From Acetilactobacillus jinshanensis (lineage in GTDB: Bacteria > Bacillota > Bacilli > Lactobacillales > Lactobacillaceae), in the NCBI RefSeq assembly GCF_004359375.1, contig NZ_CP034726.1:1116001-1180000 (forward strand): a stretch of DNA of 64,000 nt. The letters run 5' to 3'. Numbering within the stretch: the stretch's first letter is position 1; every line of letters starts with the position of its first letter. Of the stretch, positions 1-64,000 are shown one piece after another. The notes below the pieces were generated by a model. That model was given only the letters and a program-made list of their open reading frames with translations, ran no database searches and had not been told where the DNA came from. The position numbers and the translations under genes are program-made.

Positions 1-1085
1 CTCGTGACCTAGCTTGGTGGCTTCATCAACCAGGTGACCTTAAGTCACAGTTTCAGAAGTTCTTTAATTACTTCAATCATCCGGAACCGGTACTGGTTAA
101 AAACGCTAAGGGTAAAACTAGCTTTTCAGTTTATCCTTTCCGCCACCAGGAAGTCATCAAGAAGTTTCCTGATTTAAGTCAACTATTGGACTATTATTAT
201 CAGACCCGGGCTCAACGTGACCGAGTTCGTGAAAAAGGTGCCGTTCTGATTAAAGTCGCCCGGAACGAATTAAAGAAAAATCAACGCAAACAAAAGAAAT
301 TAAAGAAAACGTACTACTCCAGTAAACACGCCAACGAATATAAGCATAAAGGTGAAATCTTAACTACTTATATGTATAAGGTTAAAACTGGGATGAGCAA
401 CGTTAAATTACCGGATTTTTACCATCCCGGTAAAACCGTTGACATTAAATTGTCTTACGACCGCACCCCATCCGAAAATGCTCAGTGGTACTTCAAGCAA
501 TACCGTAAAAAGCAGCATGCCGGTGTCTACGCTAAGCAACAGACTAAAGAAGCTAAAGTTAACGTTAACTATTTTCAAAATATCCTGGACCAGATCCAAC
601 TTTCTAAACCCAGTGATTTAGACGACATTAAACTAGAACTTCAGCAGGAAGGCTACCTTAAAGATCACCAAAATAATCAAAAAGGGCATTCTAAGAAACG
701 TCGCCATAAGGTCAGCAAACCTGAACGCTTCATTTCTGATGATGGCACCCCAATCTACGTTGGTAAAAACAACCTTCAAAATGATCATTTAACTAAATCA
801 GCTGATAAACGTGACACCTGGATGCACACCAAACAAATTCATGGTTCGCACGTCATTGTTCAATCGATCAAACCCAGTCAAAAAACGTTAACGCAAGCTG
901 CATTACTAGCTGCGTACTTCTCTAAAGGTCGCGAATCATCCAACGTTCCCGTTGACTATACCTTAGTTAAACACGTTAAAAAGCCAAACGGTGGTAAACC
1001 AGGCTTCGTAATCTATCGTCATCAACACACCCTATTTGTAACGCCGAAAGCATCCGTCATTAAACACTTACGGCAGAATAAATAA
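1..1085 (+). CDS. rqcH: RqcH / NFACT-family ribosome quality control protein, C-terminal part
   Basis: The gene enters from the left edge; the frame is open from base 3 and ends at TAA 1083-1085. RqcH (Rqc2/NEMF homologue, formerly FbpA) binds obstructed 50S subunits and directs C-terminal alanine tailing of stalled chains. Visible here are the end of the NFACT-N region (Leu-Ser-Gln-Leu-Leu-Asp-Tyr-Tyr-Tyr near 175-200), a basic coiled-coil segment (about 220-640), and the C-terminal NFACT-R domain with 'DGTPIYVGKNNLQND', the 'DTWMHTKQIHGSHVIV' core and a PxDYT motif. It converges on carB across a shared terminator. The ATG at 186 is internal to the family and is not the start. Identification is firm; the N-terminal part lies outside the window. 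Confidence 0.93.
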   Translation, partial: RDLAWWLHQPGDLKSQFQKFFNYFNHPEPVLVKNAKGKTSFSVYPFRHQEVIKKFPDLSQLLDYYYQTRAQRDRVREKGAVLIKVARNELKKNQRKQKKLKKTYYSSKHANEYKHKGEILTTYMYKVKTGMSNVKLPDFYHPGKTVDIKLSYDRTPSENAQWYFKQYRKKQHAGVYAKQQTKEAKVNVNYFQNILDQIQLSKPSDLDDIKLELQQEGYLKDHQNNQKGHSKKRRHKVSKPERFISDDGTPIYVGKNNLQNDHLTKSADKRDTWMHTKQIHGSHVIVQSIKPSQKTLTQAALLAAYFSKGRESSNVPVDYTLVKHVKKPNGGKPGFVIYRHQHTLFVTPKASVIKHLRQNK

Positions 1086-1106
1086 CAACTAAATAACCGT
1101 AAAAAT

Positions 1107-1143
1107 AAATCCTGTTTTGATTATCAATATCAAAACGGGATTT
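1107..1143. terminator. Bidirectional intrinsic terminator between rqcH and carB
   Basis: A 15-bp imperfect stem (1107-1121 with 1129-1143) of the form AAATCCTGTTTTGAT / ATCAAAACGGGATTT has A/T-rich flanks on both sides. It lies between two convergent genes and can serve both. Confidence 0.85.
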
Positions 1144-1156
1144 TAGTTTAGTTCAA

Positions 1157-3661
1157 TTAAAGTAACGTTAATCTTGCACCCACGGCATGATTATTATTAA
1201 ACTTCGGCTTTAGATGAGGCTTAACAACCGACAATTGTTTAAACGGAAACGTATCGGTCATTTTAGCAGGCAAAACTTTAAGTCGTTTGAAGATGCTGAC
1301 AAACTGAGCAGGCGTTAGTTGATGAGTATATAACTGAATCAAAGCTCTGATCCAGTTAACGTTAGAAATTTGATTTAAGAAGACGGTTTCAGTGGTTCGC
1401 AACGGTCGAATTCCTACTAACGAATAACCATTTGGACCGGTCTTAAATAAGACCTGGACCAAGCCCTTCCAATTCGATTGATTAATGACGTGGATCGCCT
1501 GATGTTTTAAGGTATGGAGCAATTTGTCATCGTTAATCTGAAACGGCTTGATCTCGTTGACGTATTTAAGTTCCGAATGGAACCGGCTAATTAATTTCAT
1601 CGGTGTAATCAACTGTTGCTGGTGCGTTGAAACGAAGAAGTCTAAGCCGACACTAGCTCGTTTCGGGATCGTGACACCGGTCTTCTGGTCAGGCGGTAAA
1701 ATAATGGCTTGATCTGGGAAACGCCGGGTCAACTGGCGAAGTAAAAAGTGACGGTTCCCTGGAACCACGATCAACTGGGGCTTTTCCAGATGAATAATAT
1801 CGGTGATGTTACCAAGCTGAACGGGCTCGATATATTGCTTATCACTAATGCGTGGGATTAAGGAAACAGCATTTGGATTGTTATTAATAATGATTGTCTT
1901 GAAGCCGAGTTTATGCATCTGAATTAGAGTTTCAGCGGTGTAATAATCAGCCGATGTATTTGGTCCTAACTGATTACCGCCTCGACCGATGACCAATGCC
2001 GACCGATCTGACAACTGAGCAGATTCATTCTCGTGCTCATAGCTACTGTAATAAGTCCGGGTGTGCTGAATAAATTCACCGGCCGACGGTTCAATCTGTT
2101 TATAGGTGGGTCTAGTTTCGCCCTTCTGGTCAGCATCCCGAATCTGAGCTAGCGACTGATTCCAGGTTTCAGCCAACATCCCGTCACCAAAGCCACTTTC
2201 GTGAGCTCGTTTGATGGTGTCGATATTGCCCGGCTTATTTAGAATGTTCTTTTCAACGGCCAAGAGTCGTTTTAACTTATAAAAGTAAAACGGCTGGATC
2301 TTAGTTAATTCCGCTAGGTCATGAACCGGATAATGACGACGTAACGCTTCAATCAAAACTAAGATTCGACTGGCTTGCGGGTGAATCAACTGATCAATTA
2401 ATTCATCATCCGACATGTTACGCCGGTTTGGTAGAACATCTTTTGGACTGAACTGTGAACTCCGTAAGGCTTTCAGTAATGCTTCTTCGATCGTCCGACC
2501 AACCCCAATTGATGAGCCAACGGACTGCATTAAACTTCCTAAATGCTGATCGGAAGTCTTGATGTCTTTGAATTGCCATAACGGAATCTTAACTAAAACG
2601 TGATCTAATGATGGTTCCAAGCACTTTGTCTTCGGATCATACTCGTTCGATAACTTAAGCGTCGAAAAATTCTGTCCCATTAGAAAATCCGTATAGACTT
2701 CTAACAACGGATACTCAGAAGCTTTACATGATAAAGCAACGGCACGGGTATAATACGGAACGACTTTGGTAATGAAATAGTAGTTTCCACTGCGGTTAAA
2801 TGCGAACTGAACCCCACAGAATCCGTTAATATCTAGTGTGTCCATAATCTTTAACGTTGCGTTGCGTAACCGCTGGTATTGCGGATCAGTTAAGGTTTGA
2901 ATCGGTGTGATGGTTAATGAGTCACCGGGATGAATCCCGAAAGCATCGATGTCTTCAATACTGTTAATAATCATCCGGGTTCCCTGGTCATCTCTAACAC
3001 CGATCATACTGAATTCCTGGTATCCGGTGATATCAGGTTCGATGATACATTTATTAATTTCGGAATCATTAAGGTACTTTTTAAGGTTAACCCTTAACTT
3101 TTCGGGATCTTTACAGATTCGACGGCGAATTCGATAGCGTGGTGAGAGCGATTTGATCATGACGGGATAGCCAATTTTATCAGCAATTAATTCAGCATCC
3201 TGAAATGATGATACAATCGTTGAAGTGATCGTGGGTTCATTACAGTCATGAACCACTTCGCCAAAACGGAGCGGATTACTAACTAATTTAAGGGCTTCAT
3301 CAGAAATTCCCACGATCTTAACGTGATATTTGGTTAAAACGCCACGTGCTAACAAGAACTGGGTGATTTTAACGGCTCGTTTTCCACCTAACGTAGGTAA
3401 GATTGAATCCGGACGGGCTTTTTTAATGGCCTGGATAACGTTATGAATCGTGATTTTATTAATAAAGACCTGAGACTTATCTAATAAACTTAAGGTTACT
3501 GAAAATGCGTTGTCATCAATTACGAATGGTGTAACGTGATGCTTAATTAACTGGGTAATAATCTGAAAACTCGCCGCATCGGATTCATTTTCGTTACCGA
3601 TGGACGAGGGGCCACTACCAATGATTAAAATTTTCGAATTAGCAGCATTCATTGGTGTCAT
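1157..3661 (-). CDS. carB: Degenerate carbamoyl-phosphate synthase large-subunit homologue (CarB-like pseudoenzyme)
   Basis: Recognisable CarB of 834 residues against about 1060 usually. The first half keeps the fold landmarks: 'ILIIGSGP' at 11-18, 'PDSILPTLGG' near 84-93, 'HPGDSLTITPIQTLTD' near 244-259 and 'VKIPLWQF' near 357. However, the glycine-rich ATP loop is replaced by 'SLSPRYRIRRRIC' (171-183), and the metal-binding Glu and Asn of the VIEVNPR motif are Lys299 and Val301. The second half begins at 'LVIGRGGNQLGPN' (about 556), lacks most of its ATP-grasp B subdomain, and has Gly750 and Arg752 at the same Glu/Asn positions. No C-terminal MGS-like regulatory domain is apparent. It overlaps the end of carA by 4 bp. 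From family knowledge this should not phosphorylate bicarbonate or carbamate. An alternative is a slowly decaying gene not yet interrupted. Confidence 0.85.
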   Translation of the reverse strand: MTPMNAANSKILIIGSGPSSIGNENESDAASFQIITQLIKHHVTPFVIDDNAFSVTLSLLDKSQVFINKITIHNVIQAIKKARPDSILPTLGGKRAVKITQFLLARGVLTKYHVKIVGISDEALKLVSNPLRFGEVVHDCNEPTITSTIVSSFQDAELIADKIGYPVMIKSLSPRYRIRRRICKDPEKLRVNLKKYLNDSEINKCIIEPDITGYQEFSMIGVRDDQGTRMIINSIEDIDAFGIHPGDSLTITPIQTLTDPQYQRLRNATLKIMDTLDINGFCGVQFAFNRSGNYYFITKVVPYYTRAVALSCKASEYPLLEVYTDFLMGQNFSTLKLSNEYDPKTKCLEPSLDHVLVKIPLWQFKDIKTSDQHLGSLMQSVGSSIGVGRTIEEALLKALRSSQFSPKDVLPNRRNMSDDELIDQLIHPQASRILVLIEALRRHYPVHDLAELTKIQPFYFYKLKRLLAVEKNILNKPGNIDTIKRAHESGFGDGMLAETWNQSLAQIRDADQKGETRPTYKQIEPSAGEFIQHTRTYYSSYEHENESAQLSDRSALVIGRGGNQLGPNTSADYYTAETLIQMHKLGFKTIIINNNPNAVSLIPRISDKQYIEPVQLGNITDIIHLEKPQLIVVPGNRHFLLRQLTRRFPDQAIILPPDQKTGVTIPKRASVGLDFFVSTHQQQLITPMKLISRFHSELKYVNEIKPFQINDDKLLHTLKHQAIHVINQSNWKGLVQVLFKTGPNGYSLVGIRPLRTTETVFLNQISNVNWIRALIQLYTHQLTPAQFVSIFKRLKVLPAKMTDTFPFKQLSVVKPHLKPKFNNNHAVGARLTLL

Positions 3662-4740
3662 CTCTTACTTCTGAATGAATGAACGTTTTCAAGAAATTCA
3701 TCGTATAATTCGGAACTGTCTTTCGGTCCAGGACCACCATTCGGATTAAACTGAACGGAGAATGCGGGATAATCCTGATGATGAAGGCCCTGAATGGAAT
3801 GATTAATCAAATCAATGTAAGTTACGAATAACGGGGTGTGTCTTAACGACAACGTTGCGATTTGGTAACCCTGATTCTGGGAAACGTGGACCACCTGACC
3901 AGTAATAATTCGTTTAACGGGATGATTACTACCAAAATATCCAGCTGGCATGCGACAGGTCTTCGCCCCGTTAGCTCGAGCAAATAACTCATGGCCAAGA
4001 CCAATTGCAAATAACGGAATTCTGGCCTGGACTTTCTGAATCATCTTTAATACTGATCTAGGAACGTTTTCAGGTGAACCAGGTCCGGTTGATAGAACCA
4101 CTCCGTCAGGATCTAAATTAAAAATCTGTTGCGCAGTAGTATCCCAAGGAACCACGGTGACGTTACATTGTCGCTGAGTTAACGCACCTAATAAATTACT
4201 CTTTAAACCAAAGTCAACGACCAGAATATTATACCCAGTCCCTGGATCTTGGTAAGCTTTCGGTGTTGCAACTTGGGCGACCTGCTGATGGTTAATAACG
4301 GTCGCATGCAGTTGGTCAAAGGCATGTTTATCATTAACGTCAACGATACTGGCCATCATTGAACCGTGCTTCTGAATGTGTTTGGTGATTTCACGAGTAT
4401 CTAAGCCACAGATCCCAGGAATGTTGTTTTGTTTCATAAATTCATCCAGGGATAAACGGTGGTTTCGGTTAGTGGAAATATTAGCGTATTCACGAACGAT
4501 GATCCCTTTGGTATGGGGCTGAATCGACTCGTAGCTTTTATCATTAATTCCGGTGTTACCAACTGACGGTTGAGTAAAAACAATAATTTGGCCATAATAA
4601 GCCGGGTTAGTCATTGATTCTTGATAACCTAGCATGTTTGAATTAATGGCCAATTCACCTGTTGTCGTGGCGTCTGAGCCAAAGCCGTAGCCACGATAAG
4701 AAGTCCCGTCAGCTAAAATCAGGTATCGATAGCCCATCAT
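3658..4740 (-). CDS. carA: Degenerate carbamoyl-phosphate synthase small-subunit homologue (CarA-like, no amidotransferase triad)
   Basis: CarA normally hydrolyses glutamine and passes ammonia to CarB. The N-terminal CPSase domain is well kept ('LILADGTSYRGYGFG', 'MLGYQES', 'GICGLDTREIT'), and the class I amidotransferase domain follows. In the nucleophile elbow the expected GICLGHQ reads AIGLGHE, so the catalytic Cys is Gly (GGT codon at 4000-4002, one base from TGT). The expected FHPE reads FNPN, so the catalytic His and Glu are both Asn. The 360-residue length is normal. The start is the ATG at 4740 behind AGGTGA; an upstream GTG at 4749 is also in frame. It sits 14 bp after pyrR and overlaps carB. 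Family identity is clear; glutaminase activity is not expected. Confidence 0.88.
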   Translation of the reverse strand: MMGYRYLILADGTSYRGYGFGSDATTTGELAINSNMLGYQESMTNPAYYGQIIVFTQPSVGNTGINDKSYESIQPHTKGIIVREYANISTNRNHRLSLDEFMKQNNIPGICGLDTREITKHIQKHGSMMASIVDVNDKHAFDQLHATVINHQQVAQVATPKAYQDPGTGYNILVVDFGLKSNLLGALTQRQCNVTVVPWDTTAQQIFNLDPDGVVLSTGPGSPENVPRSVLKMIQKVQARIPLFAIGLGHELFARANGAKTCRMPAGYFGSNHPVKRIITGQVVHVSQNQGYQIATLSLRHTPLFVTYIDLINHSIQGLHHQDYPAFSVQFNPNGGPGPKDSSELYDEFLENVHSFRSKR

Positions 4741-4754
4741 AACGATCACCTACA

Positions 4755-5288
4755 TTAATGAATGATTTCAACGGCATCCCGATGATCCTTTTCCATTACG
4801 GAAACTCGAATCCGTTCTTTTCTGGAACTAGGAATGTTTTTACCAACGAAGTCAGCACGGATTGGTAATTCACGATGGCCACGATCAACCAGAACGGCTA
4901 AACGAACGGTTCGGGGCCGGCCCAATTCGGATAAGGCACTTAAGGCCGCTTTAACGGTTCGGCCGGTATATAAAACGTCATCAACTAAAACGACGTTCTT
5001 CTTTTCGATGGAAACCGACTTATTATCAGGGACGACGTTAGGATCCTTATGGGAGCTATCGTGATCAATATCGTCACGATATTTAGTGACGTCAAGGCTG
5101 GTAACCGGAACTTTAGCCTTTTCGAGCCGATCAAGACGCTTGGCGATTCGCTTAGCTAAGTAAACACCGCGAGTCTTGATACCAATTATCATTAGGTCTT
5201 TAATCCCTTTATTACGTTCGATAATTTCGTACGTAATTCGAGTTAAAGCTCGTTGCATAGCCATTTTATCCATAATTAATTTCCGCAT
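4755..5288 (-). CDS. pyrR: PyrR: pyrimidine operon attenuation regulator / uracil phosphoribosyltransferase
   Basis: PyrR is a 177-residue type I phosphoribosyltransferase-fold protein that binds pyr mRNA when charged with UMP. The PRPP loop '[14 protein letters not shown]' (residues about 100-112), the '[22 protein letters not shown]' block and the N-terminal '[16 protein letters not shown]' are all intact. The start ATG is preceded by GGAGGTAG. The upstream gap to rluD is only 36 bp and holds no PyrR-type attenuator. Downstream are only carA-like and carB-like; no pyrB, pyrC, pyrD, pyrE, pyrF or pyrP is present. An intact regulator beside apparently dead CarAB suggests that its RNA targets, if any, lie elsewhere (inference). 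Confidence 0.95.
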
Positions 5289-5324
5289 TCTGCTACCTCC
5301 GTTTTTAGATTGAATTCGTCAGAA

Positions 5325-6248
5325 TTAATAATTCTGCTTACCACAATACTTCTGTCGTCTTAACTTGTCTAATACCTGTCGAAAAATTACTGGCATTTGC
5401 ACAGTAAAAATTAGTAACTTTCCGGTTCGGGGATGATGAAAGCCCAATTTCCAAGCGTGAAGAAACTGACCATGGCCCTTGATCGTTTTGCGAGGTCCAT
5501 ATAACGGGTCGCCAACTAACGGATGACCAATGTACTTCATATGAACTCGGATTTGGTGAGTCCGACCAGTTTCTAGCCGGCAAGCAATCAACGTGTACTT
5601 ACCGAATCGTTCCAGAACTTTATAATGCGTTACGGCATGCCGACCGTCACTAACGACGGCCTGTTTTTTACGATTCCGTCTAGACCGTCCCAGTGGCGCA
5701 TCAACGGTGCCACCCTTTTCTTTAATGTTACCGTGCACTAGGGCAATATATTCACGGACGTTGGTCTTATGACGAAGCTGATCAGATAACGAATAATGAG
5801 CAAGATTGTTTTTAGCCACCATTAATAAACCTGACGTATCTTTATCGATTCGGTGAACGATTCCAGGTCGATACGTTCCGTTAATGTTGGATAGTGGTGT
5901 GTGATATAGTAACGCGTTAACTAAGGTATGATCCGGATGTCCTGGAGCGGGATGGACGACCATCCCCTGTGGCTTATTAACCACCAAGACGTCGCGATCT
6001 TCATAGATAATGTCTAACGGGATCTTTTCGGGAACCAGACTTAGTTTTTTAGGTGCCGGAATCTTCACGGTAATTTTGTCATGAGCTTTAACCTTATACT
6101 TCGGTTTGGTCAACTTACCGTTGACCCAAACTAGGTGCTTGTCGATTAACTTCTTAATTCGGGATCGGCTCAACTTACTGATCATTTCGGAAACGACTTT
6201 ATCAATTCGGCCCCGTTGAGTTGTAATTACTAAGTGCTTAATCGTCAT
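5325..6248 (-). CDS. rluD: RluD-family 23S rRNA pseudouridine synthase
   Basis: A 307-residue RluA/RluD-family enzyme isomerising uridines in rRNA. An N-terminal S4-like RNA-binding domain (residues about 12-75, 'RIDKVVSEMISKLSRSRIKKLI') precedes the synthase domain. The catalytic motif 'HRIDKDTSGLLMVAKN' carries the Asp, and 'CRLETGRTHQIRVHM' and 'GDPLYG' follow. The ATG at 6248 immediately follows the lspA stop, so the two are translationally coupled, which is the usual Lactobacillales arrangement. Which rRNA positions it modifies cannot be told from the sequence. Confidence 0.93.
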   Translation of the reverse strand: MTIKHLVITTQRGRIDKVVSEMISKLSRSRIKKLIDKHLVWVNGKLTKPKYKVKAHDKITVKIPAPKKLSLVPEKIPLDIIYEDRDVLVVNKPQGMVVHPAPGHPDHTLVNALLYHTPLSNINGTYRPGIVHRIDKDTSGLLMVAKNNLAHYSLSDQLRHKTNVREYIALVHGNIKEKGGTVDAPLGRSRRNRKKQAVVSDGRHAVTHYKVLERFGKYTLIACRLETGRTHQIRVHMKYIGHPLVGDPLYGPRKTIKGHGQFLHAWKLGFHHPRTGKLLIFTVQMPVIFRQVLDKLRRQKYCGKQNY

Positions 6249-6710
6249 TTAATCACGTTTCCTTAAGGGTTTATTAAAGCCAATCAGGATCATTAACAGG
6301 ATTACACCAACCGTTAATGCTGAATCGGCAACGTTAAAGATCGGAAAGTTGATAAAATCGGTCTGGATCATGTCAATTACGTAACCATGAACGATTCGGC
6401 TGATTAAATTACCGCAAGCGCCGGCGATAAACAACGTAATGGCCGTTTCGTAACCAAAGTCGTAACGGCATTTCCATAGATAATAGCCTGCGATAGCAAT
6501 TGCAACAATCCCGATGATTACGAAGAACCCCCGACTACCGGTGAACATACTCCATGCGGCACCGGTATTTTTAACGTTCGTAATTGATAAAAAATCTGGA
6601 ATAAATTCATGTTCACTTAAAGTTTTGATATTATTTACGATCCAGAATTTTGAAAACTGATCAGCACCTAAAATCGCAATAAATAAAATGATTGCGTAGT
6701 AGATCCACAT
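6249..6710 (-). CDS. lspA: Lipoprotein signal peptidase (signal peptidase II)
   Basis: LspA, 153 residues, cleaves lipoprotein signal peptides before the lipid-modified Cys. Four membrane segments are visible. Conserved blocks are 'ADQFSKFWIV' (about 16-25), 'VKNTGAAWSMF', 'GNLISRIVHGYVIDMI' and 'FPIFNVADSALTVG'. The two catalytic-dyad Asp residues (in VIDM and NVADS) are present. The additional well-conserved Asp of the GNxIDR motif is Ser here (GNLISR), which is unusual. The stop abuts the rluD start, and the gene starts 3 bp after the ebsA-like stop. Confidence 0.95.
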   Translation of the reverse strand: MWIYYAIILFIAILGADQFSKFWIVNNIKTLSEHEFIPDFLSITNVKNTGAAWSMFTGSRGFFVIIGIVAIAIAGYYLWKCRYDFGYETAITLFIAGACGNLISRIVHGYVIDMIQTDFINFPIFNVADSALTVGVILLMILIGFNKPLRKRD

Positions 6711-6713
6711 AAA

Positions 6714-7103
6714 TTATCTGTTCACCGCTTTTATAATTTGATTGATCTTCTTAAGATCTCTAGGAAATAAACTGTACTGGTATTTCTTACCATTCTTTTC
6801 AATTGTCATGGTGTACTTACTGAATGAAACACGGTCCGAATTGTGATCAATGTTAAATCGACGCCACTGACGACCAAACATATTTTTAATAATAATGGTT
6901 GATCCAGCAATGATTAAGCGTCGGTTAAGGAATTCTAATCCAGCGATGATAAAGAAAGCGATAAAAAAGGTAATCGTAATCCACTGGACATGAGTAACCT
7001 CTAACCAAAAGATGATCCCCGTTAAGAGGACCACGAATGTCCAGCACCAGTCAATCGTGCTGAAGATTGGACTAGGCTGATAATAAAAATGATGCTGTTT
7101 CAT
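6714..7103 (-). CDS. EbsA-like two-TM membrane protein
   Basis: A 129-residue protein with two hydrophobic segments (about 20-36 and 42-58) followed by a cytosolic tail rich in basic residues and ending near 'LFPRDLKKINQIIKAVNR'. Its size, the N-terminal 'FYYQPSPIF' and its position just ahead of lspA resemble proteins annotated as EbsA family in lactobacilli and enterococci. Function in this organism is not established. It is co-transcribed with lspA (3-bp gap). Confidence 0.6.
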   Translation of the reverse strand: MKQHHFYYQPSPIFSTIDWCWTFVVLLTGIIFWLEVTHVQWITITFFIAFFIIAGLEFLNRRLIIAGSTIIIKNMFGRQWRRFNIDHNSDRVSFSKYTMTIEKNGKKYQYSLFPRDLKKINQIIKAVNR

Positions 7104-7129
7104 AATTATAATGATCCTTCTTTAAAAAC

Positions 7130-8251
7130 TTAATCGTTGAACCGAAAGTATTTCTTGATTGGTTTTTCATAATAATCAAAATTAATCACAGGATCGGTTA
7201 AAATCATTTGAGCCAAGAATTTACCGATGATAGGACCGGTCGTTAATCCGGATGAACCTAGACCGCCACCGGTTAACAGATCAGGATGTTGTGGAATTGC
7301 ACCAAAGAACGGTCCGTAATCACCAGTGTAACCACGAGTACCGGTGCGCACTTGATCAATGTCATCAGGTGTTACATGGTCCACTAACTTCTGAGCACTG
7401 CTTAGTAACTTAAGTGCGTTCGTATGGTTAGGTCTTAAATCAAAGCCCATCTGGTCCTCATGAGTAGCCCCAATTACTAATTGACCATGACCAAACGGTA
7501 AGAAATCATACTCACCTTCGGGCATTAATACCGGCATGTTTTCTTTTTCAGGAGTATCACGAACGTGAACCCTGATCAATTGACCCTTTTGTGGGCGAAT
7601 GTCAGCTTTAATCCCTAAGGGTAATAAGGTCTTTCTGATCCAAGCCCCGGTAGCGACCACGATTTTACTGAATTTATAATCATGATCAGTGGTCTTCAGT
7701 TCATGATCATTTACCATTTGGACATTTTTTGGAATCACCGCTAAATTACGTTTTTGAGCAATCTTGATTAGATGTTCAGATAACTTTTGACCGTTTATTC
7801 GAGCACCACCGGTTACCATTACACCAGGCTGAGAATGATCCAAAACGGGGATTTGATCTTTGACCTGTTGAGCTGTTAACTTTCGGATCTGACCCATAGT
7901 TGGCGCATTAACTTTGCGCTGAATTGCTAATTGATATACTGCGTTAACAGCATCATCAGTACTTCTCGTAATGATGCCACCGGACTGATTATATTCGTTA
8001 GCGGGCATTGCCGTTGTTTTTGCCAATTTTGGTAACAACTGAGCGCCAGCCCGTGCCAAATGATACCATTGCTTATTTCGTCGTTTTGATAACCATGGGC
8101 AGATAATTCCAGCCGCAGCTTTGGTGGCCTGACCATGACCATCATCAAACATGGTGACTTCAATTTCCTGATGGCCTTTTAATTGACTCAAGTAATAAGC
8201 AACGGTCGAACCAACGATGCCACCGCCGATAATCGCAATTTTAGTCTTCAT
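7130..8251 (-). CDS. FAD-dependent amino-acid oxidase/dehydrogenase-like oxidoreductase (DAO family)
   Basis: A 373-residue DAO-family flavoenzyme. The dinucleotide-binding motif 'IAIIGGGIVGSTVAYYL' occupies residues 5-21, the acidic end of the second strand is 'VTMFDDG', and the family motif 'AAAGIICPW' follows. The substrate domain has 'RPQKGQLIRV', and the C terminus has 'RTGTRGYTGDYGPFFG' and 'GGGLGSSGLTTGP' closing the FAD site. The closest annotated relatives are glycine oxidase or D-amino-acid dehydrogenase type; the substrate cannot be assigned. It lies 17 bp after the methyltransferase gene in the same minus-strand run. Confidence 0.8.
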   Translation of the reverse strand: MKTKIAIIGGGIVGSTVAYYLSQLKGHQEIEVTMFDDGHGQATKAAAGIICPWLSKRRNKQWYHLARAGAQLLPKLAKTTAMPANEYNQSGGIITRSTDDAVNAVYQLAIQRKVNAPTMGQIRKLTAQQVKDQIPVLDHSQPGVMVTGGARINGQKLSEHLIKIAQKRNLAVIPKNVQMVNDHELKTTDHDYKFSKIVVATGAWIRKTLLPLGIKADIRPQKGQLIRVHVRDTPEKENMPVLMPEGEYDFLPFGHGQLVIGATHEDQMGFDLRPNHTNALKLLSSAQKLVDHVTPDDIDQVRTGTRGYTGDYGPFFGAIPQHPDLLTGGGLGSSGLTTGPIIGKFLAQMILTDPVINFDYYEKPIKKYFRFND

Positions 8252-8268
8252 GTAAAAAGCTCCTCAAA

Positions 8269-9414
8269 TTAATGCTTACCGTGATAATTGTTGGTGCTCC
8301 AGAACTGGAAATAATCAGTTCTTAACGAACCATTATAAAGCTTTCGTCGCTTCGTGGCTCGTTGACCGTAATAATGTTCAAAATTAAGGTCACTGCTTAA
8401 GAAATACTTTGACCAACTAGTCATCGGTTTAAAGACGTTCCCTAAGGTTCGGTATAGCTTATGAACTTCAGCCGGCGTTTCCATTCGTTGACCATATGGT
8501 GGGTTAGAAACTACTACGCCATCGGTTAAATCAGTCTTAAAATCTTTAACGTCAAGTTGCTGAATGTGTAAGTCATCTAATAATCCCGCTTCAGCAGAAT
8601 TAATTTTGACGGCGTTAACCATCTTCGGATCAATATCTGACGCAAAAATTTGAACAGGCTGCTTAGGTTTAGCTGCGGCTTTAGCTTGTTCACGAATTTC
8701 TTCAATTCGTTTTGGATTAATCCATTCCCACTTTTCAAAAGTGAAATGACGGTTTAATCCTGGGGCCATGTGCTTACCCATTAACGCAGCTTCAATCGGA
8801 ATCGTTCCGGATCCACACATTGGATCAACGAACGGCATTGTTTTAGAATGCCAGTCGGTCAATTCAATTAATGCAGCAGCCATGTTTTCCTTCAACGGTG
8901 CGGGCCCTTTTAAGATCTTATAGCCTCGTTTAAAAAGACTGGGACCGGTGGTATCCAACGTCAGACGAACCATATTTTTACGAACGGATACTTCTAACGG
9001 GTATACGGGACCCGTTTCTGGTAGACGGCTTCGACGGTGGTAGACATGACCGATTTTTTTAGCAATGGCCTTTTTAACTACCGCCTGAACGTCAGGGGTA
9101 CTGTGTAACTGTGATTTAACAGAAACTCCTTCAACCGGGAATGTCGCATTCATTGGTAGATAACGATCCCAGGCTAAGCTATAAGTTTTATTAAATAATT
9201 CATCAAATGTCTTAGCTGGAAATTCACCAATTAAGATTTTGACTCGATCAGCGGCTCGTAACCATAGATTAGTTTTGACGACGTCATCTAACGTTCCATC
9301 AAATAAAACTCGGCCATTTTGAATTTGAGTTTGATAGCCTAATTGCTGAAGTTCCTTACCAACGACGGATTCAATTCCAGCAGCTGCTGTAGCAACGAGA
9401 TGAAATTTTTGCAC
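8269..9414 (-). CDS. ypsC: THUMP-domain class I SAM-dependent RNA methyltransferase (RlmL/YpsC type)
   Basis: A 381-residue protein with an N-terminal ferredoxin-like/THUMP RNA-binding part (residues about 1-160) and a Rossmann methyltransferase domain. Motif I is 'DPMCGSGTIPIEAALMG', followed by 'ASDIDPKMVNAVKINSAEAG', and the catalytic NPPY is in 'VVSNPPYGQRM'. In Bacillus and lactobacilli this gene lies beside rnpB and gpsB exactly as here. Members methylate guanine N2 in 23S rRNA; the exact target is inferred from the family. Confidence 0.9.
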   Translation of the reverse strand: MQKFHLVATAAAGIESVVGKELQQLGYQTQIQNGRVLFDGTLDDVVKTNLWLRAADRVKILIGEFPAKTFDELFNKTYSLAWDRYLPMNATFPVEGVSVKSQLHSTPDVQAVVKKAIAKKIGHVYHRRSRLPETGPVYPLEVSVRKNMVRLTLDTTGPSLFKRGYKILKGPAPLKENMAAALIELTDWHSKTMPFVDPMCGSGTIPIEAALMGKHMAPGLNRHFTFEKWEWINPKRIEEIREQAKAAAKPKQPVQIFASDIDPKMVNAVKINSAEAGLLDDLHIQQLDVKDFKTDLTDGVVVSNPPYGQRMETPAEVHKLYRTLGNVFKPMTSWSKYFLSSDLNFEHYYGQRATKRRKLYNGSLRTDYFQFWSTNNYHGKH

Positions 9415-9460
9415 CGATTTTCACCTTACGATCTAATTTTTTAAATATTTAATCGACTTA

Positions 9461-9490
9461 ACAAAAAAGGTGAGAGCATAAGCCCTCACC
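9461..9490 (-). terminator. Terminator downstream of rnpB
   Basis: On the minus strand, GGTGAGGGC / GCTCTCACC forms a strong short-loop stem followed by TTTTTTGT, 14 nt after the 3' end of the RNase P RNA. Confidence 0.9.
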
Positions 9491-9503
9491 CTTTCCTGAT
9501 GAC

Positions 9504-9900
9504 ATAAATTCCTATAAGCCACGTTTCGTACTCACATGAAATGTCAGGTCAAATCATATGAGCAGTAATCATCTATCTATCGCATCATAAATATGATGCG
9601 GTCCCCACGCTTGGTTCATTTTCCGTGCGTGAAGCTCCTCTACCGAAAATTTGAGTTCTCCGCTCGAGGGGTTTACCGCGTTCCATTCGATTGGATTTCT
9701 CCAATGTTTCGTCACTGTGGCACTTTTCAGGAGTATTAAAGCATAGCAGAACCTTAGCTTGTTTCTCCGCCGTAGTCACTAATAAAAGTGATTCACCGGT
9801 TTATTTTTTCACCGATCACGAACACTACAAGCATCTCAGCTTGTGCGAGAGTGGACTTTCCTCACCCAGCAAAAGCTAGGCGCGATTACTCAGAATTTAT
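9504..9900 (-). ncRNA. rnpB: RNase P RNA, bacterial class B
   Basis: About 397 nt on the minus strand, matching the size of the Bacillus-type RNA. Terminal helix P1 pairs 9893-9900 with 9504-9511. The hallmark 'GAGGAAAGTCCACTCTCGC' is at about 9850-9870, followed by 'AAGCTGAGATGCTTGTAGTG', the J11/12-type 'GGCGGAGAAACAAGCTAAGG', and the 3' 'GAGTACGAAACGTGGCTTAT' segment of the conserved core. It lies between gpsB and the THUMP methyltransferase, the standard Firmicutes locus. Open frames overlapping it are not genes. Confidence 0.95.
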
Positions 9901-9924
9901 GCCTATGTATTAATTTAATTTATC

Positions 9925-10320
9925 TTAAAATTGGTCAGAATTATGATTTTGATTCATGTTTGAACCAAAAACGTGATTTTCTAAATTAGATAACCGCTTT
10001 AAGATATTAATATAAGTAGCGTTATCAGGCTGAGCCGCAGAACTCTGTGGCTGACGATCCTGATTTTGATCCCGCGTTTGAGCCATTTGAGGGGAAGCTA
10101 CGTTATTATTAACGGTAGCTCCAGACTTAGTTAACTGATCAACCTTAGTTCGTAATTGATCATTTTCGTCTTGTAATTGTTGAATCGTCTTATCAAAAGT
10201 TTCGTAATCACGAATAACCATATCCAAGAAGCTATCAACATCGGTAGGATCATAACCCCTCATTTTTTGTTTAAAATCTTTTTGGAGAATATCTTTTGGA
10301 GTAAAATGAATCTTTCCCAT
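9925..10320 (-). CDS. gpsB: GpsB, cell-division/peptidoglycan coordination protein
   Basis: GpsB is a DivIVA-like septal adaptor that couples penicillin-binding proteins to division. It has 131 residues. The N-terminal DivIVA-type domain shows 'IHFTPKDILQKDFKQKMRGYDPTDVDSFLDMVIRDYE' as overlapping short blocks, then a coiled coil (about 40-67). A low-complexity Asn/Gln/Ser linker (70-100) leads to the C-terminal trimerisation helix ('ILKRLSNLENHVF'). It lies next to rnpB and ypsA as in other lactobacilli. Confidence 0.95.
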   Translation of the reverse strand: MGKIHFTPKDILQKDFKQKMRGYDPTDVDSFLDMVIRDYETFDKTIQQLQDENDQLRTKVDQLTKSGATVNNNVASPQMAQTRDQNQDRQPQSSAAQPDNATYINILKRLSNLENHVFGSNMNQNHNSDQF

Positions 10321-10363
10321 ATCTAATTACACCTCAACTCAAACACGTTTAGAACAACGCCTA

Positions 10364-10960
10364 TTATAACAAATGTTGCTTATGTTGCAAATCTTTTTTG
10401 TGATTTTCTCGATAAACTATCTCATATTCATTCGCAGCGTCCTGTAAATCATCCATGGTAATCGTGGTCACAGGATAATTATGCCGCTTAGCATACCTTT
10501 GAATCTGGGCATAGTCATACTTGGTCTTCCCAGGATACTCAGGGTCATAGATCAAAAGTGCCGCATCGGTATGGGTCAGCATGAAATTTTGATAATTAAA
10601 AAGTTGCTGTGGTGATGAATAATCTGAGTTATTGACTGGACGCGAAAAGTCAGCCCTTTTAATCGTTTGCTTCATTCGAAGCTGATTCCGATCGTTCCAA
10701 TGCTGACCAAAATTGGTGAACGGCAGCATTACCGCAATCTGGTATTCATGCGTATACTTCTTTTTTAATTTTGAAGCAACGTCAACAAACCACTGTTCAA
10801 CACCTAGTTGAGCACCCGTAATGAACCAGGTGAAACCATTGATCACGGCTTGTGAGATCTGATCCTTTAGGACTGATTTGATTATCTTTACTTTTGGATC
10901 GTCATCCTTGAAAACGCCTAATTCATAACTGCGGTATCCAGTCACCCATAATCTTTTCAC
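10364..10960 (-). CDS. ypsA: YpsA / DUF1273 family SLOG-domain protein
   Basis: A 198-residue protein with 'LWVTGYRSYELGVF' at the N terminus, 'WFITGAQLGVEQWFVDVASKLK' in the middle and 'DAALLIYDPEYPGKTKY' toward the end, all typical of the DUF1273/YpsA family. The SLOG fold is predicted to bind a nucleotide-like ligand. In Bacillus and Staphylococcus YpsA affects cell division, and the gpsB neighbourhood fits that. The molecular activity is unknown. Confidence 0.88.
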   Translation of the reverse strand: MKRLWVTGYRSYELGVFKDDDPKVKIIKSVLKDQISQAVINGFTWFITGAQLGVEQWFVDVASKLKKKYTHEYQIAVMLPFTNFGQHWNDRNQLRMKQTIKRADFSRPVNNSDYSSPQQLFNYQNFMLTHTDAALLIYDPEYPGKTKYDYAQIQRYAKRHNYPVTTITMDDLQDAANEYEIVYRENHKKDLQHKQHLL

Positions 10961-11068
10961 ATCATCATCAGCTTTCTACATATATTATAATGATAAACCA
11001 GTTTCCATATTATTTGGACACTTGGTATAATGTTTTTAAATAGACCTTTATAAACTCCATATAAGAAG

Positions 11069-11683
11069 ATGACAATAACGAAAATTAATTATCCGAATGG
11101 AATGGGTTATTCTCGTTATCATCCCCAGCATCTTAATCATAAACATCGTTTGACGACCTTTGGTGATCGTGGGATGTCGCTTGAACATGAAATCAACAAG
11201 AGTAACGCCTACTACCTCGCCAAAGGAATCGCCGTGGTTCACAAAAAGCCCACTCCGATTTCGATCGTTAAGGTTGATTACCCAAAACGAAGTGCCGCCG
11301 TTATTCGAGAAGCGTACTTTAGTAAGGCTTCAACAACTGATTACAACGGTGTCTATAAAGGGCATTACATTGATTTCGATGCTAAGGAAACTAAGAACAA
11401 AACTGCGTTTCCGCTCCGCAATTTTCACCGTCATCAGGTTGAACATATGCGTGAATGTGTTCGCCAGGGTGGAATTTGTTTCGGCCTTATTAAATTCGTA
11501 AAAACTAACGAAATTTACGTCTTTAAAGCAACTGATTTGTTTTCTTATTGGGACGCCCAATATCATGGCGGCCGAAAATCAATTCCAAAAAAGGTGATTG
11601 ACCAGCGAGGTTACAAGATCCCCTATCGGCTTGAACCTCTCATACCGTATTTAGATGGTGTTAATAAAATTATTCATATCTAA
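11069..11683 (+). CDS. recU: RecU Holliday junction resolvase
   Basis: RecU, 204 residues, cuts four-way junctions during recombination and chromosome segregation. The catalytic segment 'STTDYNGVYKGHYIDFDAKETKNKTAFPL' (described in parts: Asp of TTDY, then the D-x-K centre) matches the family, but the usual Glu of the ExK motif is Asp (FDAK). That conservative change may be normal in this clade. 'GMSLEHEINKSN' and 'HRHQVEHM' are also conserved. It is followed 36 bp later by pbp1A, the usual recU-pbp1A pair. The start has only a weak Shine-Dalgarno and a few residues of uncertainty. Confidence 0.93.
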   Translation: MTITKINYPNGMGYSRYHPQHLNHKHRLTTFGDRGMSLEHEINKSNAYYLAKGIAVVHKKPTPISIVKVDYPKRSAAVIREAYFSKASTTDYNGVYKGHYIDFDAKETKNKTAFPLRNFHRHQVEHMRECVRQGGICFGLIKFVKTNEIYVFKATDLFSYWDAQYHGGRKSIPKKVIDQRGYKIPYRLEPLIPYLDGVNKIIHI

Positions 11684-11719
11684 TTTGTCTAAACAGACAA
11701 AAAAGGAGATCCATTTTAT

Positions 11720-14020
11720 ATGAAACCTGAAACGAGAGTTCAGGCGCGTGAGATGGCTGAAGAGTCAGACCACAAACCTAAACTGTTTAAAAAGATCTTT
11801 CTGGGTATTCTAGCGGTCATCGTTTTGTTCTTGATCCTGGGTACTTGTTTGTTCTTTTTCTATGTTGCAAGCGCACCTAAAGTCACTACGGCCGCCCTAT
11901 CTAGTAATAATTCGACTAAGATTTACGACGCCAACGGTCACATTATTTCACGCTTAGGTGCCCAAAATCGACAGTATGCATCCGCTAAACAAATTCCTAA
12001 ACAGTTAAAGGATGCGATTACTTCAACTGAAGATCGTCACTTCTATAAAAATCATGGTGTCGATCCAGTTCGTACCGCTAAAGCCGCTTTTGCTGATTTA
12101 ACCGGTTCAAAGTTAGGTTTGCAAGGTGGTAGTACGTTAACTCAGCAGTTGGTTAAATTATCTGTATTCTCAACTGCCGCTTCAGACCGAACGTTAAAAC
12201 GTAAGGCCCAAGAAGCTTGGTTAGCCCTAAAGGTTGATCACCGTTATCCAAAATATAAGATCATGGAATACTACGTTAACAAGGTCTACATGGGTAACAA
12301 CGCCTACGGAATGAAGACTGCTGCCGAATTCTACTACAACAAACCGCTTAATAAGTTGAACCTTCCAGAAACGGCTCTGCTTGCCGGGATGCCACAGTCA
12401 CCATCTTTGTATAATCCATATGTTTATCCAAAGTACGCTACTCAGCGTCGTAACCGAGTTTTGATCTCAATGTATAATAATCATAAGATCAGTAAGACTC
12501 AGGAACGCCAAGCTGCCGCCACACCGATCAAACAAGGATTAGCTAAGACTCATCCAAACGCCAATATCAATGATAAGCATGAAAAAGTTATCGATGCCTA
12601 CTTAAAGCAGACCATTCAGGAATTACAGGCTCACAAATATAAGTTACATTCCGGTTTAAAGGTCTACACCAATTTGAACTATGCCGACCAGAAGAAACTT
12701 TATAATTTAGCCAATAAGAATGGCGGTAAAGTTGGCTTTCCTAACAATGCATTCCAGATTGGAGCGGCTATGGTTGACGCCAAGAACGGTAAGATCAACG
12801 CCATGTTAGGTGGCCGTAAGCAGACCGTTCCGTTTGGCTTTAACCGTGCCGTTCGTACCGACCGTTCCAGTGGTTCCACAATGAAGCCGTTAATGGACTA
12901 TGGCCCTGCAATTCAATATGATTACTTCCCAACTTATCAACCTGTTCAAGATACGCCATATACGTACCCTGGCACTGACATTAAATTAAAGGACTTTGAT
13001 GATAAGTACGAAGGTAACATTACGATGCGCCGAGCCTTAGTTGAATCTCGTAACATTCCAGCCATCAGAACGCTTCATCACGTTGGAATTGGCCACGCCA
13101 CTAAGTTCTTAAAAGGCTTAGGGATGACGTTCAACCAAAAGCTACAGTTACAAAACGGGATTGGTGCTTACATTTCACCATTACAGGAAGCCGCTGCCTA
13201 CTCAGCATTCTCTAACGGTGGAATCTATCACCGTCCATACACTATCAACAAAGTTGTTGAACCCGATGGTCAGGCTCATCATTTTAAGAGTCATGGGCAC
13301 CGCGCAATGTCACCAGCAACCGCCTTTATGATGACTAATATGCTTAAAGGTGTCATCACCGATCCTAAAGGTTCTGGTACCGCCGCTAAGATTAATGGCT
13401 TAAACGAAGCTGGTAAGACTGGTACTACTCAATACCCATCCAGTTTCCATGGCAGTCTTCCTGGTTATGCCGCAATGGATTCATGGTTCACCGGTTATAC
13501 CAAGAACTATGCCCTATCGATCTGGACCGGTTATGATCATCAGATGAAACCAGGTCATTACGTTAGCGGTTCGGAAGTCAATATTGCCCAAAACTTCTAT
13601 AAGTACGCAATGCAATACGCTCAGCGTAACAAGCCGAACGAAGACTGGACTCAACCAAGCGACGTTGGCAGTATCCAGCGTGATGGCCGAACCGAATACT
13701 ATGTAGTTGGTCATCCTGGTGATGCTCAAGCTAAGACTAATGATTCGTCTAGTAAGGCCGCTAAGACCAGTGATACTAACAAAGATAAGAAAGATAATTC
13801 TAGAAACTCTGATTCTAGTTCTTCCAGTTCAACTGAAAACCATAAGACTTCTTCTGGTAACAACGGTTCTGGAAATAATGATAAATCAAGTTCTAGTAAG
13901 TCTAACGATACTGACGTACCGAAGGGTAAAGCTTCAACAAACAGTACCCAGAATTCAAGTCAGCCTCAAGCTAAGAACAGTCAAAACAGCAATGCTTCTA
14001 GCACGTCACAACCAAGTTAA
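11720..14020 (+). CDS. pbp1A: Class A penicillin-binding protein 1A (glycosyltransferase + transpeptidase)
   Basis: A 766-residue bifunctional murein synthase. A cytosolic tail and one membrane anchor (about 25-50) precede the GT51 domain with 'TSTEDRHFYKNHGVDPVR' and 'QGGSTLTQQLVKL'. The transpeptidase domain carries the active-site Ser in 'SGSTMKP', the SxN-like 'SRN' and 'KTGTT'. The C-terminal ~110 residues are a Ser/Asn/Lys-rich low-complexity tail, common in lactobacillar PBP1A. The Shine-Dalgarno AAAAGGAGA precedes the ATG. It pairs with recU and ends at a shared terminator with dnaD. Confidence 0.96.
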   Translation: MKPETRVQAREMAEESDHKPKLFKKIFLGILAVIVLFLILGTCLFFFYVASAPKVTTAALSSNNSTKIYDANGHIISRLGAQNRQYASAKQIPKQLKDAITSTEDRHFYKNHGVDPVRTAKAAFADLTGSKLGLQGGSTLTQQLVKLSVFSTAASDRTLKRKAQEAWLALKVDHRYPKYKIMEYYVNKVYMGNNAYGMKTAAEFYYNKPLNKLNLPETALLAGMPQSPSLYNPYVYPKYATQRRNRVLISMYNNHKISKTQERQAAATPIKQGLAKTHPNANINDKHEKVIDAYLKQTIQELQAHKYKLHSGLKVYTNLNYADQKKLYNLANKNGGKVGFPNNAFQIGAAMVDAKNGKINAMLGGRKQTVPFGFNRAVRTDRSSGSTMKPLMDYGPAIQYDYFPTYQPVQDTPYTYPGTDIKLKDFDDKYEGNITMRRALVESRNIPAIRTLHHVGIGHATKFLKGLGMTFNQKLQLQNGIGAYISPLQEAAAYSAFSNGGIYHRPYTINKVVEPDGQAHHFKSHGHRAMSPATAFMMTNMLKGVITDPKGSGTAAKINGLNEAGKTGTTQYPSSFHGSLPGYAAMDSWFTGYTKNYALSIWTGYDHQMKPGHYVSGSEVNIAQNFYKYAMQYAQRNKPNEDWTQPSDVGSIQRDGRTEYYVVGHPGDAQAKTNDSSSKAAKTSDTNKDKKDNSRNSDSSSSSSTENHKTSSGNNGSGNNDKSSSSKSNDTDVPKGKASTNSTQNSSQPQAKNSQNSNASSTSQPS

Positions 14021-14040
14021 GATTTGTTGAATGATAATAA

Positions 14041-14076
14041 AAAATGCCAGCTAACTTAATTGTTAGCTGGCATTTT
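14041..14076. terminator. Bidirectional terminator between pbp1A and dnaD
   Basis: A perfect 15-bp stem (14041-14055 with 14062-14076), AAAATGCCAGCTAAC / GTTAGCTGGCATTTT, has a 6-nt loop and sits between convergent genes. Confidence 0.93.
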
Positions 14077-14096
14077 ATTTTACTTTGATATAGAAA

Positions 14097-14822
14097 TTAA
14101 ATCTTAAAGATTGGAATATCGGGACCCTTTTGATCATTAGTGGGATGATTGTTGAGACGATGCTGATTCTTTTCCTGATTAATAGCGTTCTGTAACGCCT
14201 GCGGAGTCCGAATGTTACGATTTTCCCAACTGTTAAGAATTCGATCAATGTAGCGGAGGTTATAGACCTGACTTAAAACGGCTTCCCGTAAAGCTAACAC
14301 AATCATTTTTGGTGAATAATGATCATCAGTCATCCAACCATCGATCGTCTGCGCTTCCATCGGTGACAGGTCACGCCCAAATTCTTTAGCAATCGTCCTA
14401 AAAACTTGGTCTCGGGCGGAAACGGTAACTGAATTAGTGTTAGTCCGGCTAATATTGTTTAGCGACCAGTTTTCATTATTATCCTGATTGCTATGACTTA
14501 ATTGATCTAGTTTCTGGTACATCAAAGAAAAGTCATAGGCATCCGTTTCATGATGATCTTCATCTTGAGTAGTGTTGATCGTCATTAACTTCTTTTGGAT
14601 CAGTTTGTGTAAAATCTCATAAACCTGATTTTTAGAAAATCCAGTGGACTTAATCAATGAATTGACGTCCGGGAACTTAATTCCTTCGTCGGAGTAACGT
14701 TTAATCTGTAAATACATTACTAATTCATTAGGGTTCATATTCAGTTTCGTAAAGTTGGAAAGTAGATAATTGGAAATGGTCGTCTGGCCGTTCTCAATTA
14801 ATTTAAGCGCAAATGAATCCAT
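14097..14822 (-). CDS. dnaD: DnaD-family primosome component
   Basis: DnaD, 241 residues, helps load the replicative helicase at origins and restart sites. An N-terminal winged helix (about 30-85, 'NELVMYLQIKRYSDEG', 'VNSLIKSTGFSKNQVYEILHKLIQKKLM') is followed by the C-terminal DDBH2 domain ('FRTIAKEFGRDLSPMEAQTIDGWM', 'ALREAVLSQVYNLRYIDRILNSWENR'), ending with the conserved YIDRILxxW. It lies downstream of asnS. The nth gene commonly found immediately downstream in relatives is absent; pbp1A ends 77 bp away. Confidence 0.94.
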   Translation of the reverse strand: MDSFALKLIENGQTTISNYLLSNFTKLNMNPNELVMYLQIKRYSDEGIKFPDVNSLIKSTGFSKNQVYEILHKLIQKKLMTINTTQDEDHHETDAYDFSLMYQKLDQLSHSNQDNNENWSLNNISRTNTNSVTVSARDQVFRTIAKEFGRDLSPMEAQTIDGWMTDDHYSPKMIVLALREAVLSQVYNLRYIDRILNSWENRNIRTPQALQNAINQEKNQHRLNNHPTNDQKGPDIPIFKI

Positions 14823-14854
14823 GTTAATCCCTTCTCATCCGTGATGTTGGGTAC

Positions 14855-14889
14855 AAAAAAGAGCAGCTATAAAACGGCCGCCCTTTTTT
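14855..14889. terminator. Terminator between asnS and dnaD
   Basis: Stem 14861-14867 with 14877-14883 (GAGCAGC / GCCGCCC, with G-U pairs) is flanked by A6 on the left and T6 on the right. On the minus strand it follows asnS and partly insulates dnaD. Confidence 0.65.
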
Positions 14890-14905
14890 ATAAAATTAAT
14901 GATTT

Positions 14906-16201
14906 TTATGGGTGTAAACGATTTAGAAGACGTGGGAATGGAATACATTCACGAACGTGGTCTTCTAACGTAATCCAGGTTAAGAATCGTTCTAAGCCCA
15001 TTCCGAATCCGGAATGCGGAACACTGCCGTACTTACGTAAGTCTAAATACCAGTCATAAGACTTTTCGTTTAAGCCATACTTCTTAATCTGTTTCTTTAA
15101 GTAGTTATAGTCAGTAGCACGTTCAGAGCCACCGATAATTTCACCATAACCTTCAGGTGCTAATAAGTCGGCACAGATTACTAACTTATCATCATCCGGA
15201 TCAGGCTTCATGTAGAACGGCTTAGCGGACTTAGGATAGTTCATAACAAAGACCGGTCGTTTGTATTGATCAGCTAAGAATGATTCTTCTGGAGAACCAA
15301 AACCATTACCCCACTTAAAGTCCAAGCCACCTTTATGAAGCATCTTAACGGCTTCATTATAGGTGATACGAGGATAAGGTAACTTAGTATAAGCCTTTAA
15401 AGTATCAACGTTACGACCTAATAACTTTAATTCGTACTGACAGTTATCAATGATACTTTGGACTAAGTATGCGATGTACTGTTCTTGAATCTTTAAACTT
15501 TGATCCTGATGACAAAATGCCATTTCTGGTTCGATCATCCAGAATTCAGTTAAATGACGACGGGTCTTTGATTTTTCAGCTCGGAATGTCGGGCCAAATG
15601 AATAGACACGACCGAATGCTTCAGCGCCGGCTTCTTCATATAACTGACCACTTTGGGATAAGTAAGCATCGTGATCAAAGTATTCAGTATGGAATAAATG
15701 AGTAGTACCTTCAGGTGCGTTAGCGGTAAAGATTGGAGCGTCAAATTGAACAAAGCCGTGTTTGTGGAAGAAACGATACGTAGCACGTTTAACTTCGTCT
15801 CGAATCTTTAAAACGGCAAATGGACGACGGGATCTGATCCATAAATGACGATGATCCAAAAGGAAGTCAATCCCATGATCCTTTGGTGTGATCGGGTAAT
15901 TTTCAGCCTTTTGAATTACATCGATGTCCTTGACCTGCATTTCGTAACCGAAGTGAGATCTCTTATCTTCATCGATCGTACCCGTTACCCACATACTAGT
16001 TTCTTGACCGATATGTTTAGCAACGTCCATTAATTTAGCGGAAACGTTTTTCTGGTTAACGACTCCCTGGAAGAAAGCAGTTCCATCACGTAACTGTAAG
16101 AATACAATCTTTCCACTTGATCTTCTATCTGTTAGCCAAACACCAATTTTGACGGTTTCGCCAACATGATCTTTAGCGTCTGCAATATGAATTTGTTTCA
16201 A
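14906..16201 (-). CDS. asnS: Asparaginyl-tRNA synthetase
   Basis: A class IIb synthetase of 431 residues charging tRNA-Asn. The N-terminal OB-fold anticodon-binding domain ('[25 protein letters not shown]') precedes the catalytic domain. Motif 2 is around '[25 protein letters not shown]', and motif 3 is '[13 protein letters not shown]'. No T-box leader is present upstream (54-bp gap to tseB). The operon order dinG-tseB-asnS-dnaD matches Bacillales/Lactobacillales, without aspB. Confidence 0.97.
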
Positions 16202-16255
16202 TTCGGGTTCCCTCCAATACTTAGTGCTTTAAGTATAACATTTCTAAAGTTTTCT

Positions 16256-16768
16256 TTATACATTAGTTATAAGCTGTAGTGATTTACCGGTGCTGTATTT
16301 AAAAGTATGGTAGCAAAGTTGTTTATTATGATTTTCATAGCTAGCGATCCATACGGTTTTACCATTAAAGATCGCTGGTGCGACACTAATGATTTTACGG
16401 GCGTGATCCTGAACCCTAACTCGATTCATAATTGCTGATCGACTAACCCCGCTGTTAATTGAAACGGTACGCACTAATTTATGGTGCTTATTCATAATCA
16501 CGTACATCTTTTTATCACGCTTGTTGGGTCCACCAATGGTGTAATACGTATGATTAAGATCACTCATGTAAAAACTGTTAGCACGTTTAATGCCTTCAGT
16601 TTTCTGAGCGGTATTAAATGATTGGACCCGAGCTTGACGCATCGGTCGCTGAGCGATAAACAGCATAATGATTAAGCCGATGATGATGACTAAAACAACG
16701 ATGGAGATTGACTTTAATAATTTTCGGTCACGCTGTTTACGCAACGTTTCCGCTTGCATAATTCTCAC
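16256..16768 (-). CDS. tseB: TseB/YpmB-like membrane-anchored cell-wall elongation factor
   Basis: A 170-residue protein with a short basic N terminus, one membrane segment (about 19-43, 'SISIVVLVIIIGLIIMLFIA') and an extracytoplasmic domain ending 'KYSTGKSLQLITNV', as in DUF5590/YpmB proteins. TseB of Bacillus interacts with PBP2A during elongation. The start is GTG, placed 6 nt after AAGGAAG. Identification rests mainly on synteny between dinG and asnS, architecture and length. Confidence 0.82.
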   Translation of the reverse strand: MRIMQAETLRKQRDRKLLKSISIVVLVIIIGLIIMLFIAQRPMRQARVQSFNTAQKTEGIKRANSFYMSDLNHTYYTIGGPNKRDKKMYVIMNKHHKLVRTVSINSGVSRSAIMNRVRVQDHARKIISVAPAIFNGKTVWIASYENHNKQLCYHTFKYSTGKSLQLITNV

Positions 16769-16833
16769 GATGAACTTCCTTAAATAACATGATTTAGTGC
16801 CGATAAAAATATTATATCAAATCTGGGTTAAAA

Positions 16834-19590
16834 TTACCCATTAAATTTGACCTTCCGCTGATTAATTATAACGCCCTGTGGCAATGCTCGGGCAAACTGC
16901 TTAAAGTACGGATGATTCAAAATTCGGCCGTCAAAAATTACGAGCCTGTTTTTATGAGTCGGCAGATAATTCAAGCTCCGTTTAATAATTAAAATTATTT
17001 CTGGTAACTGCATCAGACGTTTCACGTCTTGATGTGACTGCTTAATTTGATGGACCTTAGCTTTGTAATACATGTTCTCGTTCGTATCCAACGGTAAATC
17101 CGCAATGATTAACTCACCGAATTCCTTGGGGTAATTAAAATTTAACTGGTTAAACCAGGTCAAGTTAGTGAACACGATTGCTCTCTGAGCGTTGGTCAAG
17201 CGTTTCAAGATCCGTTTCTTGCTGCCGTTGATTCCAAGTGCATAGACGGGTTCTTCGACTTGATCAACGTCCGTCAAAACGTTGAAAGTTCCGGTCATTA
17301 ACTTTAGAGATGAAAAACCAACTAATAATCGCTGGGGTTTCTTGCTGGCTTTCGCCAATATTAATGTTGCTAGAGCTTTACAATATTGATCCGGCTGATG
17401 AAATAATGACGAAGTCTGGTAGACGTTAATAGCAGGCTTCGCTTCACTGATCTTGTCTAAATCTGATTTCTGACGAGTATTAGATAACGGTAGTTTCATC
17501 CTGGAATTAGTGAGCTTAGCGCCGTTTACCATCAACGCATGATCCGTAAAAATCATTGGTCTGAAGTATTGGTACAAGTCTTTTTCCAAATGATTGCCGA
17601 TACTGATTAGGCCACCCTTTAAATAACATGACGCTACATTGTGAGGCTCGTTAGTGATGGCTTTAAAGATACAGTTTTCGGGATGAGACTGGATTTGATC
17701 GATGATGGCGTTGAACATATCTTTAGCGTTAATTAACATGCTGACGTGGTGGTAATAGTTATCCATTTCAAGGCGGTTAATCCGGCGATAACTGCGCTTT
17801 CCACTCATGTCCTGGAAGTAATTGGTAATCTTCTTGATGATGTTAATATCGTGATTCAAAACCTGAAAATTAGGGTTTTCCTTATTAATGTATTTTTGAA
17901 ATTTCTTTAACGACGGCATCGTTAGCATATGTTTACCGACAGGTGTTAATAACCGTCGCTGGAGAAACGTAATTGAGAACCGGTACATGATCTTTTGATA
18001 AGCTCGACTTAATTCCGCTAACGCACCCTGGATTAACTTTAATTTGCGTCTAACGGTAAAGTGATTAGGTAAAATATCGTAAAGATTATGGTTATGTGTC
18101 TGGTGAAGATCACCCATAATTTTACGAGTCTCAATATTAATTAGATTCAAATTAAAGTTGAAGCGGTACTGGCTAATCTCAGCCTGTGGCAACTTATCAG
18201 CTTCATCAATCACCAGATACGGATGTTTACTCAAATGACTGAGTTCTTTAGCGTGGGTACATAGATATGAATGACTGACGATGATGAAATTAACCCGGTG
18301 GGCGGCAATTTGATGCTGACGAATAAAGTCCTGGTAATAAAACGGATTGTGACGGTGCTGAGTCTGATCTTGATAATGACGCACTTCATTAAGGTACGGA
18401 ATCTTTGGGTTAATGTGGAGTTCATTTAAGTCACCGGTTGTCGTAATCGTTAACCAGACTAAAATCATTGCTTTAACGAGCTGGGTCTGATTAGATTTTT
18501 CATGAACCCGAAGCGTATTAAAGTACCGGTTTAGATCAATGTAATTAGCACTGTCCTTAATGATTAACTTAGAGACATGGAACGGCAATAAATTATTCAG
18601 GGTTGGAATCGTCTGGTCCCATAACTGCTTGCGTAGAAGTTTGGAAGCCGTACTAATGATAACGACCTGGTGCTGATTATGACTTAGGTAAGCTAACGGT
18701 AACGTGTAACCAATCTTTCGGCCCATCCCCATCGCAACTTCGAACATCCAGTTACTTGGCTTTTTATCCTTAGTGTAGTTGCGGTAGATTTCGTTCATCA
18801 TCTTGGCCTGCTGAGGATACCATTCCAATTGACTTTGGTATAACCGAAGTTTTTCAGGCTTAGACGTCGGAAATTTGTAGGTCGTTTTATCGTCATGACG
18901 ACGGTTAATGTTATTACGTCTTAGGACTAGTCCCCGCTTTACTCTTAAGTATGATGATAACGGTCGGTGAATATCTTTAACTTGTTGAAGGGTGTCCTTA
19001 AACATCTCCATCGTGTTCCGTGGCAACTTAGGCTGAATCTTAATGATGCCCTTTAGGGTGTCGTACGGGAGACTTCGTAACCGATTAATTAAAAGAATTA
19101 ATAAATAAGCCGTTGCGTAGGCGTCACTGCTGGCGGAATGCGGATGTTTATGAATAATATTAAAATAGCTGCTGATTCGACGTAATTGATAACTGGGCAG
19201 CGTTGGTAAAAGAATCTGGCTCATCGTGACCGTATCAATTGCCTTGATCTTTAGCTGTGGATAACCAATTTGTTTCAATTCATAATTAAGGAACGGAAAG
19301 TCAAAATTGACGTTGTGGGCCACAAATACGGTGTTCTGTAGCATGTGATACAAAAGGCTCGCAATATCTCGAAAACTCGGCGCATTTTTCACCATGGCGT
19401 TGGTAATCCCGGTTAATTGTGTAATTCGTTCGGGGATTGCTTTTAGCGGGTTGATTAAAGTTGAGAAAGAATCAATTATTTTTTGGTCTTGAACAAACGT
19501 ACAACTGAACTGAATAATGCGGTCATCAGCTGATGCGTCGGTTCCGGTCGCTTCAAGGTCGACTACTGAGTAGATAGTCTTTTTATTCAT
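16834..19590 (-). CDS. dinG: DinG-like protein: DnaQ-type exonuclease fused to a degenerate XPD-like helicase
   Basis: A 918-residue protein (ATG 19590 behind GGTGA; an upstream ATG at 19596 is in frame). The N-terminal DEDDh exonuclease is complete: Asp and Glu in 'VVDLEATGTD', Asp in 'AHNVNFDFPF', His and Asp in 'HSASSDAYATA'. The helicase part keeps a DEAD box ('LVIDEADKL'), but Walker A reads 'AMGMGRKIGY' where GxGKS/T is expected (Lys to Arg, Ser/Thr to Lys). Motif V (FWEGxD) reads 'FNQLNF', and the QGxGRLIR motif VI is missing near 'IIKRSLNYLPTHKNR'. ATP-driven unwinding is therefore unlikely. Staphylococcus aureus DinG is a reported precedent for a DinG acting as a nuclease rather than a helicase. 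First gene of the dinG-tseB-asnS-dnaD run. Confidence 0.88.
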   Translation of the reverse strand: MNKKTIYSVVDLEATGTDASADDRIIQFSCTFVQDQKIIDSFSTLINPLKAIPERITQLTGITNAMVKNAPSFRDIASLLYHMLQNTVFVAHNVNFDFPFLNYELKQIGYPQLKIKAIDTVTMSQILLPTLPSYQLRRISSYFNIIHKHPHSASSDAYATAYLLILLINRLRSLPYDTLKGIIKIQPKLPRNTMEMFKDTLQQVKDIHRPLSSYLRVKRGLVLRRNNINRRHDDKTTYKFPTSKPEKLRLYQSQLEWYPQQAKMMNEIYRNYTKDKKPSNWMFEVAMGMGRKIGYTLPLAYLSHNQHQVVIISTASKLLRKQLWDQTIPTLNNLLPFHVSKLIIKDSANYIDLNRYFNTLRVHEKSNQTQLVKAMILVWLTITTTGDLNELHINPKIPYLNEVRHYQDQTQHRHNPFYYQDFIRQHQIAAHRVNFIIVSHSYLCTHAKELSHLSKHPYLVIDEADKLPQAEISQYRFNFNLNLINIETRKIMGDLHQTHNHNLYDILPNHFTVRRKLKLIQGALAELSRAYQKIMYRFSITFLQRRLLTPVGKHMLTMPSLKKFQKYINKENPNFQVLNHDINIIKKITNYFQDMSGKRSYRRINRLEMDNYYHHVSMLINAKDMFNAIIDQIQSHPENCIFKAITNEPHNVASCYLKGGLISIGNHLEKDLYQYFRPMIFTDHALMVNGAKLTNSRMKLPLSNTRQKSDLDKISEAKPAINVYQTSSLFHQPDQYCKALATLILAKASKKPQRLLVGFSSLKLMTGTFNVLTDVDQVEEPVYALGINGSKKRILKRLTNAQRAIVFTNLTWFNQLNFNYPKEFGELIIADLPLDTNENMYYKAKVHQIKQSHQDVKRLMQLPEIILIIKRSLNYLPTHKNRLVIFDGRILNHPYFKQFARALPQGVIINQRKVKFNG

Positions 19591-19759
19591 AAACATTCAC
19601 CAATCTATTATCAAAATTACGTCTATTCCTATCGTACTACACTTTCTTTTAGCTTGAGAAACATTCGGACAAATTATCCAGCGGTGCAATGATACGGGAG
19701 TCGTTTCACTAGGTTATACGATGTGATATTATTTAAAATGTCTATCAATTATTGAAAGA

Positions 19760-20722
19760 ATGATATTTTTGTTACACCAAGCGATCGGAAAAAGTCACGC
19801 TAAAATCATTTTAATGGGCGAACACAGTGCCGTTTATGGTGAACCTGCTGTGGTATTACCGATTTCAAACGTTGGCATGACCGTTACAATTAAACCAACT
19901 TTAAACAATCGAATTTTACAATGTAAATATTTTATTGGTTCAATCGAAAAGGCCCCTTCTAATATGCTGGGTACGCAACGATTGATTCAATCGTTATTAA
20001 CCCGTTTTCATCAAACTAACGCCACCTTTTCAATGCAAATTGAAAGCACGATTCCGTCTGAACGAGGGATGGGTTCATCGGCTGCGACTGCCGTAGCCGT
20101 CACCAGAGCTTTATATAAGTACTTCAAGCAACCGTTGACCCATACTCAGTTATTAAAGGATGCCAACATTGAAGAAAAGATTACGCACGGTAATCCGAGT
20201 GGTATGGATGCGGCCACCACTGCCGCTAGTCAACCGGTTTGGTTCACAAAGGGTCAGCCGATTCAATCAACATCGATTAATTTGGATGGCGAATTGGTAA
20301 TTGCCGATAGTGGTGTTAAAGGTCGAACCGATATTGCCGTTAATTCAGTCCATGAAAAGGTCGTTAACGATCCAACGTTTGGTAAAACTCATATTCAAGG
20401 TCTTGGGAGATTAGCCAAAGACGCTAAGCAACGATTAGCTAATAATCAGATCGTTCAACTAGGCCAGGATATGAGTAATGCTCAGTACCACTTGGCTAAA
20501 TTAGGGGTCAGCTGTGATCCGTTAGATAACCTAATCCATACCGCAAAAGCTAACGGTGCTTACGGTGCTAAACTAACCGGCAGTGGCCTTGGTGGCTGCA
20601 TGATTGCGTTAGTTAAAGATGATGCCCAAGCTAAAAAAGTTTCGAAAGCGTTACTAAAAGCTGGAGCTGTCGATACCTGGCTTCAGCCTTTTAGTTTGGC
20701 TTCGGGAGGTCAGAATGCTTAG
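19760..20722 (+). CDS. mvk: Mevalonate kinase
   Basis: A GHMP kinase of 320 residues phosphorylating mevalonate. 'AKIILMGEHSAVYGEPAVVLPI' marks the N terminus, 'PSERGMGSSAATAVAVTRAL' is the phosphate-binding loop, and 'KLTGSGLGGCMIAL' is GHMP motif 3. First gene of the mevalonate cluster, overlapping mvaD by 8 bp. The ATG at 19760 has a poor Shine-Dalgarno, so the first few residues are uncertain. Confidence 0.95.
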   Translation: MIFLLHQAIGKSHAKIILMGEHSAVYGEPAVVLPISNVGMTVTIKPTLNNRILQCKYFIGSIEKAPSNMLGTQRLIQSLLTRFHQTNATFSMQIESTIPSERGMGSSAATAVAVTRALYKYFKQPLTHTQLLKDANIEEKITHGNPSGMDAATTAASQPVWFTKGQPIQSTSINLDGELVIADSGVKGRTDIAVNSVHEKVVNDPTFGKTHIQGLGRLAKDAKQRLANNQIVQLGQDMSNAQYHLAKLGVSCDPLDNLIHTAKANGAYGAKLTGSGLGGCMIALVKDDAQAKKVSKALLKAGAVDTWLQPFSLASGGQNA

Positions 20723-21695
20723 TAAAGAGCCAGTCTTAGCACGTGCTCATACGAACATCGCAGTCATTAAATACTGGGGTAAAGCTGACGAAAAGATCAT
20801 TATTCCACAGAGCAGCAGCCTATCCTTAACGCTAAAGGAATTTTATACAGACACCGCCGTTAAATTCTTAAATGATTTAAAGCAGGATCAAATCAGGATT
20901 AATCATCAGCGGATTCCCGTAAGTAAAAAAATCATGGCGGTATTAAATCTAGTCCGTAAACTAGCTAATACTAAAGCTCACGCTGTGGTTAATTCGGTTA
21001 ATCACGTTCCAACGTCGGCTGGATTAGCGTCATCTGCTTCTGGCTTATCAGCTTTAGCGTTAGCCAGTAGCTATGCTGCCGGGTTACGCTTATCAAAACA
21101 GGATCTGTCCCGTTTAGCACGTCATGGTTCTGGTTCGGCATCCCGCTCGATTTTCGGTGGCTGGGTCGAATGGCAACGTGGCCATGACAATCATTCGTCA
21201 TACGCGTTTCCAATCAAAGACAGTACCTTAAATGATGTTGATATGATTGCGATTATCATTAAAAAGACACCGAAAAAGATTAGCAGTCGTCAAGGAATGC
21301 GTCGAAGCGTCAAGACTTCACCCTATTATGGAGCGTGGAAAGAAACGACCGCTAAGGATCTAACGACGGCGGTTAACGCACTTCAAAATGATGATTTTAG
21401 GACGTTGGGACATGTTGCAGAAACCAACGCGATGCGCATGCACGCCTTAACACTGAGTGCTGATCCGCCGTTCATGTATTTCAACGGTGACACCATTAAA
21501 ATTATTGATCTAATTAATGATCTGCAGGCTAAGGGTGTGAATTGTTACTACACGATCGATGCCGGACCGAACGTTAAGGTCATTTGTCAGCATTGTGACA
21601 GTTTACGGATTAAACGTTATTTATCGAAATTCTTTAACCCAAATAAAATTGTGATTTCGGGGCCTGGCCCAGGCGCCCATTTAATTCAGAAATAA
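20715..21695 (+). CDS. mvaD: Diphosphomevalonate decarboxylase
   Basis: A 326-residue enzyme forming isopentenyl diphosphate. 'ARAHTNIAVIKYWGKADEK' and 'PQSSSLSLTL' at the N terminus, the phosphate loop 'TSAGLASSASGLSALALA' and 'FGGWVEWQRG' are diagnostic. 'YYTIDAGPNVKVIC' carries the conserved Asp of the active site. The start follows GGGAGGTCAG within the end of mvk. Confidence 0.97.
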   Translation: MLSKEPVLARAHTNIAVIKYWGKADEKIIIPQSSSLSLTLKEFYTDTAVKFLNDLKQDQIRINHQRIPVSKKIMAVLNLVRKLANTKAHAVVNSVNHVPTSAGLASSASGLSALALASSYAAGLRLSKQDLSRLARHGSGSASRSIFGGWVEWQRGHDNHSSYAFPIKDSTLNDVDMIAIIIKKTPKKISSRQGMRRSVKTSPYYGAWKETTAKDLTTAVNALQNDDFRTLGHVAETNAMRMHALTLSADPPFMYFNGDTIKIIDLINDLQAKGVNCYYTIDAGPNVKVICQHCDSLRIKRYLSKFFNPNKIVISGPGPGAHLIQK

Positions 21696-21735
21696 ATTAG
21701 AGATTATCAATAGTAGAAAGAAAAGGTCTGATCGT

Positions 21736-22824
21736 TTGATAAAAGTAATAGCTCCTGGAAAATTGTATATCGCTGGTGAATATGCCGTTGTTGACGGGAT
21801 GCCGTCAATCGTCGTGGCGTTGAACCAATACATAACGGTTGAAATTTCCGCTGGCCATAAATACGGCAGCATCATTTCTAAACAGTACCAAGCCAGCACC
21901 ATTTATTGGCGCCGTGAAGGTAACCAAATGATTTTTGATAATCGAGATAATCCATTTCGCTATATTTTATCGGCCATTAAAATTACGGAGCAATATGCAA
22001 GATCGTTACACGTTAAGTTAGGCTTATATCACCTTAAAATTGATAGCCAACTTGATAGCCCTGACGGTAAGAAATACGGCTTAGGTTCATCGGCCGCTGT
22101 TACCGTAGCTACGATCAACGCTTTATGCGCCTTTTATCACATCCCAATCAATAAGGAACAGCTCTTTAAACTGTCGGCTATCGCCCACTTCTCAGTTCAA
22201 GGCAACGGTTCGTTAGGTGACATCGCTGCCAGTGTCTATGGTGGTTGGATTGCTTTCCGGACTTTTGACCATCAATGGTTAAAGATCATGCAGCGAAATT
22301 CATCCATTAAAACGTTGATTAATATGCCTTGGCCAAACCTCAAGATTGAACAATTAACGGTTCCAGAAAGTCTTCAACTTTTGATTGGTTGGACCGGCAC
22401 CCCGGCATCAACCTCGCACTTAGTTGATAAGGTTTCATTAGGTCGAGCTCATAATCCAGAAAAGTATAACCAATTCCTTAAAGCCAGCAAGAAATGCCTA
22501 ATTAAAATGATTCACGGCTTTCGGGAAGGCTCACTTAAGCTAATCAAGCATGAAATCGCTGTTAACCGAAAATTATTGAATCAATTGGGTGATTTTACCA
22601 AGGTTGACATTGAGACCCCACAGTTAAAGAAATTATCAAGAATTGCAATTCACTACGGTGGTTCCGCAAAATCATCTGGAGCCGGCGGTGGTGACTGTGG
22701 GATCACAGTTGTTAATCGTCAGTCACCCATTAAGCAGATTTTAGACGAATGGAAACAGAACCACATTCAGCCGTTAAAGTTTAAGGTTACCCAACAATCA
22801 TCAGGAGTTGTCCATCATGATTAA
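21736..22824 (+). CDS. mvaK2: Phosphomevalonate kinase
   Basis: A 362-residue GHMP kinase. 'VIAPGKLYIAGEYAVVDGMPSIV' opens the protein, 'KKYGLGSSAAVTVATINALC' is the phosphate loop, and 'SGAGGGDCGITVV' is motif 3. The start codon is TTG at 21736; AGAAAAGG lies upstream. It overlaps fni by 8 bp. Third step of the lower mevalonate pathway. Confidence 0.96.
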   Translation: MIKVIAPGKLYIAGEYAVVDGMPSIVVALNQYITVEISAGHKYGSIISKQYQASTIYWRREGNQMIFDNRDNPFRYILSAIKITEQYARSLHVKLGLYHLKIDSQLDSPDGKKYGLGSSAAVTVATINALCAFYHIPINKEQLFKLSAIAHFSVQGNGSLGDIAASVYGGWIAFRTFDHQWLKIMQRNSSIKTLINMPWPNLKIEQLTVPESLQLLIGWTGTPASTSHLVDKVSLGRAHNPEKYNQFLKASKKCLIKMIHGFREGSLKLIKHEIAVNRKLLNQLGDFTKVDIETPQLKKLSRIAIHYGGSAKSSGAGGGDCGITVVNRQSPIKQILDEWKQNHIQPLKFKVTQQSSGVVHHD

Positions 22825-23854
22825 TCAGCATTCTCACCGTAAGGATGAACACGTTTCCTTAGCGGAATATTTTAATCGAGCCAATCATCATGATTACTTT
22901 GATCAGTTACGCTTTGTCCATCAAAGTCTCCCAGAAACTGATTATCAACAAATTAATCCTTCGACTAAATTAGGACCATTGACGTTAAAATGGCCCTTTT
23001 ATATTGAGGCCATGACCGGTGGCAGCCGACAGACTGGACAATTAAACGCCCAATTGGCAAAAATTGCTAAAGCAACTGACTTAGCCATGGCTGTTGGTTC
23101 CGAAAGTGTTGCTTTACAGGACCCGAAGTTAATCAAGACTTTTTCGATCGTCCGAAAAGTTAATCCCAAGGGAATCATTTTTGCTAATTTAGGGGCATCC
23201 CATTCATATCAAGATGCTCAAAAAGTGATTGACATAATCGATGCGGATGCGTTAGAAATCCACCTTAACGTGCCACAAGAATTAATTATGCCCGAAGGCC
23301 ACCGCTCTTTTCATTGGTTAAAAAATATTAAATCGGTCGTTAGCAACGTTAAAAAACCGGTGATCATCAAAGAAGTCGGCTTCGGAATGAGTAAAGAAAC
23401 GCTCAAACAACTTCAGTCAATTGGTGTTAAATACGCTAACGTAAGTGGCCACGGTGGAACTAATTTTGCCAAGATTGAAAACTACCGTCGTCCTGAAAAG
23501 GATCTTTCTTATCTTGAGAAATGGGGCCTAACTACTCCAGAATCATTATTTGAGGCTCGTCCGTTTGAACCTGAGATGAAGATCATTGCTTCAGGTGGAA
23601 TTAAAAATCCGCTTGACATCGCAAAAGCCCTCGCGTTAGGTGCAAGTGCAGTCGGCGTTGCTGGCGTCATCTTGCATTCACTCCTAAGACGAGGACCTGA
23701 TAAAACGATTCAAATGATTAAAGATTGGCAGCGTGGTCTTAAGATCATTATGACCATGCTAGGATATAAAGATATCGCTCAGTTGCAGCAACAAAGATTA
23801 CTACTAAGTCCATCTTTAATTAGTTACTTACATCAGCGACATCTAACATACTGA
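22817..23854 (+). CDS. fni: Type 2 isopentenyl-diphosphate delta-isomerase
   Basis: An FMN-dependent isomerase interconverting IPP and DMAPP. 'RKDEHVSLAEYF' at the N terminus, 'FYIEAMTGGS' in the early barrel, 'PVIIKEVGFGMS' in the middle, and 'IIASGGIKNPLDIAKALALGASAVGVAG' as the FMN phosphate site are all present. The ATG at 22817 lies 9 nt after AGGAG; an in-frame TTG at 22808 touches the Shine-Dalgarno and is unlikely. 345 residues. Ends the mevalonate operon and converges with the methyltransferase gene. Confidence 0.96.
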   Translation: MINQHSHRKDEHVSLAEYFNRANHHDYFDQLRFVHQSLPETDYQQINPSTKLGPLTLKWPFYIEAMTGGSRQTGQLNAQLAKIAKATDLAMAVGSESVALQDPKLIKTFSIVRKVNPKGIIFANLGASHSYQDAQKVIDIIDADALEIHLNVPQELIMPEGHRSFHWLKNIKSVVSNVKKPVIIKEVGFGMSKETLKQLQSIGVKYANVSGHGGTNFAKIENYRRPEKDLSYLEKWGLTTPESLFEARPFEPEMKIIASGGIKNPLDIAKALALGASAVGVAGVILHSLLRRGPDKTIQMIKDWQRGLKIIMTMLGYKDIAQLQQQRLLLSPSLISYLHQRHLTY

Positions 23855-25198
23855 TTATCGAACGAGAAAACGGAGCCCTTTCGGGAAGAAATTCTTGATG
23901 GTACCCTGAACGACTTTACCAAACGCAATTGGTTGTTTCCAGCAGATTAATTGGTACCAGCCTTTGGGTAACTTCGGATCAACCGGTAACGTGTCACCAT
24001 GAACGTACTTTTTCCATTCGTCAATGGAAATCGTGACGTGATGTTTAACCTGATCCGGATGTAAAGCCAAGGCTAACGCATATGATGGTTCAAAGCGGTT
24101 CTTCTTTAACGTTCCTAAGTGAAGTCCTGGGCTAACGACCTGAAGCTTCTTGAGGTTCGGGATGTCAGGATTATATGCGTATAATTGACGTCCGAATTCA
24201 ATTAAATTCTTAGGCTGAAAATCAACTAAATCCTTTTTTGCGAATTGATTCCATAGATCACGATCTCGGTGCGGAACATTACTGCGCTGAGTTTTTATTT
24301 TCTTTGGGCTGCCTTGGGTACCCTTCTGTAACTTGGCAATGAAGTGCCCTTCACCCTTAACTCGGTTAGGAAAGATTCGAACGGCATTCTTCAATTCAGG
24401 ATTATGGTTAGCCCACTGTGGCTGGCCACCTAGCATCCCTGGATACTTCTTAACGGGCACCGTCTTAAAATCATAATTATCCAGTAACCACGCAATGACC
24501 TGTTCGTCTTCTTCAGGTGCAAAGGTACACGTTGAATAGACCAACGTTCCGCCAGGCTTTAACATCTTAACGGCCTGGTTTAAAATCTTTCGTTGCCGTT
24601 CGGCACATTTCTTTGGGTAATCTAATGACCAATATTTAATCGCTTCGGGATTTTTACGGAACATCCCTTCACCAGAGCACGGTGCGTCTACCAAAATTTT
24701 GTCAAAGTACCGTTTAAATGATTTCGTCATTTTATGCGGAGGTTCATTTAAGGTCAAAGCGTTAGTAACACCAAAGCGTTCTAAATTACTGGCTAAGACC
24801 TTAGCCCGTTTTGGAATGATTTCGTTAGCCACTAGCAAGCCCTGATTATTCATCAAACTAGCTAAATACGTTGTCTTACTCCCTGGTGCAGCACATAAAT
24901 CTAACACCTTTTCACCAGGCTTCGGATCAACGACCGTCCCAACGTACATGGCGCTTGGTTCCTGATCATAAACAGCACCACTCTGATGATCGACCGTTCG
25001 GCCACGAACCTTTCCGTAGTAGCCCCATTTGGCCCATGGAATCGGATCATCCAGCTTTTCTTCAATTGGTGTATGGGCTTTTAACGGGTTAATTCGGAAG
25101 CCCTGCGTGGGTTCTCGATCAAAACTTTTAAGAAAAGCTTCGGCATGATCGCCCATTAATTTCTGGTATTTTTGGCAAAATTCTTTCGGTAATTTCAC
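23855..25198 (-). CDS. rsmF: RsmF/RsmB-family 16S rRNA m5C methyltransferase
   Basis: About 447 residues from a GTG at 25198 placed 6 nt after AGGAGG; the frame is open further upstream but without a ribosome site. The SAM motif 'VLDLCAAPGSKTTYLA', the 'DAPCSGEGMFRKNP' motif IV with its Cys, and 'LVYSTCTFAPEEDE' with the nucleophilic Cys identify a two-cysteine RNA m5C methyltransferase. The C-terminal region has an RsmF-type PUA-like domain. The N-terminal 'DREPTQGFRINPLK' is typical. The exact rRNA position is not deduced. Confidence 0.93.
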   Translation of the reverse strand: MKLPKEFCQKYQKLMGDHAEAFLKSFDREPTQGFRINPLKAHTPIEEKLDDPIPWAKWGYYGKVRGRTVDHQSGAVYDQEPSAMYVGTVVDPKPGEKVLDLCAAPGSKTTYLASLMNNQGLLVANEIIPKRAKVLASNLERFGVTNALTLNEPPHKMTKSFKRYFDKILVDAPCSGEGMFRKNPEAIKYWSLDYPKKCAERQRKILNQAVKMLKPGGTLVYSTCTFAPEEDEQVIAWLLDNYDFKTVPVKKYPGMLGGQPQWANHNPELKNAVRIFPNRVKGEGHFIAKLQKGTQGSPKKIKTQRSNVPHRDRDLWNQFAKKDLVDFQPKNLIEFGRQLYAYNPDIPNLKKLQVVSPGLHLGTLKKNRFEPSYALALALHPDQVKHHVTISIDEWKKYVHGDTLPVDPKLPKGWYQLICWKQPIAFGKVVQGTIKNFFPKGLRFLVR

Positions 25199-25296
25199 GG
25201 TTACCCTCCTAAATGTTTGACACAATCGAAAACATTATTTATGATAATGTTTTTACAAGCGCTATTATAAACTTTCTATTAAACGAGATGATACAG

Positions 25297-26124
25297 ATGA
25301 ATCGAAAATTAATTATTTTAGACCTAGATGGAACGACTTTAAATTCTGACTCAAAAATTACTGATACCACTCGATACATCATTCAAGAAGCGGCCAGCCT
25401 CGGTAACATCGTTAGTATCATCACCGGCAGACCGTACCGAATCGCGATGCCCTTTTACCGGCGACTTGGTTTGACCAGTCCGTTAATCACCTTTAACGGT
25501 GGTTTAGGTTTAATCCCCGGCGAAAAGTGGCCAGGAGCCTACCAAATCACTTTTGATCGTCACATCGTTAACACCATTTTTAAACGCCAGCGTGAATTGG
25601 GCCTTAATCTAATGGCTGCCGAAGACCGTTCGCATTTAATGGCCAACAAGCCTTCAAATGCTAAATTAGCCCGTGAAACCCTGGATTACTTTCCGTCACG
25701 TTTAAAATCGGGTCAGATCTTAACGCAAGATAACATCAACTTCGACCCGGTATGCCTAGCGGTTCAAGTCCAGCCGTTTTGTATGCAATTGGTTACTAAA
25801 TATCTGCGGACTAATTATAAAGGAATTGTTAAACCGGCCGTCTGGGGTGGCAGTTTAAACGTAATCGAAATCGCAGCGCAGAACGTTACCAAAGTAACCG
25901 GAATCAAGAAACTAGCTAAGTATTATCACATCGCCAACAAGGACATCATCGCCTTTGGTGATCAGGATAATGATTACAACACTCTGAAGTTCGTTGGCCA
26001 TGGAGTCGCCATGAAGAACGGTCTGCCTGATGTTAAGGCCGTCGCTGATGATGTAACTGAATATGATAACGATCATGACGGGGTCGCCCGTTACCTAAAG
26101 AGTTATCTCGGTTTACCTTATTAA
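25297..26124 (+). CDS. Cof-type HAD-superfamily phosphatase
   Basis: About 275 residues. The nucleophile motif 'LIILDLDGTTLNSDSKIT' (DxD) is at the N terminus, 'IITGRPYR' is motif II, and 'IIAFGDQDNDYNTLKFVGHGVAMKNG' contains the acidic motif IV of HAD type IIB enzymes. Likely a sugar-phosphate or nucleotide-like phosphatase; the substrate is unknown. Start chosen at ATG 25297 because homologues begin just before the RKLIxxDLDG motif; ATG 25288 is also possible. The open frame upstream overlaps the divergent methyltransferase start and is probably not translated. Confidence 0.88.
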   Translation: MNRKLIILDLDGTTLNSDSKITDTTRYIIQEAASLGNIVSIITGRPYRIAMPFYRRLGLTSPLITFNGGLGLIPGEKWPGAYQITFDRHIVNTIFKRQRELGLNLMAAEDRSHLMANKPSNAKLARETLDYFPSRLKSGQILTQDNINFDPVCLAVQVQPFCMQLVTKYLRTNYKGIVKPAVWGGSLNVIEIAAQNVTKVTGIKKLAKYYHIANKDIIAFGDQDNDYNTLKFVGHGVAMKNGLPDVKAVADDVTEYDNDHDGVARYLKSYLGLPY

Positions 26125-26144
26125 ATATTATTCTTTAAGGACTA

Positions 26145-26187
26145 AAAATGGTCTTGTGATAATTATTAAATCACAAGGCCATTTTTT
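26145..26187. terminator. Bidirectional terminator between HAD phosphatase and glpK
   Basis: AAAATGGTCTTGTGAT / ATCACAAGGCCATTTT with a short loop and T6 lies between convergent genes. Confidence 0.9.
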
Positions 26188-26192
26188 GTATT

Positions 26193-27701
26193 CTAATATT
26201 TAATTCCCTTAAAAACCTGAGCCGCTTTAACGGCATTCAACCAGCCTAAGTAGTAATGATTACGTTCCTTAACACTCATCTTGGGCTTAAATTCATCCCG
26301 CTTTTCACCGCAGCGCTTAACTTCGTCAAGGTCTTTCCAATATCCAGAAGCAAGACCCGATAGATAAGCGATCCCAAGAGCCGTAACTTCACTGACGACC
26401 GCTCGATGAATTGGAATTCCTAATAGATCAGCTTGGAACTGCATTAGGTAATCATTTTTGGTTGCGCCACCATCGACGTTCAGGTTCTTCAAGTCGATAT
26501 GGGTATCCTTTTGCATGGTTCTTAAAACGTCTTTGGTCTGATAAGCTAAGGAATTTAGAGTTGCTTTAACAAACTCTTCACGGGTTGTCCCCCGAGTTAA
26601 GCCAAAGACGGCACCGCGGGTCTGCTGGTTCCAATAAGGAGCACCTAATCCACTGAATGCTGGAACTACGTAGACACCGCAATGATTGGGTGCTTCTCTG
26701 GCCATAACTTCGGATTCACCGGGATCGTTAATAATTCGCATCCCATCTTTAAGCCATTGAATTGCGGATCCGGCAACAAAGATACTACCTTCCAAAGCGT
26801 AATTCACTTTGCCGTCAAACCCGTAGGCAATCGTTGTGATTAAGCCGTTATCGGATAAAATTGGCTTTTCACCGGTATTCATCATGATAAAAGCACCGGT
26901 ACCATATGTATTTTTGACCATTCCTGGAGACAAAGCTAGTTGCCCGAATAAAGAAGCCTGCTGATCACCCATAATCCCAGTAATCGGGATCTTTAAGCCT
27001 TCAAATGTATAATCACCCGTATGACCGTATAAATGATCAGACGGGTAAACTTTAGGTAACATCTGTGAAGGAATCTTCAGTAGCCGTAATATCTGGGGAT
27101 CCCACTTCAGCGTATGAATATTAAACATCATGGTTCGACTAGCGTTGGAATAATCCGTAGCGAAAACCTTGCCACCCGTTAAATTCCATAGTAGCCAGGT
27201 GTCGACCGTTCCAAACAATAACTTACCAGCTTCGGCATCTTCCCGGGCATTAGGAACGTGATCCAGGATCCATTTTAATTTAGTTGCCGAGAAATAGGAA
27301 TCAATGATCAGGCCAGTTTTATGGTGGATCATTTTTGAGTAACCAGCCTCTTTAATCTGGTCCGAAATTTTACTGGTCTGCTTAGATTGCCAAACGATTG
27401 CTTTGCAGATTGGCTTCCCAGTATCTTTATTCCAGACCACTGCAGTTTCACGTTGATTCGCAATCCCAAGCGATTGAATCTGGTATGGTTCGATATTCTT
27501 TTTAATTAACGCTTCGATAAGTGCACTTTCAACATCTTTCCAGATCTCAACGGGATCCTGTTCAACCCAGCCGGGATGTGGGAAGTATTGCTTGATTGAT
27601 TTTTGACTCATCGACACAATATTACCCTGATGATTAAAAACGATGGCACGGGCGCTAGTTGTCCCCTCATCAATTACCATGATGTAACGTTGTTTATTCA
27701 T
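26193..27701 (-). CDS. glpK: Glycerol kinase
   Basis: A FGGY kinase of 502 residues making glycerol 3-phosphate. '[18 protein letters not shown]' holds the N-terminal phosphate loop, followed by '[11 protein letters not shown]', '[13 protein letters not shown]' and '[10 protein letters not shown]'. The C-terminal half has '[14 protein letters not shown]' and '[24 protein letters not shown]', the FGGY signature. No glpF or glpO neighbour is present. Monocistronic, divergent from pepD. Confidence 0.96.
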
Positions 27702-27809
27702 GTTAATTCCTCTTTTTAATTTACTTAACCGCTTCTTTGGTTAACAATGATTACGTAAATCTGGTAAAATACTAGCATGGTTACATATATAAATAAAGAA
27801 GGAAACAAT

Positions 27810-29237
27810 ATGGACGCTCAAAAATATTCTGCATGTACCAGTATTTTAATTGGTAAAAAGGCTAGTACTGACGGATCTGTAATGATCGGTCGTAACGAAG
27901 ACGCAAGAGCCGCCTGGCCGAAACATTATATTGTTCATCCGCATCATGAATCAAAATCGAATCCCGTTTTTAAATCATCTGATAATAAATTTAAATTAAC
28001 GTTACCAAAAGTTCGCTTTAAATATGACGCAACCCCTGAATGGACCAAAAAATATGGTCTGTTTGAAGAAGACGGTATCAACGAATATAACGTTGCCATG
28101 AGTGCTACCGAAAGTACTTACAGTAACGAAACCGTCTTGGGCGTTGATCCGTTAGTTAAAGACGGCATTGGTGAAGAAGCCATGATTACGGTCGTCTTGC
28201 CATACATTAAAACACCGCGTGAAGGCATCGAACGATTAGGCAAAATCATCGAGAAGTACGGTACCGACGAATCCAACGGTATTTTATTTGCTGATAAGAA
28301 TTCCGCTTGGTACATGGAAACCGGTGGTGGTCACCAGTGGGTCGCTGAACGGATCCCCGATGATTACTACGCAGTAATCGCTAACCAGTCCGCAATCCAA
28401 GATATTGATTTCAACGATCCAAATAACTTTATGTGGGCTCCACACATTCGTGAATTCGTCAATAAGTATCACCTTAACCCAAGTACTCACGGTAACTTCA
28501 ATTTCCGTCAAATCTTCGGGACGCATACCTTAGCTGATACTTATTACAACACGCCACGGGTTTGGTATGGTCAAAAGATGTTCAATCCTGAAATTCAGCA
28601 GGATCCGCAGAGTCAGAACCTGCCATTCATCAGAAAGAGTCATCGTAAATTATCGATTAACGATGCTGAAGCCTTCTTAGCATCCCATTATCAAGGTACT
28701 AAGTACGATCCAGTTGGTGAAGGCAAGCCTCAGGATCGAAAACGGTTCCGTCCAATCAGCTTAGCTAAGACTCAAGAATCTCACATCATGCAGATGCGTC
28801 CAAATCAGCCAAAGGAAACCACTGGGATCCACTGGTTAGCCATGGGCGTTGCCGCTCAAAGTACCTACGTCCCGTTCTTCAGTGGAATTACCGGAACACC
28901 AACCGCTTACCATTACGGTGTCCATGATTACAAGCACAATTCTGCTTACTGGGCCTTTAAATTGGCCGGCATCATGGTCGACAGTCATTACCTACAATTT
29001 AATCCGCAGTTAGAAGCTCTTCAGGCTAAACTGAATATTCATTACTTAAACTCCATTAAAGATGTTGATGCTAATGCTAAGCAGTTATCATCAGATCAGC
29101 TCGTTAAATTAGTTAATAAAGTTAGTAATGGCGAAGCTAAATTAGCAATCAAAGACTACCGTAAACTCACGGGTCATCTGATAGCTTTAGCAGCCGATTA
29201 TTCACCGCTAAACTATCACCAGGATCTGAATTTATGA
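27810..29237 (+). CDS. pepD: C69-family dipeptidase (PepD-like)
   Basis: An N-terminal-nucleophile dipeptidase, about 475 residues. From the ATG at 27810, placed after AAGGAAAC, the catalytic Cys is residue 9 in 'YSACTSILIGKKAS', so removal of eight residues would expose it. 'GRNEDARAAWPKHYIVHP', 'ATESTYSN', 'WYMETGGGHQWVAERIPDD' and 'YYAVIANQ' are typical of the family. It is followed 12 bp later by a YjeM-type permease and probably co-transcribed. A peptidase next to an amino-acid carrier suggests dipeptide use (inference). Confidence 0.94.
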   Translation: MDAQKYSACTSILIGKKASTDGSVMIGRNEDARAAWPKHYIVHPHHESKSNPVFKSSDNKFKLTLPKVRFKYDATPEWTKKYGLFEEDGINEYNVAMSATESTYSNETVLGVDPLVKDGIGEEAMITVVLPYIKTPREGIERLGKIIEKYGTDESNGILFADKNSAWYMETGGGHQWVAERIPDDYYAVIANQSAIQDIDFNDPNNFMWAPHIREFVNKYHLNPSTHGNFNFRQIFGTHTLADTYYNTPRVWYGQKMFNPEIQQDPQSQNLPFIRKSHRKLSINDAEAFLASHYQGTKYDPVGEGKPQDRKRFRPISLAKTQESHIMQMRPNQPKETTGIHWLAMGVAAQSTYVPFFSGITGTPTAYHYGVHDYKHNSAYWAFKLAGIMVDSHYLQFNPQLEALQAKLNIHYLNSIKDVDANAKQLSSDQLVKLVNKVSNGEAKLAIKDYRKLTGHLIALAADYSPLNYHQDLNL

Positions 29238-29249
29238 TGAGGGATTAAT

Positions 29250-30752
29250 TTGAAAAATAAAGCAACTAAAATTTCGCTTTTCAGCTTTGTCTTAATGGTT
29301 TTAATCTCGACTTTCGGCTTCAATAATACCGGGATCGCCTATCGTCAGATGGGCTATTCCAGTATTATCTGGTATCTGTTGATGGCCGTGATTTTCTTTC
29401 TCCCCTGTGGACTGATGTTTGCCGAATATGGTTCGGCATTCAAAGACGAACATGGTGGGATCTACTCTTGGTTAAAGGGTTCCGTTGGTGAAAAGACTGC
29501 GTTTATCGGGACATTCACCTGGTACGCCTCGTGGATCGTCTGGATGATCTCGATGTCGCCCAAAATCTGGATCCCGTTTTCGACGTTACTATCGGGTCAT
29601 GACAGTACTCAAACCTGGCACATATTTGATTTAAGTCCGACTGCAACCGTCGGGGTCTTGGCAATCTTATGGATGATACTAGTTACCTGGTGTGATAGCA
29701 AGGGCATTAAGTCCATCACCCGAATCTCGTCAATCGGTGGATCGTTCATTGTAATGGTGGTCGTTGTCTTCTGCCTGGCTTCGTTAGCTTTGTTACTAAT
29801 TAATCATGGCCAGCTAGCAGAGCCCCTTCATAATGTTACTGATTTTACTAAGTCACCGAATCCCAACTTTCAGACTAAGATCTCGATTATTTCGTTCATC
29901 ACCTACGTTATGTTTGCCTACGGTGGAATTGAATCGTTAGGTGGGATGATCGATAAATTAAAAAATCCAGCCCAAAATTTTCCGCTTGGGATCGTAATTG
30001 GTGCCGTTGCGATTGCCGTTACCTATGCAGGAACTATCTTCCTATGCGGAGTTAGTACCAATTGGACCAAGGTTCTCGGTAATAACTACGTCAATCTGGG
30101 TAATGTTTTGTACGTGATCATTAATAATCTAGGCTACACCCTAGGGAAAAGTTTAGGTCTTACATCAGGCACCTCAGTAATTATCGGGAATAGTTTTGAC
30201 CGGTTTGCTGGTTTAAGTTTGTGGCTTGGCTACGGTGGATCATTTTTTGTATTACTGTATTCACCACTAAAATCCTTTATCATGGGAGCTTCAAAGCATT
30301 TACTACCGTATAACTTGGTTAAATTAAATAAGCACCAAATGCCCGCAAATGCTATGTGGATTCAGGCAGGAATCGTAATCGTCATTTTAATGATGATTTC
30401 GTTTGGTGGTCATGATTCCCAAAAGTATTACTTAATCTTAACGGACATGACTAATTTATCAATGGCGTTCCCCTACTTGTTTCTAGTGGGTGCATTCCCA
30501 TTCTTCAAACGAAAAACGTTCCTGACACGACCGTTTGTTTTCTTTAAAACTAAATGGTCGACTGACGTAATTTCATTGATCGTATTAACAACGTTGGTAA
30601 TTGGGATGCTATTTACGATCTGGGAACCATTGATTGAACATGATTACGTTACCGCCTTTTGGACAGCTATCGGCCCCGTGTTTTTCAGTGCAATCGCATG
30701 GCTTTGGTATCATCATCAAGAGAAACAGAATTTAAAGACTTATTTAAAATAA
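29250..30752 (+). CDS. YjeM-type amino-acid permease (APC superfamily), paralogue 1
   Basis: A 500-residue membrane carrier with about 12 hydrophobic segments. 'STFGFNNTGIAYRQMGYSSIIWY', split here as STFGFNN and QMGYSSIIWY, 'GLMFAEYGSAF', 'EHGGIYSWLKGSVGEK', 'SPNPNFQTKISIISFITYVMFAYGG' and 'YSPLKSFIMG' match E. coli YjeM-like proteins of the glutamate:GABA antiporter branch. The substrate is not known. The start is TTG behind GATGAGGG, 12 bp after pepD. Two close paralogues follow at 36.9 and 41.1 kb. Confidence 0.9.
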   Translation: MKNKATKISLFSFVLMVLISTFGFNNTGIAYRQMGYSSIIWYLLMAVIFFLPCGLMFAEYGSAFKDEHGGIYSWLKGSVGEKTAFIGTFTWYASWIVWMISMSPKIWIPFSTLLSGHDSTQTWHIFDLSPTATVGVLAILWMILVTWCDSKGIKSITRISSIGGSFIVMVVVVFCLASLALLLINHGQLAEPLHNVTDFTKSPNPNFQTKISIISFITYVMFAYGGIESLGGMIDKLKNPAQNFPLGIVIGAVAIAVTYAGTIFLCGVSTNWTKVLGNNYVNLGNVLYVIINNLGYTLGKSLGLTSGTSVIIGNSFDRFAGLSLWLGYGGSFFVLLYSPLKSFIMGASKHLLPYNLVKLNKHQMPANAMWIQAGIVIVILMMISFGGHDSQKYYLILTDMTNLSMAFPYLFLVGAFPFFKRKTFLTRPFVFFKTKWSTDVISLIVLTTLVIGMLFTIWEPLIEHDYVTAFWTAIGPVFFSAIAWLWYHHQEKQNLKTYLK

Positions 30753-30785
30753 ATTAACAAATAAATTAAAATAATAAATAAAGTT

Positions 30786-30820
30786 AGGATACTGATCAAT
30801 TTCAGGATCCTTTTATTTTT
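30786..30820 (+). terminator. Terminator after the pepD-permease pair
   Basis: AGGATACTGA / TCAGGATCCT stem followed by TTTTATTTTT, 33 bp after the permease stop. Confidence 0.75.
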
Positions 30821-30868
30821 AGGCATGTAAGCGGTTATCACTGCCTAGCCAGTCATTTTAAGCGAATT

Positions 30869-30896
30869 TTGCATTTATTAAGAACTATGTTAATAT
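30869..30896 (+). promoter_or_regulatory. Sigma-A promoter for the 35-residue small protein
   Basis: TTGCAT at 30869-30874 and TAATAT at 30891-30896 with a 16-nt spacer, 43 bp upstream of the small gene at 30940. Confidence 0.65.
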
Positions 30897-30939
30897 ACAG
30901 ATATCAAAACAATATTCTATAAGTTCGAGGTGATTAGGA

Positions 30940-31047
30940 ATGTCATTTTCTTCAGCAGCAATCTTAGCAGTAGCTTGCGTAGCAGCATTAACTGTTGTCG
31001 CAAGAGGCGTTGCTAACTGCAGTCATCATTTTAACGAAAATAACTAA
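30940..31047 (+). CDS. Small membrane protein, 35 residues
   Basis: Starts 'MSFSSAAILAVACVAALTVV' and ends with a polar tail containing 'NCSHHFNENN'. One hydrophobic helix spans residues 5-22, followed by Arg, then the His/Asn tail. The ATG follows GAGGTGATTAGGA. It has its own promoter (30869-30896) and its own terminator, so it looks like an independently expressed gene. Family unknown; too short to recognise. Could be a small stress or toxin-like membrane peptide, but nothing in the sequence proves it. Confidence 0.6.
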   Translation: MSFSSAAILAVACVAALTVVARGVANCSHHFNENN

Positions 31048-31059
31048 ACTATATTGAAA

Positions 31060-31096
31060 ACTTAATCCCAAGATTTAATTGGAGTTAAGTCTTTTA
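31060..31096 (+). terminator. Terminator of the 35-residue gene
   Basis: ACTTAATCC / GGAGTTAAGT stem followed by CTTTTATTTT, 12 nt after the small gene. Confidence 0.65.
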
Positions 31097-31110
31097 TTTT
31101 CATGTAAAAA

Positions 31111-31149
31111 AATCCTCCATAATTATTAAATTAATAATTATGGAGGATT
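31111..31149. terminator. Strong terminator downstream of the broken sugar-uptake gene
   Basis: An 18-19-bp perfect stem, AATCCTCCATAATTATTAA with its complement (31111-31129 and 31131-31149), with T-runs on both strands. Confidence 0.9.
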
Positions 31150-31166
31150 TTAATTTAGTAGTAACT

Positions 31167-32028
31167 TCAACAGATAAAACTAATCATTATCCCGCCACTC
31201 AGGACCAGAAATAGACCGAGAATGGTCAGCAATAATTCGTGATGAGTCTTGTGTTCATGTAGGAAAACAATCCCGCCAAACGTCGATATAATCACACACA
31301 TCTGGGAAAGGACGAATCCAGTTGACAAACCGTTTGCTTCCATCGAGAAGAAGTATCCGCATTGAGCGAGTCCAAACATAATCCCAGTTAATAGATTCCT
31401 AAAAACGGTAACATTCCAAAATGGATGTTGCTGACGAATGGATGACGTCGATAAACTAATCGCTCCTGCAGAAAATAACATCCCCAGACTTAATGGTAAC
31501 AGCATTTCCCATCCTGACGCACTAGGAATTTTAGGCAATGAATTACAGGCAATAAAGCCAAATGAACCAAAAACGCTTAATAAGACACCAACCCTAAAAT
31601 TATGGGGACTAATGTGATTAGTCTTTTCATGAAACGCAGTCATGCAGACCCCGATAATAATTAAGATAATCGCAATAATCCCAATCATTTTAGCTTCAGC
31701 CATTTGCCAACAGCCGAAAAATAAGGCACCCACGATCGTGGTCCCAATTAGTTGCATTCCTGTATACATCGGAAACGTGATCGAGACCCCAACCCTCGGA
31801 AAAGCACAGTACTGAGTAAATTGACCAACCGGCTCCAGCGATAAAGCACCAGATAAAGGTCATTATCGAGATGTCTGGTCTGATAATCGCATAAGAAATT
31901 AGCCCAACGATCAAACAGCCGTAAACAGTACCCATTAATTGACTAACGGGCTTCCCACCAAATTTAGTAACGACGATTGGCATTAAGCCCCAAAATAACG
32001 CGGGGATTAGTCCAATTAAAATATTCAT
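31167..32028 (-). pseudogene. GRP/RhaT-type sugar uptake protein (GlcU-like), frameshifted
   Basis: Two overlapping frames together form one ~287-residue, 10-TM glucose/ribose porter-like protein. The N-terminal piece begins 'MNILIGLIPALFWGLMPIVV' (ATG 32028) and runs to 'AGAGWSI' near 31815. The C-terminal piece resumes in another frame at 'TQYCAFPRVGVSITFPMYTG' and runs to 31167. Relatives read WSIGQ..Q at the joint. The observed TCAATTTACTCAG would become in-frame by restoring eight bases between two CAATT copies, which suggests a slippage deletion (inference). Confidence 0.8.
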
Positions 32029-32148
32029 AAAAACGATGCCTCTAGAATTGTGATACATTTCACAGTATATTACTTTTGATTATAAAATAAAAATCCTTAC
32101 CATTGCGGTAAGGACTCTTACTAACTTGTTGTGATAAAAGGAAGCTAT

Positions 32149-33555
32149 CTATTTAGTGGCTTTCTGGACCTTCTTCGGTAACCAGAATGATAATACTAAA
32201 CCGATTATAGCAACGATCGTCATCATCATGAATGCCCAGTGGTAGCCGACAACCAGTGAACTCATTTTGCCAAGGTTATGATTGAAGTTCATCCCTAGGG
32301 TAACCATCGTAATTGATAAAGCGGTCCCTAATGAACTACCAATCTGTCTAACGGTAGACGATGCGGCATTCCCATGAGCTTTTAATCTAGGATTCAATGC
32401 ATTAATTCCTGCAGTAAAGTCGTTCATCGTGATAAACGTAATCCCGACTAAACGTAAGGCATACAAGGACATGATCCAGATAATGTTGGTTTCAGTTCCA
32501 AACGTTAACATTGGAACCGTACCTAACGTTAGCAATACGAAACCGATTACTGATACTTTACGAGCACCGATTTTATCGAAAATTACACCTGCAACTGGAT
32601 TAAAAATCCCTGTTAATACGGCACCTGGAATTAAGATTAATCCAGTATCTAAAGCTGATAAGCCACGAACGTTCTGTAGGTATAACGGGATGATTAATTC
32701 AATCCCTAACATTGCAAAGTTACTCAAGGTGCTTAAGATCGTTGAAAGATTAAAGATCCCGTTTTTGAAGACCTTCATGCTGACAACGGGTTTCGTTAAG
32801 TGATTCTGACGAATGCAGAATAGAGCGATGAAGATAATTCCTACGATAAAGGTAATGGTTTCAACTAAGTCAATTCGACCAGAATTACCAATTGCTGAGA
32901 AAGCATATAACAGGCCACCAAAACCAATCGTTGACCAGAGTAATGATAAGAAATCTAACTTAGAACGATGAACCTTGTTTAAAGTTCTGGAATAGCTAAA
33001 TGAAATTAAAAAGACGATCCCTGATAATACACTTAAAACCAAGAATAAGATTCGCCAGTTAAAGAATTTCAGTAAGAGTCCAGCAATTGATGGACCCGTA
33101 GCTGGAGCAAAGGCAATTACCAAACCGGTAATTCCTAAACCTAAGCCACGTTTTTCGGGTGGGAATAATGCCAAGACAATGTTTTGAATAAATGGCATTA
33201 AAGCACCGGCGGCGATCGCTTCAATAATTCGCCCTACTAATAGGATTGCAAAGTTGGGTGCAATAAAGCAGACGAACGAACCAAACGTAAAGATCGCTAG
33301 CATCCCTTTGTAACTATCTTTTGTTTTAAAATTATTGAAGACCCAAGCGGATAACGGGATCATCAGTCCCATCACTAATTGATAAGCGGTACTTAACCAT
33401 TGTGCCGTTGCTTGGCTGACCTGAAGTGATTTCATAATGGTCGTTAATCCATTGTTTAAAAAAGTTTCGGCTAATAAAGCCACGAATGCTCCTGATAGAA
33501 CGATTTCCATCAAGATTTTCTGGCTATAAGTTTCACCGTTGATATCTTTTGACAT
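32149..33555 (-). CDS. DHA2-family (EmrB/QacA-like) multidrug efflux MFS transporter
   Basis: A 468-residue protein with about 14 membrane segments. 'ETFLNNGLTTIMKSLQVSQATAQWLSTAYQL' opens the protein in the way usual for DHA2 pumps, and motif A-like and motif C-like regions ('GLGITGLVIAFAPATGPSIAGLL') follow. Proton-driven drug or organic-anion export is the family role. A MarR-family regulator lies directly upstream, and both share an operator-like 13-mer. Shine-Dalgarno AGGTAG. Confidence 0.9.
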   Translation of the reverse strand: MSKDINGETYSQKILMEIVLSGAFVALLAETFLNNGLTTIMKSLQVSQATAQWLSTAYQLVMGLMIPLSAWVFNNFKTKDSYKGMLAIFTFGSFVCFIAPNFAILLVGRIIEAIAAGALMPFIQNIVLALFPPEKRGLGLGITGLVIAFAPATGPSIAGLLLKFFNWRILFLVLSVLSGIVFLISFSYSRTLNKVHRSKLDFLSLLWSTIGFGGLLYAFSAIGNSGRIDLVETITFIVGIIFIALFCIRQNHLTKPVVSMKVFKNGIFNLSTILSTLSNFAMLGIELIIPLYLQNVRGLSALDTGLILIPGAVLTGIFNPVAGVIFDKIGARKVSVIGFVLLTLGTVPMLTFGTETNIIWIMSLYALRLVGITFITMNDFTAGINALNPRLKAHGNAASSTVRQIGSSLGTALSITMVTLGMNFNHNLGKMSSLVVGYHWAFMMMTIVAIIGLVLSFWLPKKVQKATK

Positions 33556-33572
33556 AGTCTACCTCCAAACAT

Positions 33573-33585
33573 ATAGTATGCTACA
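33573..33585 (+). promoter_or_regulatory. Candidate MarR operator copy 1 (upstream of MFS pump)
   Basis: ATAGTATGCTACA, near-palindromic around TAGTATGCTA, 18-30 bp upstream of the pump start. The identical 13-mer occurs in inverted orientation at 34078-34090. Confidence 0.6.
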
Positions 33586-33605
33586 TTTTATTTTAAAAAT
33601 TAATT

Positions 33606-34058
33606 TTATTCTTCAAAATTTTTGATTAACTGTGTTAATAAATCTTCTAAATTATGAACTGAAGATTTATCCATGTGATTAGTAATGATTTGATTCATCT
33701 GCTGATAATCATGATTAATTGCTGGGAGATGTGATTTAATTAACTGATTACCGTTATTAGAAATCATTAGTTGGACCTGCCGATGATCCGTTGGTAACGG
33801 TCCAGAAACAATCAAATGCTTCTTCAGTATCAATTTAATGATGTGACGGACCGTAGGATGACGAAGGTGTAAATAATCAGTAATTTCGCGCTGGGTTACG
33901 ATTTTATCACGATGATAATACAGATAGATTAGGATCGTAAACTGGACACCCGTCAGTGTCGGTAGAATTTTATGAATTGAATTGTTGAAATATTTACTTA
34001 AAACAACGTGGGCTATATAGATTAAATAACCAATATTATTGTTTTGAATTGGCACCAC
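33606..34058 (-). CDS. MarR-family transcriptional regulator
   Basis: A winged-helix repressor of about 150 residues. 'LTGVQFTILIYLYYHRDKIVTQREITDYLHLRHPTVRHIIKLILKKHLI' contains the recognition helix, and the wing reads 'PLPTDHRQVQLMISNNGNQLI', where family members have DxRxxxLxLT. The frame is open to 34103, but the 34078-34090 operator-like site and a GAGAGG just before GTG 34058 suggest a start near there. It sits 50 bp upstream of the efflux pump, which it probably controls together with itself. Confidence 0.85.
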   Translation of the reverse strand: MVPIQNNNIGYLIYIAHVVLSKYFNNSIHKILPTLTGVQFTILIYLYYHRDKIVTQREITDYLHLRHPTVRHIIKLILKKHLIVSGPLPTDHRQVQLMISNNGNQLIKSHLPAINHDYQQMNQIITNHMDKSSVHNLEDLLTQLIKNFEE

Positions 34059-34077
34059 CCTCTCGACAATTAATAAG

Positions 34078-34090
34078 TGTAGCATACTAT
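34078..34090 (-). promoter_or_regulatory. Candidate MarR operator copy 2 (upstream of marR)
   Basis: On the minus strand this reads ATAGTATGCTACA, identical to the copy at 33573-33585. Its position before the regulator suggests autoregulation. Confidence 0.6.
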
Positions 34091-34111
34091 GTTTATTATT
34101 CAAGTCCCAAA

Positions 34112-35311
34112 TTAATCATTATTTAATTCCAGGACTCGCCACTTTAGCAAAACGTAGTTAACTAAAAGAATGATCCCGGCAAAATAAAAGGCACCATTGT
34201 AATTAAAGAGATTGGTAATAAAGCCACCTAACAAGGCAACCATGCTACTTCCCATCGCTTGAGCACCCATGTTTAGACTAAACGCCATCCCGGTGTTTTT
34301 AGCAGACGTCTCTTTTTATAATAACGTATCAATTGACGGAAATACGATCGCGTCACCGATTCCGTTAATGGCTCGAGCGCACCCTAGCATCCAGACACCC
34401 ACGGCTAAACCTTGCGGGATATAACAGCAACCGGATAAGATCAGACCGATCATTAACAGTTTACCCGTTCCGTATTTATCGCCTAATTTGCCACAAAGCG
34501 GCGACATCGTCATGTCAAAGATGCCAGGAATTGCGGTAACGACCCCAGAAACGATCGCAATAGGACCGTGGTTATGCATGAGCTGCTTAATATATAACGT
34601 AATGATTGGGTAAACAACGTTGATTCCAATCTGAACCAAGACGGTGGTTATCAATATCCAACCAATTAGGCGCTTGTTGTTAAAACTCTGCATAAAATTC
34701 CAGCGAAATTTTGTTTTATGAACGGCTTTCGGTTTAAAGTCTTCTTTAACAAAGATCAAAGCAATGATAAAGAAAAGGAACAGCAGTAATCCCGTGATGA
34801 AGAACGTATCACGAATTGAAAAATAATGGTCTAAAAGGCCACCAACTAACGGGCCCACTAAATCACCACTGGTAAAACCAATTGAAAAGACGCTCAAGAT
34901 ATACTGAGCATGTTTCTTGGGAACTTCAGTTCCAATTAAGGCCGTGGAATTAGGGATGACACCACCAAAAAAGCCCTGGAGACCACGTAAAAAGATAAAG
35001 GCCCAGGCACTATGAATCATCCCCATTAACGCAATCGTTACTGCGGAACCCAACGAAGTTTGCAGAATCATCCATTTACGGCCGTGCTGATCAGCAAAAT
35101 GGCCTCAGAAGGAAGCCGTTAACATGACAACCAAGGATGTAATCGAATAGACAATTCCACTCAGGATGGATAACTGACCCTTGGTATAAGATCCAAGTTG
35201 ATTAACGTATAAACTCATAAACGGAAAGAATTCACCAAAGGCAACGCTGGTAATAAACGTCCCCGGTAATAATACATATAAATTCCGTTTCCACGTTGGT
35301 AAATGACTCAA
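34112..35311 (-). pseudogene. MFS multidrug-type transporter with two in-frame stop codons
   Basis: A continuous ~400-codon frame in a 12-TM MFS transporter, starting at TTG 35311 behind GAGGGAA. It reads 'LSHLPTWKRNLYVLLPGTFIT' to 'VMLTASF', then TGA (35105-35107) where a Trp is expected, continues 'GHFADQHGRKWM' through 'IDTLL', then TAA (34316-34318), and continues 'KETSAKNTGMAFSLN' to the natural stop at 34112-34114. No frameshift is needed. It has lost function unless both stops are read through, which is unlikely. Confidence 0.85.
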
Positions 35312-35390
35312 TGGTATTCCCTCTAAATTTAGCAAATAAAAAGGCCATGATTATGGTCATGACCTAAATAAATTATATCGCAAATGTTAA

Positions 35391-35855
35391 TTAATTTTTC
35401 TTGCTTAATTCTTTTTTACATTTCGAGCATAATCCAAAGATCTCAACTTTACTCTCAGCAAAATCGAAATCAGCTTGATCCTTAGCCAATTTCTTTAAAC
35501 GTTCGTTTAACTCTGGGTAGTTTTTATCAAAGATATCAAAGATTTTTCCGCATCGTTTACAAATGGCATGAAAGTGAGGTTTGCCGAAGTAATCAAATCG
35601 AACTCGATTATCCTTACCAGGAAGAGAAATCGTCAGGCCCAATTTATTGAAAAGGTCCAGAGAATTATAGAGCGTTGCGACACTCATGTTGGACATTTGT
35701 TGGCTGAGAGCTTTATGAATCTGATCGATACTTGGATGCGTATGATTACAGATTAAATATCTGAGCAGTAACTGACGCTGCGGAGTAATCCGAATGTGGT
35801 GCCCCTTTAAGACCTTTAGAGAATGTTGATAAGCTTTAATTTCTTTTGGTGTCAT
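35391..35855 (-). CDS. perR: PerR-type Fur-family regulator
   Basis: A 154-residue peroxide-sensing repressor. The winged helix contains 'RITPQRQLLLRYL' and 'MSVATLYNSLDLFNKLGL'. Regulatory metal ligands expected for PerR are present: Asp in 'VRFDYF', the two His of 'PHFHAIC', and Asp in 'FDIFD' where Fur usually has Glu. Structural zinc Cys pairs are 'CKRC' and 'CSKC'. A one-mismatch Per box lies 65 bp upstream, consistent with autoregulation. Confidence 0.9.
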   Translation of the reverse strand: MTPKEIKAYQHSLKVLKGHHIRITPQRQLLLRYLICNHTHPSIDQIHKALSQQMSNMSVATLYNSLDLFNKLGLTISLPGKDNRVRFDYFGKPHFHAICKRCGKIFDIFDKNYPELNERLKKLAKDQADFDFAESKVEIFGLCSKCKKELSKKN

Positions 35856-35919
35856 CTCTTCGACCTCCTTTATCGATATTATTACTTGATAATTATATCA
35901 CATACTATGTTACACTACT

Positions 35920-35934
35920 TTAGAATAATTATAA
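35920..35934. promoter_or_regulatory. Per box
   Basis: TTAGAATAATTATAA matches TTATAATNATTATAA at all but one of the defined positions. It lies between perR and the divergent small gene at 36062. Confidence 0.65.
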
Positions 35935-35972
35935 AGACAAATTAATTATTAATAGATATTTAATTAAAATTA

Positions 35973-36001
35973 TTGCATTTTACAAATTATTACTATATTA
36001 T
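35973..36001 (+). promoter_or_regulatory. Sigma-A promoter for the 48-residue small protein
   Basis: TTGCAT at 35973-35978, a 17-nt spacer, and TATTAT at 35996-36001. Confidence 0.65.
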
Positions 36002-36061
36002 AACGATTGTAAAGAAGAAATGAGTTGAATGTAATAATTAGTAAAGAAAGGTTGAGTTGTT

Positions 36062-36208
36062 ATGACTTTATCAGCATTAGCATTTTTAATCATCTTAATT
36101 ACGTTACCCGTTAATTACGCATTCGTTAAAGCAATCAGTTTCTGCTACGACTTTAAAGATGCTCGTGAAAATAATCGCTTAAATTCAATGAAAGCTAGAA
36201 AGGCTTGA
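36062..36208 (+). CDS. Small membrane protein, 48 residues
   Basis: Begins 'MTLSALAFLIILITLPVNYA' and ends with a basic tail 'NSMKARKA'. One membrane helix (residues 4-24) is followed by 'FCYDFKDARENNR'. AAAGGTTGAG is a modest ribosome site. It has its own promoter at 35973-36001 and a strong terminator at 36244-36290, the same single-gene layout as the 35-residue gene. A Per box lies about 130 bp upstream of the start. Unknown family. Confidence 0.6.
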   Translation: MTLSALAFLIILITLPVNYAFVKAISFCYDFKDARENNRLNSMKARKA

Positions 36209-36243
36209 GTTATTATTAATAATCCGAACAAGTTTCCATTATG

Positions 36244-36290
36244 ATCTCCGTTATATAAATTAGATTAATTTATATAACGGAGATTTTTCT
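36244..36290 (+). terminator. Terminator of the 48-residue gene
   Basis: ATCTCCGTTATATAAAT / ATTTATATAACGGAGAT stem followed by TTTTTCT. Confidence 0.9.
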
Positions 36291-36444
36291 GTCTCACTAG
36301 AAGTGAAGTAAAGACTGGCGCGGTCCCAATTTAGCTTACTGTTAAGAAACATAATTACAATTAATTCGAAATATATTACCCTTTTTAATACTATCCTTAA
36401 ATCTCTTGACTTATAATTATTAATAAATCAGGAGATGATGTTAT

Positions 36445-36822
36445 ATGTCTGAATTACACCATAAGTTGAAGATTTTTAATGATTATCTACATAAAGATTT
36501 CCAGCTAGCCGCTAAGAATGCAAACGGAAATAAAGACATAGTCCAATTAGCAGTTCGAACGCTATCCGTTTCACTTAGTGACCGTAAAAAAGCGAAATGT
36601 CTGTACCCATTAATGCGCAAGGTCAGTCATTTTTATCTTAATTCCAAGCATGGCTATAACTTGTACGTTGCGGTATTGGTCAGCCGTCACCGATGCCTGA
36701 ATAAAGAAGATTACATTGACCTCAGAAACGTTCTTGAAGATCAGGATTTACCACGTGACGTTAATATCGCTAAATCATCTGACCCAATTTCAGAACCATC
36801 GTTATTATCAAGAATTTTTTAG
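36445..36822 (+). CDS. Hypothetical helical protein, 125 residues
   Basis: The ATG follows AGGAGATGATGTTAT, a good ribosome site. The protein is soluble and mostly helical in appearance: 'LHHKLKIFNDYLHKDFQLAA', 'LAVRTLSVSLSDRKKAKCLY', 'LMRKVSHFYLNSKHGYN'. No signal peptide or known motif. The size and helicity resemble bacteriocin-immunity-like proteins, but I see no diagnostic residues and do not assign it. It lies 49 bp ahead of the second YjeM-type permease and may be co-transcribed. Confidence 0.6.
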   Translation: MSELHHKLKIFNDYLHKDFQLAAKNANGNKDIVQLAVRTLSVSLSDRKKAKCLYPLMRKVSHFYLNSKHGYNLYVAVLVSRHRCLNKEDYIDLRNVLEDQDLPRDVNIAKSSDPISEPSLLSRIF

Positions 36823-36871
36823 TTTAGAGATTATTTAGTAGATAAATGCTTTATTTGAGGAAGATTAAATT

Positions 36872-38407
36872 ATGTCGAATCAGAAAGACAAGCGAATTTC
36901 ATGCTGGAGCCTAGTTCTGATTATTATTGCGACTGAATTCGGTTTCAGTAACATTATTACTGGTTATAACCAGATGAGTTATGCCAGCATTATTTGGTAC
37001 ATTATTACCGCGATTATTTACCTATTTCCATTGGCCATGATTTTTGCCGAATATAGTGGATCATTAAGAAAAGATCATGGTGGATTTTACAGTTGGTTAA
37101 TCAATTCCATCGGTGAACGAGGTGCCTTTATCGGGACCTTCGTCTGGATTGGTTTAATTCTAATCAACTTGTTACAAAACGTTTCTGGCTTAGGAATTAA
37201 CATTTCTGGTTTAATCCTGGGCCGTGATACTTCGCAAAGCTGGCACTTTGGTCCCTTTGATGGGAACGAAATTGAAGCCCTGATGGGAATCGTTTTAATC
37301 ATTTTAACGACCTACTTCGCTACCAAGGGCTTCCATAAGGTTGCCGTTACCGCCACGATCGGTGGGATCATCTCACTTAGTGTGATCGCTATTTTCATTA
37401 TTGCTTCCGTTATTATCTTTATTTCTAACCATGGGGCCTTTTCACAGCCAATCCACGGTGCTTCATCATTTATTCATTCACCGAATCCGCAATTCCAGTC
37501 ACCATTAGCCATCGTATCGTTCATTATTTACGCAATGTTTGCATACAGTGGCTTAGAAGCATCCAGTGGTTTCATTGATAAATTAAGAAGCCCACGTAAA
37601 GATTATCCCCGCGCTATGATGTGGGTCGCCGGCATTATGATGGTACTCTATGCCGTTGGTATGTTCGTCTGTGGTATGGGTACCAACTGGAAGAAAGTCT
37701 TAGGCGTTAAAGGCGTTAACCTTTATAACAATGGTTTCGCAATGTTCAACCACTTAGGTGTTGGCATGGCCCAAGCCTTTGGCTTATCACCATCCGTTGG
37801 TGCTTCATTAGGTCAGAACCTAGTTCGAATCCTTTCAATCGGTTCTTTAATTCCACTGTTAAGTCTATTGACCGTTGGAATTTACTCACCAGTTAAAGGT
37901 TTGATTGCCGGATCATCAAAAGACCTCTGGCCAAACAAAGTTGCCCACTTTAATAAACACGGGATGCCAGCATGCGCAATGTGGATTGAATGTGGCATCA
38001 TCGTAGTTGCTCTGTTATTCGTATCCATTTCTGGTCATAATGGTCAGCAGTTCTACCAGATCATCGTTGATATGGGTAACGTTGGTGCCGTCGTTCCTTA
38101 CTTCTTTATCGTCTTTGGTTTCGTCCACTTCAAGAAGCGTCACGATCTTGAAAGACCTATCGTATTCTTCCACAGTATGCGTTCTGTTTATACCATCGTT
38201 ACCATTCTATTTGTTGCCATGACGATCGCCGTTGTATTCAACGTCATCATGCCAATTATGCAAGGTCAGTACTCTACCGCATTCTGGACGGTCGCCGGTC
38301 CATTACTCTTCTTGGTTCTTTCAACCGTAATGTATCATTACGGGATTTACCATCGTGCTAGAAGAATGATTGCCGACAACGTTCACTATGAATCCCAAAA
38401 TCATTAA
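36872..38407 (+). CDS. YjeM-type amino-acid permease, paralogue 2
   Basis: A 511-residue paralogue of the carrier at 29.2 kb: 'EFGFSNIITGYNQMSYASIIWY', given as EFGFSN and QMSYASIIWY, 'DHGGFYSWLINSIGER', 'SPNPQFQSPLAIVSFIIYAMFAYSG' and 'YSPVKGLIAGSSKDLWP'. About 12 membrane segments. It has the most divergent N-terminal motif of the three and a longer tail. Shine-Dalgarno GAGGAAG. The substrate is unknown; APC antiport or symport of an amino acid is the family role. Confidence 0.9.
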   Translation: MSNQKDKRISCWSLVLIIIATEFGFSNIITGYNQMSYASIIWYIITAIIYLFPLAMIFAEYSGSLRKDHGGFYSWLINSIGERGAFIGTFVWIGLILINLLQNVSGLGINISGLILGRDTSQSWHFGPFDGNEIEALMGIVLIILTTYFATKGFHKVAVTATIGGIISLSVIAIFIIASVIIFISNHGAFSQPIHGASSFIHSPNPQFQSPLAIVSFIIYAMFAYSGLEASSGFIDKLRSPRKDYPRAMMWVAGIMMVLYAVGMFVCGMGTNWKKVLGVKGVNLYNNGFAMFNHLGVGMAQAFGLSPSVGASLGQNLVRILSIGSLIPLLSLLTVGIYSPVKGLIAGSSKDLWPNKVAHFNKHGMPACAMWIECGIIVVALLFVSISGHNGQQFYQIIVDMGNVGAVVPYFFIVFGFVHFKKRHDLERPIVFFHSMRSVYTIVTILFVAMTIAVVFNVIMPIMQGQYSTAFWTVAGPLLFLVLSTVMYHYGIYHRARRMIADNVHYESQNH

Positions 38408-38430
38408 ATAAGCTGTCACTCCATCATTAA

Positions 38431-38474
38431 AAAAATGGCGCTTGATTATAAATAATCAAGCGTCATTTTATTTT
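38431..38474. terminator. Bidirectional terminator between permease 2 and tauE
   Basis: AAAATGGCGCTTGATT / AATCAAGCGTCATTTT stem between convergent genes. Confidence 0.9.
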
Positions 38475-38486
38475 GGAAATTTTGAA

Positions 38487-39254
38487 TTAATAAGTTGTGT
38501 AGAAGAAGTAAGCACTTAAGCCTAAAGCTAGGATTCCAACGGTCAACTTCATCACTTTTTCGGGAACGTAACGGACGATTACCGGTCCAATGTAACCACC
38601 GATCATCATCCCAATCCCTAGTGGTAACGCGATGCTCCAGTAAACCGTCGTCTTTAAAGTAAAGATCACGATACTGATTACGTTAGCCGATAATGCGGCA
38701 ACGTTACGAATGGCATTATAAACTGGGAATGGTTCCGTTGAAATAAATGCTAAGATTCCTAATGCTAAGACACCTGCACCGGCTGAAAAGTAACTTGAGT
38801 AAGCACCGTAGATTAAGAACGTAATGGTAAGTGCAATTACCATGCCTTTTTTACTGTGAATTAACTTCTTTTGGCCAGCCTTTTTACTCTTGGGCCATAA
38901 GATCAAAAGTGCACTAACTAAAATGAACCACGGCACGGCAAATTCAAAATCTTTCTTAGGTGCAGCTAATAAAGCATAAACACCACCGATACCACCAATT
39001 AACGTCAAAATTAATGCATTGATGGTTTCCTTAACGTGGCCTTTTAATTCAGGTAAAGACGAAAAAATCGATCCAAAACCGGAGAAGATCATTGATGACG
39101 TGTTAGTAACGTTCGCGGTTACCGGAGGAATTCCACCCAAGTAAAGCAATGCGGGATACGTAACTAACGAGGCCATCCCAACTGAGCTGGAAACAATTCC
39201 GCCCAGGATACCAATCGGCAACATAATTAAATATTGCCACAACGCGAAATGCAT
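38487..39254 (-). CDS. TauE/SafE-family anion exporter
   Basis: A 255-residue membrane protein with about 8 segments. 'GILGGIVSSSVGMASLVTYPALLYLGGIPPVTANVTNT' is the first TauE/SafE repeat signature, and 'YFSAGAGVLALGILAF' is the second. Family members move sulfite, sulfoacetate and related organosulfur anions. The gene is downstream of a cystine-type binding protein with a Cys-codon leader, so a sulfur link is plausible. Start ATG behind AAAGGAA, with a likely promoter TTGCTT (39324-39329 complement) and TAGAAT, and a cre-like site just upstream. Confidence 0.85.
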   Translation of the reverse strand: MHFALWQYLIMLPIGILGGIVSSSVGMASLVTYPALLYLGGIPPVTANVTNTSSMIFSGFGSIFSSLPELKGHVKETINALILTLIGGIGGVYALLAAPKKDFEFAVPWFILVSALLILWPKSKKAGQKKLIHSKKGMVIALTITFLIYGAYSSYFSAGAGVLALGILAFISTEPFPVYNAIRNVAALSANVISIVIFTLKTTVYWSIALPLGIGMMIGGYIGPVIVRYVPEKVMKLTVGILALGLSAYFFYTTY

Positions 39255-39336
39255 AAAATTATTCCTTTCGTATTTTTATATTTGTGTTCAATACTTCTAA
39301 TTCTAAAATAAAATGAACATGAAAAGCAATGGTTTA

Positions 39337-39350
39337 TGAAAACGCTTTAA
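39337..39350. promoter_or_regulatory. cre-like site (possible CcpA operator) ahead of tauE
   Basis: TGAAAACGCTTTAA agrees with TGWAANCGNTNWCA at 13 of 14 positions. It lies inside a larger inverted repeat (39314-39363, TGAACAT / ATGTTCA arms) directly upstream of the presumed tauE -35. Confidence 0.45.
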
Positions 39351-39380
39351 ACTTTTTATGTTCAACGACCTGTGGCAACA

Positions 39381-39410
39381 AAAAACACCTGACGATCGAT
39401 CAGGTGTTTA
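39381..39410 (-). terminator. Terminator of the binding-protein transcript
   Basis: On the minus strand AACACCTGA / TCAGGTGTT is followed by TTTTTTG, 20 bp after the binding-protein stop. Confidence 0.88.
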
Positions 39411-39430
39411 AAGCAATATCTTATTATTAA

Positions 39431-40245
39431 TCACATTTGCTGCTTCTTAACGGTAATGTTCGTATGGAAGTACTTTTCGGATAAGCGCCTCAAAGTTCCG
39501 TTCTTACGTAACTTAGCTAAGACTTTATTGACCTTCTTCTGTAAAGCCGGGTCATGCTTGTTAAAAAGAACCGAAATCTTAGCGGGTGCCTGAGTTGATT
39601 CTGGAATTGGGTAGGCTTTGATCTTACTGGTGTTATTGCTCTTAGCGTAAGCTTTCCAAGCCTGAACGGAATCAATGGTCCCTTGGACACGGCCTTCCTT
39701 AACGGCTAGCATGATTTCGGCAAAACTAGTGGCTGGTTTAGTATGAGCACCCCATTTACGGGCTACAAACTGGTTATCGGTACCGACACCTTCCATAAAC
39801 GTCTTGCCTTTAAGTTGATGAACATTATTAATTGGGTACTTCTTATTGACCATCAGCATGTACGGTGAATAAGCGTACGGTTTCGAGAAATTAAACGATT
39901 TAGCTCGTTCTGGAGTATACGTAATATTATCAATCACACCATCAAACTTATGGCTCCCTAAGCCAGCAATTAAGCCGCTCCACTTCGTGGTTTTAACGTT
40001 CGTCTTTAACTTTAACTGTTTAGAAATCGCATGACTTAGATCAACATCAAAGCCTTTAACGTGACCGCCAGTACTTCGGTAGGAATACGGCGGCAGCATG
40101 GCTTCCATCCCGATCGTTAAATGATGGGGATGAACTAATTCAGAACTCGCTGTACTTTGAGCGCCACAAGCTGTTAAAATAGCACCCGTGCCGAATACAC
40201 CTAAAAGCACTAAAGCTACTTTCCTAACTTTCTAAAGAACTTCAT
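39431..40245 (-). pseudogene. Orphan cystine/polar amino-acid substrate-binding lipoprotein, frameshifted in the signal peptide
   Basis: The mature part is a full family-3 binding protein: 'LTIGMEAMLPPYSYRSTGG', 'GFDVDLSHAISKQLKLK', 'WSGLIAGLGSHKFDGVIDNITYTPERAKSFNFSKPY'. The lipobox is LTAC. A plausible start (ATG 40245) reads 'MKFFRKL' then meets TAG; restoring one A in GGAAAGTAGC (about 40215-40222) would join it to 'KVALVLLGVFGTGAILTACG', an ideal lipoprotein signal. As it stands only a GTG at 40210 opens the mature frame, giving a signal without basic residues. No ABC permease or ATPase is adjacent. Probably broken, or a rare-start protein. Confidence 0.7.
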
Positions 40246-40292
40246 TTCATACAGATCCCCTTTTAATCTGAATTTTGAAGTTCAAAGCAACG

Positions 40293-40346
40293 AAAAAAAC
40301 GTCGTGGATTAATGATGATCGTTAACACTAATTCACGACGCTTTTT
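40293..40346 (-). terminator. Leader terminator (attenuator) ahead of the binding protein
   Basis: On the minus strand CGTCGTGAATTA (40340-40329) pairs with TAATCCACGACG (40311-40300), 11 of 12 positions, followed by T7. The loop segment 40315-40325 can instead pair with 40374-40384, 10 of 11 positions, at the stop codon of the leader peptide. Confidence 0.75.
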
Positions 40347-40383
40347 GTTTATTAAAACCTAATTTTCAAATAATTAACGATAA

Positions 40384-40458
40384 TTATTTGTTGCGCAAAT
40401 GGTCATGATTAGCATTAACATTAGCCAAACAACAACAGCACATATTAAGACTAATCAT
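40384..40458 (-). CDS. Cys-rich leader peptide, 24 residues
   Basis: Begins MISLNM followed by CCCC (TGC TGT TGT TGT) and LANVN, ending HLRNK. It lies 44 nt after the predicted transcription start and 38 nt before a T-tailed terminator, upstream of a cystine-type binding protein. Four consecutive Cys codons are the hallmark of translation-coupled attenuation responding to charged tRNA-Cys. Shine-Dalgarno AAAGG is rather far (13 nt) from the ATG. The same arrangement is known as cysteine attenuation leader peptides in actinobacteria; I know of none described in lactobacilli. Confidence 0.65.
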   Translation of the reverse strand: MISLNMCCCCLANVNANHDHLRNK

Positions 40459-40508
40459 AACTTATTCACTACCTTTTTAATTAATCGTTACTTCAAACTT
40501 CACTTTTA

Positions 40509-40536
40509 ATATTATCACTATCTTTTAGTAAGTCAA
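40509..40536 (-). promoter_or_regulatory. Sigma-A promoter of the Cys leader
   Basis: On the minus strand TTGACT (40536-40531), a 16-nt spacer and TAATAT (40514-40509). Confidence 0.75.
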
Positions 40537-40698
40537 ATTTAATAAAATTCAATTATGTTAGCACTCATTCTTGCTAGTGATAAATATTAGTGTATTATAG
40601 ATTATGGAAGCGATGCCAAAGCTTCTATAATCGTAATTATGGCTATGGTTCACAATATTTCTAATATCTCATTTTGAATCTTGCAGGAGGCGTGCATT

Positions 40699-40884
40699 AT
40701 GAATATTTTTATGAAGAATCGTTGGCCAGGTTACCTGCCAAAAGTAAATTCAGTTTGGCAACGGATTAACACGGCTAAACTGAATAAGGAACTAAATTCT
40801 GATGTTCACATGACGGGAACCGAAATGGCCAACTTGACGATCTTAGCAATATTAATAATCTGCACCCTTCTTTTCTGGATCTAA
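40699..40884 (+). CDS. Small membrane protein, 61 residues
   Basis: The ATG follows GGAGGCGTGCATT, a strong ribosome site. A basic, amphipathic N-terminal part ('MNIFMKNRWPGYLPKV', 'VWQRINTAKLNKELN') precedes a C-terminal membrane helix ('MANLTILAILIICTLLFWI'). A hairpin at 40600-40635 (GATTATGGAAGC / GCTTCTATAATC) lies in the upstream region. It is followed by its own terminator and then the third YjeM-type permease. Unknown family; tail-anchored topology is inferred. Confidence 0.6.
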   Translation: MNIFMKNRWPGYLPKVNSVWQRINTAKLNKELNSDVHMTGTEMANLTILAILIICTLLFWI

Positions 40885-40903
40885 TCTTATTTCAATCTAA
40901 ATC

Positions 40904-40942
40904 AAAAGCATCCGTAATTAATAATTTACGAATGCTTTTTTG
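40904..40942 (+). terminator. Terminator after the 61-residue gene
   Basis: AAAAGCATCCGTAA / TTTACGAATGCTTTT stem followed by TTTT. Confidence 0.9.
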
Positions 40943-41093
40943 ACTGTCAATTTTGTCCTCAATTGTGTCTATTTCCCCGTTTCGGTCAAATCCCTTTGGA
41001 TCCACATTCGGCTTATCTATTATTAATTTTGGGCGTTCAACTGAATTACGTTTCTTGTAAATTGTGTGGGTTATTGAGGAGATTTGATGACCA

Positions 41094-42590
41094 ATGGATA
41101 AAGGAAAAAAGATTTCATTAACCGCGTTAGTCCTAATGATTCTGTCCACGACGTTTGGCTTTAGTAACGCCCCAATCGCTTATGAACAGATGGGCTACGC
41201 GAGTATTATTTGGTACATTGTTGGTGCGTTGGCGTTCTTTCTACCGTCGTCGTTAATGTTTGCTGAATACGGCTCAGCATTAAAGACTAAGTCCGGTGGG
41301 TATTATAACTGGATTGAAGCCGGGATCGGTTCTCGCTGGGCCTTTATTGGTACGTTTATGTGGCTATCGACTTGGGTGATTTCGCTAATTCAAGCGGTGC
41401 CGAACCTTTGGGTATCAGCATCTGCCGGAATCTTCGGCCGTGATACTACTCAGCACTGGCATTTCATCGGTAATCTTACCAGTACACAGTGCCTAGGGAT
41501 CATGTCACTGGCTTTTGTATTTGTTACGACGTTTATTGCTATTAAGGGCCTGGATAAGATTACCTGGGCTACGACAATCGGTGGTGTGTTAGTAATTATT
41601 CTACCCATCGTCTTTTGCTTACTCTCAATTCTATTAATTATTTTAAATCATGGTCAGTTGGCCCAGCCAATTTCGGGTGTCAAAAGCTTTTTATTCTCAC
41701 CGAATCCGCAGTTTAAATCAACGGCTTCAATCATGTCATTCGTAGTTTACGCGATCTTTTCATATGCTGGTGTCGAAGCCGTCAGCGGTGTTATTAACCA
41801 CTTAAAGAATCCCGGTAAAAACTTCCCACGTGGCGTTCTGATCTCGGTCGTGTTTACCGTTCTGCTGTACATGATCTGTATCATCCTTTGCGGAGCTGTC
41901 GTTAATTGGAAATCTGTAATGGGTAAAAGCAGCGTCACGATCGGTAACGTTGCGTACGTTTTAATGTATAACCTAGGTTTAAGTCTTGGTGCCGCCCTAG
42001 GCTGGTCAACGTCATTGTCAGCAGCCGTTGGACATGGCTTAGTAATCTTTTCCGGGATCGCGACGGTGATCACCGGGATTGGTGGTTACATCGTCCTATT
42101 GTACTCACCACTTAAATCCTTCATGTTTGGCTCCAACACTAAGATTTGGCCGAAATGGATCCTGCATTTAAATAAACATGGGATGCCAAGCCGTGCCATG
42201 ACGATTCAAGGTATTATCGTTTGTGCTGTCTTATTCTTCATCTCATTCGGTGGTAACAGCGCTAAGGAACTGTTTCAGATCTTAACTGATATGTCGAACG
42301 TTGCTTCAACGGCACAGTACATCCCAGTTATTCTAGCCTTTCCGTTCTTCAAGGAAGTTGCTCATCTTGATCGACCATACGTGGCTTTCCATAGTAAATT
42401 CTCGACCTGGTGCGCAACGATCGTTGTTCTGTTCGTGCTGGTCTTTGGGGTTATCTTCAGCTTCGTTCAGCCATTAATCTTACACGATTATGTAGATGAA
42501 TTCTGGGCATTCGTTGGGCCCGTTGCCTTCATTGCGTTTGCCTGGATCTTTTATGACTGGCGAACCAGTACCAAGCGTTCCGTTGAATAG
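41094..42590 (+). CDS. YjeM-type amino-acid permease, paralogue 3
   Basis: A 498-residue paralogue of the carriers at 29.2 and 36.9 kb: 'TFGFSNAPIAYEQMGYASII', 'LMFAEYGSALKTKSGGYYNW', 'SPNPQFKSTASIMSFVVYAIF', 'YSPLKSFMFGSNTKIWP'. About 12 membrane segments. GAGGAGATTTGATGACC provides the ribosome site. It resembles paralogue 1 more than paralogue 2 by inspection. Substrate unknown. Confidence 0.9.
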   Translation: MDKGKKISLTALVLMILSTTFGFSNAPIAYEQMGYASIIWYIVGALAFFLPSSLMFAEYGSALKTKSGGYYNWIEAGIGSRWAFIGTFMWLSTWVISLIQAVPNLWVSASAGIFGRDTTQHWHFIGNLTSTQCLGIMSLAFVFVTTFIAIKGLDKITWATTIGGVLVIILPIVFCLLSILLIILNHGQLAQPISGVKSFLFSPNPQFKSTASIMSFVVYAIFSYAGVEAVSGVINHLKNPGKNFPRGVLISVVFTVLLYMICIILCGAVVNWKSVMGKSSVTIGNVAYVLMYNLGLSLGAALGWSTSLSAAVGHGLVIFSGIATVITGIGGYIVLLYSPLKSFMFGSNTKIWPKWILHLNKHGMPSRAMTIQGIIVCAVLFFISFGGNSAKELFQILTDMSNVASTAQYIPVILAFPFFKEVAHLDRPYVAFHSKFSTWCATIVVLFVLVFGVIFSFVQPLILHDYVDEFWAFVGPVAFIAFAWIFYDWRTSTKRSVE

Positions 42591-42612
42591 TTAACAAACA
42601 TCTCCCAATCCA

Positions 42613-42648
42613 AAAATAACCTGACTTCATAAAGCCAGGTTATTTTTC
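42613..42648 (+). terminator. Terminator of permease 3
   Basis: AAAATAACCTGACTT / AAGCCAGGTTATTTT stem, 22 bp after the permease stop. Confidence 0.85.
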
Positions 42649-42654
42649 ATGTAG

Positions 42655-42690
42655 AAAAAACGCCTGATTTAATAACCAGACGTTTTTCAA
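42655..42690 (-). terminator. Second, back-to-back terminator serving the minus strand
   Basis: AAAAACGTCTGGTT / AATCAGGCGTTTTTT on the minus strand. A separate stem immediately beside the permease terminator implies a minus-strand transcript arriving from the right. Confidence 0.7.
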
Positions 42691-42751
42691 GGAGAATCTA
42701 AGGTAATTTGATGCATATTGTTTAGGGTGGATATGTATCTTCATTTTTAAA

Positions 42752-42838
42752 CTAGATCGCTATATAAAGGATGTCTAAAAGAATTAATAATGTAACTGAA
42801 TACAATATGAACTCCAGGAAATGATCACATTTATCCAT
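42752..42838 (-). CDS. Candidate small membrane peptide, 28 residues
   Basis: Starts 'MDKCDHFLEF' and continues as one membrane helix 'ILYSVTLLILLDILYIAI'. AAAGG lies 9 nt before the ATG and a minus-strand terminator (42655-42690) lies downstream, which is why I prefer it to the overlapping plus-strand frame (42821-43006, 61 codons, no usable ribosome site). The rest of 42591-43266 contains terminators and AT-rich sequence but no other convincing gene. Confidence 0.4.
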   Translation of the reverse strand: MDKCDHFLEFILYSVTLLILLDILYIAI

Positions 42839-43083
42839 AAGATAATTACCTTTCAGATTACAGATAATAGAAACGCAATGCAAAACAGGCCAAACAATAA
42901 AATTGAGAAGATGATTAATCTCCAGATAAAATTATTACGATCCTTTCTAGCCGGGTCAGTCCTAATCATTTCATTACTAACCGCTCCCTTTCTATATCAC
43001 CTATAAGATAACAAGATTGGTAACCCGAAAACCTTTTGATTATTTAGGTTAACTCTGGTTAATTCGTTATCTTTATCAGAAAA

Positions 43084-43116
43084 AATCATCCGCTAATCTT
43101 AAATTAACGGATGATT
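43084..43116 (-). terminator. Terminator downstream of the universal stress gene
   Basis: AATCATCCG / CGGATGATT stem with T6 on the minus strand, about 150 nt after the usp stop. The intervening stretch (43117-43266) contains short frames behind GAGGGG but nothing I can defend as a gene. Confidence 0.8.
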
Positions 43117-43266
43117 GGAACGGGGACGGTTTGTGCGTTTAACCATGGATATAAATTAATTACCAAAACAATTAAATAACTAAGAAATCTGGTCTTACGC
43201 AAGGAAGCACGTTTTTGGTATCACGCACATCCCCTCTATTTAACCTGAAGAGTGACTTTTATATAG

Positions 43267-43746
43267 CTAACGAACCACCATTACGGGAACGTTAGCGTAT
43301 CGGGTTATGTATGCAGCTTGACTGCCTAAATGGTGCTTGGCACCTTTTTTAGCTCTGGAACCGACGACCAATAAATCGGGTTGAACTTCTGGGATGATGT
43401 CTTTGACAATTACTTCACTTGGGTTACCAGAATCAATGATTAATTTTACATGTCTGACACCCGCTTTTTCAGCGATCTTTTTGTAGCGCTTGAGGCGATC
43501 AATTAATTTTTCCTTTTTATTGTAAGCGTCGTATGAAGATAGCTTATCAAAAGTACTGTGAAAAGTGTCCCCATAATGCTTAATTTCCATGATTGAACAC
43601 AGAATTAATTGGTAATAATCCACCCGGCGGACCTTATTAACGGCGTAACGGAACGCTAATTTAGAATCATCTGAGCCATCTAGGCAAACCATGACCTTTT
43701 GAAAGACAAATTTATTAAAGAGCTTACTTAAATTTAAACCGGTCAT
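43267..43746 (-). CDS. UspA-family universal stress protein
   Basis: About 159 residues from ATG 43746, preceded by GAGAGGTTGGTGC; the frame is open upstream but without support. 'KVMVCLDGSDDSKLAFRYAV' opens the fold, and the nucleotide-binding 'DLLVVGSRAKKGAKHHLGSQAAYITRYANVPVMVV' (GxxG-x9-GS/T-like) closes it. An ATP-binding stress protein by family; specific role unknown. Confidence 0.9.
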   Translation of the reverse strand: MTGLNLSKLFNKFVFQKVMVCLDGSDDSKLAFRYAVNKVRRVDYYQLILCSIMEIKHYGDTFHSTFDKLSSYDAYNKKEKLIDRLKRYKKIAEKAGVRHVKLIIDSGNPSEVIVKDIIPEVQPDLLVVGSRAKKGAKHHLGSQAAYITRYANVPVMVVR

Positions 43747-43939
43747 ATGCACCAACCTCTCTACAAAAAAGCAGAATACTTCACTATCTTCATAGTATGG
43801 CGATGACAACTTGGTTATCTCATGATATTTAACCTAGACTCTGGCTAATTTACAGATGAAAAAATGACGTTAATTTCAAACGTCATTTCGATAAATTATT
43901 TAAATAAGATATAATGATTATTTAAAAGGATCGATATTA

Positions 43940-44317
43940 ATGACTAAAAACGTAATTAAGCAATTAAATCAAATTAAGGCCAATGCATTTAATCATGACG
44001 AATCATTTGAAGGCCTTATTAATAGCATTATTAAAATCTGCCAGCCAGAATTTAACATTAAGAAATTCTACAATGAATTTGGCTTAATTACCTACCGGGA
44101 TGCGTTAGATTTATTGAAGAACAATATTATCGCCGCAAAACGTCAGCATGACTTATCGGACGCTGAATATTTTAGGGAACAAAAAAGCTCTTTAAATTCT
44201 AGAGAGCCCTATTTCATGGAAACCATTCACGGCTGCCATATTGCGCCTACCGTTCATCCCGTTACGACGCAAGACATTGCAGACATGATCGAAATCATTA
44301 AGAATAAAATTAAATAA
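43940..44317 (+). CDS. Hypothetical protein, 125 residues
   Basis: A soluble, mostly helical protein beginning 'MTKNVIKQLNQIKANAFN' and ending 'DIADMIEIIKNKIK'. AAAAGGATCG precedes the ATG. The middle 'GCHIAPTVHPVTTQDIADM' has several His. No motif was recognised. It ends one base before the convergent secreted-protein stop, with no obvious terminator between. Confidence 0.6.
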   Translation: MTKNVIKQLNQIKANAFNHDESFEGLINSIIKICQPEFNIKKFYNEFGLITYRDALDLLKNNIIAAKRQHDLSDAEYFREQKSSLNSREPYFMETIHGCHIAPTVHPVTTQDIADMIEIIKNKIK

Positions 44318-44599
44318 TTATTTATGATTTAATTTATTTTCTAGACGATTCAGTAAACTTAAGTCATTACTATATTCGGTCGATAAGATTCGCCGGTGTT
44401 TCTTCAAACGCTTCATTTCTCGCTTCAGATGTTCAATCCGTGATTTAATTTGGTCCTTTGGATTAACATTAGCGACATTTGACGGTGGAGTTGGCTTCTT
44501 GACAGTTTTCGTATTGGCGTTGGCGGATCCGCCAGCTAATGACATAAATACTATTAATGATGCAATGACGGTTAATAATTTCTTAGTGAATTTATTCAT
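44318..44599 (-). CDS. Small secreted coiled-coil protein
   Basis: 93 residues. A signal peptide 'MNKFTKKLLTVIASLIVFMS' with a probable cleavage after 'GGSANA' is followed by a Pro/Thr linker and a charged helix ('SRIEHLKREMKRLKKHRRIL') likely forming a coiled coil. AAAGGCCGG precedes the ATG. Function unknown; it lacks a lipobox and a sorting signal, so it is probably released. Confidence 0.7.
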   Translation of the reverse strand: MNKFTKKLLTVIASLIVFMSLAGGSANANTKTVKKPTPPSNVANVNPKDQIKSRIEHLKREMKRLKKHRRILSTEYSNDLSLLNRLENKLNHK

Positions 44600-44706
44600 A
44601 TTATCCGGCCTTTCATGTCCAAGATACCAAATTATTTTATGGATAATCTTTTCATTAGTCAGCCGGATACTGTTAATTTTTAAGAAATATAACTATAAAT
44701 CAAAGC

Positions 44707-45255
44707 TTATTCCAAAATATTCACAAAATTCATATGGAGTAATTTAATGTCATTAACATAAGGTTTTAGATCCTTATCGATATCGATAAAGCTACTTCCA
44801 TTAAACATTCTTTGACTAATGGAGATTGATGGATTAACAGCCATTCGTTTCATCTTTAAGCAACTCATGACTAAGAGCATTGAAGCATACGACTGAGCAC
44901 CACCGTGAAAGCCATAGGTAATGCAACTAACCGGCTTATTTTGCCATTCTTTGCCCAAGTAATCGATGGCGTTCTTCAAAACTGCAGGATAGCCCCAGTT
45001 GTACTGTGGGAATAAGAAGATAATCCCATCGTATGATTTAATCGTCTTGCTCCACTGAAGAGTATGCTGTTTATGATATTTACCGGTCATCGGCATTTCT
45101 TCTTCATCCAAGAATGGCAGATTAACTTTCTTTAGATCAATAATGTCATACTGAATGGATCCCTGGTTCAAAATGTTTTGTGCCCATTTAGCGATTTCTG
45201 GGCTAATTCTTGTTGGCCGGGTTGAACCTAAAATAATTGCAACGTGTTTAGTCAT
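44707..45255 (-). CDS. NADPH-dependent FMN reductase family protein
   Basis: 182 residues, flavodoxin-like. 'VAIILGSTRPTRISPEIAKW' is the FMN phosphate-binding loop, 'PQYNWGYPAVLKNAIDYL' is the second flavin contact region, and 'SCITYGFHGGAQSYAS' is the third. Such enzymes reduce FMN, azo dyes or quinones; the substrate is unknown. Likely a single gene with GGAGATAG ribosome site. Confidence 0.88.
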   Translation of the reverse strand: MTKHVAIILGSTRPTRISPEIAKWAQNILNQGSIQYDIIDLKKVNLPFLDEEEMPMTGKYHKQHTLQWSKTIKSYDGIIFLFPQYNWGYPAVLKNAIDYLGKEWQNKPVSCITYGFHGGAQSYASMLLVMSCLKMKRMAVNPSISISQRMFNGSSFIDIDKDLKPYVNDIKLLHMNFVNILE

Positions 45256-45382
45256 AATATCTATCTCCTTATCCTACAGATAGCTAATTAAACTAATAGC
45301 CATGTATTTCTACGTTAGCAATAACGTCACTAGCTTTCCACAATAAAGATCCAGAGTATCATGAATCTTCATGCGATTGATA

Positions 45383-45694
45383 TTACCACGTTGCAACTCC
45401 TTTTATCACTAGGAAAATCGTTAATACTACTAATATCATTCCGTAAATAATCACGTGAGCAAGCCAGTGTTGACGAACTAACTTTAGGTAATCTACCACG
45501 TTATAATATCCGATCGTGTCACTTAAGAACCACAAGAACCACATTTCTACAACGGGTAGCCAAAGCAACACGACCGGAATTACGACTGGTAAATATATTT
45601 TGAACAAATATTTCCTTAATATAAAAGCAATTATAAATAAAAATAGTAAATAATATAAGAAAATTGCGTTCTTAGTTAAATCCTTATCAGTCAT
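45383..45694 (-). CDS. Hypothetical membrane protein, 103 residues
   Basis: Three hydrophobic segments (about 12-28, 32-55 and 76-98). No family recognised. It starts 13 bp after the quinone oxidoreductase gene on the same strand and is probably co-transcribed. The Trp-rich second segment ('LLWLPVVEMWFLWFL') is the only distinctive feature. Confidence 0.65.
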   Translation of the reverse strand: MTDKDLTKNAIFLYYLLFLFIIAFILRKYLFKIYLPVVIPVVLLWLPVVEMWFLWFLSDTIGYYNVVDYLKLVRQHWLAHVIIYGMILVVLTIFLVIKGVATW

Positions 45695-45706
45695 TCAATC
45701 ATCGCT

Positions 45707-46273
45707 CTATAAATGCTTTAATTCAGATGAACACTTTCTCATAAAGGTAATCCTTCTTGAAAGCGTGTCCTTAGCAGAGTCCATACTCCCCATAATTAAG
45801 TGACGAGTTAACTTAATTCCACATGAACCTAAGATAAAGTGTTTCCAACGGGTGATTACACCGCCAAATAAGCTATAGAAGAACGTTGGTGCGTGACAGG
45901 TTAGAAACATTTCAGCGGTTCGCCCTTTCAATAACGGGATTGACTTTAAGCCCTCGAAATGATAAGCAAAGCCAGGTGTAAAAACTCGTTCAATCCATCC
46001 TTTTAAAATTGATGGTTCAGCAGACCACCAGACCGGGAAGAAGAACACTAAATGATCAGCCCATTTAATCAATTCTTGCATCTTATTCGGATAACTTTCG
46101 TCATCCATGTGCTGACGATAACCATATCTTAAAACAGGATCAAAATGATCAGTAGCTAAATCGACTAATTTAACGTCTTTCTGCATTTTCTTTGCGGTTT
46201 TGCAATAGTATAAGGCATTAGCGTGAGTATATGACTTTGCGTCTGGACTGCCTTGAATAACAAGAATTTTCAT
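45707..46273 (-). CDS. NAD(P)H dehydrogenase (quinone) / flavodoxin-fold oxidoreductase
   Basis: 188 residues, MdaB/KefF-like. 'KILVIQGSPDAKSYTHANAL' is the flavin loop, 'WADHLVFFFPVWWSAEPSILKGWIERVFTPGFAY' is the strongly conserved core, and 'GRTAEMFLTCHAP' follows. Reduces quinones or related electrophiles with a flavin cofactor. First of a pair with the small membrane protein. Confidence 0.9.
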   Translation of the reverse strand: MKILVIQGSPDAKSYTHANALYYCKTAKKMQKDVKLVDLATDHFDPVLRYGYRQHMDDESYPNKMQELIKWADHLVFFFPVWWSAEPSILKGWIERVFTPGFAYHFEGLKSIPLLKGRTAEMFLTCHAPTFFYSLFGGVITRWKHFILGSCGIKLTRHLIMGSMDSAKDTLSRRITFMRKCSSELKHL

Positions 46274-46366
46274 TATTTTATTATCCTTTGATGATTAGTT
46301 TTATTAAATGTAGTGTACCAAATTTTAGCCAAAATAAAAATCCACCAGAAAATCTGATGGATAATG

Positions 46367-46738
46367 TTAAGCATTAATTTGGTTAATCTTTAATTTTCGT
46401 TTAACGATCCTAATTAGCTTATTCATTTTCTTGTATGAATACGAATTTTTACCAATTGTACACCACGTAAAAATAGCAGTATTATTAACAATTAAACGAT
46501 TCTGAATACCTTTTCGGCTGATTTGAATCTTATGCATATTTCTTAACGAATAATATCTTGATTTGCCATGATGAAGTGTTATCCGGAATAGTTTAGTGGG
46601 GCCTAGATTCACGGCAATTCCATCACCACCGAAGTATACGATTTTATACCGCATTAGTTCCTTAATAACAACTGATTTCTTATATAGATAAGGCCTTAGA
46701 GTACTCTTAGTTGGCATATAAAATGGTGCAAACGACAT
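46367..46738 (-). CDS. Hypothetical basic protein, 123 residues
   Basis: Beginning 'MSFAPFYMPTKSTLRPYLYK', it has many Lys/Arg/Tyr, alternating strands ('YKIVYFGGDGIAVNLGPTKLFRITLHHGK'), and a C-terminal basic helix. This resembles a small beta-rich PH-like fold, but that is only an impression. It starts 18 bp after the YbjQ-family gene on the same strand. Confidence 0.55.
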   Translation of the reverse strand: MSFAPFYMPTKSTLRPYLYKKSVVIKELMRYKIVYFGGDGIAVNLGPTKLFRITLHHGKSRYYSLRNMHKIQISRKGIQNRLIVNNTAIFTWCTIGKNSYSYKKMNKLIRIVKRKLKINQINA

Positions 46739-46756
46739 CTTGGATCACCAGGCCCT

Positions 46757-47074
46757 TTACTTATCCGTAAATTTGACGGCCGTGCCATATGCAATCACGG
46801 TTTCCATATCACGAGAAATGGAATCAGAGTCAAAACGCATCATAACGACCGCATCGGCGCCTAATTTCTGAGCATTACTCTTCATGCGGTTAAGAGCCCG
46901 ATCACGTGATTTAGCAACGATTTTAGTATAAGCCCCAATCTCACCACCGATTAAATTCTTAAGGCTAGCACCTAAATTACTAACGACATTAGGTGACATC
47001 GTAACGATTCCCATGACGCCACCCAGAACTTTATACTGGTGGCCAGGTAAGTGTTCTGTAGTTGAAATGATCAT
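46757..47074 (-). CDS. YbjQ/UPF0145 (DUF74) family protein
   Basis: 105 residues. 'VLGGVMGIVTMSPNVVSNLGASLKNLIGGEIGAYTKIVAKSRDRAL' and 'KLGADAVVMMRFDSDSI' are the family signatures; homologues form pentameric rings and are sometimes annotated as heavy-metal-binding. GGAGGTCCG precedes the ATG. Function unknown. Confidence 0.9.
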   Translation of the reverse strand: MIISTTEHLPGHQYKVLGGVMGIVTMSPNVVSNLGASLKNLIGGEIGAYTKIVAKSRDRALNRMKSNAQKLGADAVVMMRFDSDSISRDMETVIAYGTAVKFTDK

Positions 47075-47162
47075 TTAACGGACCTCCAAATTTCATGAAT
47101 AATTGTAAATATAATGCCACTTGTGGAAGCAAAATGTCAATATGTTAAATAGAACCGGAATT

Positions 47163-47447
47163 TTATTCATACCTTATTTCCGTACAATAATGAACACGAT
47201 TAATATTTAGACCTACGGGCACTACCTGAGTATTAACATTAATAATTTTATAATGATTTTGGCGTAGTTTGTCGATAAACTTATTTAAATCTAGCGAATA
47301 GTGATTAGTAAAAAATTCTTGACTATGATTTTTCTTAATCATCGAGAATCTGAAGCTGCTAATGCCTTCCAATTCGATAAGATGCCATTGACCATCCTTT
47401 GGATGTAATTGCTGAAAAATAGTGTCCATATTTTGCTTCTTTAACAT
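47163..47447 (-). CDS. Hypothetical protein, 94 residues
   Basis: A soluble small protein beginning 'MLKKQNMDTIFQQLHPK', with 'WHLIELEGISSFRFSMIKK' and 'VVPVGLNINRVHYCTEIRYE'. AAAGGAAATGATAT precedes the ATG. It lies 21 bp after the secreted-protein gene and is probably in the same transcript. Unrecognised. Confidence 0.55.
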   Translation of the reverse strand: MLKKQNMDTIFQQLHPKDGQWHLIELEGISSFRFSMIKKNHSQEFFTNHYSLDLNKFIDKLRQNHYKIINVNTQVVPVGLNINRVHYCTEIRYE

Positions 47448-47468
47448 AATATCATTTCCTTTAAATCT

Positions 47469-47777
47469 TTAATTACTTTTAAAATTCAATGAAAATACCT
47501 TATTACTACGATCATATGATTCACGGTTGATTTTGTTACCATGATAATGCTTGGCAAAAAGCACATCTTGTTCGACCGTAAGTTCTAATGCCTGTCCTTT
47601 ATGAACTTTTGTATAATGTCTAGCAATGCATTTGTCATTACGTTTCACATTAGCATCAACAGTAATCCCACTTTTTACAGCACTTTTAGGAACGTGATAA
47701 CAATTGGCATAAGGACTGGGAACAAATATCAAGCCTAAGATGGCAGTAACAGCAATCATACTTAAGATTTTATCCAC
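47469..47777 (-). CDS. Small exported protein with unusual overlapping start
   Basis: 102 residues from GTG 47777. An N-terminal hydrophobic stretch ('ILSMIAVTAILGLIFVP') with a possible signal cleavage after 'SPYA' precedes a basic domain with two Cys and several His. The only strong ribosome site (AGGAGGTG) serves a nine-codon frame 'MPIEMTMGG' whose stop TAA overlaps this start, so translation may be coupled, or a one-base frameshift may have split the original N terminus. Confidence 0.5.
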   Translation of the reverse strand: MDKILSMIAVTAILGLIFVPSPYANCYHVPKSAVKSGITVDANVKRNDKCIARHYTKVHKGQALELTVEQDVLFAKHYHGNKINRESYDRSNKVFSLNFKSN

Positions 47778-47851
47778 CCATAGTCATCTCGATTGGCATT
47801 AAAGACACCTCCTCATAATTTTCAATTGTTAGTTTATTAAAGAATGTGTCT

Positions 47852-47893
47852 CATGCCAAGCTCTAATTCTTGGACATGCGTCATTTTGGCATG
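47852..47893. promoter_or_regulatory. Cluster of CATGCCAA / TTGGCATG inverted repeats
   Basis: CATGCCAA (47853-47860), TTGGACATG (47870-47878) and TTGGCATG (47886-47893) form nested inverted repeats between the divergent secreted-protein operon and the XRE regulator. Likely operator of that regulator (inference). Confidence 0.45.
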
Positions 47894-47984
47894 TCTCATT
47901 ATCTTTCCCATCGATTTCCACCTATCACATCAACATTTCTAGAGATTGATTTAAGTGGCTATGATATAATGAATTTACTACATC

Positions 47985-48614
47985 ATGATAGAAAGATTGA
48001 TTATTCACATGAAATTAGCTAATAATCTAAAGATATATCGACAAAAGAAACACTATACCCAAACTAAATTAGCTAATAAATTACATGTTTCGAGGAAAAC
48101 GATCTCAAACTGGGAAAACGGTCGAAGCCAACCTAGTTATCAGATGCTAGATAAATTAAGTAAAATTTATGGAGTATCAACGTCTAATCTTCTGAGTGGT
48201 AAATCGAACAAGATAAGTAAAGCTATTTTTATTTCTTATTTTTTAAACGTAATTTTATTAATTAGTTACTATCCAACAACTGTTTATGACTTAAGAATAT
48301 TTAATTTTACCTTTTTATTTTTGTCCCTTAATTTAATATTCTTAATCATTAATTATAAGAGATGGTGTTATGTGATTACGAATAAACTTTCTTTATGCTT
48401 TATTTTATTTGTGTCACTTATTGATTTAATTTTGAATAGCTGGTTCTATTTAGCCCATAGTTTTGGTGCACGAGGCATCACTTATATGGCTATGTCCTAT
48501 CAAGTTCTCACTACAGCAGGTGCTATATTTATTATTATGTTGCTAACTATCTCATTCTTCATTGCACTATTATTATCTAAATACATCAAACTTGCATTCA
48601 TTAAACTTAAATGA
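47985..48614 (+). CDS. XRE-family regulator with membrane domain
   Basis: 209 residues. The N-terminal helix-turn-helix 'LKIYRQKKHYTQTKLANKLHVSRKTISNWENGRSQPS' and 'LDKLSKIYGVSTSNLLSG' are typical of XRE. About five hydrophobic segments fill residues 75-205, giving a membrane-bound regulator. An extended -10 (TATGATATAAT, 47960-47970) lies only ~15 nt upstream of the first ATG, so the second ATG (48009) may be the start. Divergent from a small secreted/orphan operon. Confidence 0.8.
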   Translation: MIERLIIHMKLANNLKIYRQKKHYTQTKLANKLHVSRKTISNWENGRSQPSYQMLDKLSKIYGVSTSNLLSGKSNKISKAIFISYFLNVILLISYYPTTVYDLRIFNFTFLFLSLNLIFLIINYKRWCYVITNKLSLCFILFVSLIDLILNSWFYLAHSFGARGITYMAMSYQVLTTAGAIFIIMLLTISFFIALLLSKYIKLAFIKLK

Positions 48615-48628
48615 TGGTAAACTAAAAT

Positions 48629-48660
48629 GCTCAACTTATTTAAAGTTGAGCGTGTTTTTG
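48629..48660. terminator. Terminator between XRE regulator and the ABC operon
   Basis: GCTCAACTT / AAGTTGAGC stem followed by GTGTTTTTG, between convergent genes. Confidence 0.85.
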
Positions 48661-48674
48661 AATAAACATAAATT

Positions 48675-48920
48675 TCATCTAGATTTACTTATCTTATACT
48701 GGTGATAACCAACATCAATAATACTTAATAACAGAAAGAAACATATTCCACCGATTAGAGCGTCATTAATAAATAGATACCAATAATAGCTCCAATCTAA
48801 ATAGCCTTTATTAAAATAATCTAAGCTACCCTTTACCAAGATACACACTACATATAATGGAATTACAAAACGTGATTCCATATCCAAAGTATCTTTTATC
48901 ACTCTTTTAATAAAGTTCAT
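48675..48920 (-). CDS. Small membrane protein, 81 residues
   Basis: Two hydrophobic segments ('FVIPLYVVCILVKGSLDYF' and 'LFINDALIGGICFFLLLSII') between charged ends. It follows the ABC permease by 35 bp on the same strand, with GAGATGATA as ribosome site, so it is probably the third gene of the ABC operon. No family recognised. Confidence 0.6.
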   Translation of the reverse strand: MNFIKRVIKDTLDMESRFVIPLYVVCILVKGSLDYFNKGYLDWSYYWYLFINDALIGGICFFLLLSIIDVGYHQYKISKSR

Positions 48921-48955
48921 TGATAAATATCATCTCTTTAGTTAAGAATCGTTAA

Positions 48956-49822
48956 TTATCTAACTTTATATCTTCTATTAATCTTGGATAACGGAATCGC
49001 TAACAGGCCAAAAATAATACCAAAAGCAATAAAGGTCATGGTTAGCTTCGGCATGCTTAAGACACTACCCCACTTGATGTTGACTCCCATATAATTCTTA
49101 AAATGAGTGAGGACACTGGTCGGGATGTGCTTAAATGATTGGCTTAACTGAGATCCCATCAGAATCTTACGATAAATTGCGGCGTTATACGGTGCCGGAG
49201 TGCACTTAATAAACGTCTGGGCCGATTTAGGAATTAAACCGATCGGAATGTAAACGCAGACGAAGAAACCGGCTGCGGCACCGATGATGGTATTAATTAA
49301 TCCCAACGATTCGACTTTATGGACAAAACTTAAAATTAAGATCCCGAAAGCGGTCCAAACTAAGCTACTGAGGATCATTACTCCGATAAGCTTAGGCGTT
49401 AAACCTAGATTAAAATGAATTTTATCAGCCCACTGAAAATAGATCTCCATGATGATAAATGATGCTAATTGCATTAACGTACCGATAATAACGGCACTTA
49501 ATAAATAAGATGTCTGAATAGCCAGGTCCGATTGATCCGTCAGCATTAAATCATTGATCTGGTGCGACTGTCGATCGTTAATCATCTGACAGAGGGCGTT
49601 TAAAGTCGTGGTGATGGCGGTGATCGCCAGGACACCCGAGATGAGCCACAGATCCAATAATTTAGTGGCGTCGGGAACTTTAGTCCAGTCCGATTTAATG
49701 GTGCTTTGTAAAAAGATCAGATATAAAAAGAGGCCGATCAAAGCACCGAGCAACGAAAAGAAGATCCGGCCCTTATTTTTGAAGTACAATAATAGATTTC
49801 TCTGAACTAAGCTCCACATCAC
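48956..49822 (-). CDS. ABC-2 type exporter permease
   Basis: 288 residues, six hydrophobic segments. 'SLVQRNLLLYFKNKGRIFFSLLGALIGLFLY' is the ABC-2 N-terminal signature, and the middle 'ALCQMINDRQSHQINDLMLT' loop and a C-terminal helix are typical of DrrB-like subunits. The start overlaps the ATPase stop by 4 bp. It forms an exporter with the upstream ATPase; cargo unknown (drug or peptide). Confidence 0.88.
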   Translation of the reverse strand: MMWSLVQRNLLLYFKNKGRIFFSLLGALIGLFLYLIFLQSTIKSDWTKVPDATKLLDLWLISGVLAITAITTTLNALCQMINDRQSHQINDLMLTDQSDLAIQTSYLLSAVIIGTLMQLASFIIMEIYFQWADKIHFNLGLTPKLIGVMILSSLVWTAFGILILSFVHKVESLGLINTIIGAAAGFFVCVYIPIGLIPKSAQTFIKCTPAPYNAAIYRKILMGSQLSQSFKHIPTSVLTHFKNYMGVNIKWGSVLSMPKLTMTFIAFGIIFGLLAIPLSKINRRYKVR

Positions 49823-50709
49823 TGAACACCTTTCCCTGTCAAAGCGATAAAGATATCGTTCATATCACCTCTGCGGTAGTCAACATTGCTAACTAGATTT
49901 TTAATCCGATTTAGAAATTTAATCCCTGACTGTAACCCTGGAACTAAAATTTTAACGTGATTATGATTTACCTGATATTTCCAATCTGGATTTAATAACT
50001 TTATGATTTCGGGAATCTTTGACGATGTAACGCTTAATACATATCCTGCGTACTTATCACGTAAATTATTCATCGTATCGTGCGCGATAATCGAGCCCTT
50101 GTCAATCACGTAGGCGTAGTCGGCATGATCGGCTTCTTCTAAATAATGAGTTGTCAGCAGAATCGATAACTGACATTTCTCTCGCAACTGACGTAAGACG
50201 CGCCAAATGGCTAAACGGGTCTGAAGGTCCGGGCCCGTTGACGGTTCATCCAAAAATAATAATTCAGGCTTATTAATTAGGCTTCGGGTGATATCGACTC
50301 GCCGTCTCTGTCCTCCGGATAGCGTTCCGTACTTTTGATTTAGAAAACCTGTTAAGCCAAAAGACCGAATCAACATCTCCATAAAAGATGGATCCAGATG
50401 ATGATACATTCTAAAACGTAATTTTAGGTTTTGCTTAACGGTTAGACTATCGTCCAACGCGTTATCCTGGAAAGTAATCCCGATGTGATGATCGTAATTA
50501 CCATTTGATGGTGAAATCCCGTTTAAAGAGATTGAACCAGAGCTAGGCTTAGTTAAACCAGTCAGCATCCGCATCGTGGTGGATTTACCGGCACCGTTCG
50601 GCCCTAGGAAAGCTACGAGTTCGCCCCGGTTAATGTCCATATTAATGTGATTAACAGCTAATTTATTTTTGTAAGTAAACGTTAGGTCCCTGACTTTGAA
50701 CAAGGCCAT
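49819..50709 (-). CDS. ABC exporter ATP-binding protein
   Basis: 296 residues, DrrA/CcmA-like. Walker A 'GPNGAGKST', Q-loop 'ITFQDNALD', signature 'LSGGQRRRVDI', Walker B 'LLFLDEPSTGPD' and H-loop 'LLTTHYLEEADHADY' are complete. A C-terminal ~80-residue regulatory extension is present. GAAAGGATGATTCA precedes the ATG. Confidence 0.95.
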   Translation of the reverse strand: MALFKVRDLTFTYKNKLAVNHINMDINRGELVAFLGPNGAGKSTTMRMLTGLTKPSSGSISLNGISPSNGNYDHHIGITFQDNALDDSLTVKQNLKLRFRMYHHLDPSFMEMLIRSFGLTGFLNQKYGTLSGGQRRRVDITRSLINKPELLFLDEPSTGPDLQTRLAIWRVLRQLREKCQLSILLTTHYLEEADHADYAYVIDKGSIIAHDTMNNLRDKYAGYVLSVTSSKIPEIIKLLNPDWKYQVNHNHVKILVPGLQSGIKFLNRIKNLVSNVDYRRGDMNDIFIALTGKGVQ

Positions 50710-50875
50710 TGAATCATCCTTTCGATAATAATTAACGGTTAAAATATATCATATTTACGTTAATTTTTAAGTCCATTCTAAGAAATTGGTGATTAAATTT
50801 CTCATTTTTTATAAACGTTGGCATAACTTTGATTTCTGTTATCAAGGTGGTACCCTTACTTTGTTAATTAAATTT

Positions 50876-51025
50876 TTACCGAAATTAGGGCCTTCCATTT
50901 CTAGGCCTTGGAGCAATCTTTGCTGTAGCTATTACAGAATTTCTTACTCTGATCTAGTGCTAGCAGCCTAATTTCTCAAACGGAAATTAGGCCTTTTTAC
51001 ATTTCTGAGACTTTAATTTCGGTAA
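50876..51025 (+). promoter_or_regulatory. Structured leader with terminator/antiterminator upstream of the purine permease
   Basis: Segment A (50876-50889, TTACCGAAATTAGG) can pair with B (50967-50975, CCTAATTTC) or with C (51014-51025, TAATTTCGGTAA, 12 of 12). B also pairs with B' (50982-50991) to form an intrinsic terminator followed by CCTTTTT. An upstream domain (50828-50866) contains TTGAT / ATCAA and AAGG / CCTT stems. The whole 345-nt gap 50710-51054 therefore looks regulatory. It does not match a purine riboswitch or T-box as far as I can see. Confidence 0.65.
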
Positions 51026-51054
51026 TCTGATTTCAAACTGAAAGGAGATTTCCT

Positions 51055-52368
51055 ATGAAATCAATGATTGCCAAGTATTTCCGTTTCAGAGAATTAGGCA
51101 CTGATCTGAAAACGGAAACACTAGCTGGTTTCACAACCTTTGCCGCTATGGCTTATATTCTATTTGTCAATCCAAACGTCTTAGGCGTTGTCGGGATGAA
51201 TAAAGGTGCTGTCTTTACTGCCACAGCGTTATCAAGCGCAATTGGCTGTTTCATTATGGGACTGATAGCTAACTATCCGATTGCCTTATCCACTAGCCTT
51301 GGACTTAACGCCTTTTTCTCCTACTCTGTCTGTATCGGGATGCATATCCCCTGGCAGACCGCGTTAGCCGGAGTCTTTGTAGCTTCAATTATTTTTGTCA
51401 TTTTAACTGCATTTAAAATTCGGGAATTAATTATTAACGCTATCCCGGCCGATTTGAAAAATGCGATCGGCGGCGGGATTGGCCTGTTCATTGCGTTTAT
51501 CGGTTTTCAAAACGGTGGCTTGATCGTTGCTAACAAGAGTAATTTAGTTGGTTTAGGCTCGCTTCATGTTGGAACGACCTGGCTGACTATCTTTGGTTTA
51601 GTCTTAACAATTATTCTCTTCACGATGCGGGTCCCGGCTGCAATCCTGATTGGAATGTGTACAACGGCGATCTTCGGGATGGCCACCAAATTAATCCCGT
51701 TACCAACAAAAATTGTATCAGGGATGCCAAGTTTAAAGCCGACATTCTTGGTAGCTTTAAAGAATTTGGATAAAATCAACTCACTTCAGATGCTAGTTGT
51801 CGTATTAACATTTCTGTTAGTAACGTTCTTTGATACAGCCGGTACACTGGTCGGTCTATGTGAGCAAGCGGGCTTCATTAAAAATAATCACATCCCGCGA
51901 ATTGGCAAGACATTAGTCGCCGACTCTTCTGATATGGTAATTGGCTCATTGCTAGGCACATCACCCACGGGTGCTTTCATCGAATCATCAACCGGAATTT
52001 CGATTGGCGGACGTTCCGGGTTTACCGTTATTGTTACGGGATTACTATTTCTTATCGGTGGATTTTTCTCACCATTGTTAAGTGTAATTACTAATCAGGT
52101 TACGGCACCTGCTCTGATTATCGTCGGAATTTTAATGGCACAATCGTTAACTAAAATCGACTGGAAAGATTTCGCCATTGCCACCCCAGCTTTCTTGACC
52201 ATGATCGGAATCCCATTAACTTACAGTGTTTCTGATGGAATTGCCATTGGTTTCATCATGTATCCCATCACCATGATCGCAACTAAACGAGCTAAAGAAG
52301 TAAACGGGATCATGTACGCTTTAGCAATCATCTTCCTGTTCTTCCTCTGGATCTTAAATGAGAATTGA
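51055..52368 (+). CDS. NCS2-family purine permease (AzgA/PbuG-like)
   Basis: 437 residues, about 12-13 membrane segments. 'TLAGFTTFAAMAYILFVNPNVLG', 'LGLNAFFSYSVCIGMHIPWQTALAGVF', 'AIGGGIGLFIAFIGFQNGG', 'LLVTFFDTAGTLVGLCEQAGF', 'LGTSPTGAFIESSTGISIGGRSGFT' are AzgA-subfamily signatures. Imports adenine, guanine or hypoxanthine with protons. Strong AAAGGAG site. Preceded by the switch-like leader. Confidence 0.93.
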   Translation: MKSMIAKYFRFRELGTDLKTETLAGFTTFAAMAYILFVNPNVLGVVGMNKGAVFTATALSSAIGCFIMGLIANYPIALSTSLGLNAFFSYSVCIGMHIPWQTALAGVFVASIIFVILTAFKIRELIINAIPADLKNAIGGGIGLFIAFIGFQNGGLIVANKSNLVGLGSLHVGTTWLTIFGLVLTIILFTMRVPAAILIGMCTTAIFGMATKLIPLPTKIVSGMPSLKPTFLVALKNLDKINSLQMLVVVLTFLLVTFFDTAGTLVGLCEQAGFIKNNHIPRIGKTLVADSSDMVIGSLLGTSPTGAFIESSTGISIGGRSGFTVIVTGLLFLIGGFFSPLLSVITNQVTAPALIIVGILMAQSLTKIDWKDFAIATPAFLTMIGIPLTYSVSDGIAIGFIMYPITMIATKRAKEVNGIMYALAIIFLFFLWILNEN

Positions 52369-52388
52369 TTATCGCCTCTAAAATTAAC

Positions 52389-52420
52389 AAATGCTCATTA
52401 AATAATGGGCATTTTTGTTT
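52389..52420 (+). terminator. Terminator after the purine permease
   Basis: AAATGCTCATT / AATGGGCATTTTT stem. Confidence 0.85.
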
Positions 52421-52446
52421 ACCTTATTTTACATGTTAGGTGATAT

Positions 52447-53183
52447 TTAAAAGATGTAAGACAATGCCATTAACAGTGTAAGAAAACCTAAAATCGGTCT
52501 AAAGATTAGAGTCAGGCGTTCTCGGCTGAACTTTGCCATAATGCGTGACGTAATAGCGGAACCGATAATTGCGCCCGCCATTAATAACAGACCTGGTTTC
52601 CAGGCAATTGAACTTTGGGTGATATGTGCTAACATTCCGATAATCGTCGTGACTATCAGAGCATAGGAAGATGTAGCAGCCGCTTCGGGCATACTCCGTC
52701 CCATGATTAAGAGACCTGTAACTAAAGTCCGCCACCGCTAAGTCCGGCGACACCAACTAAGGCTCCACTTAGGGCACCATATGCGTACGCTTCAATCGGT
52801 TTATAAGTTCCTGGCTTAGCATGCTTATTGAATGATTGATTTAGGACTTGTAAACTCATTACCAAAAATATAATTCCGATCACGATGCTATAGATTCGTT
52901 CGGAGAAGAAGCCAGAGAGCCAACTTTCGACGAACACCATGGGTACCGCTGAAATTGCCATTCGGTTTCCGGCTTTAAAGTGCATGTTACCGGTTTGATA
53001 ATTACTGTGAGCACCGACTAACAAAGCTGGTAAAGCTGTGAATAAAGATGTAGCTGTGGCACTGGCGACAGATACACCAGCAACGTTTGTCAATATCCAT
53101 AAGTAAAAAGCTCCACCGCCACCACCCATAGCGATGATGACACCTCCAACTAAGAAACCTAATATCAGTAATTTAATTATCAA
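52447..53183 (-). pseudogene. Second TauE/SafE-family exporter, frameshifted
   Basis: The N-terminal frame ('LIIKLLILGFLVGGVIIAMGGGGGAFYL' to 'VGVAGLSGGGL', likely TTG start 53183 behind AAGGTG) stops at TAG near 52722. The C-terminal half continues in another frame with 'TLVTGLLIMGRSMPEAAATSSYALIVTT' to 52447. One missing base in GGTGGCGGACTTTAG would rejoin them. Together they give a normal ~245-residue TauE/SafE protein. Paralogue of the intact gene at 38.5 kb. Confidence 0.82.
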
Positions 53184-53212
53184 TGGCAGACACCTTGATT
53201 TCATGATTATGT

Positions 53213-53248
53213 AAAAAAGGCGTTGTTTTGATAACAACGTCTTTTTTC
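53213..53248. terminator. Terminator of the arsR-cation exporter operon
   Basis: AAAAAGACGTTGTT / AACAACGCCTTTTTT stem with T-runs on both strands, 46 bp after the exporter stop. Confidence 0.85.
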
Positions 53249-53293
53249 TTATCACTATAATAACAAACTACTGATTATTTTAAAGGCATCATT

Positions 53294-53923
53294 TTATTTT
53301 GGCTTTCTACCGTTCTGAAATGATTCCCAGCCTTCGCTAGCAATGAAGTACACCAATACAAAAGCCATGACGGAATCAGACCACCATAAACCAAATGCAG
53401 CGTTCAATGCGGTTCCGATTAAGACCGTAGCAGCCATGCAAGCACAAGTAATGTTGCACATACCATCTTCGATCAAAGCTTTGGACTTTAAAAGTTTGCC
53501 TAACTTCCGTTTTCTTAACGTTAGAATTGGCATTAAAATTACCGAAGCAATTGCGATGGCCATCCCCGACGGACTGTTTTCTGCAGCCCGATGAGTAATC
53601 AAGTTAAATACTGAAATAACCGTAATGTAAACGGACAATGCTAATAACACCGTCCCGACGATTAACGACGACGTCCTCTCAGCATGTTTGATTACTGATT
53701 CTTCCGCATGTTCGGCAGATTTATGCAATCGCCAGATTAACGCACTCCCAGAAACGATTTCTAGCAGACTATCTAAGCCAAAGGCGATTAATAAAATTGA
53801 TCCGGCTTTTAATCCCGAAATGAAACCAACTAAAAATTCAAAGGCCATCCATCCAGTTGAGAAATATTCGGTATGGAAGCCCTTTTTAATTAATGAATTG
53901 TTATCCATGTTTAAGTTATTCAT
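53294..53923 (-). CDS. Cation diffusion facilitator-like transporter
   Basis: 209 residues, about five or six membrane segments. 'FGLDSLLEIVSGSALIWRLHK' carries the acidic residues of the CDF metal site in TM2, and 'WWSDSVMAFVLVYFIASEGWE' the matching Asp in TM5. It lacks the C-terminal cytosolic domain of full CDF proteins, which short members also lack. Downstream of an ArsR-family sensor with an operator between them, so metal-induced efflux (Zn/Co/Cd type) is likely. Confidence 0.8.
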   Translation of the reverse strand: MNNLNMDNNSLIKKGFHTEYFSTGWMAFEFLVGFISGLKAGSILLIAFGLDSLLEIVSGSALIWRLHKSAEHAEESVIKHAERTSSLIVGTVLLALSVYITVISVFNLITHRAAENSPSGMAIAIASVILMPILTLRKRKLGKLLKSKALIEDGMCNITCACMAATVLIGTALNAAFGLWWSDSVMAFVLVYFIASEGWESFQNGRKPK

Positions 53924-53938
53924 ATGATTATCACCACA

Positions 53939-53958
53939 TATGAATAATAATTCATATA
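53939..53958. promoter_or_regulatory. ArsR/SmtB-type operator
   Basis: ATATGAATAATAATTCATAT, a perfect 20-bp palindrome (no central bases excepted), 16 bp upstream of the exporter start; it resembles CzrA/SmtB operators with TGAA...TTCA arms. Confidence 0.75.
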
Positions 53959-53998
53959 TTATCTAAAATAAAGAGGTAATTAAAAATAATTACCCAAC

Positions 53999-54325
53999 TT
54001 ATTCACCGTGTGGCTTACCACGCATCACGTGATCCGCATGAGAAATGGTTTCACTGACGATGTCCATAATGTGCGGATCATCTAATTTATAGTACCTTGA
54101 TTTTTTAACGGGAAATACATCAACTAGCTGGTATTTCTTTAGTTTAGCAAGTTGATGGGATAACGATGACTGTTCAATGCCTAATAATTTACTTAGCTGA
54201 TTAACGTTCATAGCTCGCTGTTCTAAGACATTGAGAACTTGTAATCGATTTGGATTGCTTAGCAATAAAAAGATTTTATGAGCTTCTTCTAGATGCTTTT
54301 TGCCGATCAATGCAGGTTTTTTCAT
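53999..54325 (-). CDS. ArsR/SmtB-family metal-responsive repressor
   Basis: 108 residues. 'EEAHKIFLLLSNPNRLQVLNVLEQRAMNVNQLSKLLGIEQSSLSHQLAKLKKYQLVDVF' is the winged helix. The C-terminal helix has 'DPHIMDIVSETISHADHVMRG', whose Asp and His spacing resembles the alpha-5 zinc site of CzrA (D..H..H). Probably represses the downstream cation exporter through the 53939-53958 palindrome. Confidence 0.88.
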   Translation of the reverse strand: MKKPALIGKKHLEEAHKIFLLLSNPNRLQVLNVLEQRAMNVNQLSKLLGIEQSSLSHQLAKLKKYQLVDVFPVKKSRYYKLDDPHIMDIVSETISHADHVMRGKPHGE

Positions 54326-54367
54326 ATGAGAACCCTCTTTACGTTCAGTATAGCAGAAGCCCGTTCT

Positions 54368-54700
54368 TTAGCCCATGATGAAATCTTTAATAATGGCTAA
54401 CGAAACGGCACCCACCAATACGATTACTAACAAGTTCTTAGTTAGAACGGCACTCAAGACAGTTGGTACGGACGCAAACAGGTTTGGATAATTAATCGAC
54501 GGAAAATGGCCCAGATGCTGGGTAAACAGCCCTTCGAACCACATCAAAGACATAATGACAATGGGAACGAATGACAAGAATTCGACCCATGATTTCGGCA
54601 TCTTGACTTTCTTTAGGACTGCAAACGGCATACTGCGTGAAGCCCATGTAACTAACCCGCATAAAATAATTGTAATGACAATAAAACTAGTTGATGGCAT
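54368..54700 (-). CDS. azlD: AzlD-family branched-chain amino-acid exporter small subunit
   Basis: 110 residues, four hydrophobic segments. 'CGLVTWASRSMPFAVLKKVKMPKSWVEFLSFVPIVIMSLMWFE' is the AzlD signature. AzlC and AzlD together export branched-chain amino acids in characterised systems. The start overlaps the azlC remnant by 14 bp. With azlC truncated, the pair is presumably non-functional. Confidence 0.88.
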   Translation of the reverse strand: MPSTSFIVITIILCGLVTWASRSMPFAVLKKVKMPKSWVEFLSFVPIVIMSLMWFEGLFTQHLGHFPSINYPNLFASVPTVLSAVLTKNLLVIVLVGAVSLAIIKDFIMG

Positions 54701-55067
54701 GTTTCAATAATACTCCCACAAAACAACCTAATAACGTAATGACTAAGATCAATAAATCACTTGGAATAACGACCATTCCGAAGTAGACCAGAATCAGAAC
54801 GGTACCAATTACGATTAACTGAAGCTTCTTATCTAAGACTTGATTGGATATAAACTGTAAATATAGTATTCCGATGAACATCGCAATAATCACGAAATTA
54901 ATGCCTAACTTTTGCGGATTAGGTATGACATTGGTGACTACAGCACCAAGAAACGAAGCCACGACCCAAGTTGTATATGAGATTAAATTAGAAGTGTTGA
55001 ACCATCTGAAAGATAGCTTATGGTTCGTAAAATTCAGTTTATCGAATTTTAGCGAAAATAGAACTAA
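54687..55067 (-). pseudogene. azlC: AzlC large subunit, 5'-truncated at the IS element
   Basis: The C-terminal half of AzlC is clear: 'TTWVVASFLGAVVTNVIPNPQKLGINFVIIAMFIGILYLQF' and a final membrane segment 'LLILVITLLGCFVGVLLKHAIN'. Around 125 residues survive against about 235 in the family. The frame runs into the left hairpin of the IS200/IS605 element, and the missing 5' half is not found beyond its right end (57278-57388), so insertion was accompanied or followed by deletion. Confidence 0.8.
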
Positions 55068-55099
55068 TACTCCCGCTTTCAAACGGGAGATGAAGTTCG

Positions 55100-55561
55100 T
55101 CATTTTCGCTTTCTTTTGTCTAAATCAGGATATGGGCTATTTTGGTATTGATCGTCAATGTACTTCTCAACAGTTTTTCTACTCATATCACCTACGGTGC
55201 CAACATAATAGCTATGTGACCATAAATGATTTCCCCAGAATAGTTCTTTCCGAAGTTTCGGATGATTACGTAGAAAGTATCGAGCACTGTTGCCCTTTAA
55301 GGTTCTAACCATCGTTGTAATTGATAACTTAGGCCTAAATGATACTAACATATGGACGTGATCTGGCATAACTTTAATATTCTCGACTTTAACTTGGCTA
55401 CATTTAGCGATGTACTTTAATAATTTCTCCATGCCTTGAACTAACTCTGGAGTCGTAAAAACCTTATTGCGATATTTAGTTGCCCAAACTAAATGGCAAT
55501 GGATGTTATAAACATAATTTCTCATGTGAACGGCATTGTCATAATCGTATTTCTTGTCCAT
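55100..55561 (-). CDS. tnpA: IS200/IS605 transposase TnpA (HUH Y1)
   Basis: 153 residues from ATG 55561, 8 nt after AAGGTG. The HUH motif is in 'MPDHVHMLVSF', and the catalytic Tyr is in 'VEKYIDDQ' of the C-terminal helix. 'NIHCHLVWATKYRNKVF' is the usual N-terminal signature. Performs single-strand peel-and-paste transposition at the hairpin ends. Appears intact. Confidence 0.95.
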   Translation of the reverse strand: MDKKYDYDNAVHMRNYVYNIHCHLVWATKYRNKVFTTPELVQGMEKLLKYIAKCSQVKVENIKVMPDHVHMLVSFRPKLSITTMVRTLKGNSARYFLRNHPKLRKELFWGNHLWSHSYYVGTVGDMSRKTVEKYIDDQYQNSPYPDLDKRKRK

Positions 55562-55661
55562 ATACATATCACCTTAAACACTTATATTATAGTTATTATA
55601 GCTTATTGTAATCAATCTATCGACACAGTATAATTATAAGTGTAGGAAGAGGTGAGTTCAA

Positions 55662-57023
55662 ATGAAATCAATGTCACAATTACAGTATCATTTTGGTGCT
55701 AAGTACCGTTGGTATCCTTCGGATACCCAAAAACAGGTTGTTAAAGTGAATGCCGATGTGAGACGAGCTTTCTATAATCATCTAATTGCTAATAAACGCA
55801 AATTAGGGTGGATTATACATACATCTTACTGGAATGGTGATCTTAAACGAAAAATAATTGCTAATTATAAACACACGCTCCATGAATCAGTAGTCCGAAA
55901 ACGAATTAGCTGGCTACGTGATAAGTATATTGACAGTCTGAACTTTGCCAAGACAAATCAATCGAATAACTTGGCTTATAAGAACCACGCTAGTGGCCTA
56001 CAAGGACAGCCTCAATTCCATCGTAAAAAAGACCATCCTTATGAATGGAAATATCAGACATCGAGGATTACCTGGAAATCTAAAGGGAAACGCAAGTCCA
56101 ATATATATTTTACTGATAACAGGCACTTAGTATTACCAGTCCTTGGCAGAATCACATTAGGCACAACCCGTAAAATGCCTGACGATACGTTAATTGGTAC
56201 CGTTACGATTTATAAGGATGCGACCGATAAATTCTGGGTTTCCCTACAATTAGCTAGTGACACACCGTTTAAATCCTATCAGCCGCAGACTCACTCTGCT
56301 ATTGGAATCGACTTGAACATCTGTAATTCCCTTATGGATAATTATGGGCATCAAGTCTCTAACCCTAAGTTCTACACTCATGGATTACCGTACTTAAAGT
56401 TCCTGCAGCAGCGGGAAAATCGTAGACGACGTTATGCTAAAAGTCATCACATCAACCTAACGGTTGATAAAGGATATCAACGGGCTAGAAAACGCTGTGC
56501 TAAGTATTATGGCTACATTAAAAATGAACGAAGAGCTTTCTTAGATCGGATTTCGACTAGACTTATCGAGAACCATGATTTGATAGTCGCTGAAAATCTA
56601 AAAAGCTCTAACATTCTTCGTAACCATAAGATTGCCCAGAAAGCTAGTGACTGTGGCTGGCGTGAATTTCTATCGATGCTTCAGTACAAAGCTAAGCTGT
56701 ATGGAAAAACAGTAATTTTAGTTAATCCTGCTTATACTACTCAGAAATGTAGTCACTGTGGCTTCGTTTGTACTAAGCATAACGGCTATGCTAAAAAGCA
56801 TGGCAAGCATCTAGACTTAGATGATAGATACTGGTGGTGTCCTATTTGTCACACTTACCATATCCGTGATCGGAATGCGGCTGTTAATATTCTGAGACGT
56901 GGACAAAAAGAAATCCTTGTGAAGCAACGTCAAAATCTGATTAGGTTAAAACGCAAACGTACTCCACAGGAACTTGATAGTCGTCCGAACTTAACCTTTG
57001 AATTTCATCGGGCTGCAGAATAA
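55662..57023 (+). CDS. tnpB: TnpB RNA-guided nuclease (IS605 OrfB)
   Basis: 453 residues. The RuvC Asp is in 'AIGIDLNICNSLM', the RuvC Glu in 'LIVAENLKSSNI', and the last Asp in 'IRDRNAAVNIL'. The zinc ribbon has 'KCSHCGF' and 'CPIC' with a longer-than-usual insert between. An N-terminal helix-turn-helix and a basic C-terminal tail (about 415-453) complete it. GAGGTGAGTTCAA precedes the ATG. Family members cut DNA guided by an RNA from the element's right end; all catalytic residues are here. Confidence 0.95.
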   Translation: MKSMSQLQYHFGAKYRWYPSDTQKQVVKVNADVRRAFYNHLIANKRKLGWIIHTSYWNGDLKRKIIANYKHTLHESVVRKRISWLRDKYIDSLNFAKTNQSNNLAYKNHASGLQGQPQFHRKKDHPYEWKYQTSRITWKSKGKRKSNIYFTDNRHLVLPVLGRITLGTTRKMPDDTLIGTVTIYKDATDKFWVSLQLASDTPFKSYQPQTHSAIGIDLNICNSLMDNYGHQVSNPKFYTHGLPYLKFLQQRENRRRRYAKSHHINLTVDKGYQRARKRCAKYYGYIKNERRAFLDRISTRLIENHDLIVAENLKSSNILRNHKIAQKASDCGWREFLSMLQYKAKLYGKTVILVNPAYTTQKCSHCGFVCTKHNGYAKKHGKHLDLDDRYWWCPICHTYHIRDRNAAVNILRRGQKEILVKQRQNLIRLKRKRTPQELDSRPNLTFEFHRAAE

Positions 57024-57277
57024 GCAGCTCAGCTCTCTAAAGTCTAGAATTGCACGTGTGCAATTCTGAGTAAGACCGCAGTCAGCCGGCGAATCAAAGT
57101 CTTATAGAGAGCTTAATAATATGGATTAGCTTGGTAGGCTCTGTCGGGGAAACCGTAAGGCTTCTAGATAACTCCCGCAGCTAATCTACTGATGGCTCGA
57201 TTGCCCTGTGCTATTCATAGGGGCGATGTCCATCATGCTCCCGCCTTTAGACGGGAGTAGGTTGACATTATTCTCAA
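57024..57277 (+). ncRNA. Predicted omega/reRNA scaffold and right end of the IS
   Basis: The 250 nt after tnpB are strongly structured. AGCTCTCTA (57031-57039) pairs with TAGAGAGCT (about 57107-57115), GAATTGCAC/GTGCAATTC forms a hairpin at 57047-57067, GATTAGCT (57124-57131) pairs with AGCTAATC (57179-57186), and the terminal hairpin closes the right end. This matches where the guide RNA of TnpB is encoded; the guide would be the sequence just beyond the right end. The exact RNA boundaries are not visible. Confidence 0.6.
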
Positions 57278-57388
57278 AGCTATATCAAATTGTTACCGAC
57301 GAAACCTAACGTGGCTTAATTACCGCTGCATTGGTGTATACTTTAAGGCGTAAAAAGGCAAATTAGCTATACAAAGGGACGATTTACG

Positions 57389-58693
57389 ATGGCCAAGAGT
57401 AATAAAAAGATGAACGTATATCAACTTACGATTGTTACGGCCATCAATATCATGGGCTCTGGAATCATCATGTTGCCAACTAATCTTGCTCAAGTCGGCA
57501 CCATGTCTGTCCTATCATGGTTAGTTACATCCGTCGGCGCTATGGCTCTAGCTTACGCGTTCTCACGGGCAGGTATGTATACTACTAAGCAAGGTGGAAT
57601 GAGTGGCTATGCTGAATACGTTTATGGCAAAAGCGGTTCGTTTCTATCAAATTACACTTATGGGATTTCAATGGTAATTGCTAACGTCGCAATGGCAATT
57701 TCTGCTGTCGGATATATGGCCGACCTATTTAATTGGCATCTCAATCCACTTGCGACGGCAATTGGAACGATCGTTATCCTTTGGCTTGCAAGCGTCCTAA
57801 ACTTTGGTGGTGCCAGAATTACCGGACAAATCAGTACGTTTACAATTTGGGGCGTTATTATTCCGTTAATTACCCTTTCTGTTGCGGGCTGGTTCTTCTT
57901 TAGTGGCCATCAGTATATAAGTGACTGGAATCCACATGGTTATAATTTCTTCACGGGAATCAGTAAATCAATTTCCATTACCCTGTGGGCCTTTTTGGGC
58001 TTAGAATCAGCTTCTGAAAATATGGATGAAGTCGAAAACCCGGCCAAAAATGTTCCCATCGCTGTATTGGGTGGGACGATTGGGGCCGCTGTAATGTATA
58101 TTGTATCAACTAACGTCATGTTAGGGATTACCCCGATTTCTAAATTAGCCCACACCAACGCACCTTTTGGATTAGTATTTAGCCAGATGTTCTCCCCAGT
58201 GATTGGTAAAATTATTATGGCTTTAATGATAATATCATGCTTTGGTTCCCTATTGGGGTGGCAATTTACGATGGCTGACGTATTCAAATCGTCTGCTATT
58301 GCGGGATACTTCCCCAAGATATTCAAGAAAGTCGTTAAAAACGGAGCCCCGATAATCGGCCTGGTCCTCCTTACAATCCTACAATCAATCCTGTCATTAA
58401 TGACCATTAGCCCAACGCTATCTAAACAATTTACAATCCTGGTTAACTTAGCCGTAGTGACCAACGTTATCCCGTATATTTTATCGATGGGTGCACTTAA
58501 GACCATGCAGATTAATGAACATGTACCCACGAACAAGCGGAGAATGACGAATGTCTTTGCTTTTATTGGGTCAATCTATAGCCTATATGCATTATATGCT
58601 ACTGGCAGTGTAGCTTTAATCGGCGGCTCATTAGTGACGTTTGCGGGATGGACTTTATATGGAATAATTGCCTATAAATTCTCGTCAAATTAA
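57389..58693 (+). CDS. potE: PotE-type putrescine-ornithine antiporter
   Basis: 434 residues, 12 membrane segments. Very close to E. coli PotE throughout: 'VTAINIMGSGIIMLPTNLAQVG', 'GGMSGYAEYVYGKSG', 'NFGGARITGQIS', 'LWAFLGLESAS', 'VENPAKNVPIAVLGGTIGAAV', 'FGSLLGWQFTMADVFKSS'. Exchanges putrescine with ornithine or takes up putrescine. AAAGGGACG site. No ornithine decarboxylase adjacent. A possible promoter lies in 57330-57370 (TTGGTG..TATACT). Confidence 0.92.
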   Translation: MAKSNKKMNVYQLTIVTAINIMGSGIIMLPTNLAQVGTMSVLSWLVTSVGAMALAYAFSRAGMYTTKQGGMSGYAEYVYGKSGSFLSNYTYGISMVIANVAMAISAVGYMADLFNWHLNPLATAIGTIVILWLASVLNFGGARITGQISTFTIWGVIIPLITLSVAGWFFFSGHQYISDWNPHGYNFFTGISKSISITLWAFLGLESASENMDEVENPAKNVPIAVLGGTIGAAVMYIVSTNVMLGITPISKLAHTNAPFGLVFSQMFSPVIGKIIMALMIISCFGSLLGWQFTMADVFKSSAIAGYFPKIFKKVVKNGAPIIGLVLLTILQSILSLMTISPTLSKQFTILVNLAVVTNVIPYILSMGALKTMQINEHVPTNKRRMTNVFAFIGSIYSLYALYATGSVALIGGSLVTFAGWTLYGIIAYKFSSN

Positions 58694-58725
58694 GATTCAA
58701 AACAATCAATTATTAGTATAAAATT

Positions 58726-58756
58726 AAAAACGTTGCTGTAATTAACAACGTTTTTC
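58726..58756. terminator. Terminator between potE and the NAD(P)-binding protein gene
   Basis: AAAAACGTTG / CAACGTTTTT stem between convergent genes. Confidence 0.88.
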
Positions 58757-58772
58757 GAGCTCTTAAATTAAT

Positions 58773-59432
58773 TTAAAATGCTTTGGTTATCGATACGGGT
58801 CCTGATGAAAATGTATAATCTTTTTTATACGTTTTAGGATTAGACAAAGTTTCCACCAATACATTTGCTACATCAGCTCTAGAAACGGATGCTTTGGTTA
58901 AATCCTTAGGATTAAGTTGAATCTTATTAGTTTCAGCATGATTAGATAAGGCAACCGGATGTAAAATCGTGTAATTCAATCCGGAATTGTGGAGATAAAG
59001 ATCCGCATAATGCTTTGATAAATAATAGGTATACATAGGGAAATTACCAAATTTAGTGTTCCAAACCTTACGATTATCAGATCCAGCAGCACTAACCATT
59101 AAATAACGAGTAATCCCAGCATTTTTAGCCGCTTTAATTGACTTAACGGCACCGTCTAAATCAACTTTAAGCGTAGTCTCTGGTGATACGCCACCACCAG
59201 CACCGGCTGAAAAGATAACGGCATCAACGTGATTATCTTTAAAGATTCGTGTCATATCTTGAATAGATTTGGTTAAATCAAATTTAATGGGTGTAATCAA
59301 TTTTGATTTAGGCAATGATGTGAATTCTGATTCATTTCGCACGCCAGCCATAACATGATTACCCTTATTAACTAATTTTAGAGCAGTGGTGTGTCCCACA
59401 TGACCGTGAGCGCCAATCACAAATACGTTCAT
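58773..59432 (-). CDS. NAD(P)-binding atypical SDR-like protein
   Basis: 219 residues. The 'FVIGAHGHVGHTTALKLVNKGNHVMAGVRN' Rossmann motif, 'AVIFSAGAGGGV' and 'RYLMVSAAGSDN' identify the NmrA/YwnB-like group of NAD(P)-binding proteins, possibly sugar-epimerase-like or redox-sensing. 'YYLSKHYADLYL' supplies a YxxxK-like motif. Shine-Dalgarno AAAGGAGAATTTG. Specific reaction unknown. Confidence 0.88.
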   Translation of the reverse strand: MNVFVIGAHGHVGHTTALKLVNKGNHVMAGVRNESEFTSLPKSKLITPIKFDLTKSIQDMTRIFKDNHVDAVIFSAGAGGGVSPETTLKVDLDGAVKSIKAAKNAGITRYLMVSAAGSDNRKVWNTKFGNFPMYTYYLSKHYADLYLHNSGLNYTILHPVALSNHAETNKIQLNPKDLTKASVSRADVANVLVETLSNPKTYKKDYTFSSGPVSITKAF

Positions 59433-59527
59433 TTACAAATTCTCCTTTAAGTGTGCGTTCCCTTAAAATCTTATATTGAAAGTATAACATCTAAGTTGGA
59501 TTTAGCATACCCATCGATATCGTAGTG

Positions 59528-59854
59528 TTAATGTCTCTCTTTAATGTAGCCCTTCCCTTGTAGCGCTAACAGCACGCGTTTGGGATGTTTCCGAATATCT
59601 CTTATCATATTAGAAGATCGAGTATTGGGCTCAGCTAAACCGTCTTCCCATAGTTCAACGATCGTTGGCTGGAAACCCATGACATCCGCAAAAATCTGTT
59701 GAGTAATATTGAAATGACAGAATTGTGATAACGCATGACGAACTTCCTTAACGTCAGTACCATGGAGACGACTTGGATTAAAAGGACCTTGCCTATGCAG
59801 ACGACGTCTCAATTCGTTAATATTGTTTTCTAAATCATAACTCAATTCGAACAT
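59528..59854 (-). CDS. XRE/HigA-like helix-turn-helix protein
   Basis: 108 residues. 'VKEVRHALSQFCHFNITQQIFADVMGFQPTIVELWEDGLAEPN' resembles the helix-turn-helix of HigA/NadS-type proteins (Q-x-FA-x-x-x-G...W-E-x-G...P), and 'IRDIRKHPKRVLLALQ' matches their C-terminal helix. No toxin gene is adjacent. Possibly a stand-alone regulator or an orphan antitoxin. GGGGG lies right before the ATG, so the start is not certain. Confidence 0.7.
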   Translation of the reverse strand: MFELSYDLENNINELRRRLHRQGPFNPSRLHGTDVKEVRHALSQFCHFNITQQIFADVMGFQPTIVELWEDGLAEPNTRSSNMIRDIRKHPKRVLLALQGKGYIKERH

Positions 59855-59934
59855 CCCCCGTTTTCTAATTCAATCATACCAGCGCTAGTGACTAATCCAA
59901 CTATAAAAATTATCAATAATATCGACACTAATGT

Positions 59935-59962
59935 TTGACTCTTCACCAATGTTATTTATGAT
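59935..59962 (+). promoter_or_regulatory. Sigma-A promoter of the permease leader
   Basis: TTGACT at 59935-59940, 16-nt spacer, TATGAT at 59957-59962. Confidence 0.75.
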
Positions 59963-60002
59963 AATAGATGTGAGTAAAAATTAATCGAAAGGAGATATTT
60001 TG

Positions 60003-60080
60003 ATGCAATACCTTAACGTTCAAAATAATGCTAACATTACGGCTCCAGTCCCTAGTTACGCTCAATTTACGAATAACTAG
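60003..60080 (+). CDS. Asn/Gln-rich leader peptide, 25 residues
   Basis: Begins MQYLNVQNNANITAPVPS and ends QFTNN, stop TAG 60078-60080. Six Asn and three Gln among 25 residues. AAAGGAGATATTTTG gives a strong ribosome site, and a strong promoter lies about 40 nt upstream. The stop codon touches the 5' arm of the first leader hairpin, and a terminator lies between it and the permease gene. Hence a leader peptide is more likely than a stand-alone product. Confidence 0.75.
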   Translation: MQYLNVQNNANITAPVPSYAQFTNN

Positions 60081-60226
60081 GGCTGTATGTTTAGGTTGCA
60101 TCAAGATATTTACGCCATACAGTCCCATTCGAACTGTGTGGATCAGATTCTAGATTAAATCCGTTCTTATAACTTTGTAAATTAGCAAATCGCCTCACGG
60201 TTCGACATGAAATGTGGGGCTTTTTT
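60080..60226 (+). promoter_or_regulatory. Transcription attenuator ahead of the amino-acid permease
   Basis: Four competing stems can be traced. Segment 1 (60080-60089) pairs with 2 (60116-60126). Segment 2 (60115-60123) alternatively pairs with 3 (60133-60141), 9 bp. Segment 3 (60129-60138) alternatively pairs with 4 (60196-60205), 10 of 10 with one G-U, which destroys the 5' arm of the terminator 60192-60198 / 60214-60220 followed by T6. A further 10-bp match joins 60098-60107 to 60229-60238. Confidence 0.72.
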
Positions 60227-60262
60227 ACATCTTGATGCCTGATTATATAAGGAAGTAAGACT

Positions 60263-61855
60263 ATGCAAACTAGTCATAAATTAAGTTTGTTTTCAATCGT
60301 AATGTTAGGATTAAGTTCCATTATTGGTTCCGGCTGGCTGTTTGGCTCATGGGAAGCCTCGAAAGTCGCTGGACCAGCATCAATTTTATCGTGGATCATT
60401 GGTGCAATCGTCGTCGGTATTATTGCGTTTAATTATATTGAATTAGGAACCATGTTCCCAGAAACTGGTGGAATGAGTCGGTATGCACAGTATACCCATG
60501 GTTCGTTATTAGGCTTTATCTCCGCTTGGGCCAACTGGGTTTCATTAGTTACCTTGATCCCGATTGAAGCCGTTGCGGCAGTTCAATACATGAGCTCGTG
60601 GCCGTGGCGATGGGCCCGTTGGACATCCGGATTTATCATCGATGGTAAAATCTCTAATCAGGGTCTACTAGTTGTCTTTCTATTTATTCTCGTGTTCACG
60701 TTAATTAACTATTGGTCAATCGATCTATTAGCTCGGTTCACCAGTTTCATCTCAATCTTTAAAATGGTGATCCCAATCCTAACGGTCGTTTTGATTTTAA
60801 TGTCGGGCTTTCATCCTGGGAACGAGATTGGCCAGCAAATCGGCGGTTTTATGCCATACGGAAGCGCCGCCATCTTTACGGCGACCACCAGTGCTGGAAT
60901 CATCTTCTCGTATAATGCCTTTCAAGTTGTCATTAATATGGGCCATGAGATCCAAAATCCGAAGCGAAACATTCCGTTGGGAATCATTATCTCGCTGGCC
61001 ATTAGCATCGTAATCTACGTTGCCTTGCAGTTTACGTTCATCGGTGCCGTTCCGCCAAGAATGCTTGCTAGAGTTGGCTGGCATGGAATTAATATGCAGT
61101 CACCGTTCGCTGACTTGGCAATGATTTTGGGCTTATATTGGCTCAACGTCTTTCTGTACATCGATGCCTTCGTATCACCGTTCGGCACTGGCGTTTCGTT
61201 TGTTGCTCAGACCAGTCGAGCCTTAGCAGCAATGGCTAAAAATCGCCATGTTCCGAAGATCCTAGGTCGAATTAATTCCAAATGGCACATTCCGCGAGTC
61301 GCCATGATCGTTGATTTGTTCTTAAGCATGGGTCTAGTAAGTTTGTTCCGTTCGTGGAACGCATTGGCTAGTGCCATCGCAACCTCTGCTCTAATCTCTT
61401 ATCTAACAGGACCGGTTGCCGTCGTTACTTTACGCAAGATTGCCCCGCATTTTAAACGGCCGATCAAACTCTGGCACGCTAAATTTTTGGCACCGTTGAC
61501 GTTCGTCTTAACTAGCCTAGCCGTGTACTGGGCCATGTGGCCGACAACGATTGAAGTCATCGGTCTAATTTTGCTAGGTTTACCGTTTTATATCTATTTT
61601 GAATGGCGAAACCATTGGGTCCACACTATGGATGAAGTTAGAAGTAGCTTATGGTTAATCGGTTATCTACTATTTATGTCAGTTATTTCTAAACTAGGCA
61701 GCTTCCATTTTGGCGGAATCAATTGGATCCCGTATCCGTTTGATTTTCTGATCATTATCGTTGCATCGTTGATCTTTTACTACTGGGGAATTTCCAGTTA
61801 TTTGATCACTGATGACCTTAAAATTGCTAAACGAATTAATCAAAAGATTGATTAA
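60263..61855 (+). CDS. APC-superfamily amino-acid permease
   Basis: 530 residues, about 12-14 membrane segments. 'LSSIIGSGWLFGSWEASKVAGPASILSWIIGA' is the APC TM1 helix-break motif, 'GTMFPETGGMSRYAQYTHGSLLGFISAWANW' follows, 'FSYNAFQVVINMGHEIQNPKRNIPLG' is TM6, and 'SPFGTGVSFVAQTSRALAAMAKN' is TM8. It resembles the group annotated as aspartate:proton symporters (YveA type); the Asn/Gln-rich leader may hint at the regulatory amino acid. AAGGAAG site. Independent of the three YjeM paralogues. Confidence 0.9.
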   Translation: MQTSHKLSLFSIVMLGLSSIIGSGWLFGSWEASKVAGPASILSWIIGAIVVGIIAFNYIELGTMFPETGGMSRYAQYTHGSLLGFISAWANWVSLVTLIPIEAVAAVQYMSSWPWRWARWTSGFIIDGKISNQGLLVVFLFILVFTLINYWSIDLLARFTSFISIFKMVIPILTVVLILMSGFHPGNEIGQQIGGFMPYGSAAIFTATTSAGIIFSYNAFQVVINMGHEIQNPKRNIPLGIIISLAISIVIYVALQFTFIGAVPPRMLARVGWHGINMQSPFADLAMILGLYWLNVFLYIDAFVSPFGTGVSFVAQTSRALAAMAKNRHVPKILGRINSKWHIPRVAMIVDLFLSMGLVSLFRSWNALASAIATSALISYLTGPVAVVTLRKIAPHFKRPIKLWHAKFLAPLTFVLTSLAVYWAMWPTTIEVIGLILLGLPFYIYFEWRNHWVHTMDEVRSSLWLIGYLLFMSVISKLGSFHFGGINWIPYPFDFLIIIVASLIFYYWGISSYLITDDLKIAKRINQKID

Positions 61856-61867
61856 CCGAATAAAAAT

Positions 61868-61906
61868 TAAAGAGCTGTGATTATTCAATCACGGCCCTTT
61901 CTTTTT
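61868..61906. terminator. Terminator between the permease and acetyltransferase genes
   Basis: AAAGAGCTGTGATT / AATCACGGCCCTTT stem followed by CTTTTT. Confidence 0.85.
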
Positions 61907-61921
61907 ACGCTAATAACAACT

Positions 61922-62464
61922 TTATTTAAATTCAGCTTTTAATAATGACCAACGATTTTCATCATGATAAATGCCATTTAGTAATTCATTAGCTCGTAAA
62001 CGGCCGTCAAGATGAAAGCTGCACCGTTTAGCAACTTCATTGCTGGCGTGATTATCGACTGAGGCGTTAATAATCACTTTATTTAAATTATAATCATTGA
62101 ATCCCAATTGACATAATCCATGTGTGGCGTTCGTTGCAATCCCATGGTGCTGATACGGCAAACCGAGCCAGTAACCGATGTCAGCGCTATGATCTAGCTG
62201 ACGAAAGCCGTTGAAGCTAATCATTCCGGCAATTTTGCCTTTATCCATAATAATGGCATTCAACGATCTTTCATTTGCAAAGTCCACTAAACACCGATGC
62301 AGATAAATAATCTCACCGGTGACACTCTTAATGTAATCGACCCATGGCAGCCACTGTTTATACCAGTCACGGTTATTATTAATTAAATTAAATAATGGTT
62401 CTGCATCCCGTCGCGGATTAGGAATTGCTAATGACACATCATGATTTATCTGATATGTAAACAT
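61922..62464 (-). CDS. RimJ/RimL-type GNAT N-acetyltransferase
   Basis: 180 residues. 'RDAEPLFNLINNNRDWYKQWLPWVD' is the N-terminal GNAT signature of RimL-like proteins. 'GMISFNGFRQLDHSADIGYWLGLPYQHHGIATNATHGLCQLGF' contains the acetyl-CoA loop (Q-H-H-G-I-A), and 'INASVDNHASNEVAKRCSFHLDG' closes the fold. Acetylates an alpha-amino group of a protein or small molecule; target unknown. Starts 17 bp after the next GNAT gene. Confidence 0.9.
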   Translation of the reverse strand: MFTYQINHDVSLAIPNPRRDAEPLFNLINNNRDWYKQWLPWVDYIKSVTGEIIYLHRCLVDFANERSLNAIIMDKGKIAGMISFNGFRQLDHSADIGYWLGLPYQHHGIATNATHGLCQLGFNDYNLNKVIINASVDNHASNEVAKRCSFHLDGRLRANELLNGIYHDENRWSLLKAEFK

Positions 62465-62481
62465 AATATCAGCCCGTTTCT

Positions 62482-62973
62482 CTAATACTTTTTACCCAGG
62501 ATATCCAAACTAATAATTCGGTTACCCATATCAGCCACTTTGGGCAAGTGATCGTAAATTTCAAATCCAGCTGACTTAAATAACCTTTGGCTAGGGATGT
62601 TAACGCTGAAAATAAAGGCCAAGATGGTGTGAATATTTAATCTTTTAGTCTGTTCAGCAATATATTTCAACGTTTGGGTCCCGATACCACGATGCTGAAA
62701 CTGATTATCAATGTAAATACTGATCTCGACCGTGTTATGATATGCCGACCGACCATAAAACGATTCAAGACTAACGTAACCAGCCTTTTGACCATTATCT
62801 TCAATCATCCATAACGGTCGTTGAGCGTTGTGTTGCTTAAAGGATTTTAATTCATCAGTAACCGAAGCTGGTGTTAAGTCAGCCGTGACGGTTCGCTTAG
62901 GAATATTCTGATTATACACTCTCGTAATGAATGGTACATCCGTCGACTTGGCAAATCTAAAGGTAACTGACAT
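62482..62973 (-). CDS. Phosphinothricin acetyltransferase-like GNAT protein
   Basis: 163 residues. 'FRFAKSTDVPFITRVYNQNI' and 'YHNTVEISIYIDNQFQHRGIGTQTLKYI' with the Q-x-x-G-I-G acetyl-CoA loop, then 'NIHTILAFIFSVNIPSQRLFKSAGFEIYDHLPKVADM', match the Pat/YncA branch. Family enzymes acetylate amino acid analogues. Tandem with the RimL-type gene; same operon as the unknown genes upstream. Confidence 0.9.
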   Translation of the reverse strand: MSVTFRFAKSTDVPFITRVYNQNIPKRTVTADLTPASVTDELKSFKQHNAQRPLWMIEDNGQKAGYVSLESFYGRSAYHNTVEISIYIDNQFQHRGIGTQTLKYIAEQTKRLNIHTILAFIFSVNIPSQRLFKSAGFEIYDHLPKVADMGNRIISLDILGKKY

Positions 62974-62981
62974 CTTATCAC

Positions 62982-63368
62982 CTACTTAATGTGAATCTGA
63001 CCGGTAATTCCAGCAATATCCTTTTCAGCTTGTGTAGCATCACCCAAATATTTAGCGTACTTTTGGCAGTAATCTTGATAATACTGCTTAGCTTTCTGAA
63101 CATCTTCTTCAGCAATGCCTTTTTGGTCCAGATAATTATAGAACCAGTAACCATTACCAATAAACGCTAGCCACATCCCGCTGTCTAACTTTTCAAATGG
63201 CGTATGCAACATCATATCAACGGTCTTCTTATATTTAGCGACGATCGGCTGTTTCCGCATTTTATCTAACTTGGTACTTTGTTCGACTTTCTTAGTAACG
63301 TTGATCAATGGTAACGTCAATAAATAACGATACCCTTTAGTCCAATTAATTCTCGGTTTTGAATTCAT
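62982..63368 (-). CDS. Hypothetical protein, 128 residues
   Basis: Soluble, helical, rich in Lys, Tyr and Gln: 'MNSKPRINWTKGYRYLLTLP', 'LDSGMWLAFIGNGYWFYNYLDQKG', 'KAKQYYQDYCQKYAKYLGDATQAEKDI'. AAGGAGTACATCGC provides the ribosome site. It lies 15 bp after the partial gene and 8 bp before the GNAT gene, so all four are one transcript. No family recognised. Confidence 0.65.
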   Translation of the reverse strand: MNSKPRINWTKGYRYLLTLPLINVTKKVEQSTKLDKMRKQPIVAKYKKTVDMMLHTPFEKLDSGMWLAFIGNGYWFYNYLDQKGIAEEDVQKAKQYYQDYCQKYAKYLGDATQAEKDIAGITGQIHIK

Positions 63369-63383
63369 AATGCGATGTACTCC

Positions 63384-64000
63384 TTACAGATTAAAATTTT
63401 GTTTTAATAATTTTGGGTTGAAAATTTTCAAAAATTTAACGTGACTTTTTAGATATTGATTAGTAAATTCAGCAGTACCGAATGGCTTCCCTAGTAACAT
63501 GTTAATTTGATGCTTAATATGAATCATTTTATTTAAATGAAATTTATAATCAAGTAATCTTTGATCATAACCCAAATCATCCATGTTTAACGGAACTAAT
63601 TTCCGAAACATCTTTCGGCACCCTTTTGGAACGGTATTAACCAGGTTTCTTAGTAACAAGAATGCTGAAAACATCTTAATAACACGTTTGATCGATTCAC
63701 TATCTATTTTAGACAAATGCCATTCGTTATAAAAATCACGTTTGAAACGCTGTTCCTTAGCGTCATGAGAATGAATTAGAAGATTACTTAACTCATTCTG
63801 ATACTTATTATCCAAATATTTTGCCAAATCAATTGGCTTTAATCGACGATAATTAGCTTTTAAATCATCATTATCACGTAAAATTTGACGAATCGTCCAA
63901 ACATCGGTATTGAACCATCTCGAATGATCATATCGTGGAATTACGCACATTTTTAACGCTTGATAAACTTGATCAAGTGATAATTTACTTACTGAGGCCC
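63384..64000 (-). CDS. Hypothetical protein, N terminus beyond window
   Basis: The frame is open to the right edge ('SKLSLDQVYQALKMCVIPRY' upstream of the first ATG), so the gene is cut. About 205 residues are visible: a highly basic, His-rich helical protein with 'WFNTDVWTIRQILRDNDDLK', 'RRLKPIDLAKYLDNKYQNEL', 'VPKGCRKMFRKLVPLNMDDLG'. No motif recognised. First visible gene of the operon leading to the two acetyltransferases. Confidence 0.6.
   Translation of the reverse strand, partial: ASVSKLSLDQVYQALKMCVIPRYDHSRWFNTDVWTIRQILRDNDDLKANYRRLKPIDLAKYLDNKYQNELSNLLIHSHDAKEQRFKRDFYNEWHLSKIDSESIKRVIKMFSAFLLLRNLVNTVPKGCRKMFRKLVPLNMDDLGYDQRLLDYKFHLNKMIHIKHQINMLLGKPFGTAEFTNQYLKSHVKFLKIFNPKLLKQNFNL

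Follow-up and report, generated by a model that had tools for sequence, protein, structure and literature searches.

A conserved carbamoyl-phosphate synthase-like pseudoenzyme pair linked to pyrR in Lactobacillaceae

Introduction

Why would a bacterium keep two long open frames for the subunits of carbamoyl-phosphate synthase (CPS) when the residues needed for catalysis have been replaced? This question is raised by a 64,000-nucleotide stretch of the Acetilactobacillus jinshanensis genome (contig NZ_CP034726.1, positions 1,116,001 to 1,180,000; hereafter the window). A first-pass annotation, made from the letters alone, had described CarA and CarB homologues with every recognisable catalytic site replaced beside an intact pyrR. 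It proposed either a retained non-catalytic role, as scaffold, regulator or nucleotide sensor, or very recent relaxation.

Results

The locus comprises the following features, given in window coordinates.

1157 to 3661, minus strand: carB' (834 aa, ATG start), a CPS large-subunit-like pseudoenzyme; stop-free open frame with Pfam CPSase_L_D1, L_D2 and L_D3
3658 to 4749, minus strand: carA' (363 aa from GTG 4749; 360 aa from ATG 4740), a CPS small-subunit-like pseudoenzyme; open frame with Pfam CPSase_sm_chain and GATase
4755 to 5288, minus strand: pyrR (177 aa), intact; NCBIfam NF003548 at 245.4 bits (cut-off 218)
5325 to 6248, minus strand: rluD-like pseudouridine synthase, upstream neighbour; Pfam PseudoU_synth_2 and S4; upstream match in 36 of 37 loci
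6249 to 6710, minus strand: lspA, signal peptidase II, upstream neighbour; Pfam Peptidase_A8; match in 27 of 37 loci
3 to 1085, plus strand: NFACT-type gene, cut by the window edge, a convergent neighbour in many relatives by synteny; Pfam NFACT_N and NFACT-R_1 on 186-1082
1107 to 1143, plus strand: terminator-like stem (15 pairs) between the NFACT gene and carB'
3116 to 3154, minus strand: replaced Gly-rich ATP loop of the first ATP-grasp (CarB' residues 170-182, SLSPRYRIRRRIC), by alignment to E. coli CarB 164-184
2765 to 2767, minus strand: Lys codon of carB' replacing metal ligand E299, by alignment
4000 to 4002, minus strand: Gly codon of carA' replacing catalytic Cys269, by alignment
3739 to 3750, minus strand: FNPN of carA' replacing FHPE (His353, Glu355), by alignment

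The carA' and carB' frames overlapped by 4 nt (ATGA). The in-frame ATG at 4740 is as plausible a start of carA' as the GTG at 4749, and the stretch used as search query was 3661-4731 (357 aa, no start codon). Across the window, terminator-like stems were no commoner than in shuffled sequences (9 versus 8.5) and promoter sites were fewer (16 versus 23). The Rfam scan of the window found RNase P only, so no PyrR site precedes its pyrR at gathering score.

CarA' and CarB' were aligned to E. coli CarA and CarB (row L063), whose residue numbers we use. We examined 37 distinct loci in detail, with the duplicates L065 (= L037) and L073 (= L043) dropped from the count, and the contig-end fragments L118, L137 and L141 were left out of the invariant-residue alignment. 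Rows of the pair found here are called dead and were set beside 60 canonical rows. The window CarA' carries C269 to G, H353 to N, E355 to N, Q273 to E and S47 to A. All 37 dead rows have Gly at position 269, where 57 of 60 canonical rows have Cys; the three other rows counted as canonical carry Gly269. Among the dead rows, H353 was replaced by Phe in 30, Ser in 6 and Asn in 1, and position 355 held Asp in 35, Asn in 1 and Glu in 1; the Cys and His of the glutaminase triad (Cys269, His353, Glu355) were missing from every one, and the window CarA' alone had Asn at both 353 and 355. New invariants have appeared, namely Gly269 and Glu273 (36/37), and positions 139, 142, 143, 145, 146 and 149 were Asp, His, Ala, Asp, Gln and Ala in 100% of dead rows. 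The Pfam CPSase_sm_chain match of the window CarA' (5.6e-45) was far beyond chance, and the protein exceeded the cut-offs of TIGR01368 and NF009475 though its glutaminase is dead. Its predicted model was moderate (pLDDT 76.4, pTM 0.56) and poor at 136-164, so we drew no interface from it.

The large subunit has lost still more. Residues 170-182 of the window CarB' read SLSPRYRIRRRIC where the Gly loop is expected, and E299 is replaced by K, N301 by V, R303 by Y, E841 by G and N843 by R. G175, G176, G178, G179 and G180 were present in all 60 canonical CarB rows, whereas among the 37 dead rows 35 have Arg at 179 and none has Gly. Glu occupied position 299 in 60/60 canonical and 0/37 dead rows (Lys 31, Arg 6), while N301 was retained in 4/37 dead rows; a first ATP-grasp site of the EC 6.3.5.5 kind, with Gly loop and ligands E299 and N301, is missing. 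In the second half, the B subdomain spans 8 aa in the window CarB' versus 84 at E. coli 677-760, G721 and G722 fell in gaps in all 37 dead rows, and E841 persisted in one row and N843 in none. Neither ATP-grasp site is intact, as an ammonia-dependent CPS would require. The window CarB' also has no residues aligned to E. coli 936-1073, the MGS-like allosteric domain. These alignments bore out the first-pass readings of the Cys-to-Gly and FHPE-to-FNPN changes, of the Gly loop and metal ligands in both halves, and of the two absent domains. Its wider statement that every recognisable site was replaced goes a little too far: E215, G241, H243, Q285 and R306 are kept, with K at R169. Because ATP-site residues are lost, a nucleotide sensor is the weakest of the roles it proposed; scaffold and regulator remain candidates.

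By descent and fold the pair nevertheless belongs to the CPS superfamily, through CarA/CarB homology and the predicted fold of CarB 1-921, with the caveat that other families are not excluded by their absence from a Foldseek or VIA list. The window CarB' matched Pfam CPSase_L_D1 at 5.5e-38 and scored 482.7 bits against TIGR01369 (cut-off 1027). Its AlphaFold2 model (pLDDT 84.9) aligned to 1a9x_A over 810 residues (Z 43.8, 2.9 A).

Short CarB of the dead kind occurred in at least 108 of 201 Lactobacillaceae genomes and at least 21 of 40 genera. Dead CarA rows formed one clade (SH-aLRT 99). Catalytic residues were retained in nearly all of the 60 canonical rows and were intact in three canonical copies from genomes that also carry the dead pair (G023, G032, G035). 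The dead CPS pair is a conserved family, not decay in one genome.

The marks of a pseudogene (stops, frameshifts, dN/dS near 1) were absent. Both window frames are free of stops over the lengths listed above, as first reported, and 107 of the 108 short CarB frames among the matches listed were stop-free; the remaining one belongs to G196, a draft assembly of ~350 contigs and 87% completeness. Within-genus dN/dS medians were 0.016-0.042 for CarA' and 0.022-0.061 for CarB' (0.016-0.061 overall), comparable to 0.013-0.084 for PyrR, in five genera other than the window genus, which is represented by one genome. Relatives riddled with stops and dN/dS near 1, which the first-pass annotation had named as grounds for rejecting its reading, were thus not what we found. 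Stop-free frames over at least 21 genera, low dN/dS, a single dead clade and new invariants support its retained non-catalytic role and, for the family, refute very recent relaxation; the first three also rule out family decay. There may have been some extra relaxation in the window's own lineage, where the CarA' end branch was 0.57 versus 0.26-0.28 in three near relatives and where alone Asn stands at 353 and 355.

Many genomes with dead CarB also carry canonical CarB, and in 24 of 108, from 12 genera, dead CarB was the sole CarB homologue at E <= 1e-20. The window genome, a single contig of 1.616 Mb, had no strong match to the second, intact carAB that the first-pass annotation had proposed to seek: beyond carB', TIGR01369 found only two weak hits (39.6 and 27.8 bits). 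In agreement with that annotation, pyrB, pyrC, pyrD, pyrE and pyrF had no match over cut-off in this genome. It has a PyrR RNA site before an MFS transporter. Such sites also precede nucleobase permeases, or lie close to them, in G013, G015 and G024, all without canonical CarB; G015 represents a Levilactobacillus type that lacks pyrBCDEF as well. In G020, which keeps the pair, the search for PyrR RNA sites gave no hit at E <= 0.001.

Linkage to pyrR was stable, as expected of a PyrR-dependent module: the order pyrR-carA'-carB' was found in 30 of 37 loci, with 23-60 nt separating pyrR from the pair in those 15 named loci where the two adjoin, and each of the 108 genomes in which a short CarB was listed has PyrR. 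The seven loci without adjacent pyrR (Limosilactobacillus rows, G005 and G002) fell in one clade of the CarA tree. The PyrR of Limosilactobacillus pontis, the sole such PyrR placed in a tree, grouped with the pyr-operon type, so a dedicated PyrR2 is not required. Co-occurrence is weak evidence, since 192 of the 201 genomes have PyrR and no short CarB was listed in 84 of these. The nine PyrR-less genomes had no short CarB among the matches listed; seven came from one genus and four were drafts less than 88% complete.

Evolutionary distances gave a mixed picture. Over 29 loci, raw correlations were 0.81 for CarB'-RluD and 0.80 for CarB'-PyrR, the latter becoming 0.605 after RluD (29 loci) and 0.825 after RluD and NFACT (12 loci). 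The CarB'-PyrR correlation was present in every subset, most of which leave out the fast row L040. The CarA'-PyrR correlation was weak (0.254 after RluD; 0.117 after RluD and NFACT), and unrelated pairs correlated too, including PyrR-NFACT (0.836 after RluD, 12 loci) and CarA'-LspA (0.625, 20 loci).

Lactiplantibacillus plantarum EGD-AQ4 has two high-scoring PyrRs, one in the pyr operon and the other with carA'B', which lies 33 nt downstream of it. By elimination the linked PyrR is PyrR2; lp_2371 is pyrP, not pyrR2. A passage of PMC3582564 reports PyrR2 of L. plantarum as an inorganic-carbon regulator of pyr, and the passages touching PyrR2 there and in PMC5712122 make no mention of a dead CPS pair. 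The wider family, the PyrR2 link and retention without any CPS go beyond the first-pass annotation.

Discussion

These results suggest a metabolic enzyme turned into a regulatory part. Our leading reading, tentative and with close to an even chance of being right, is that carA'-carB' encodes a pseudo-CPS acting as a non-catalytic regulatory partner of PyrR. The pair would derive from a Lactobacillales CPS that lost its glutaminase, both ATP sites and its allosteric domain in one ancestral lineage, and would since have been kept as a folded non-catalytic complex. CarA'B', as a CPS-like heterodimer with any ligand it may have, would bind PyrR, probably through CarB', and alter its grip on the RNA attenuators of pyrimidine genes. 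As the window organism lacks pyrimidine synthesis, the circuit there would govern uptake only.

We consider it somewhat unlikely that the complex is non-catalytic with a role unrelated to PyrR, for example with RluD, NFACT or another cell function, its pyrR linkage being a relic of an ancestral pyr cluster. The pair does persist at rluD in the seven loci without adjacent pyrR, CarA' tracks LspA and NFACT as well as PyrR, CarB' tracks RluD as well as PyrR, and lspA-rluD-pyrR lies near carAB in Enterococcus and Streptococcus loci as well. Against a relic stand the gene order kept in 30 of 37 loci and a CarB'-PyrR correlation that holds once RluD and NFACT are taken out.

It is improbable that the old scaffold has acquired a new catalytic activity: near-invariant Gly269, Glu273, Arg179, Lys/Arg299 and Tyr303 occupy the old sites, but loops and metal ligands are gone from both nucleotide sites and positions G175, G176 and N301 vary freely among dead CarB rows. 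Marginally less probable still is that the pair is a paralogue serving as regulator or decoy, one that assembles with active CPS into mixed complexes and tunes its activity. The predicted fold and oligomerisation domain are kept, and canonical CarB is often present alongside; however, retention without CPS, in the window genome and in 7 of 8 genomes of genus g16, which have no other CarB homologue and keep dead CarB under strong selection (dN/dS), disfavours this as the main role. Simple decay of a redundant CPS would fit the missing residues and two missing domains, the absent pathway and the window CarA' branch, about twice that of its near relatives, yet is highly implausible given the stop-free frames, the dN/dS values well under 1 measured in five other genera and the invariant replacement residues in 37 loci. 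Equally implausible is an impaired but working ammonia-dependent, CPS I-like enzyme, which loss of Cys269 alone would give, because the B subdomain is missing from the second ATP-grasp, and the loop and the Glu/Asn ligands from the first.

Returning to regulation through PyrR, the reported tuning of pyr to inorganic carbon by PyrR2 makes CarA'B' the first candidate for the missing inorganic-carbon input, and a concrete one for the PyrR2 response in L. plantarum. We are doubtful of the fuller proposal that PyrR2 and the dead CPS form an RNA-attenuation complex reading inorganic carbon, directly or via the active CPS's carbamoyl phosphate, and relaying it to PyrR. If true, the substrate supply of an enzyme would be monitored by a dead copy of that same enzyme. 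CO2 sensing by the dead pair is speculative. Sensing of bicarbonate, glutamine or ATP at the old sites is disfavoured: nearly all dead rows have other residues at Ser47, Gln273, E299, N301 and R303, Asn311 has changed in 35 of 37, and the loss of R303, E299 and N301 speaks against bicarbonate or ATP sensing there. Part of the phenotype published for deltapyrR2 may stem from polarity on carA'B'.

We found no CPS-derived pseudoenzyme in the literature searched, and the one proposed here would be a case retained by lactic acid bacteria of at least 21 genera, including fermentation species. Since CarA' passes two NCBIfam equivalog cut-offs for active CPS, pipelines would label it glutamine-hydrolysing CPS. 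Models that cover arginine and pyrimidine synthesis may assume an enzyme that these genomes do not have.

Among known systems, E. coli CarA/CarB (PDB 1a9x) shares the two-gene order and the domain order through CarB residue 921. Unlike it, the dead pair has no glutaminase triad, first ATP loop and metal ligands, second B subdomain or MGS domain. CPS I, which uses ammonia, has lost the catalytic Cys of its small domain, as the dead pair has, but CPS I and other dead-glutaminase CPS, as far as is known, keep both ATP-grasp halves, which the dead pair has lost. In the PyrR/PyrR2 regulon of L. plantarum, carA'B' adjoins the PyrR that lies outside the pyr operon. Like regulatory pseudoenzymes in general, the dead pair combines a conserved fold and lost chemistry with strong purifying selection.

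Catalytic losses in the window gene pair

We show that the window carries one member of an ancient family of gene pairs resembling carbamoyl-phosphate synthetase (CPS) genes, carA' and carB', which is maintained by selection and linked to pyrR. The genome is a single contig of 1,616,430 bases, of which the window covers positions 1,116,001-1,180,000, and the frames of the two genes overlap by 4 nt:

Window 1157-3661, minus strand: carB', uninterrupted open frame
Window 3658-4749, minus strand: carA', uninterrupted open frame with a GTG start at 4749 and alternative ATG starts at 4740 and 4737
Window 4755-5288, minus strand: pyrR, whose end lies 5 nt from the GTG start of carA' (14 nt if the ATG at 4740 is the start)

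The first-pass annotation had described CarA and CarB homologues with every recognisable catalytic site replaced. Alignment with E. coli CarA and CarB recovered all of the losses that it named, but the description is slightly too strong because the first ATP-grasp keeps E215, G241, H243, Q285, and R306. The glutaminase-dead CarA' (window 3658-4749) scored above the cut-offs of both NCBIfam equivalogs TIGR01368 and NF009475, and pipelines would therefore label it an active glutamine-hydrolysing CPS subunit. An RNase P class B RNA is also present at window 9510-9897 on the minus strand.

Distribution and locus layout

When 60 relatives were searched, many genera proved to encode a short CarB (about 800-900 aa), and the same genome often has a canonical CarB (about 1060 aa) as a separate gene. 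Among 201 Lactobacillaceae genomes, sampled from a larger group, at least 108 contain the short CarB frame; these span 21 of 40 genera and represent 108 of the 110 genomes of those genera. None was among the matches listed for the other 91. Members among the matches listed include Secundilactobacillus, Levilactobacillus, Lactiplantibacillus plantarum, Limosilactobacillus, and Furfurilactobacillus, as well as Periweissella, Pediococcus acidilactici, Weissella, and Fructobacillus. Frequent stops in related genomes, which had been named as a sign of simple decay, were not found: one of the 108 listed frames contains a stop, in an 87% complete draft (G196).

The CarA partner was examined in a subset of the loci, where the gene order is rluD-pyrR-carA'-carB'; in many of them lspA precedes this block and an NFACT gene in convergent orientation follows it (neighbour labels assigned by Pfam). 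Of 37 distinct loci, 36 have an upstream RluD match, 27 an LspA match, and 30 an adjoining PyrR. The seven lacking an adjoining pyrR (five Limosilactobacillus rows, G005, and G002) make up a single clade of the CarA tree.

Constraint on the altered residues

We compared the 37 catalytically dead rows with 60 canonical rows, using E. coli numbering. Cys269 of CarA is Gly in all 37 dead rows and Cys in 57 of the 60 canonical rows. His353 is replaced by Phe, Ser, or Asn, Gln273 by Glu (36/37), and Ser47 by Ile, Val, or Ala. In CarB, all 37 dead rows carry Lys or Arg instead of E299 and lack the second Gly loop, and Gly179 has become Arg in 35/37. A linker cluster of Asp, His, Ala, Asp, Gln, and Ala at positions 139, 142, 143, 145, 146, and 149 is invariant in the dead rows, while the same residues are conserved in fewer than 60% of canonical rows. 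The dead CarA rows form one clade (SH-aLRT 99, quick tree). Catalytic loss in the family is ancestral and constrained.

Within-genus dN/dS (NG86) was calculated for pairs with dS < 2.5, which excluded many saturated pairs. CarA' medians were 0.035 in genus g24 (21/21 pairs), 0.016 in g16 (20/28), 0.018 in g14 (2/10), and 0.042 in g21 (1/3), with no usable pair in g33. CarB' medians were 0.061 in g24 (20/21), 0.022 in g16 (7/28), 0.024 in g14 (1/10), and 0.039 in g33 (1/1), with no usable pair in g21. The highest single value was 0.213 (CarB', g24), and PyrR medians were 0.013-0.084. Values near 1, which the first-pass annotation had named as a sign against a retained role, were not seen: CarA' and CarB' medians were 0.016-0.061 in these five genera, a set to which the window genus (one genome) does not belong. 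Some local relaxation in the window lineage is possible: the end branch of its CarA' is 0.57 versus 0.26-0.28 in three relatives (G023, G035, and G032), whereas its PyrR branch is 0.34 versus 0.14-0.34, and its CarA' alone has Asn at both 353 and 355.

An AlphaFold2 model of CarB' from 21 sequences (pLDDT 84.9, pTM 0.87) matched residues 1-921 of E. coli CPS (1a9x_A) with Z 43.8 and 2.9 A over 810 aligned positions. The predicted CPS scaffold therefore looks preserved, with its chemistry lost. The CarA' model was less certain (pLDDT 76.4, pTM 0.56) and weakest at 136-164, the site of the invariant linker cluster.

Degenerate and altered pairs elsewhere

Seven degenerate cases were excluded from the 37 loci and the 108 genomes. 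More divergent pairs lie beside pyrR in G003, G008, G034, and G009; G022 has a 643-aa CarB; and G027 has a full-length 1067-aa CarB (L057) with the ATP loop lost, beside CarA with Gly269, and no ATCase match in the genome. The seventh, G039 (L056), belongs to a different family within the order; its four consecutive frames are pyrR, one of 317 aa, carA with the Cys-to-Gly change, and a carB of 579 aa. All seven have Gly269, and five keep E299. Six group beside the dead clade in the CarA tree. CarA of G039 is instead placed with Streptococcus-type CarA (support 84), a position that points to an independent origin. Several of the seven sit on long branches. No full-length CarB was found in G039, G047, or G054, although ATCase exceeded the cut-off in all three. 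Separately, Bacillus piscicola, Allobacillus halotolerans, and a Rikenellaceae MAG (CarA genes L086, L112, and L134) have CarA with Cys269 changed to Gly and His353 lost, beside a full CarB with intact motifs; these are candidate ammonia-dependent CPSs.

Association with PyrR

PyrR was found at E <= 1e-25 in all 108 short-CarB genomes listed. Nine genomes lack PyrR (seven from one genus, four being drafts < 88% complete), and no short CarB was among their matches listed; another 84 have PyrR with no short CarB among the matches listed. The dead CarB is the sole CarB homologue at E <= 1e-20 in 24 of the 108 genomes (12 genera), including 7/8 of g16, although drafts could conceal a copy. The reported absence of pyrBCDEF held for the window genome, where none of the five exceeded the cut-off. 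The same was true of G015, G020, and G024, while G013 lacks pyrB and pyrC only.

PyrR RNA sites were sought with RF00515 (gathering score 54). The window genome has a site of 57.8 bits before an MFS transporter (L189:2434-3835; G000:C1:870933 onward) and a doubtful second site of 40 bits. The nearest model to this transporter, aromatic acid/H+ symport, scored below its cut-off, and the transporter is possibly a pyrimidine-precursor importer. G013 (54.9, 50.5), G015 (54.7, 44.7), and G024 (57.4) likewise have sites upstream of nucleobase permeases or close to them. G020 has no site at E <= 0.001, which counts against this picture.

Raw distances among CarB' proteins (29 loci) correlated at 0.80 with PyrR and 0.81 with RluD. 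With RluD removed, correlations were 0.605 for CarB'-PyrR, 0.542 for CarA'-CarB', and 0.254 for CarA'-PyrR, against 0.24 to 0.84 for null pairs. With RluD and NFACT removed (12 loci, L040 excluded), CarB'-PyrR reached 0.825 and CarA'-PyrR 0.117. These correlations are suggestive of CarB'-PyrR co-evolution. We infer that CarA'B' is likeliest a non-catalytic complex that would contact PyrR and modulate it. The complex might also convey an inorganic-carbon signal; with R303, E299, and N301 lost, bicarbonate in the former site is disfavoured. Among open-licence PMC papers, we found no description of this pair and no relevant paper on a CPS pseudoenzyme.

Comparison with PyrR2 of L. plantarum

L. 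plantarum EGD-AQ4 has two high-scoring PyrR genes with 66% identity, plus one weak match (21.6 bits). One is the leading gene of the pyr operon, which also contains carAB; pyrF, D, C, and E were matched there by search and pyrB was placed by position. The second lies upstream of carA'B', with a gap of 33 nt. A tree of PyrR proteins places the pyr-operon copy with the PyrRs of Paucilactobacillus and Limosilactobacillus pontis (96) and does not resolve the carA'B'-linked PyrRs as a single clade (3 changes), although these may share an origin. By elimination, the carA'B'-linked PyrR would be PyrR2, which is reported to adjust pyr expression to inorganic carbon (passage in PMC3582564). A 2006 study is said to name the operon pyrR1BCAa1Ab1DFE, which hints that its authors knew of a second pyrAaAb pair, and according to its abstract the deltapyrR2 strain reportedly requires high CO2, or pyrimidines and arginine.
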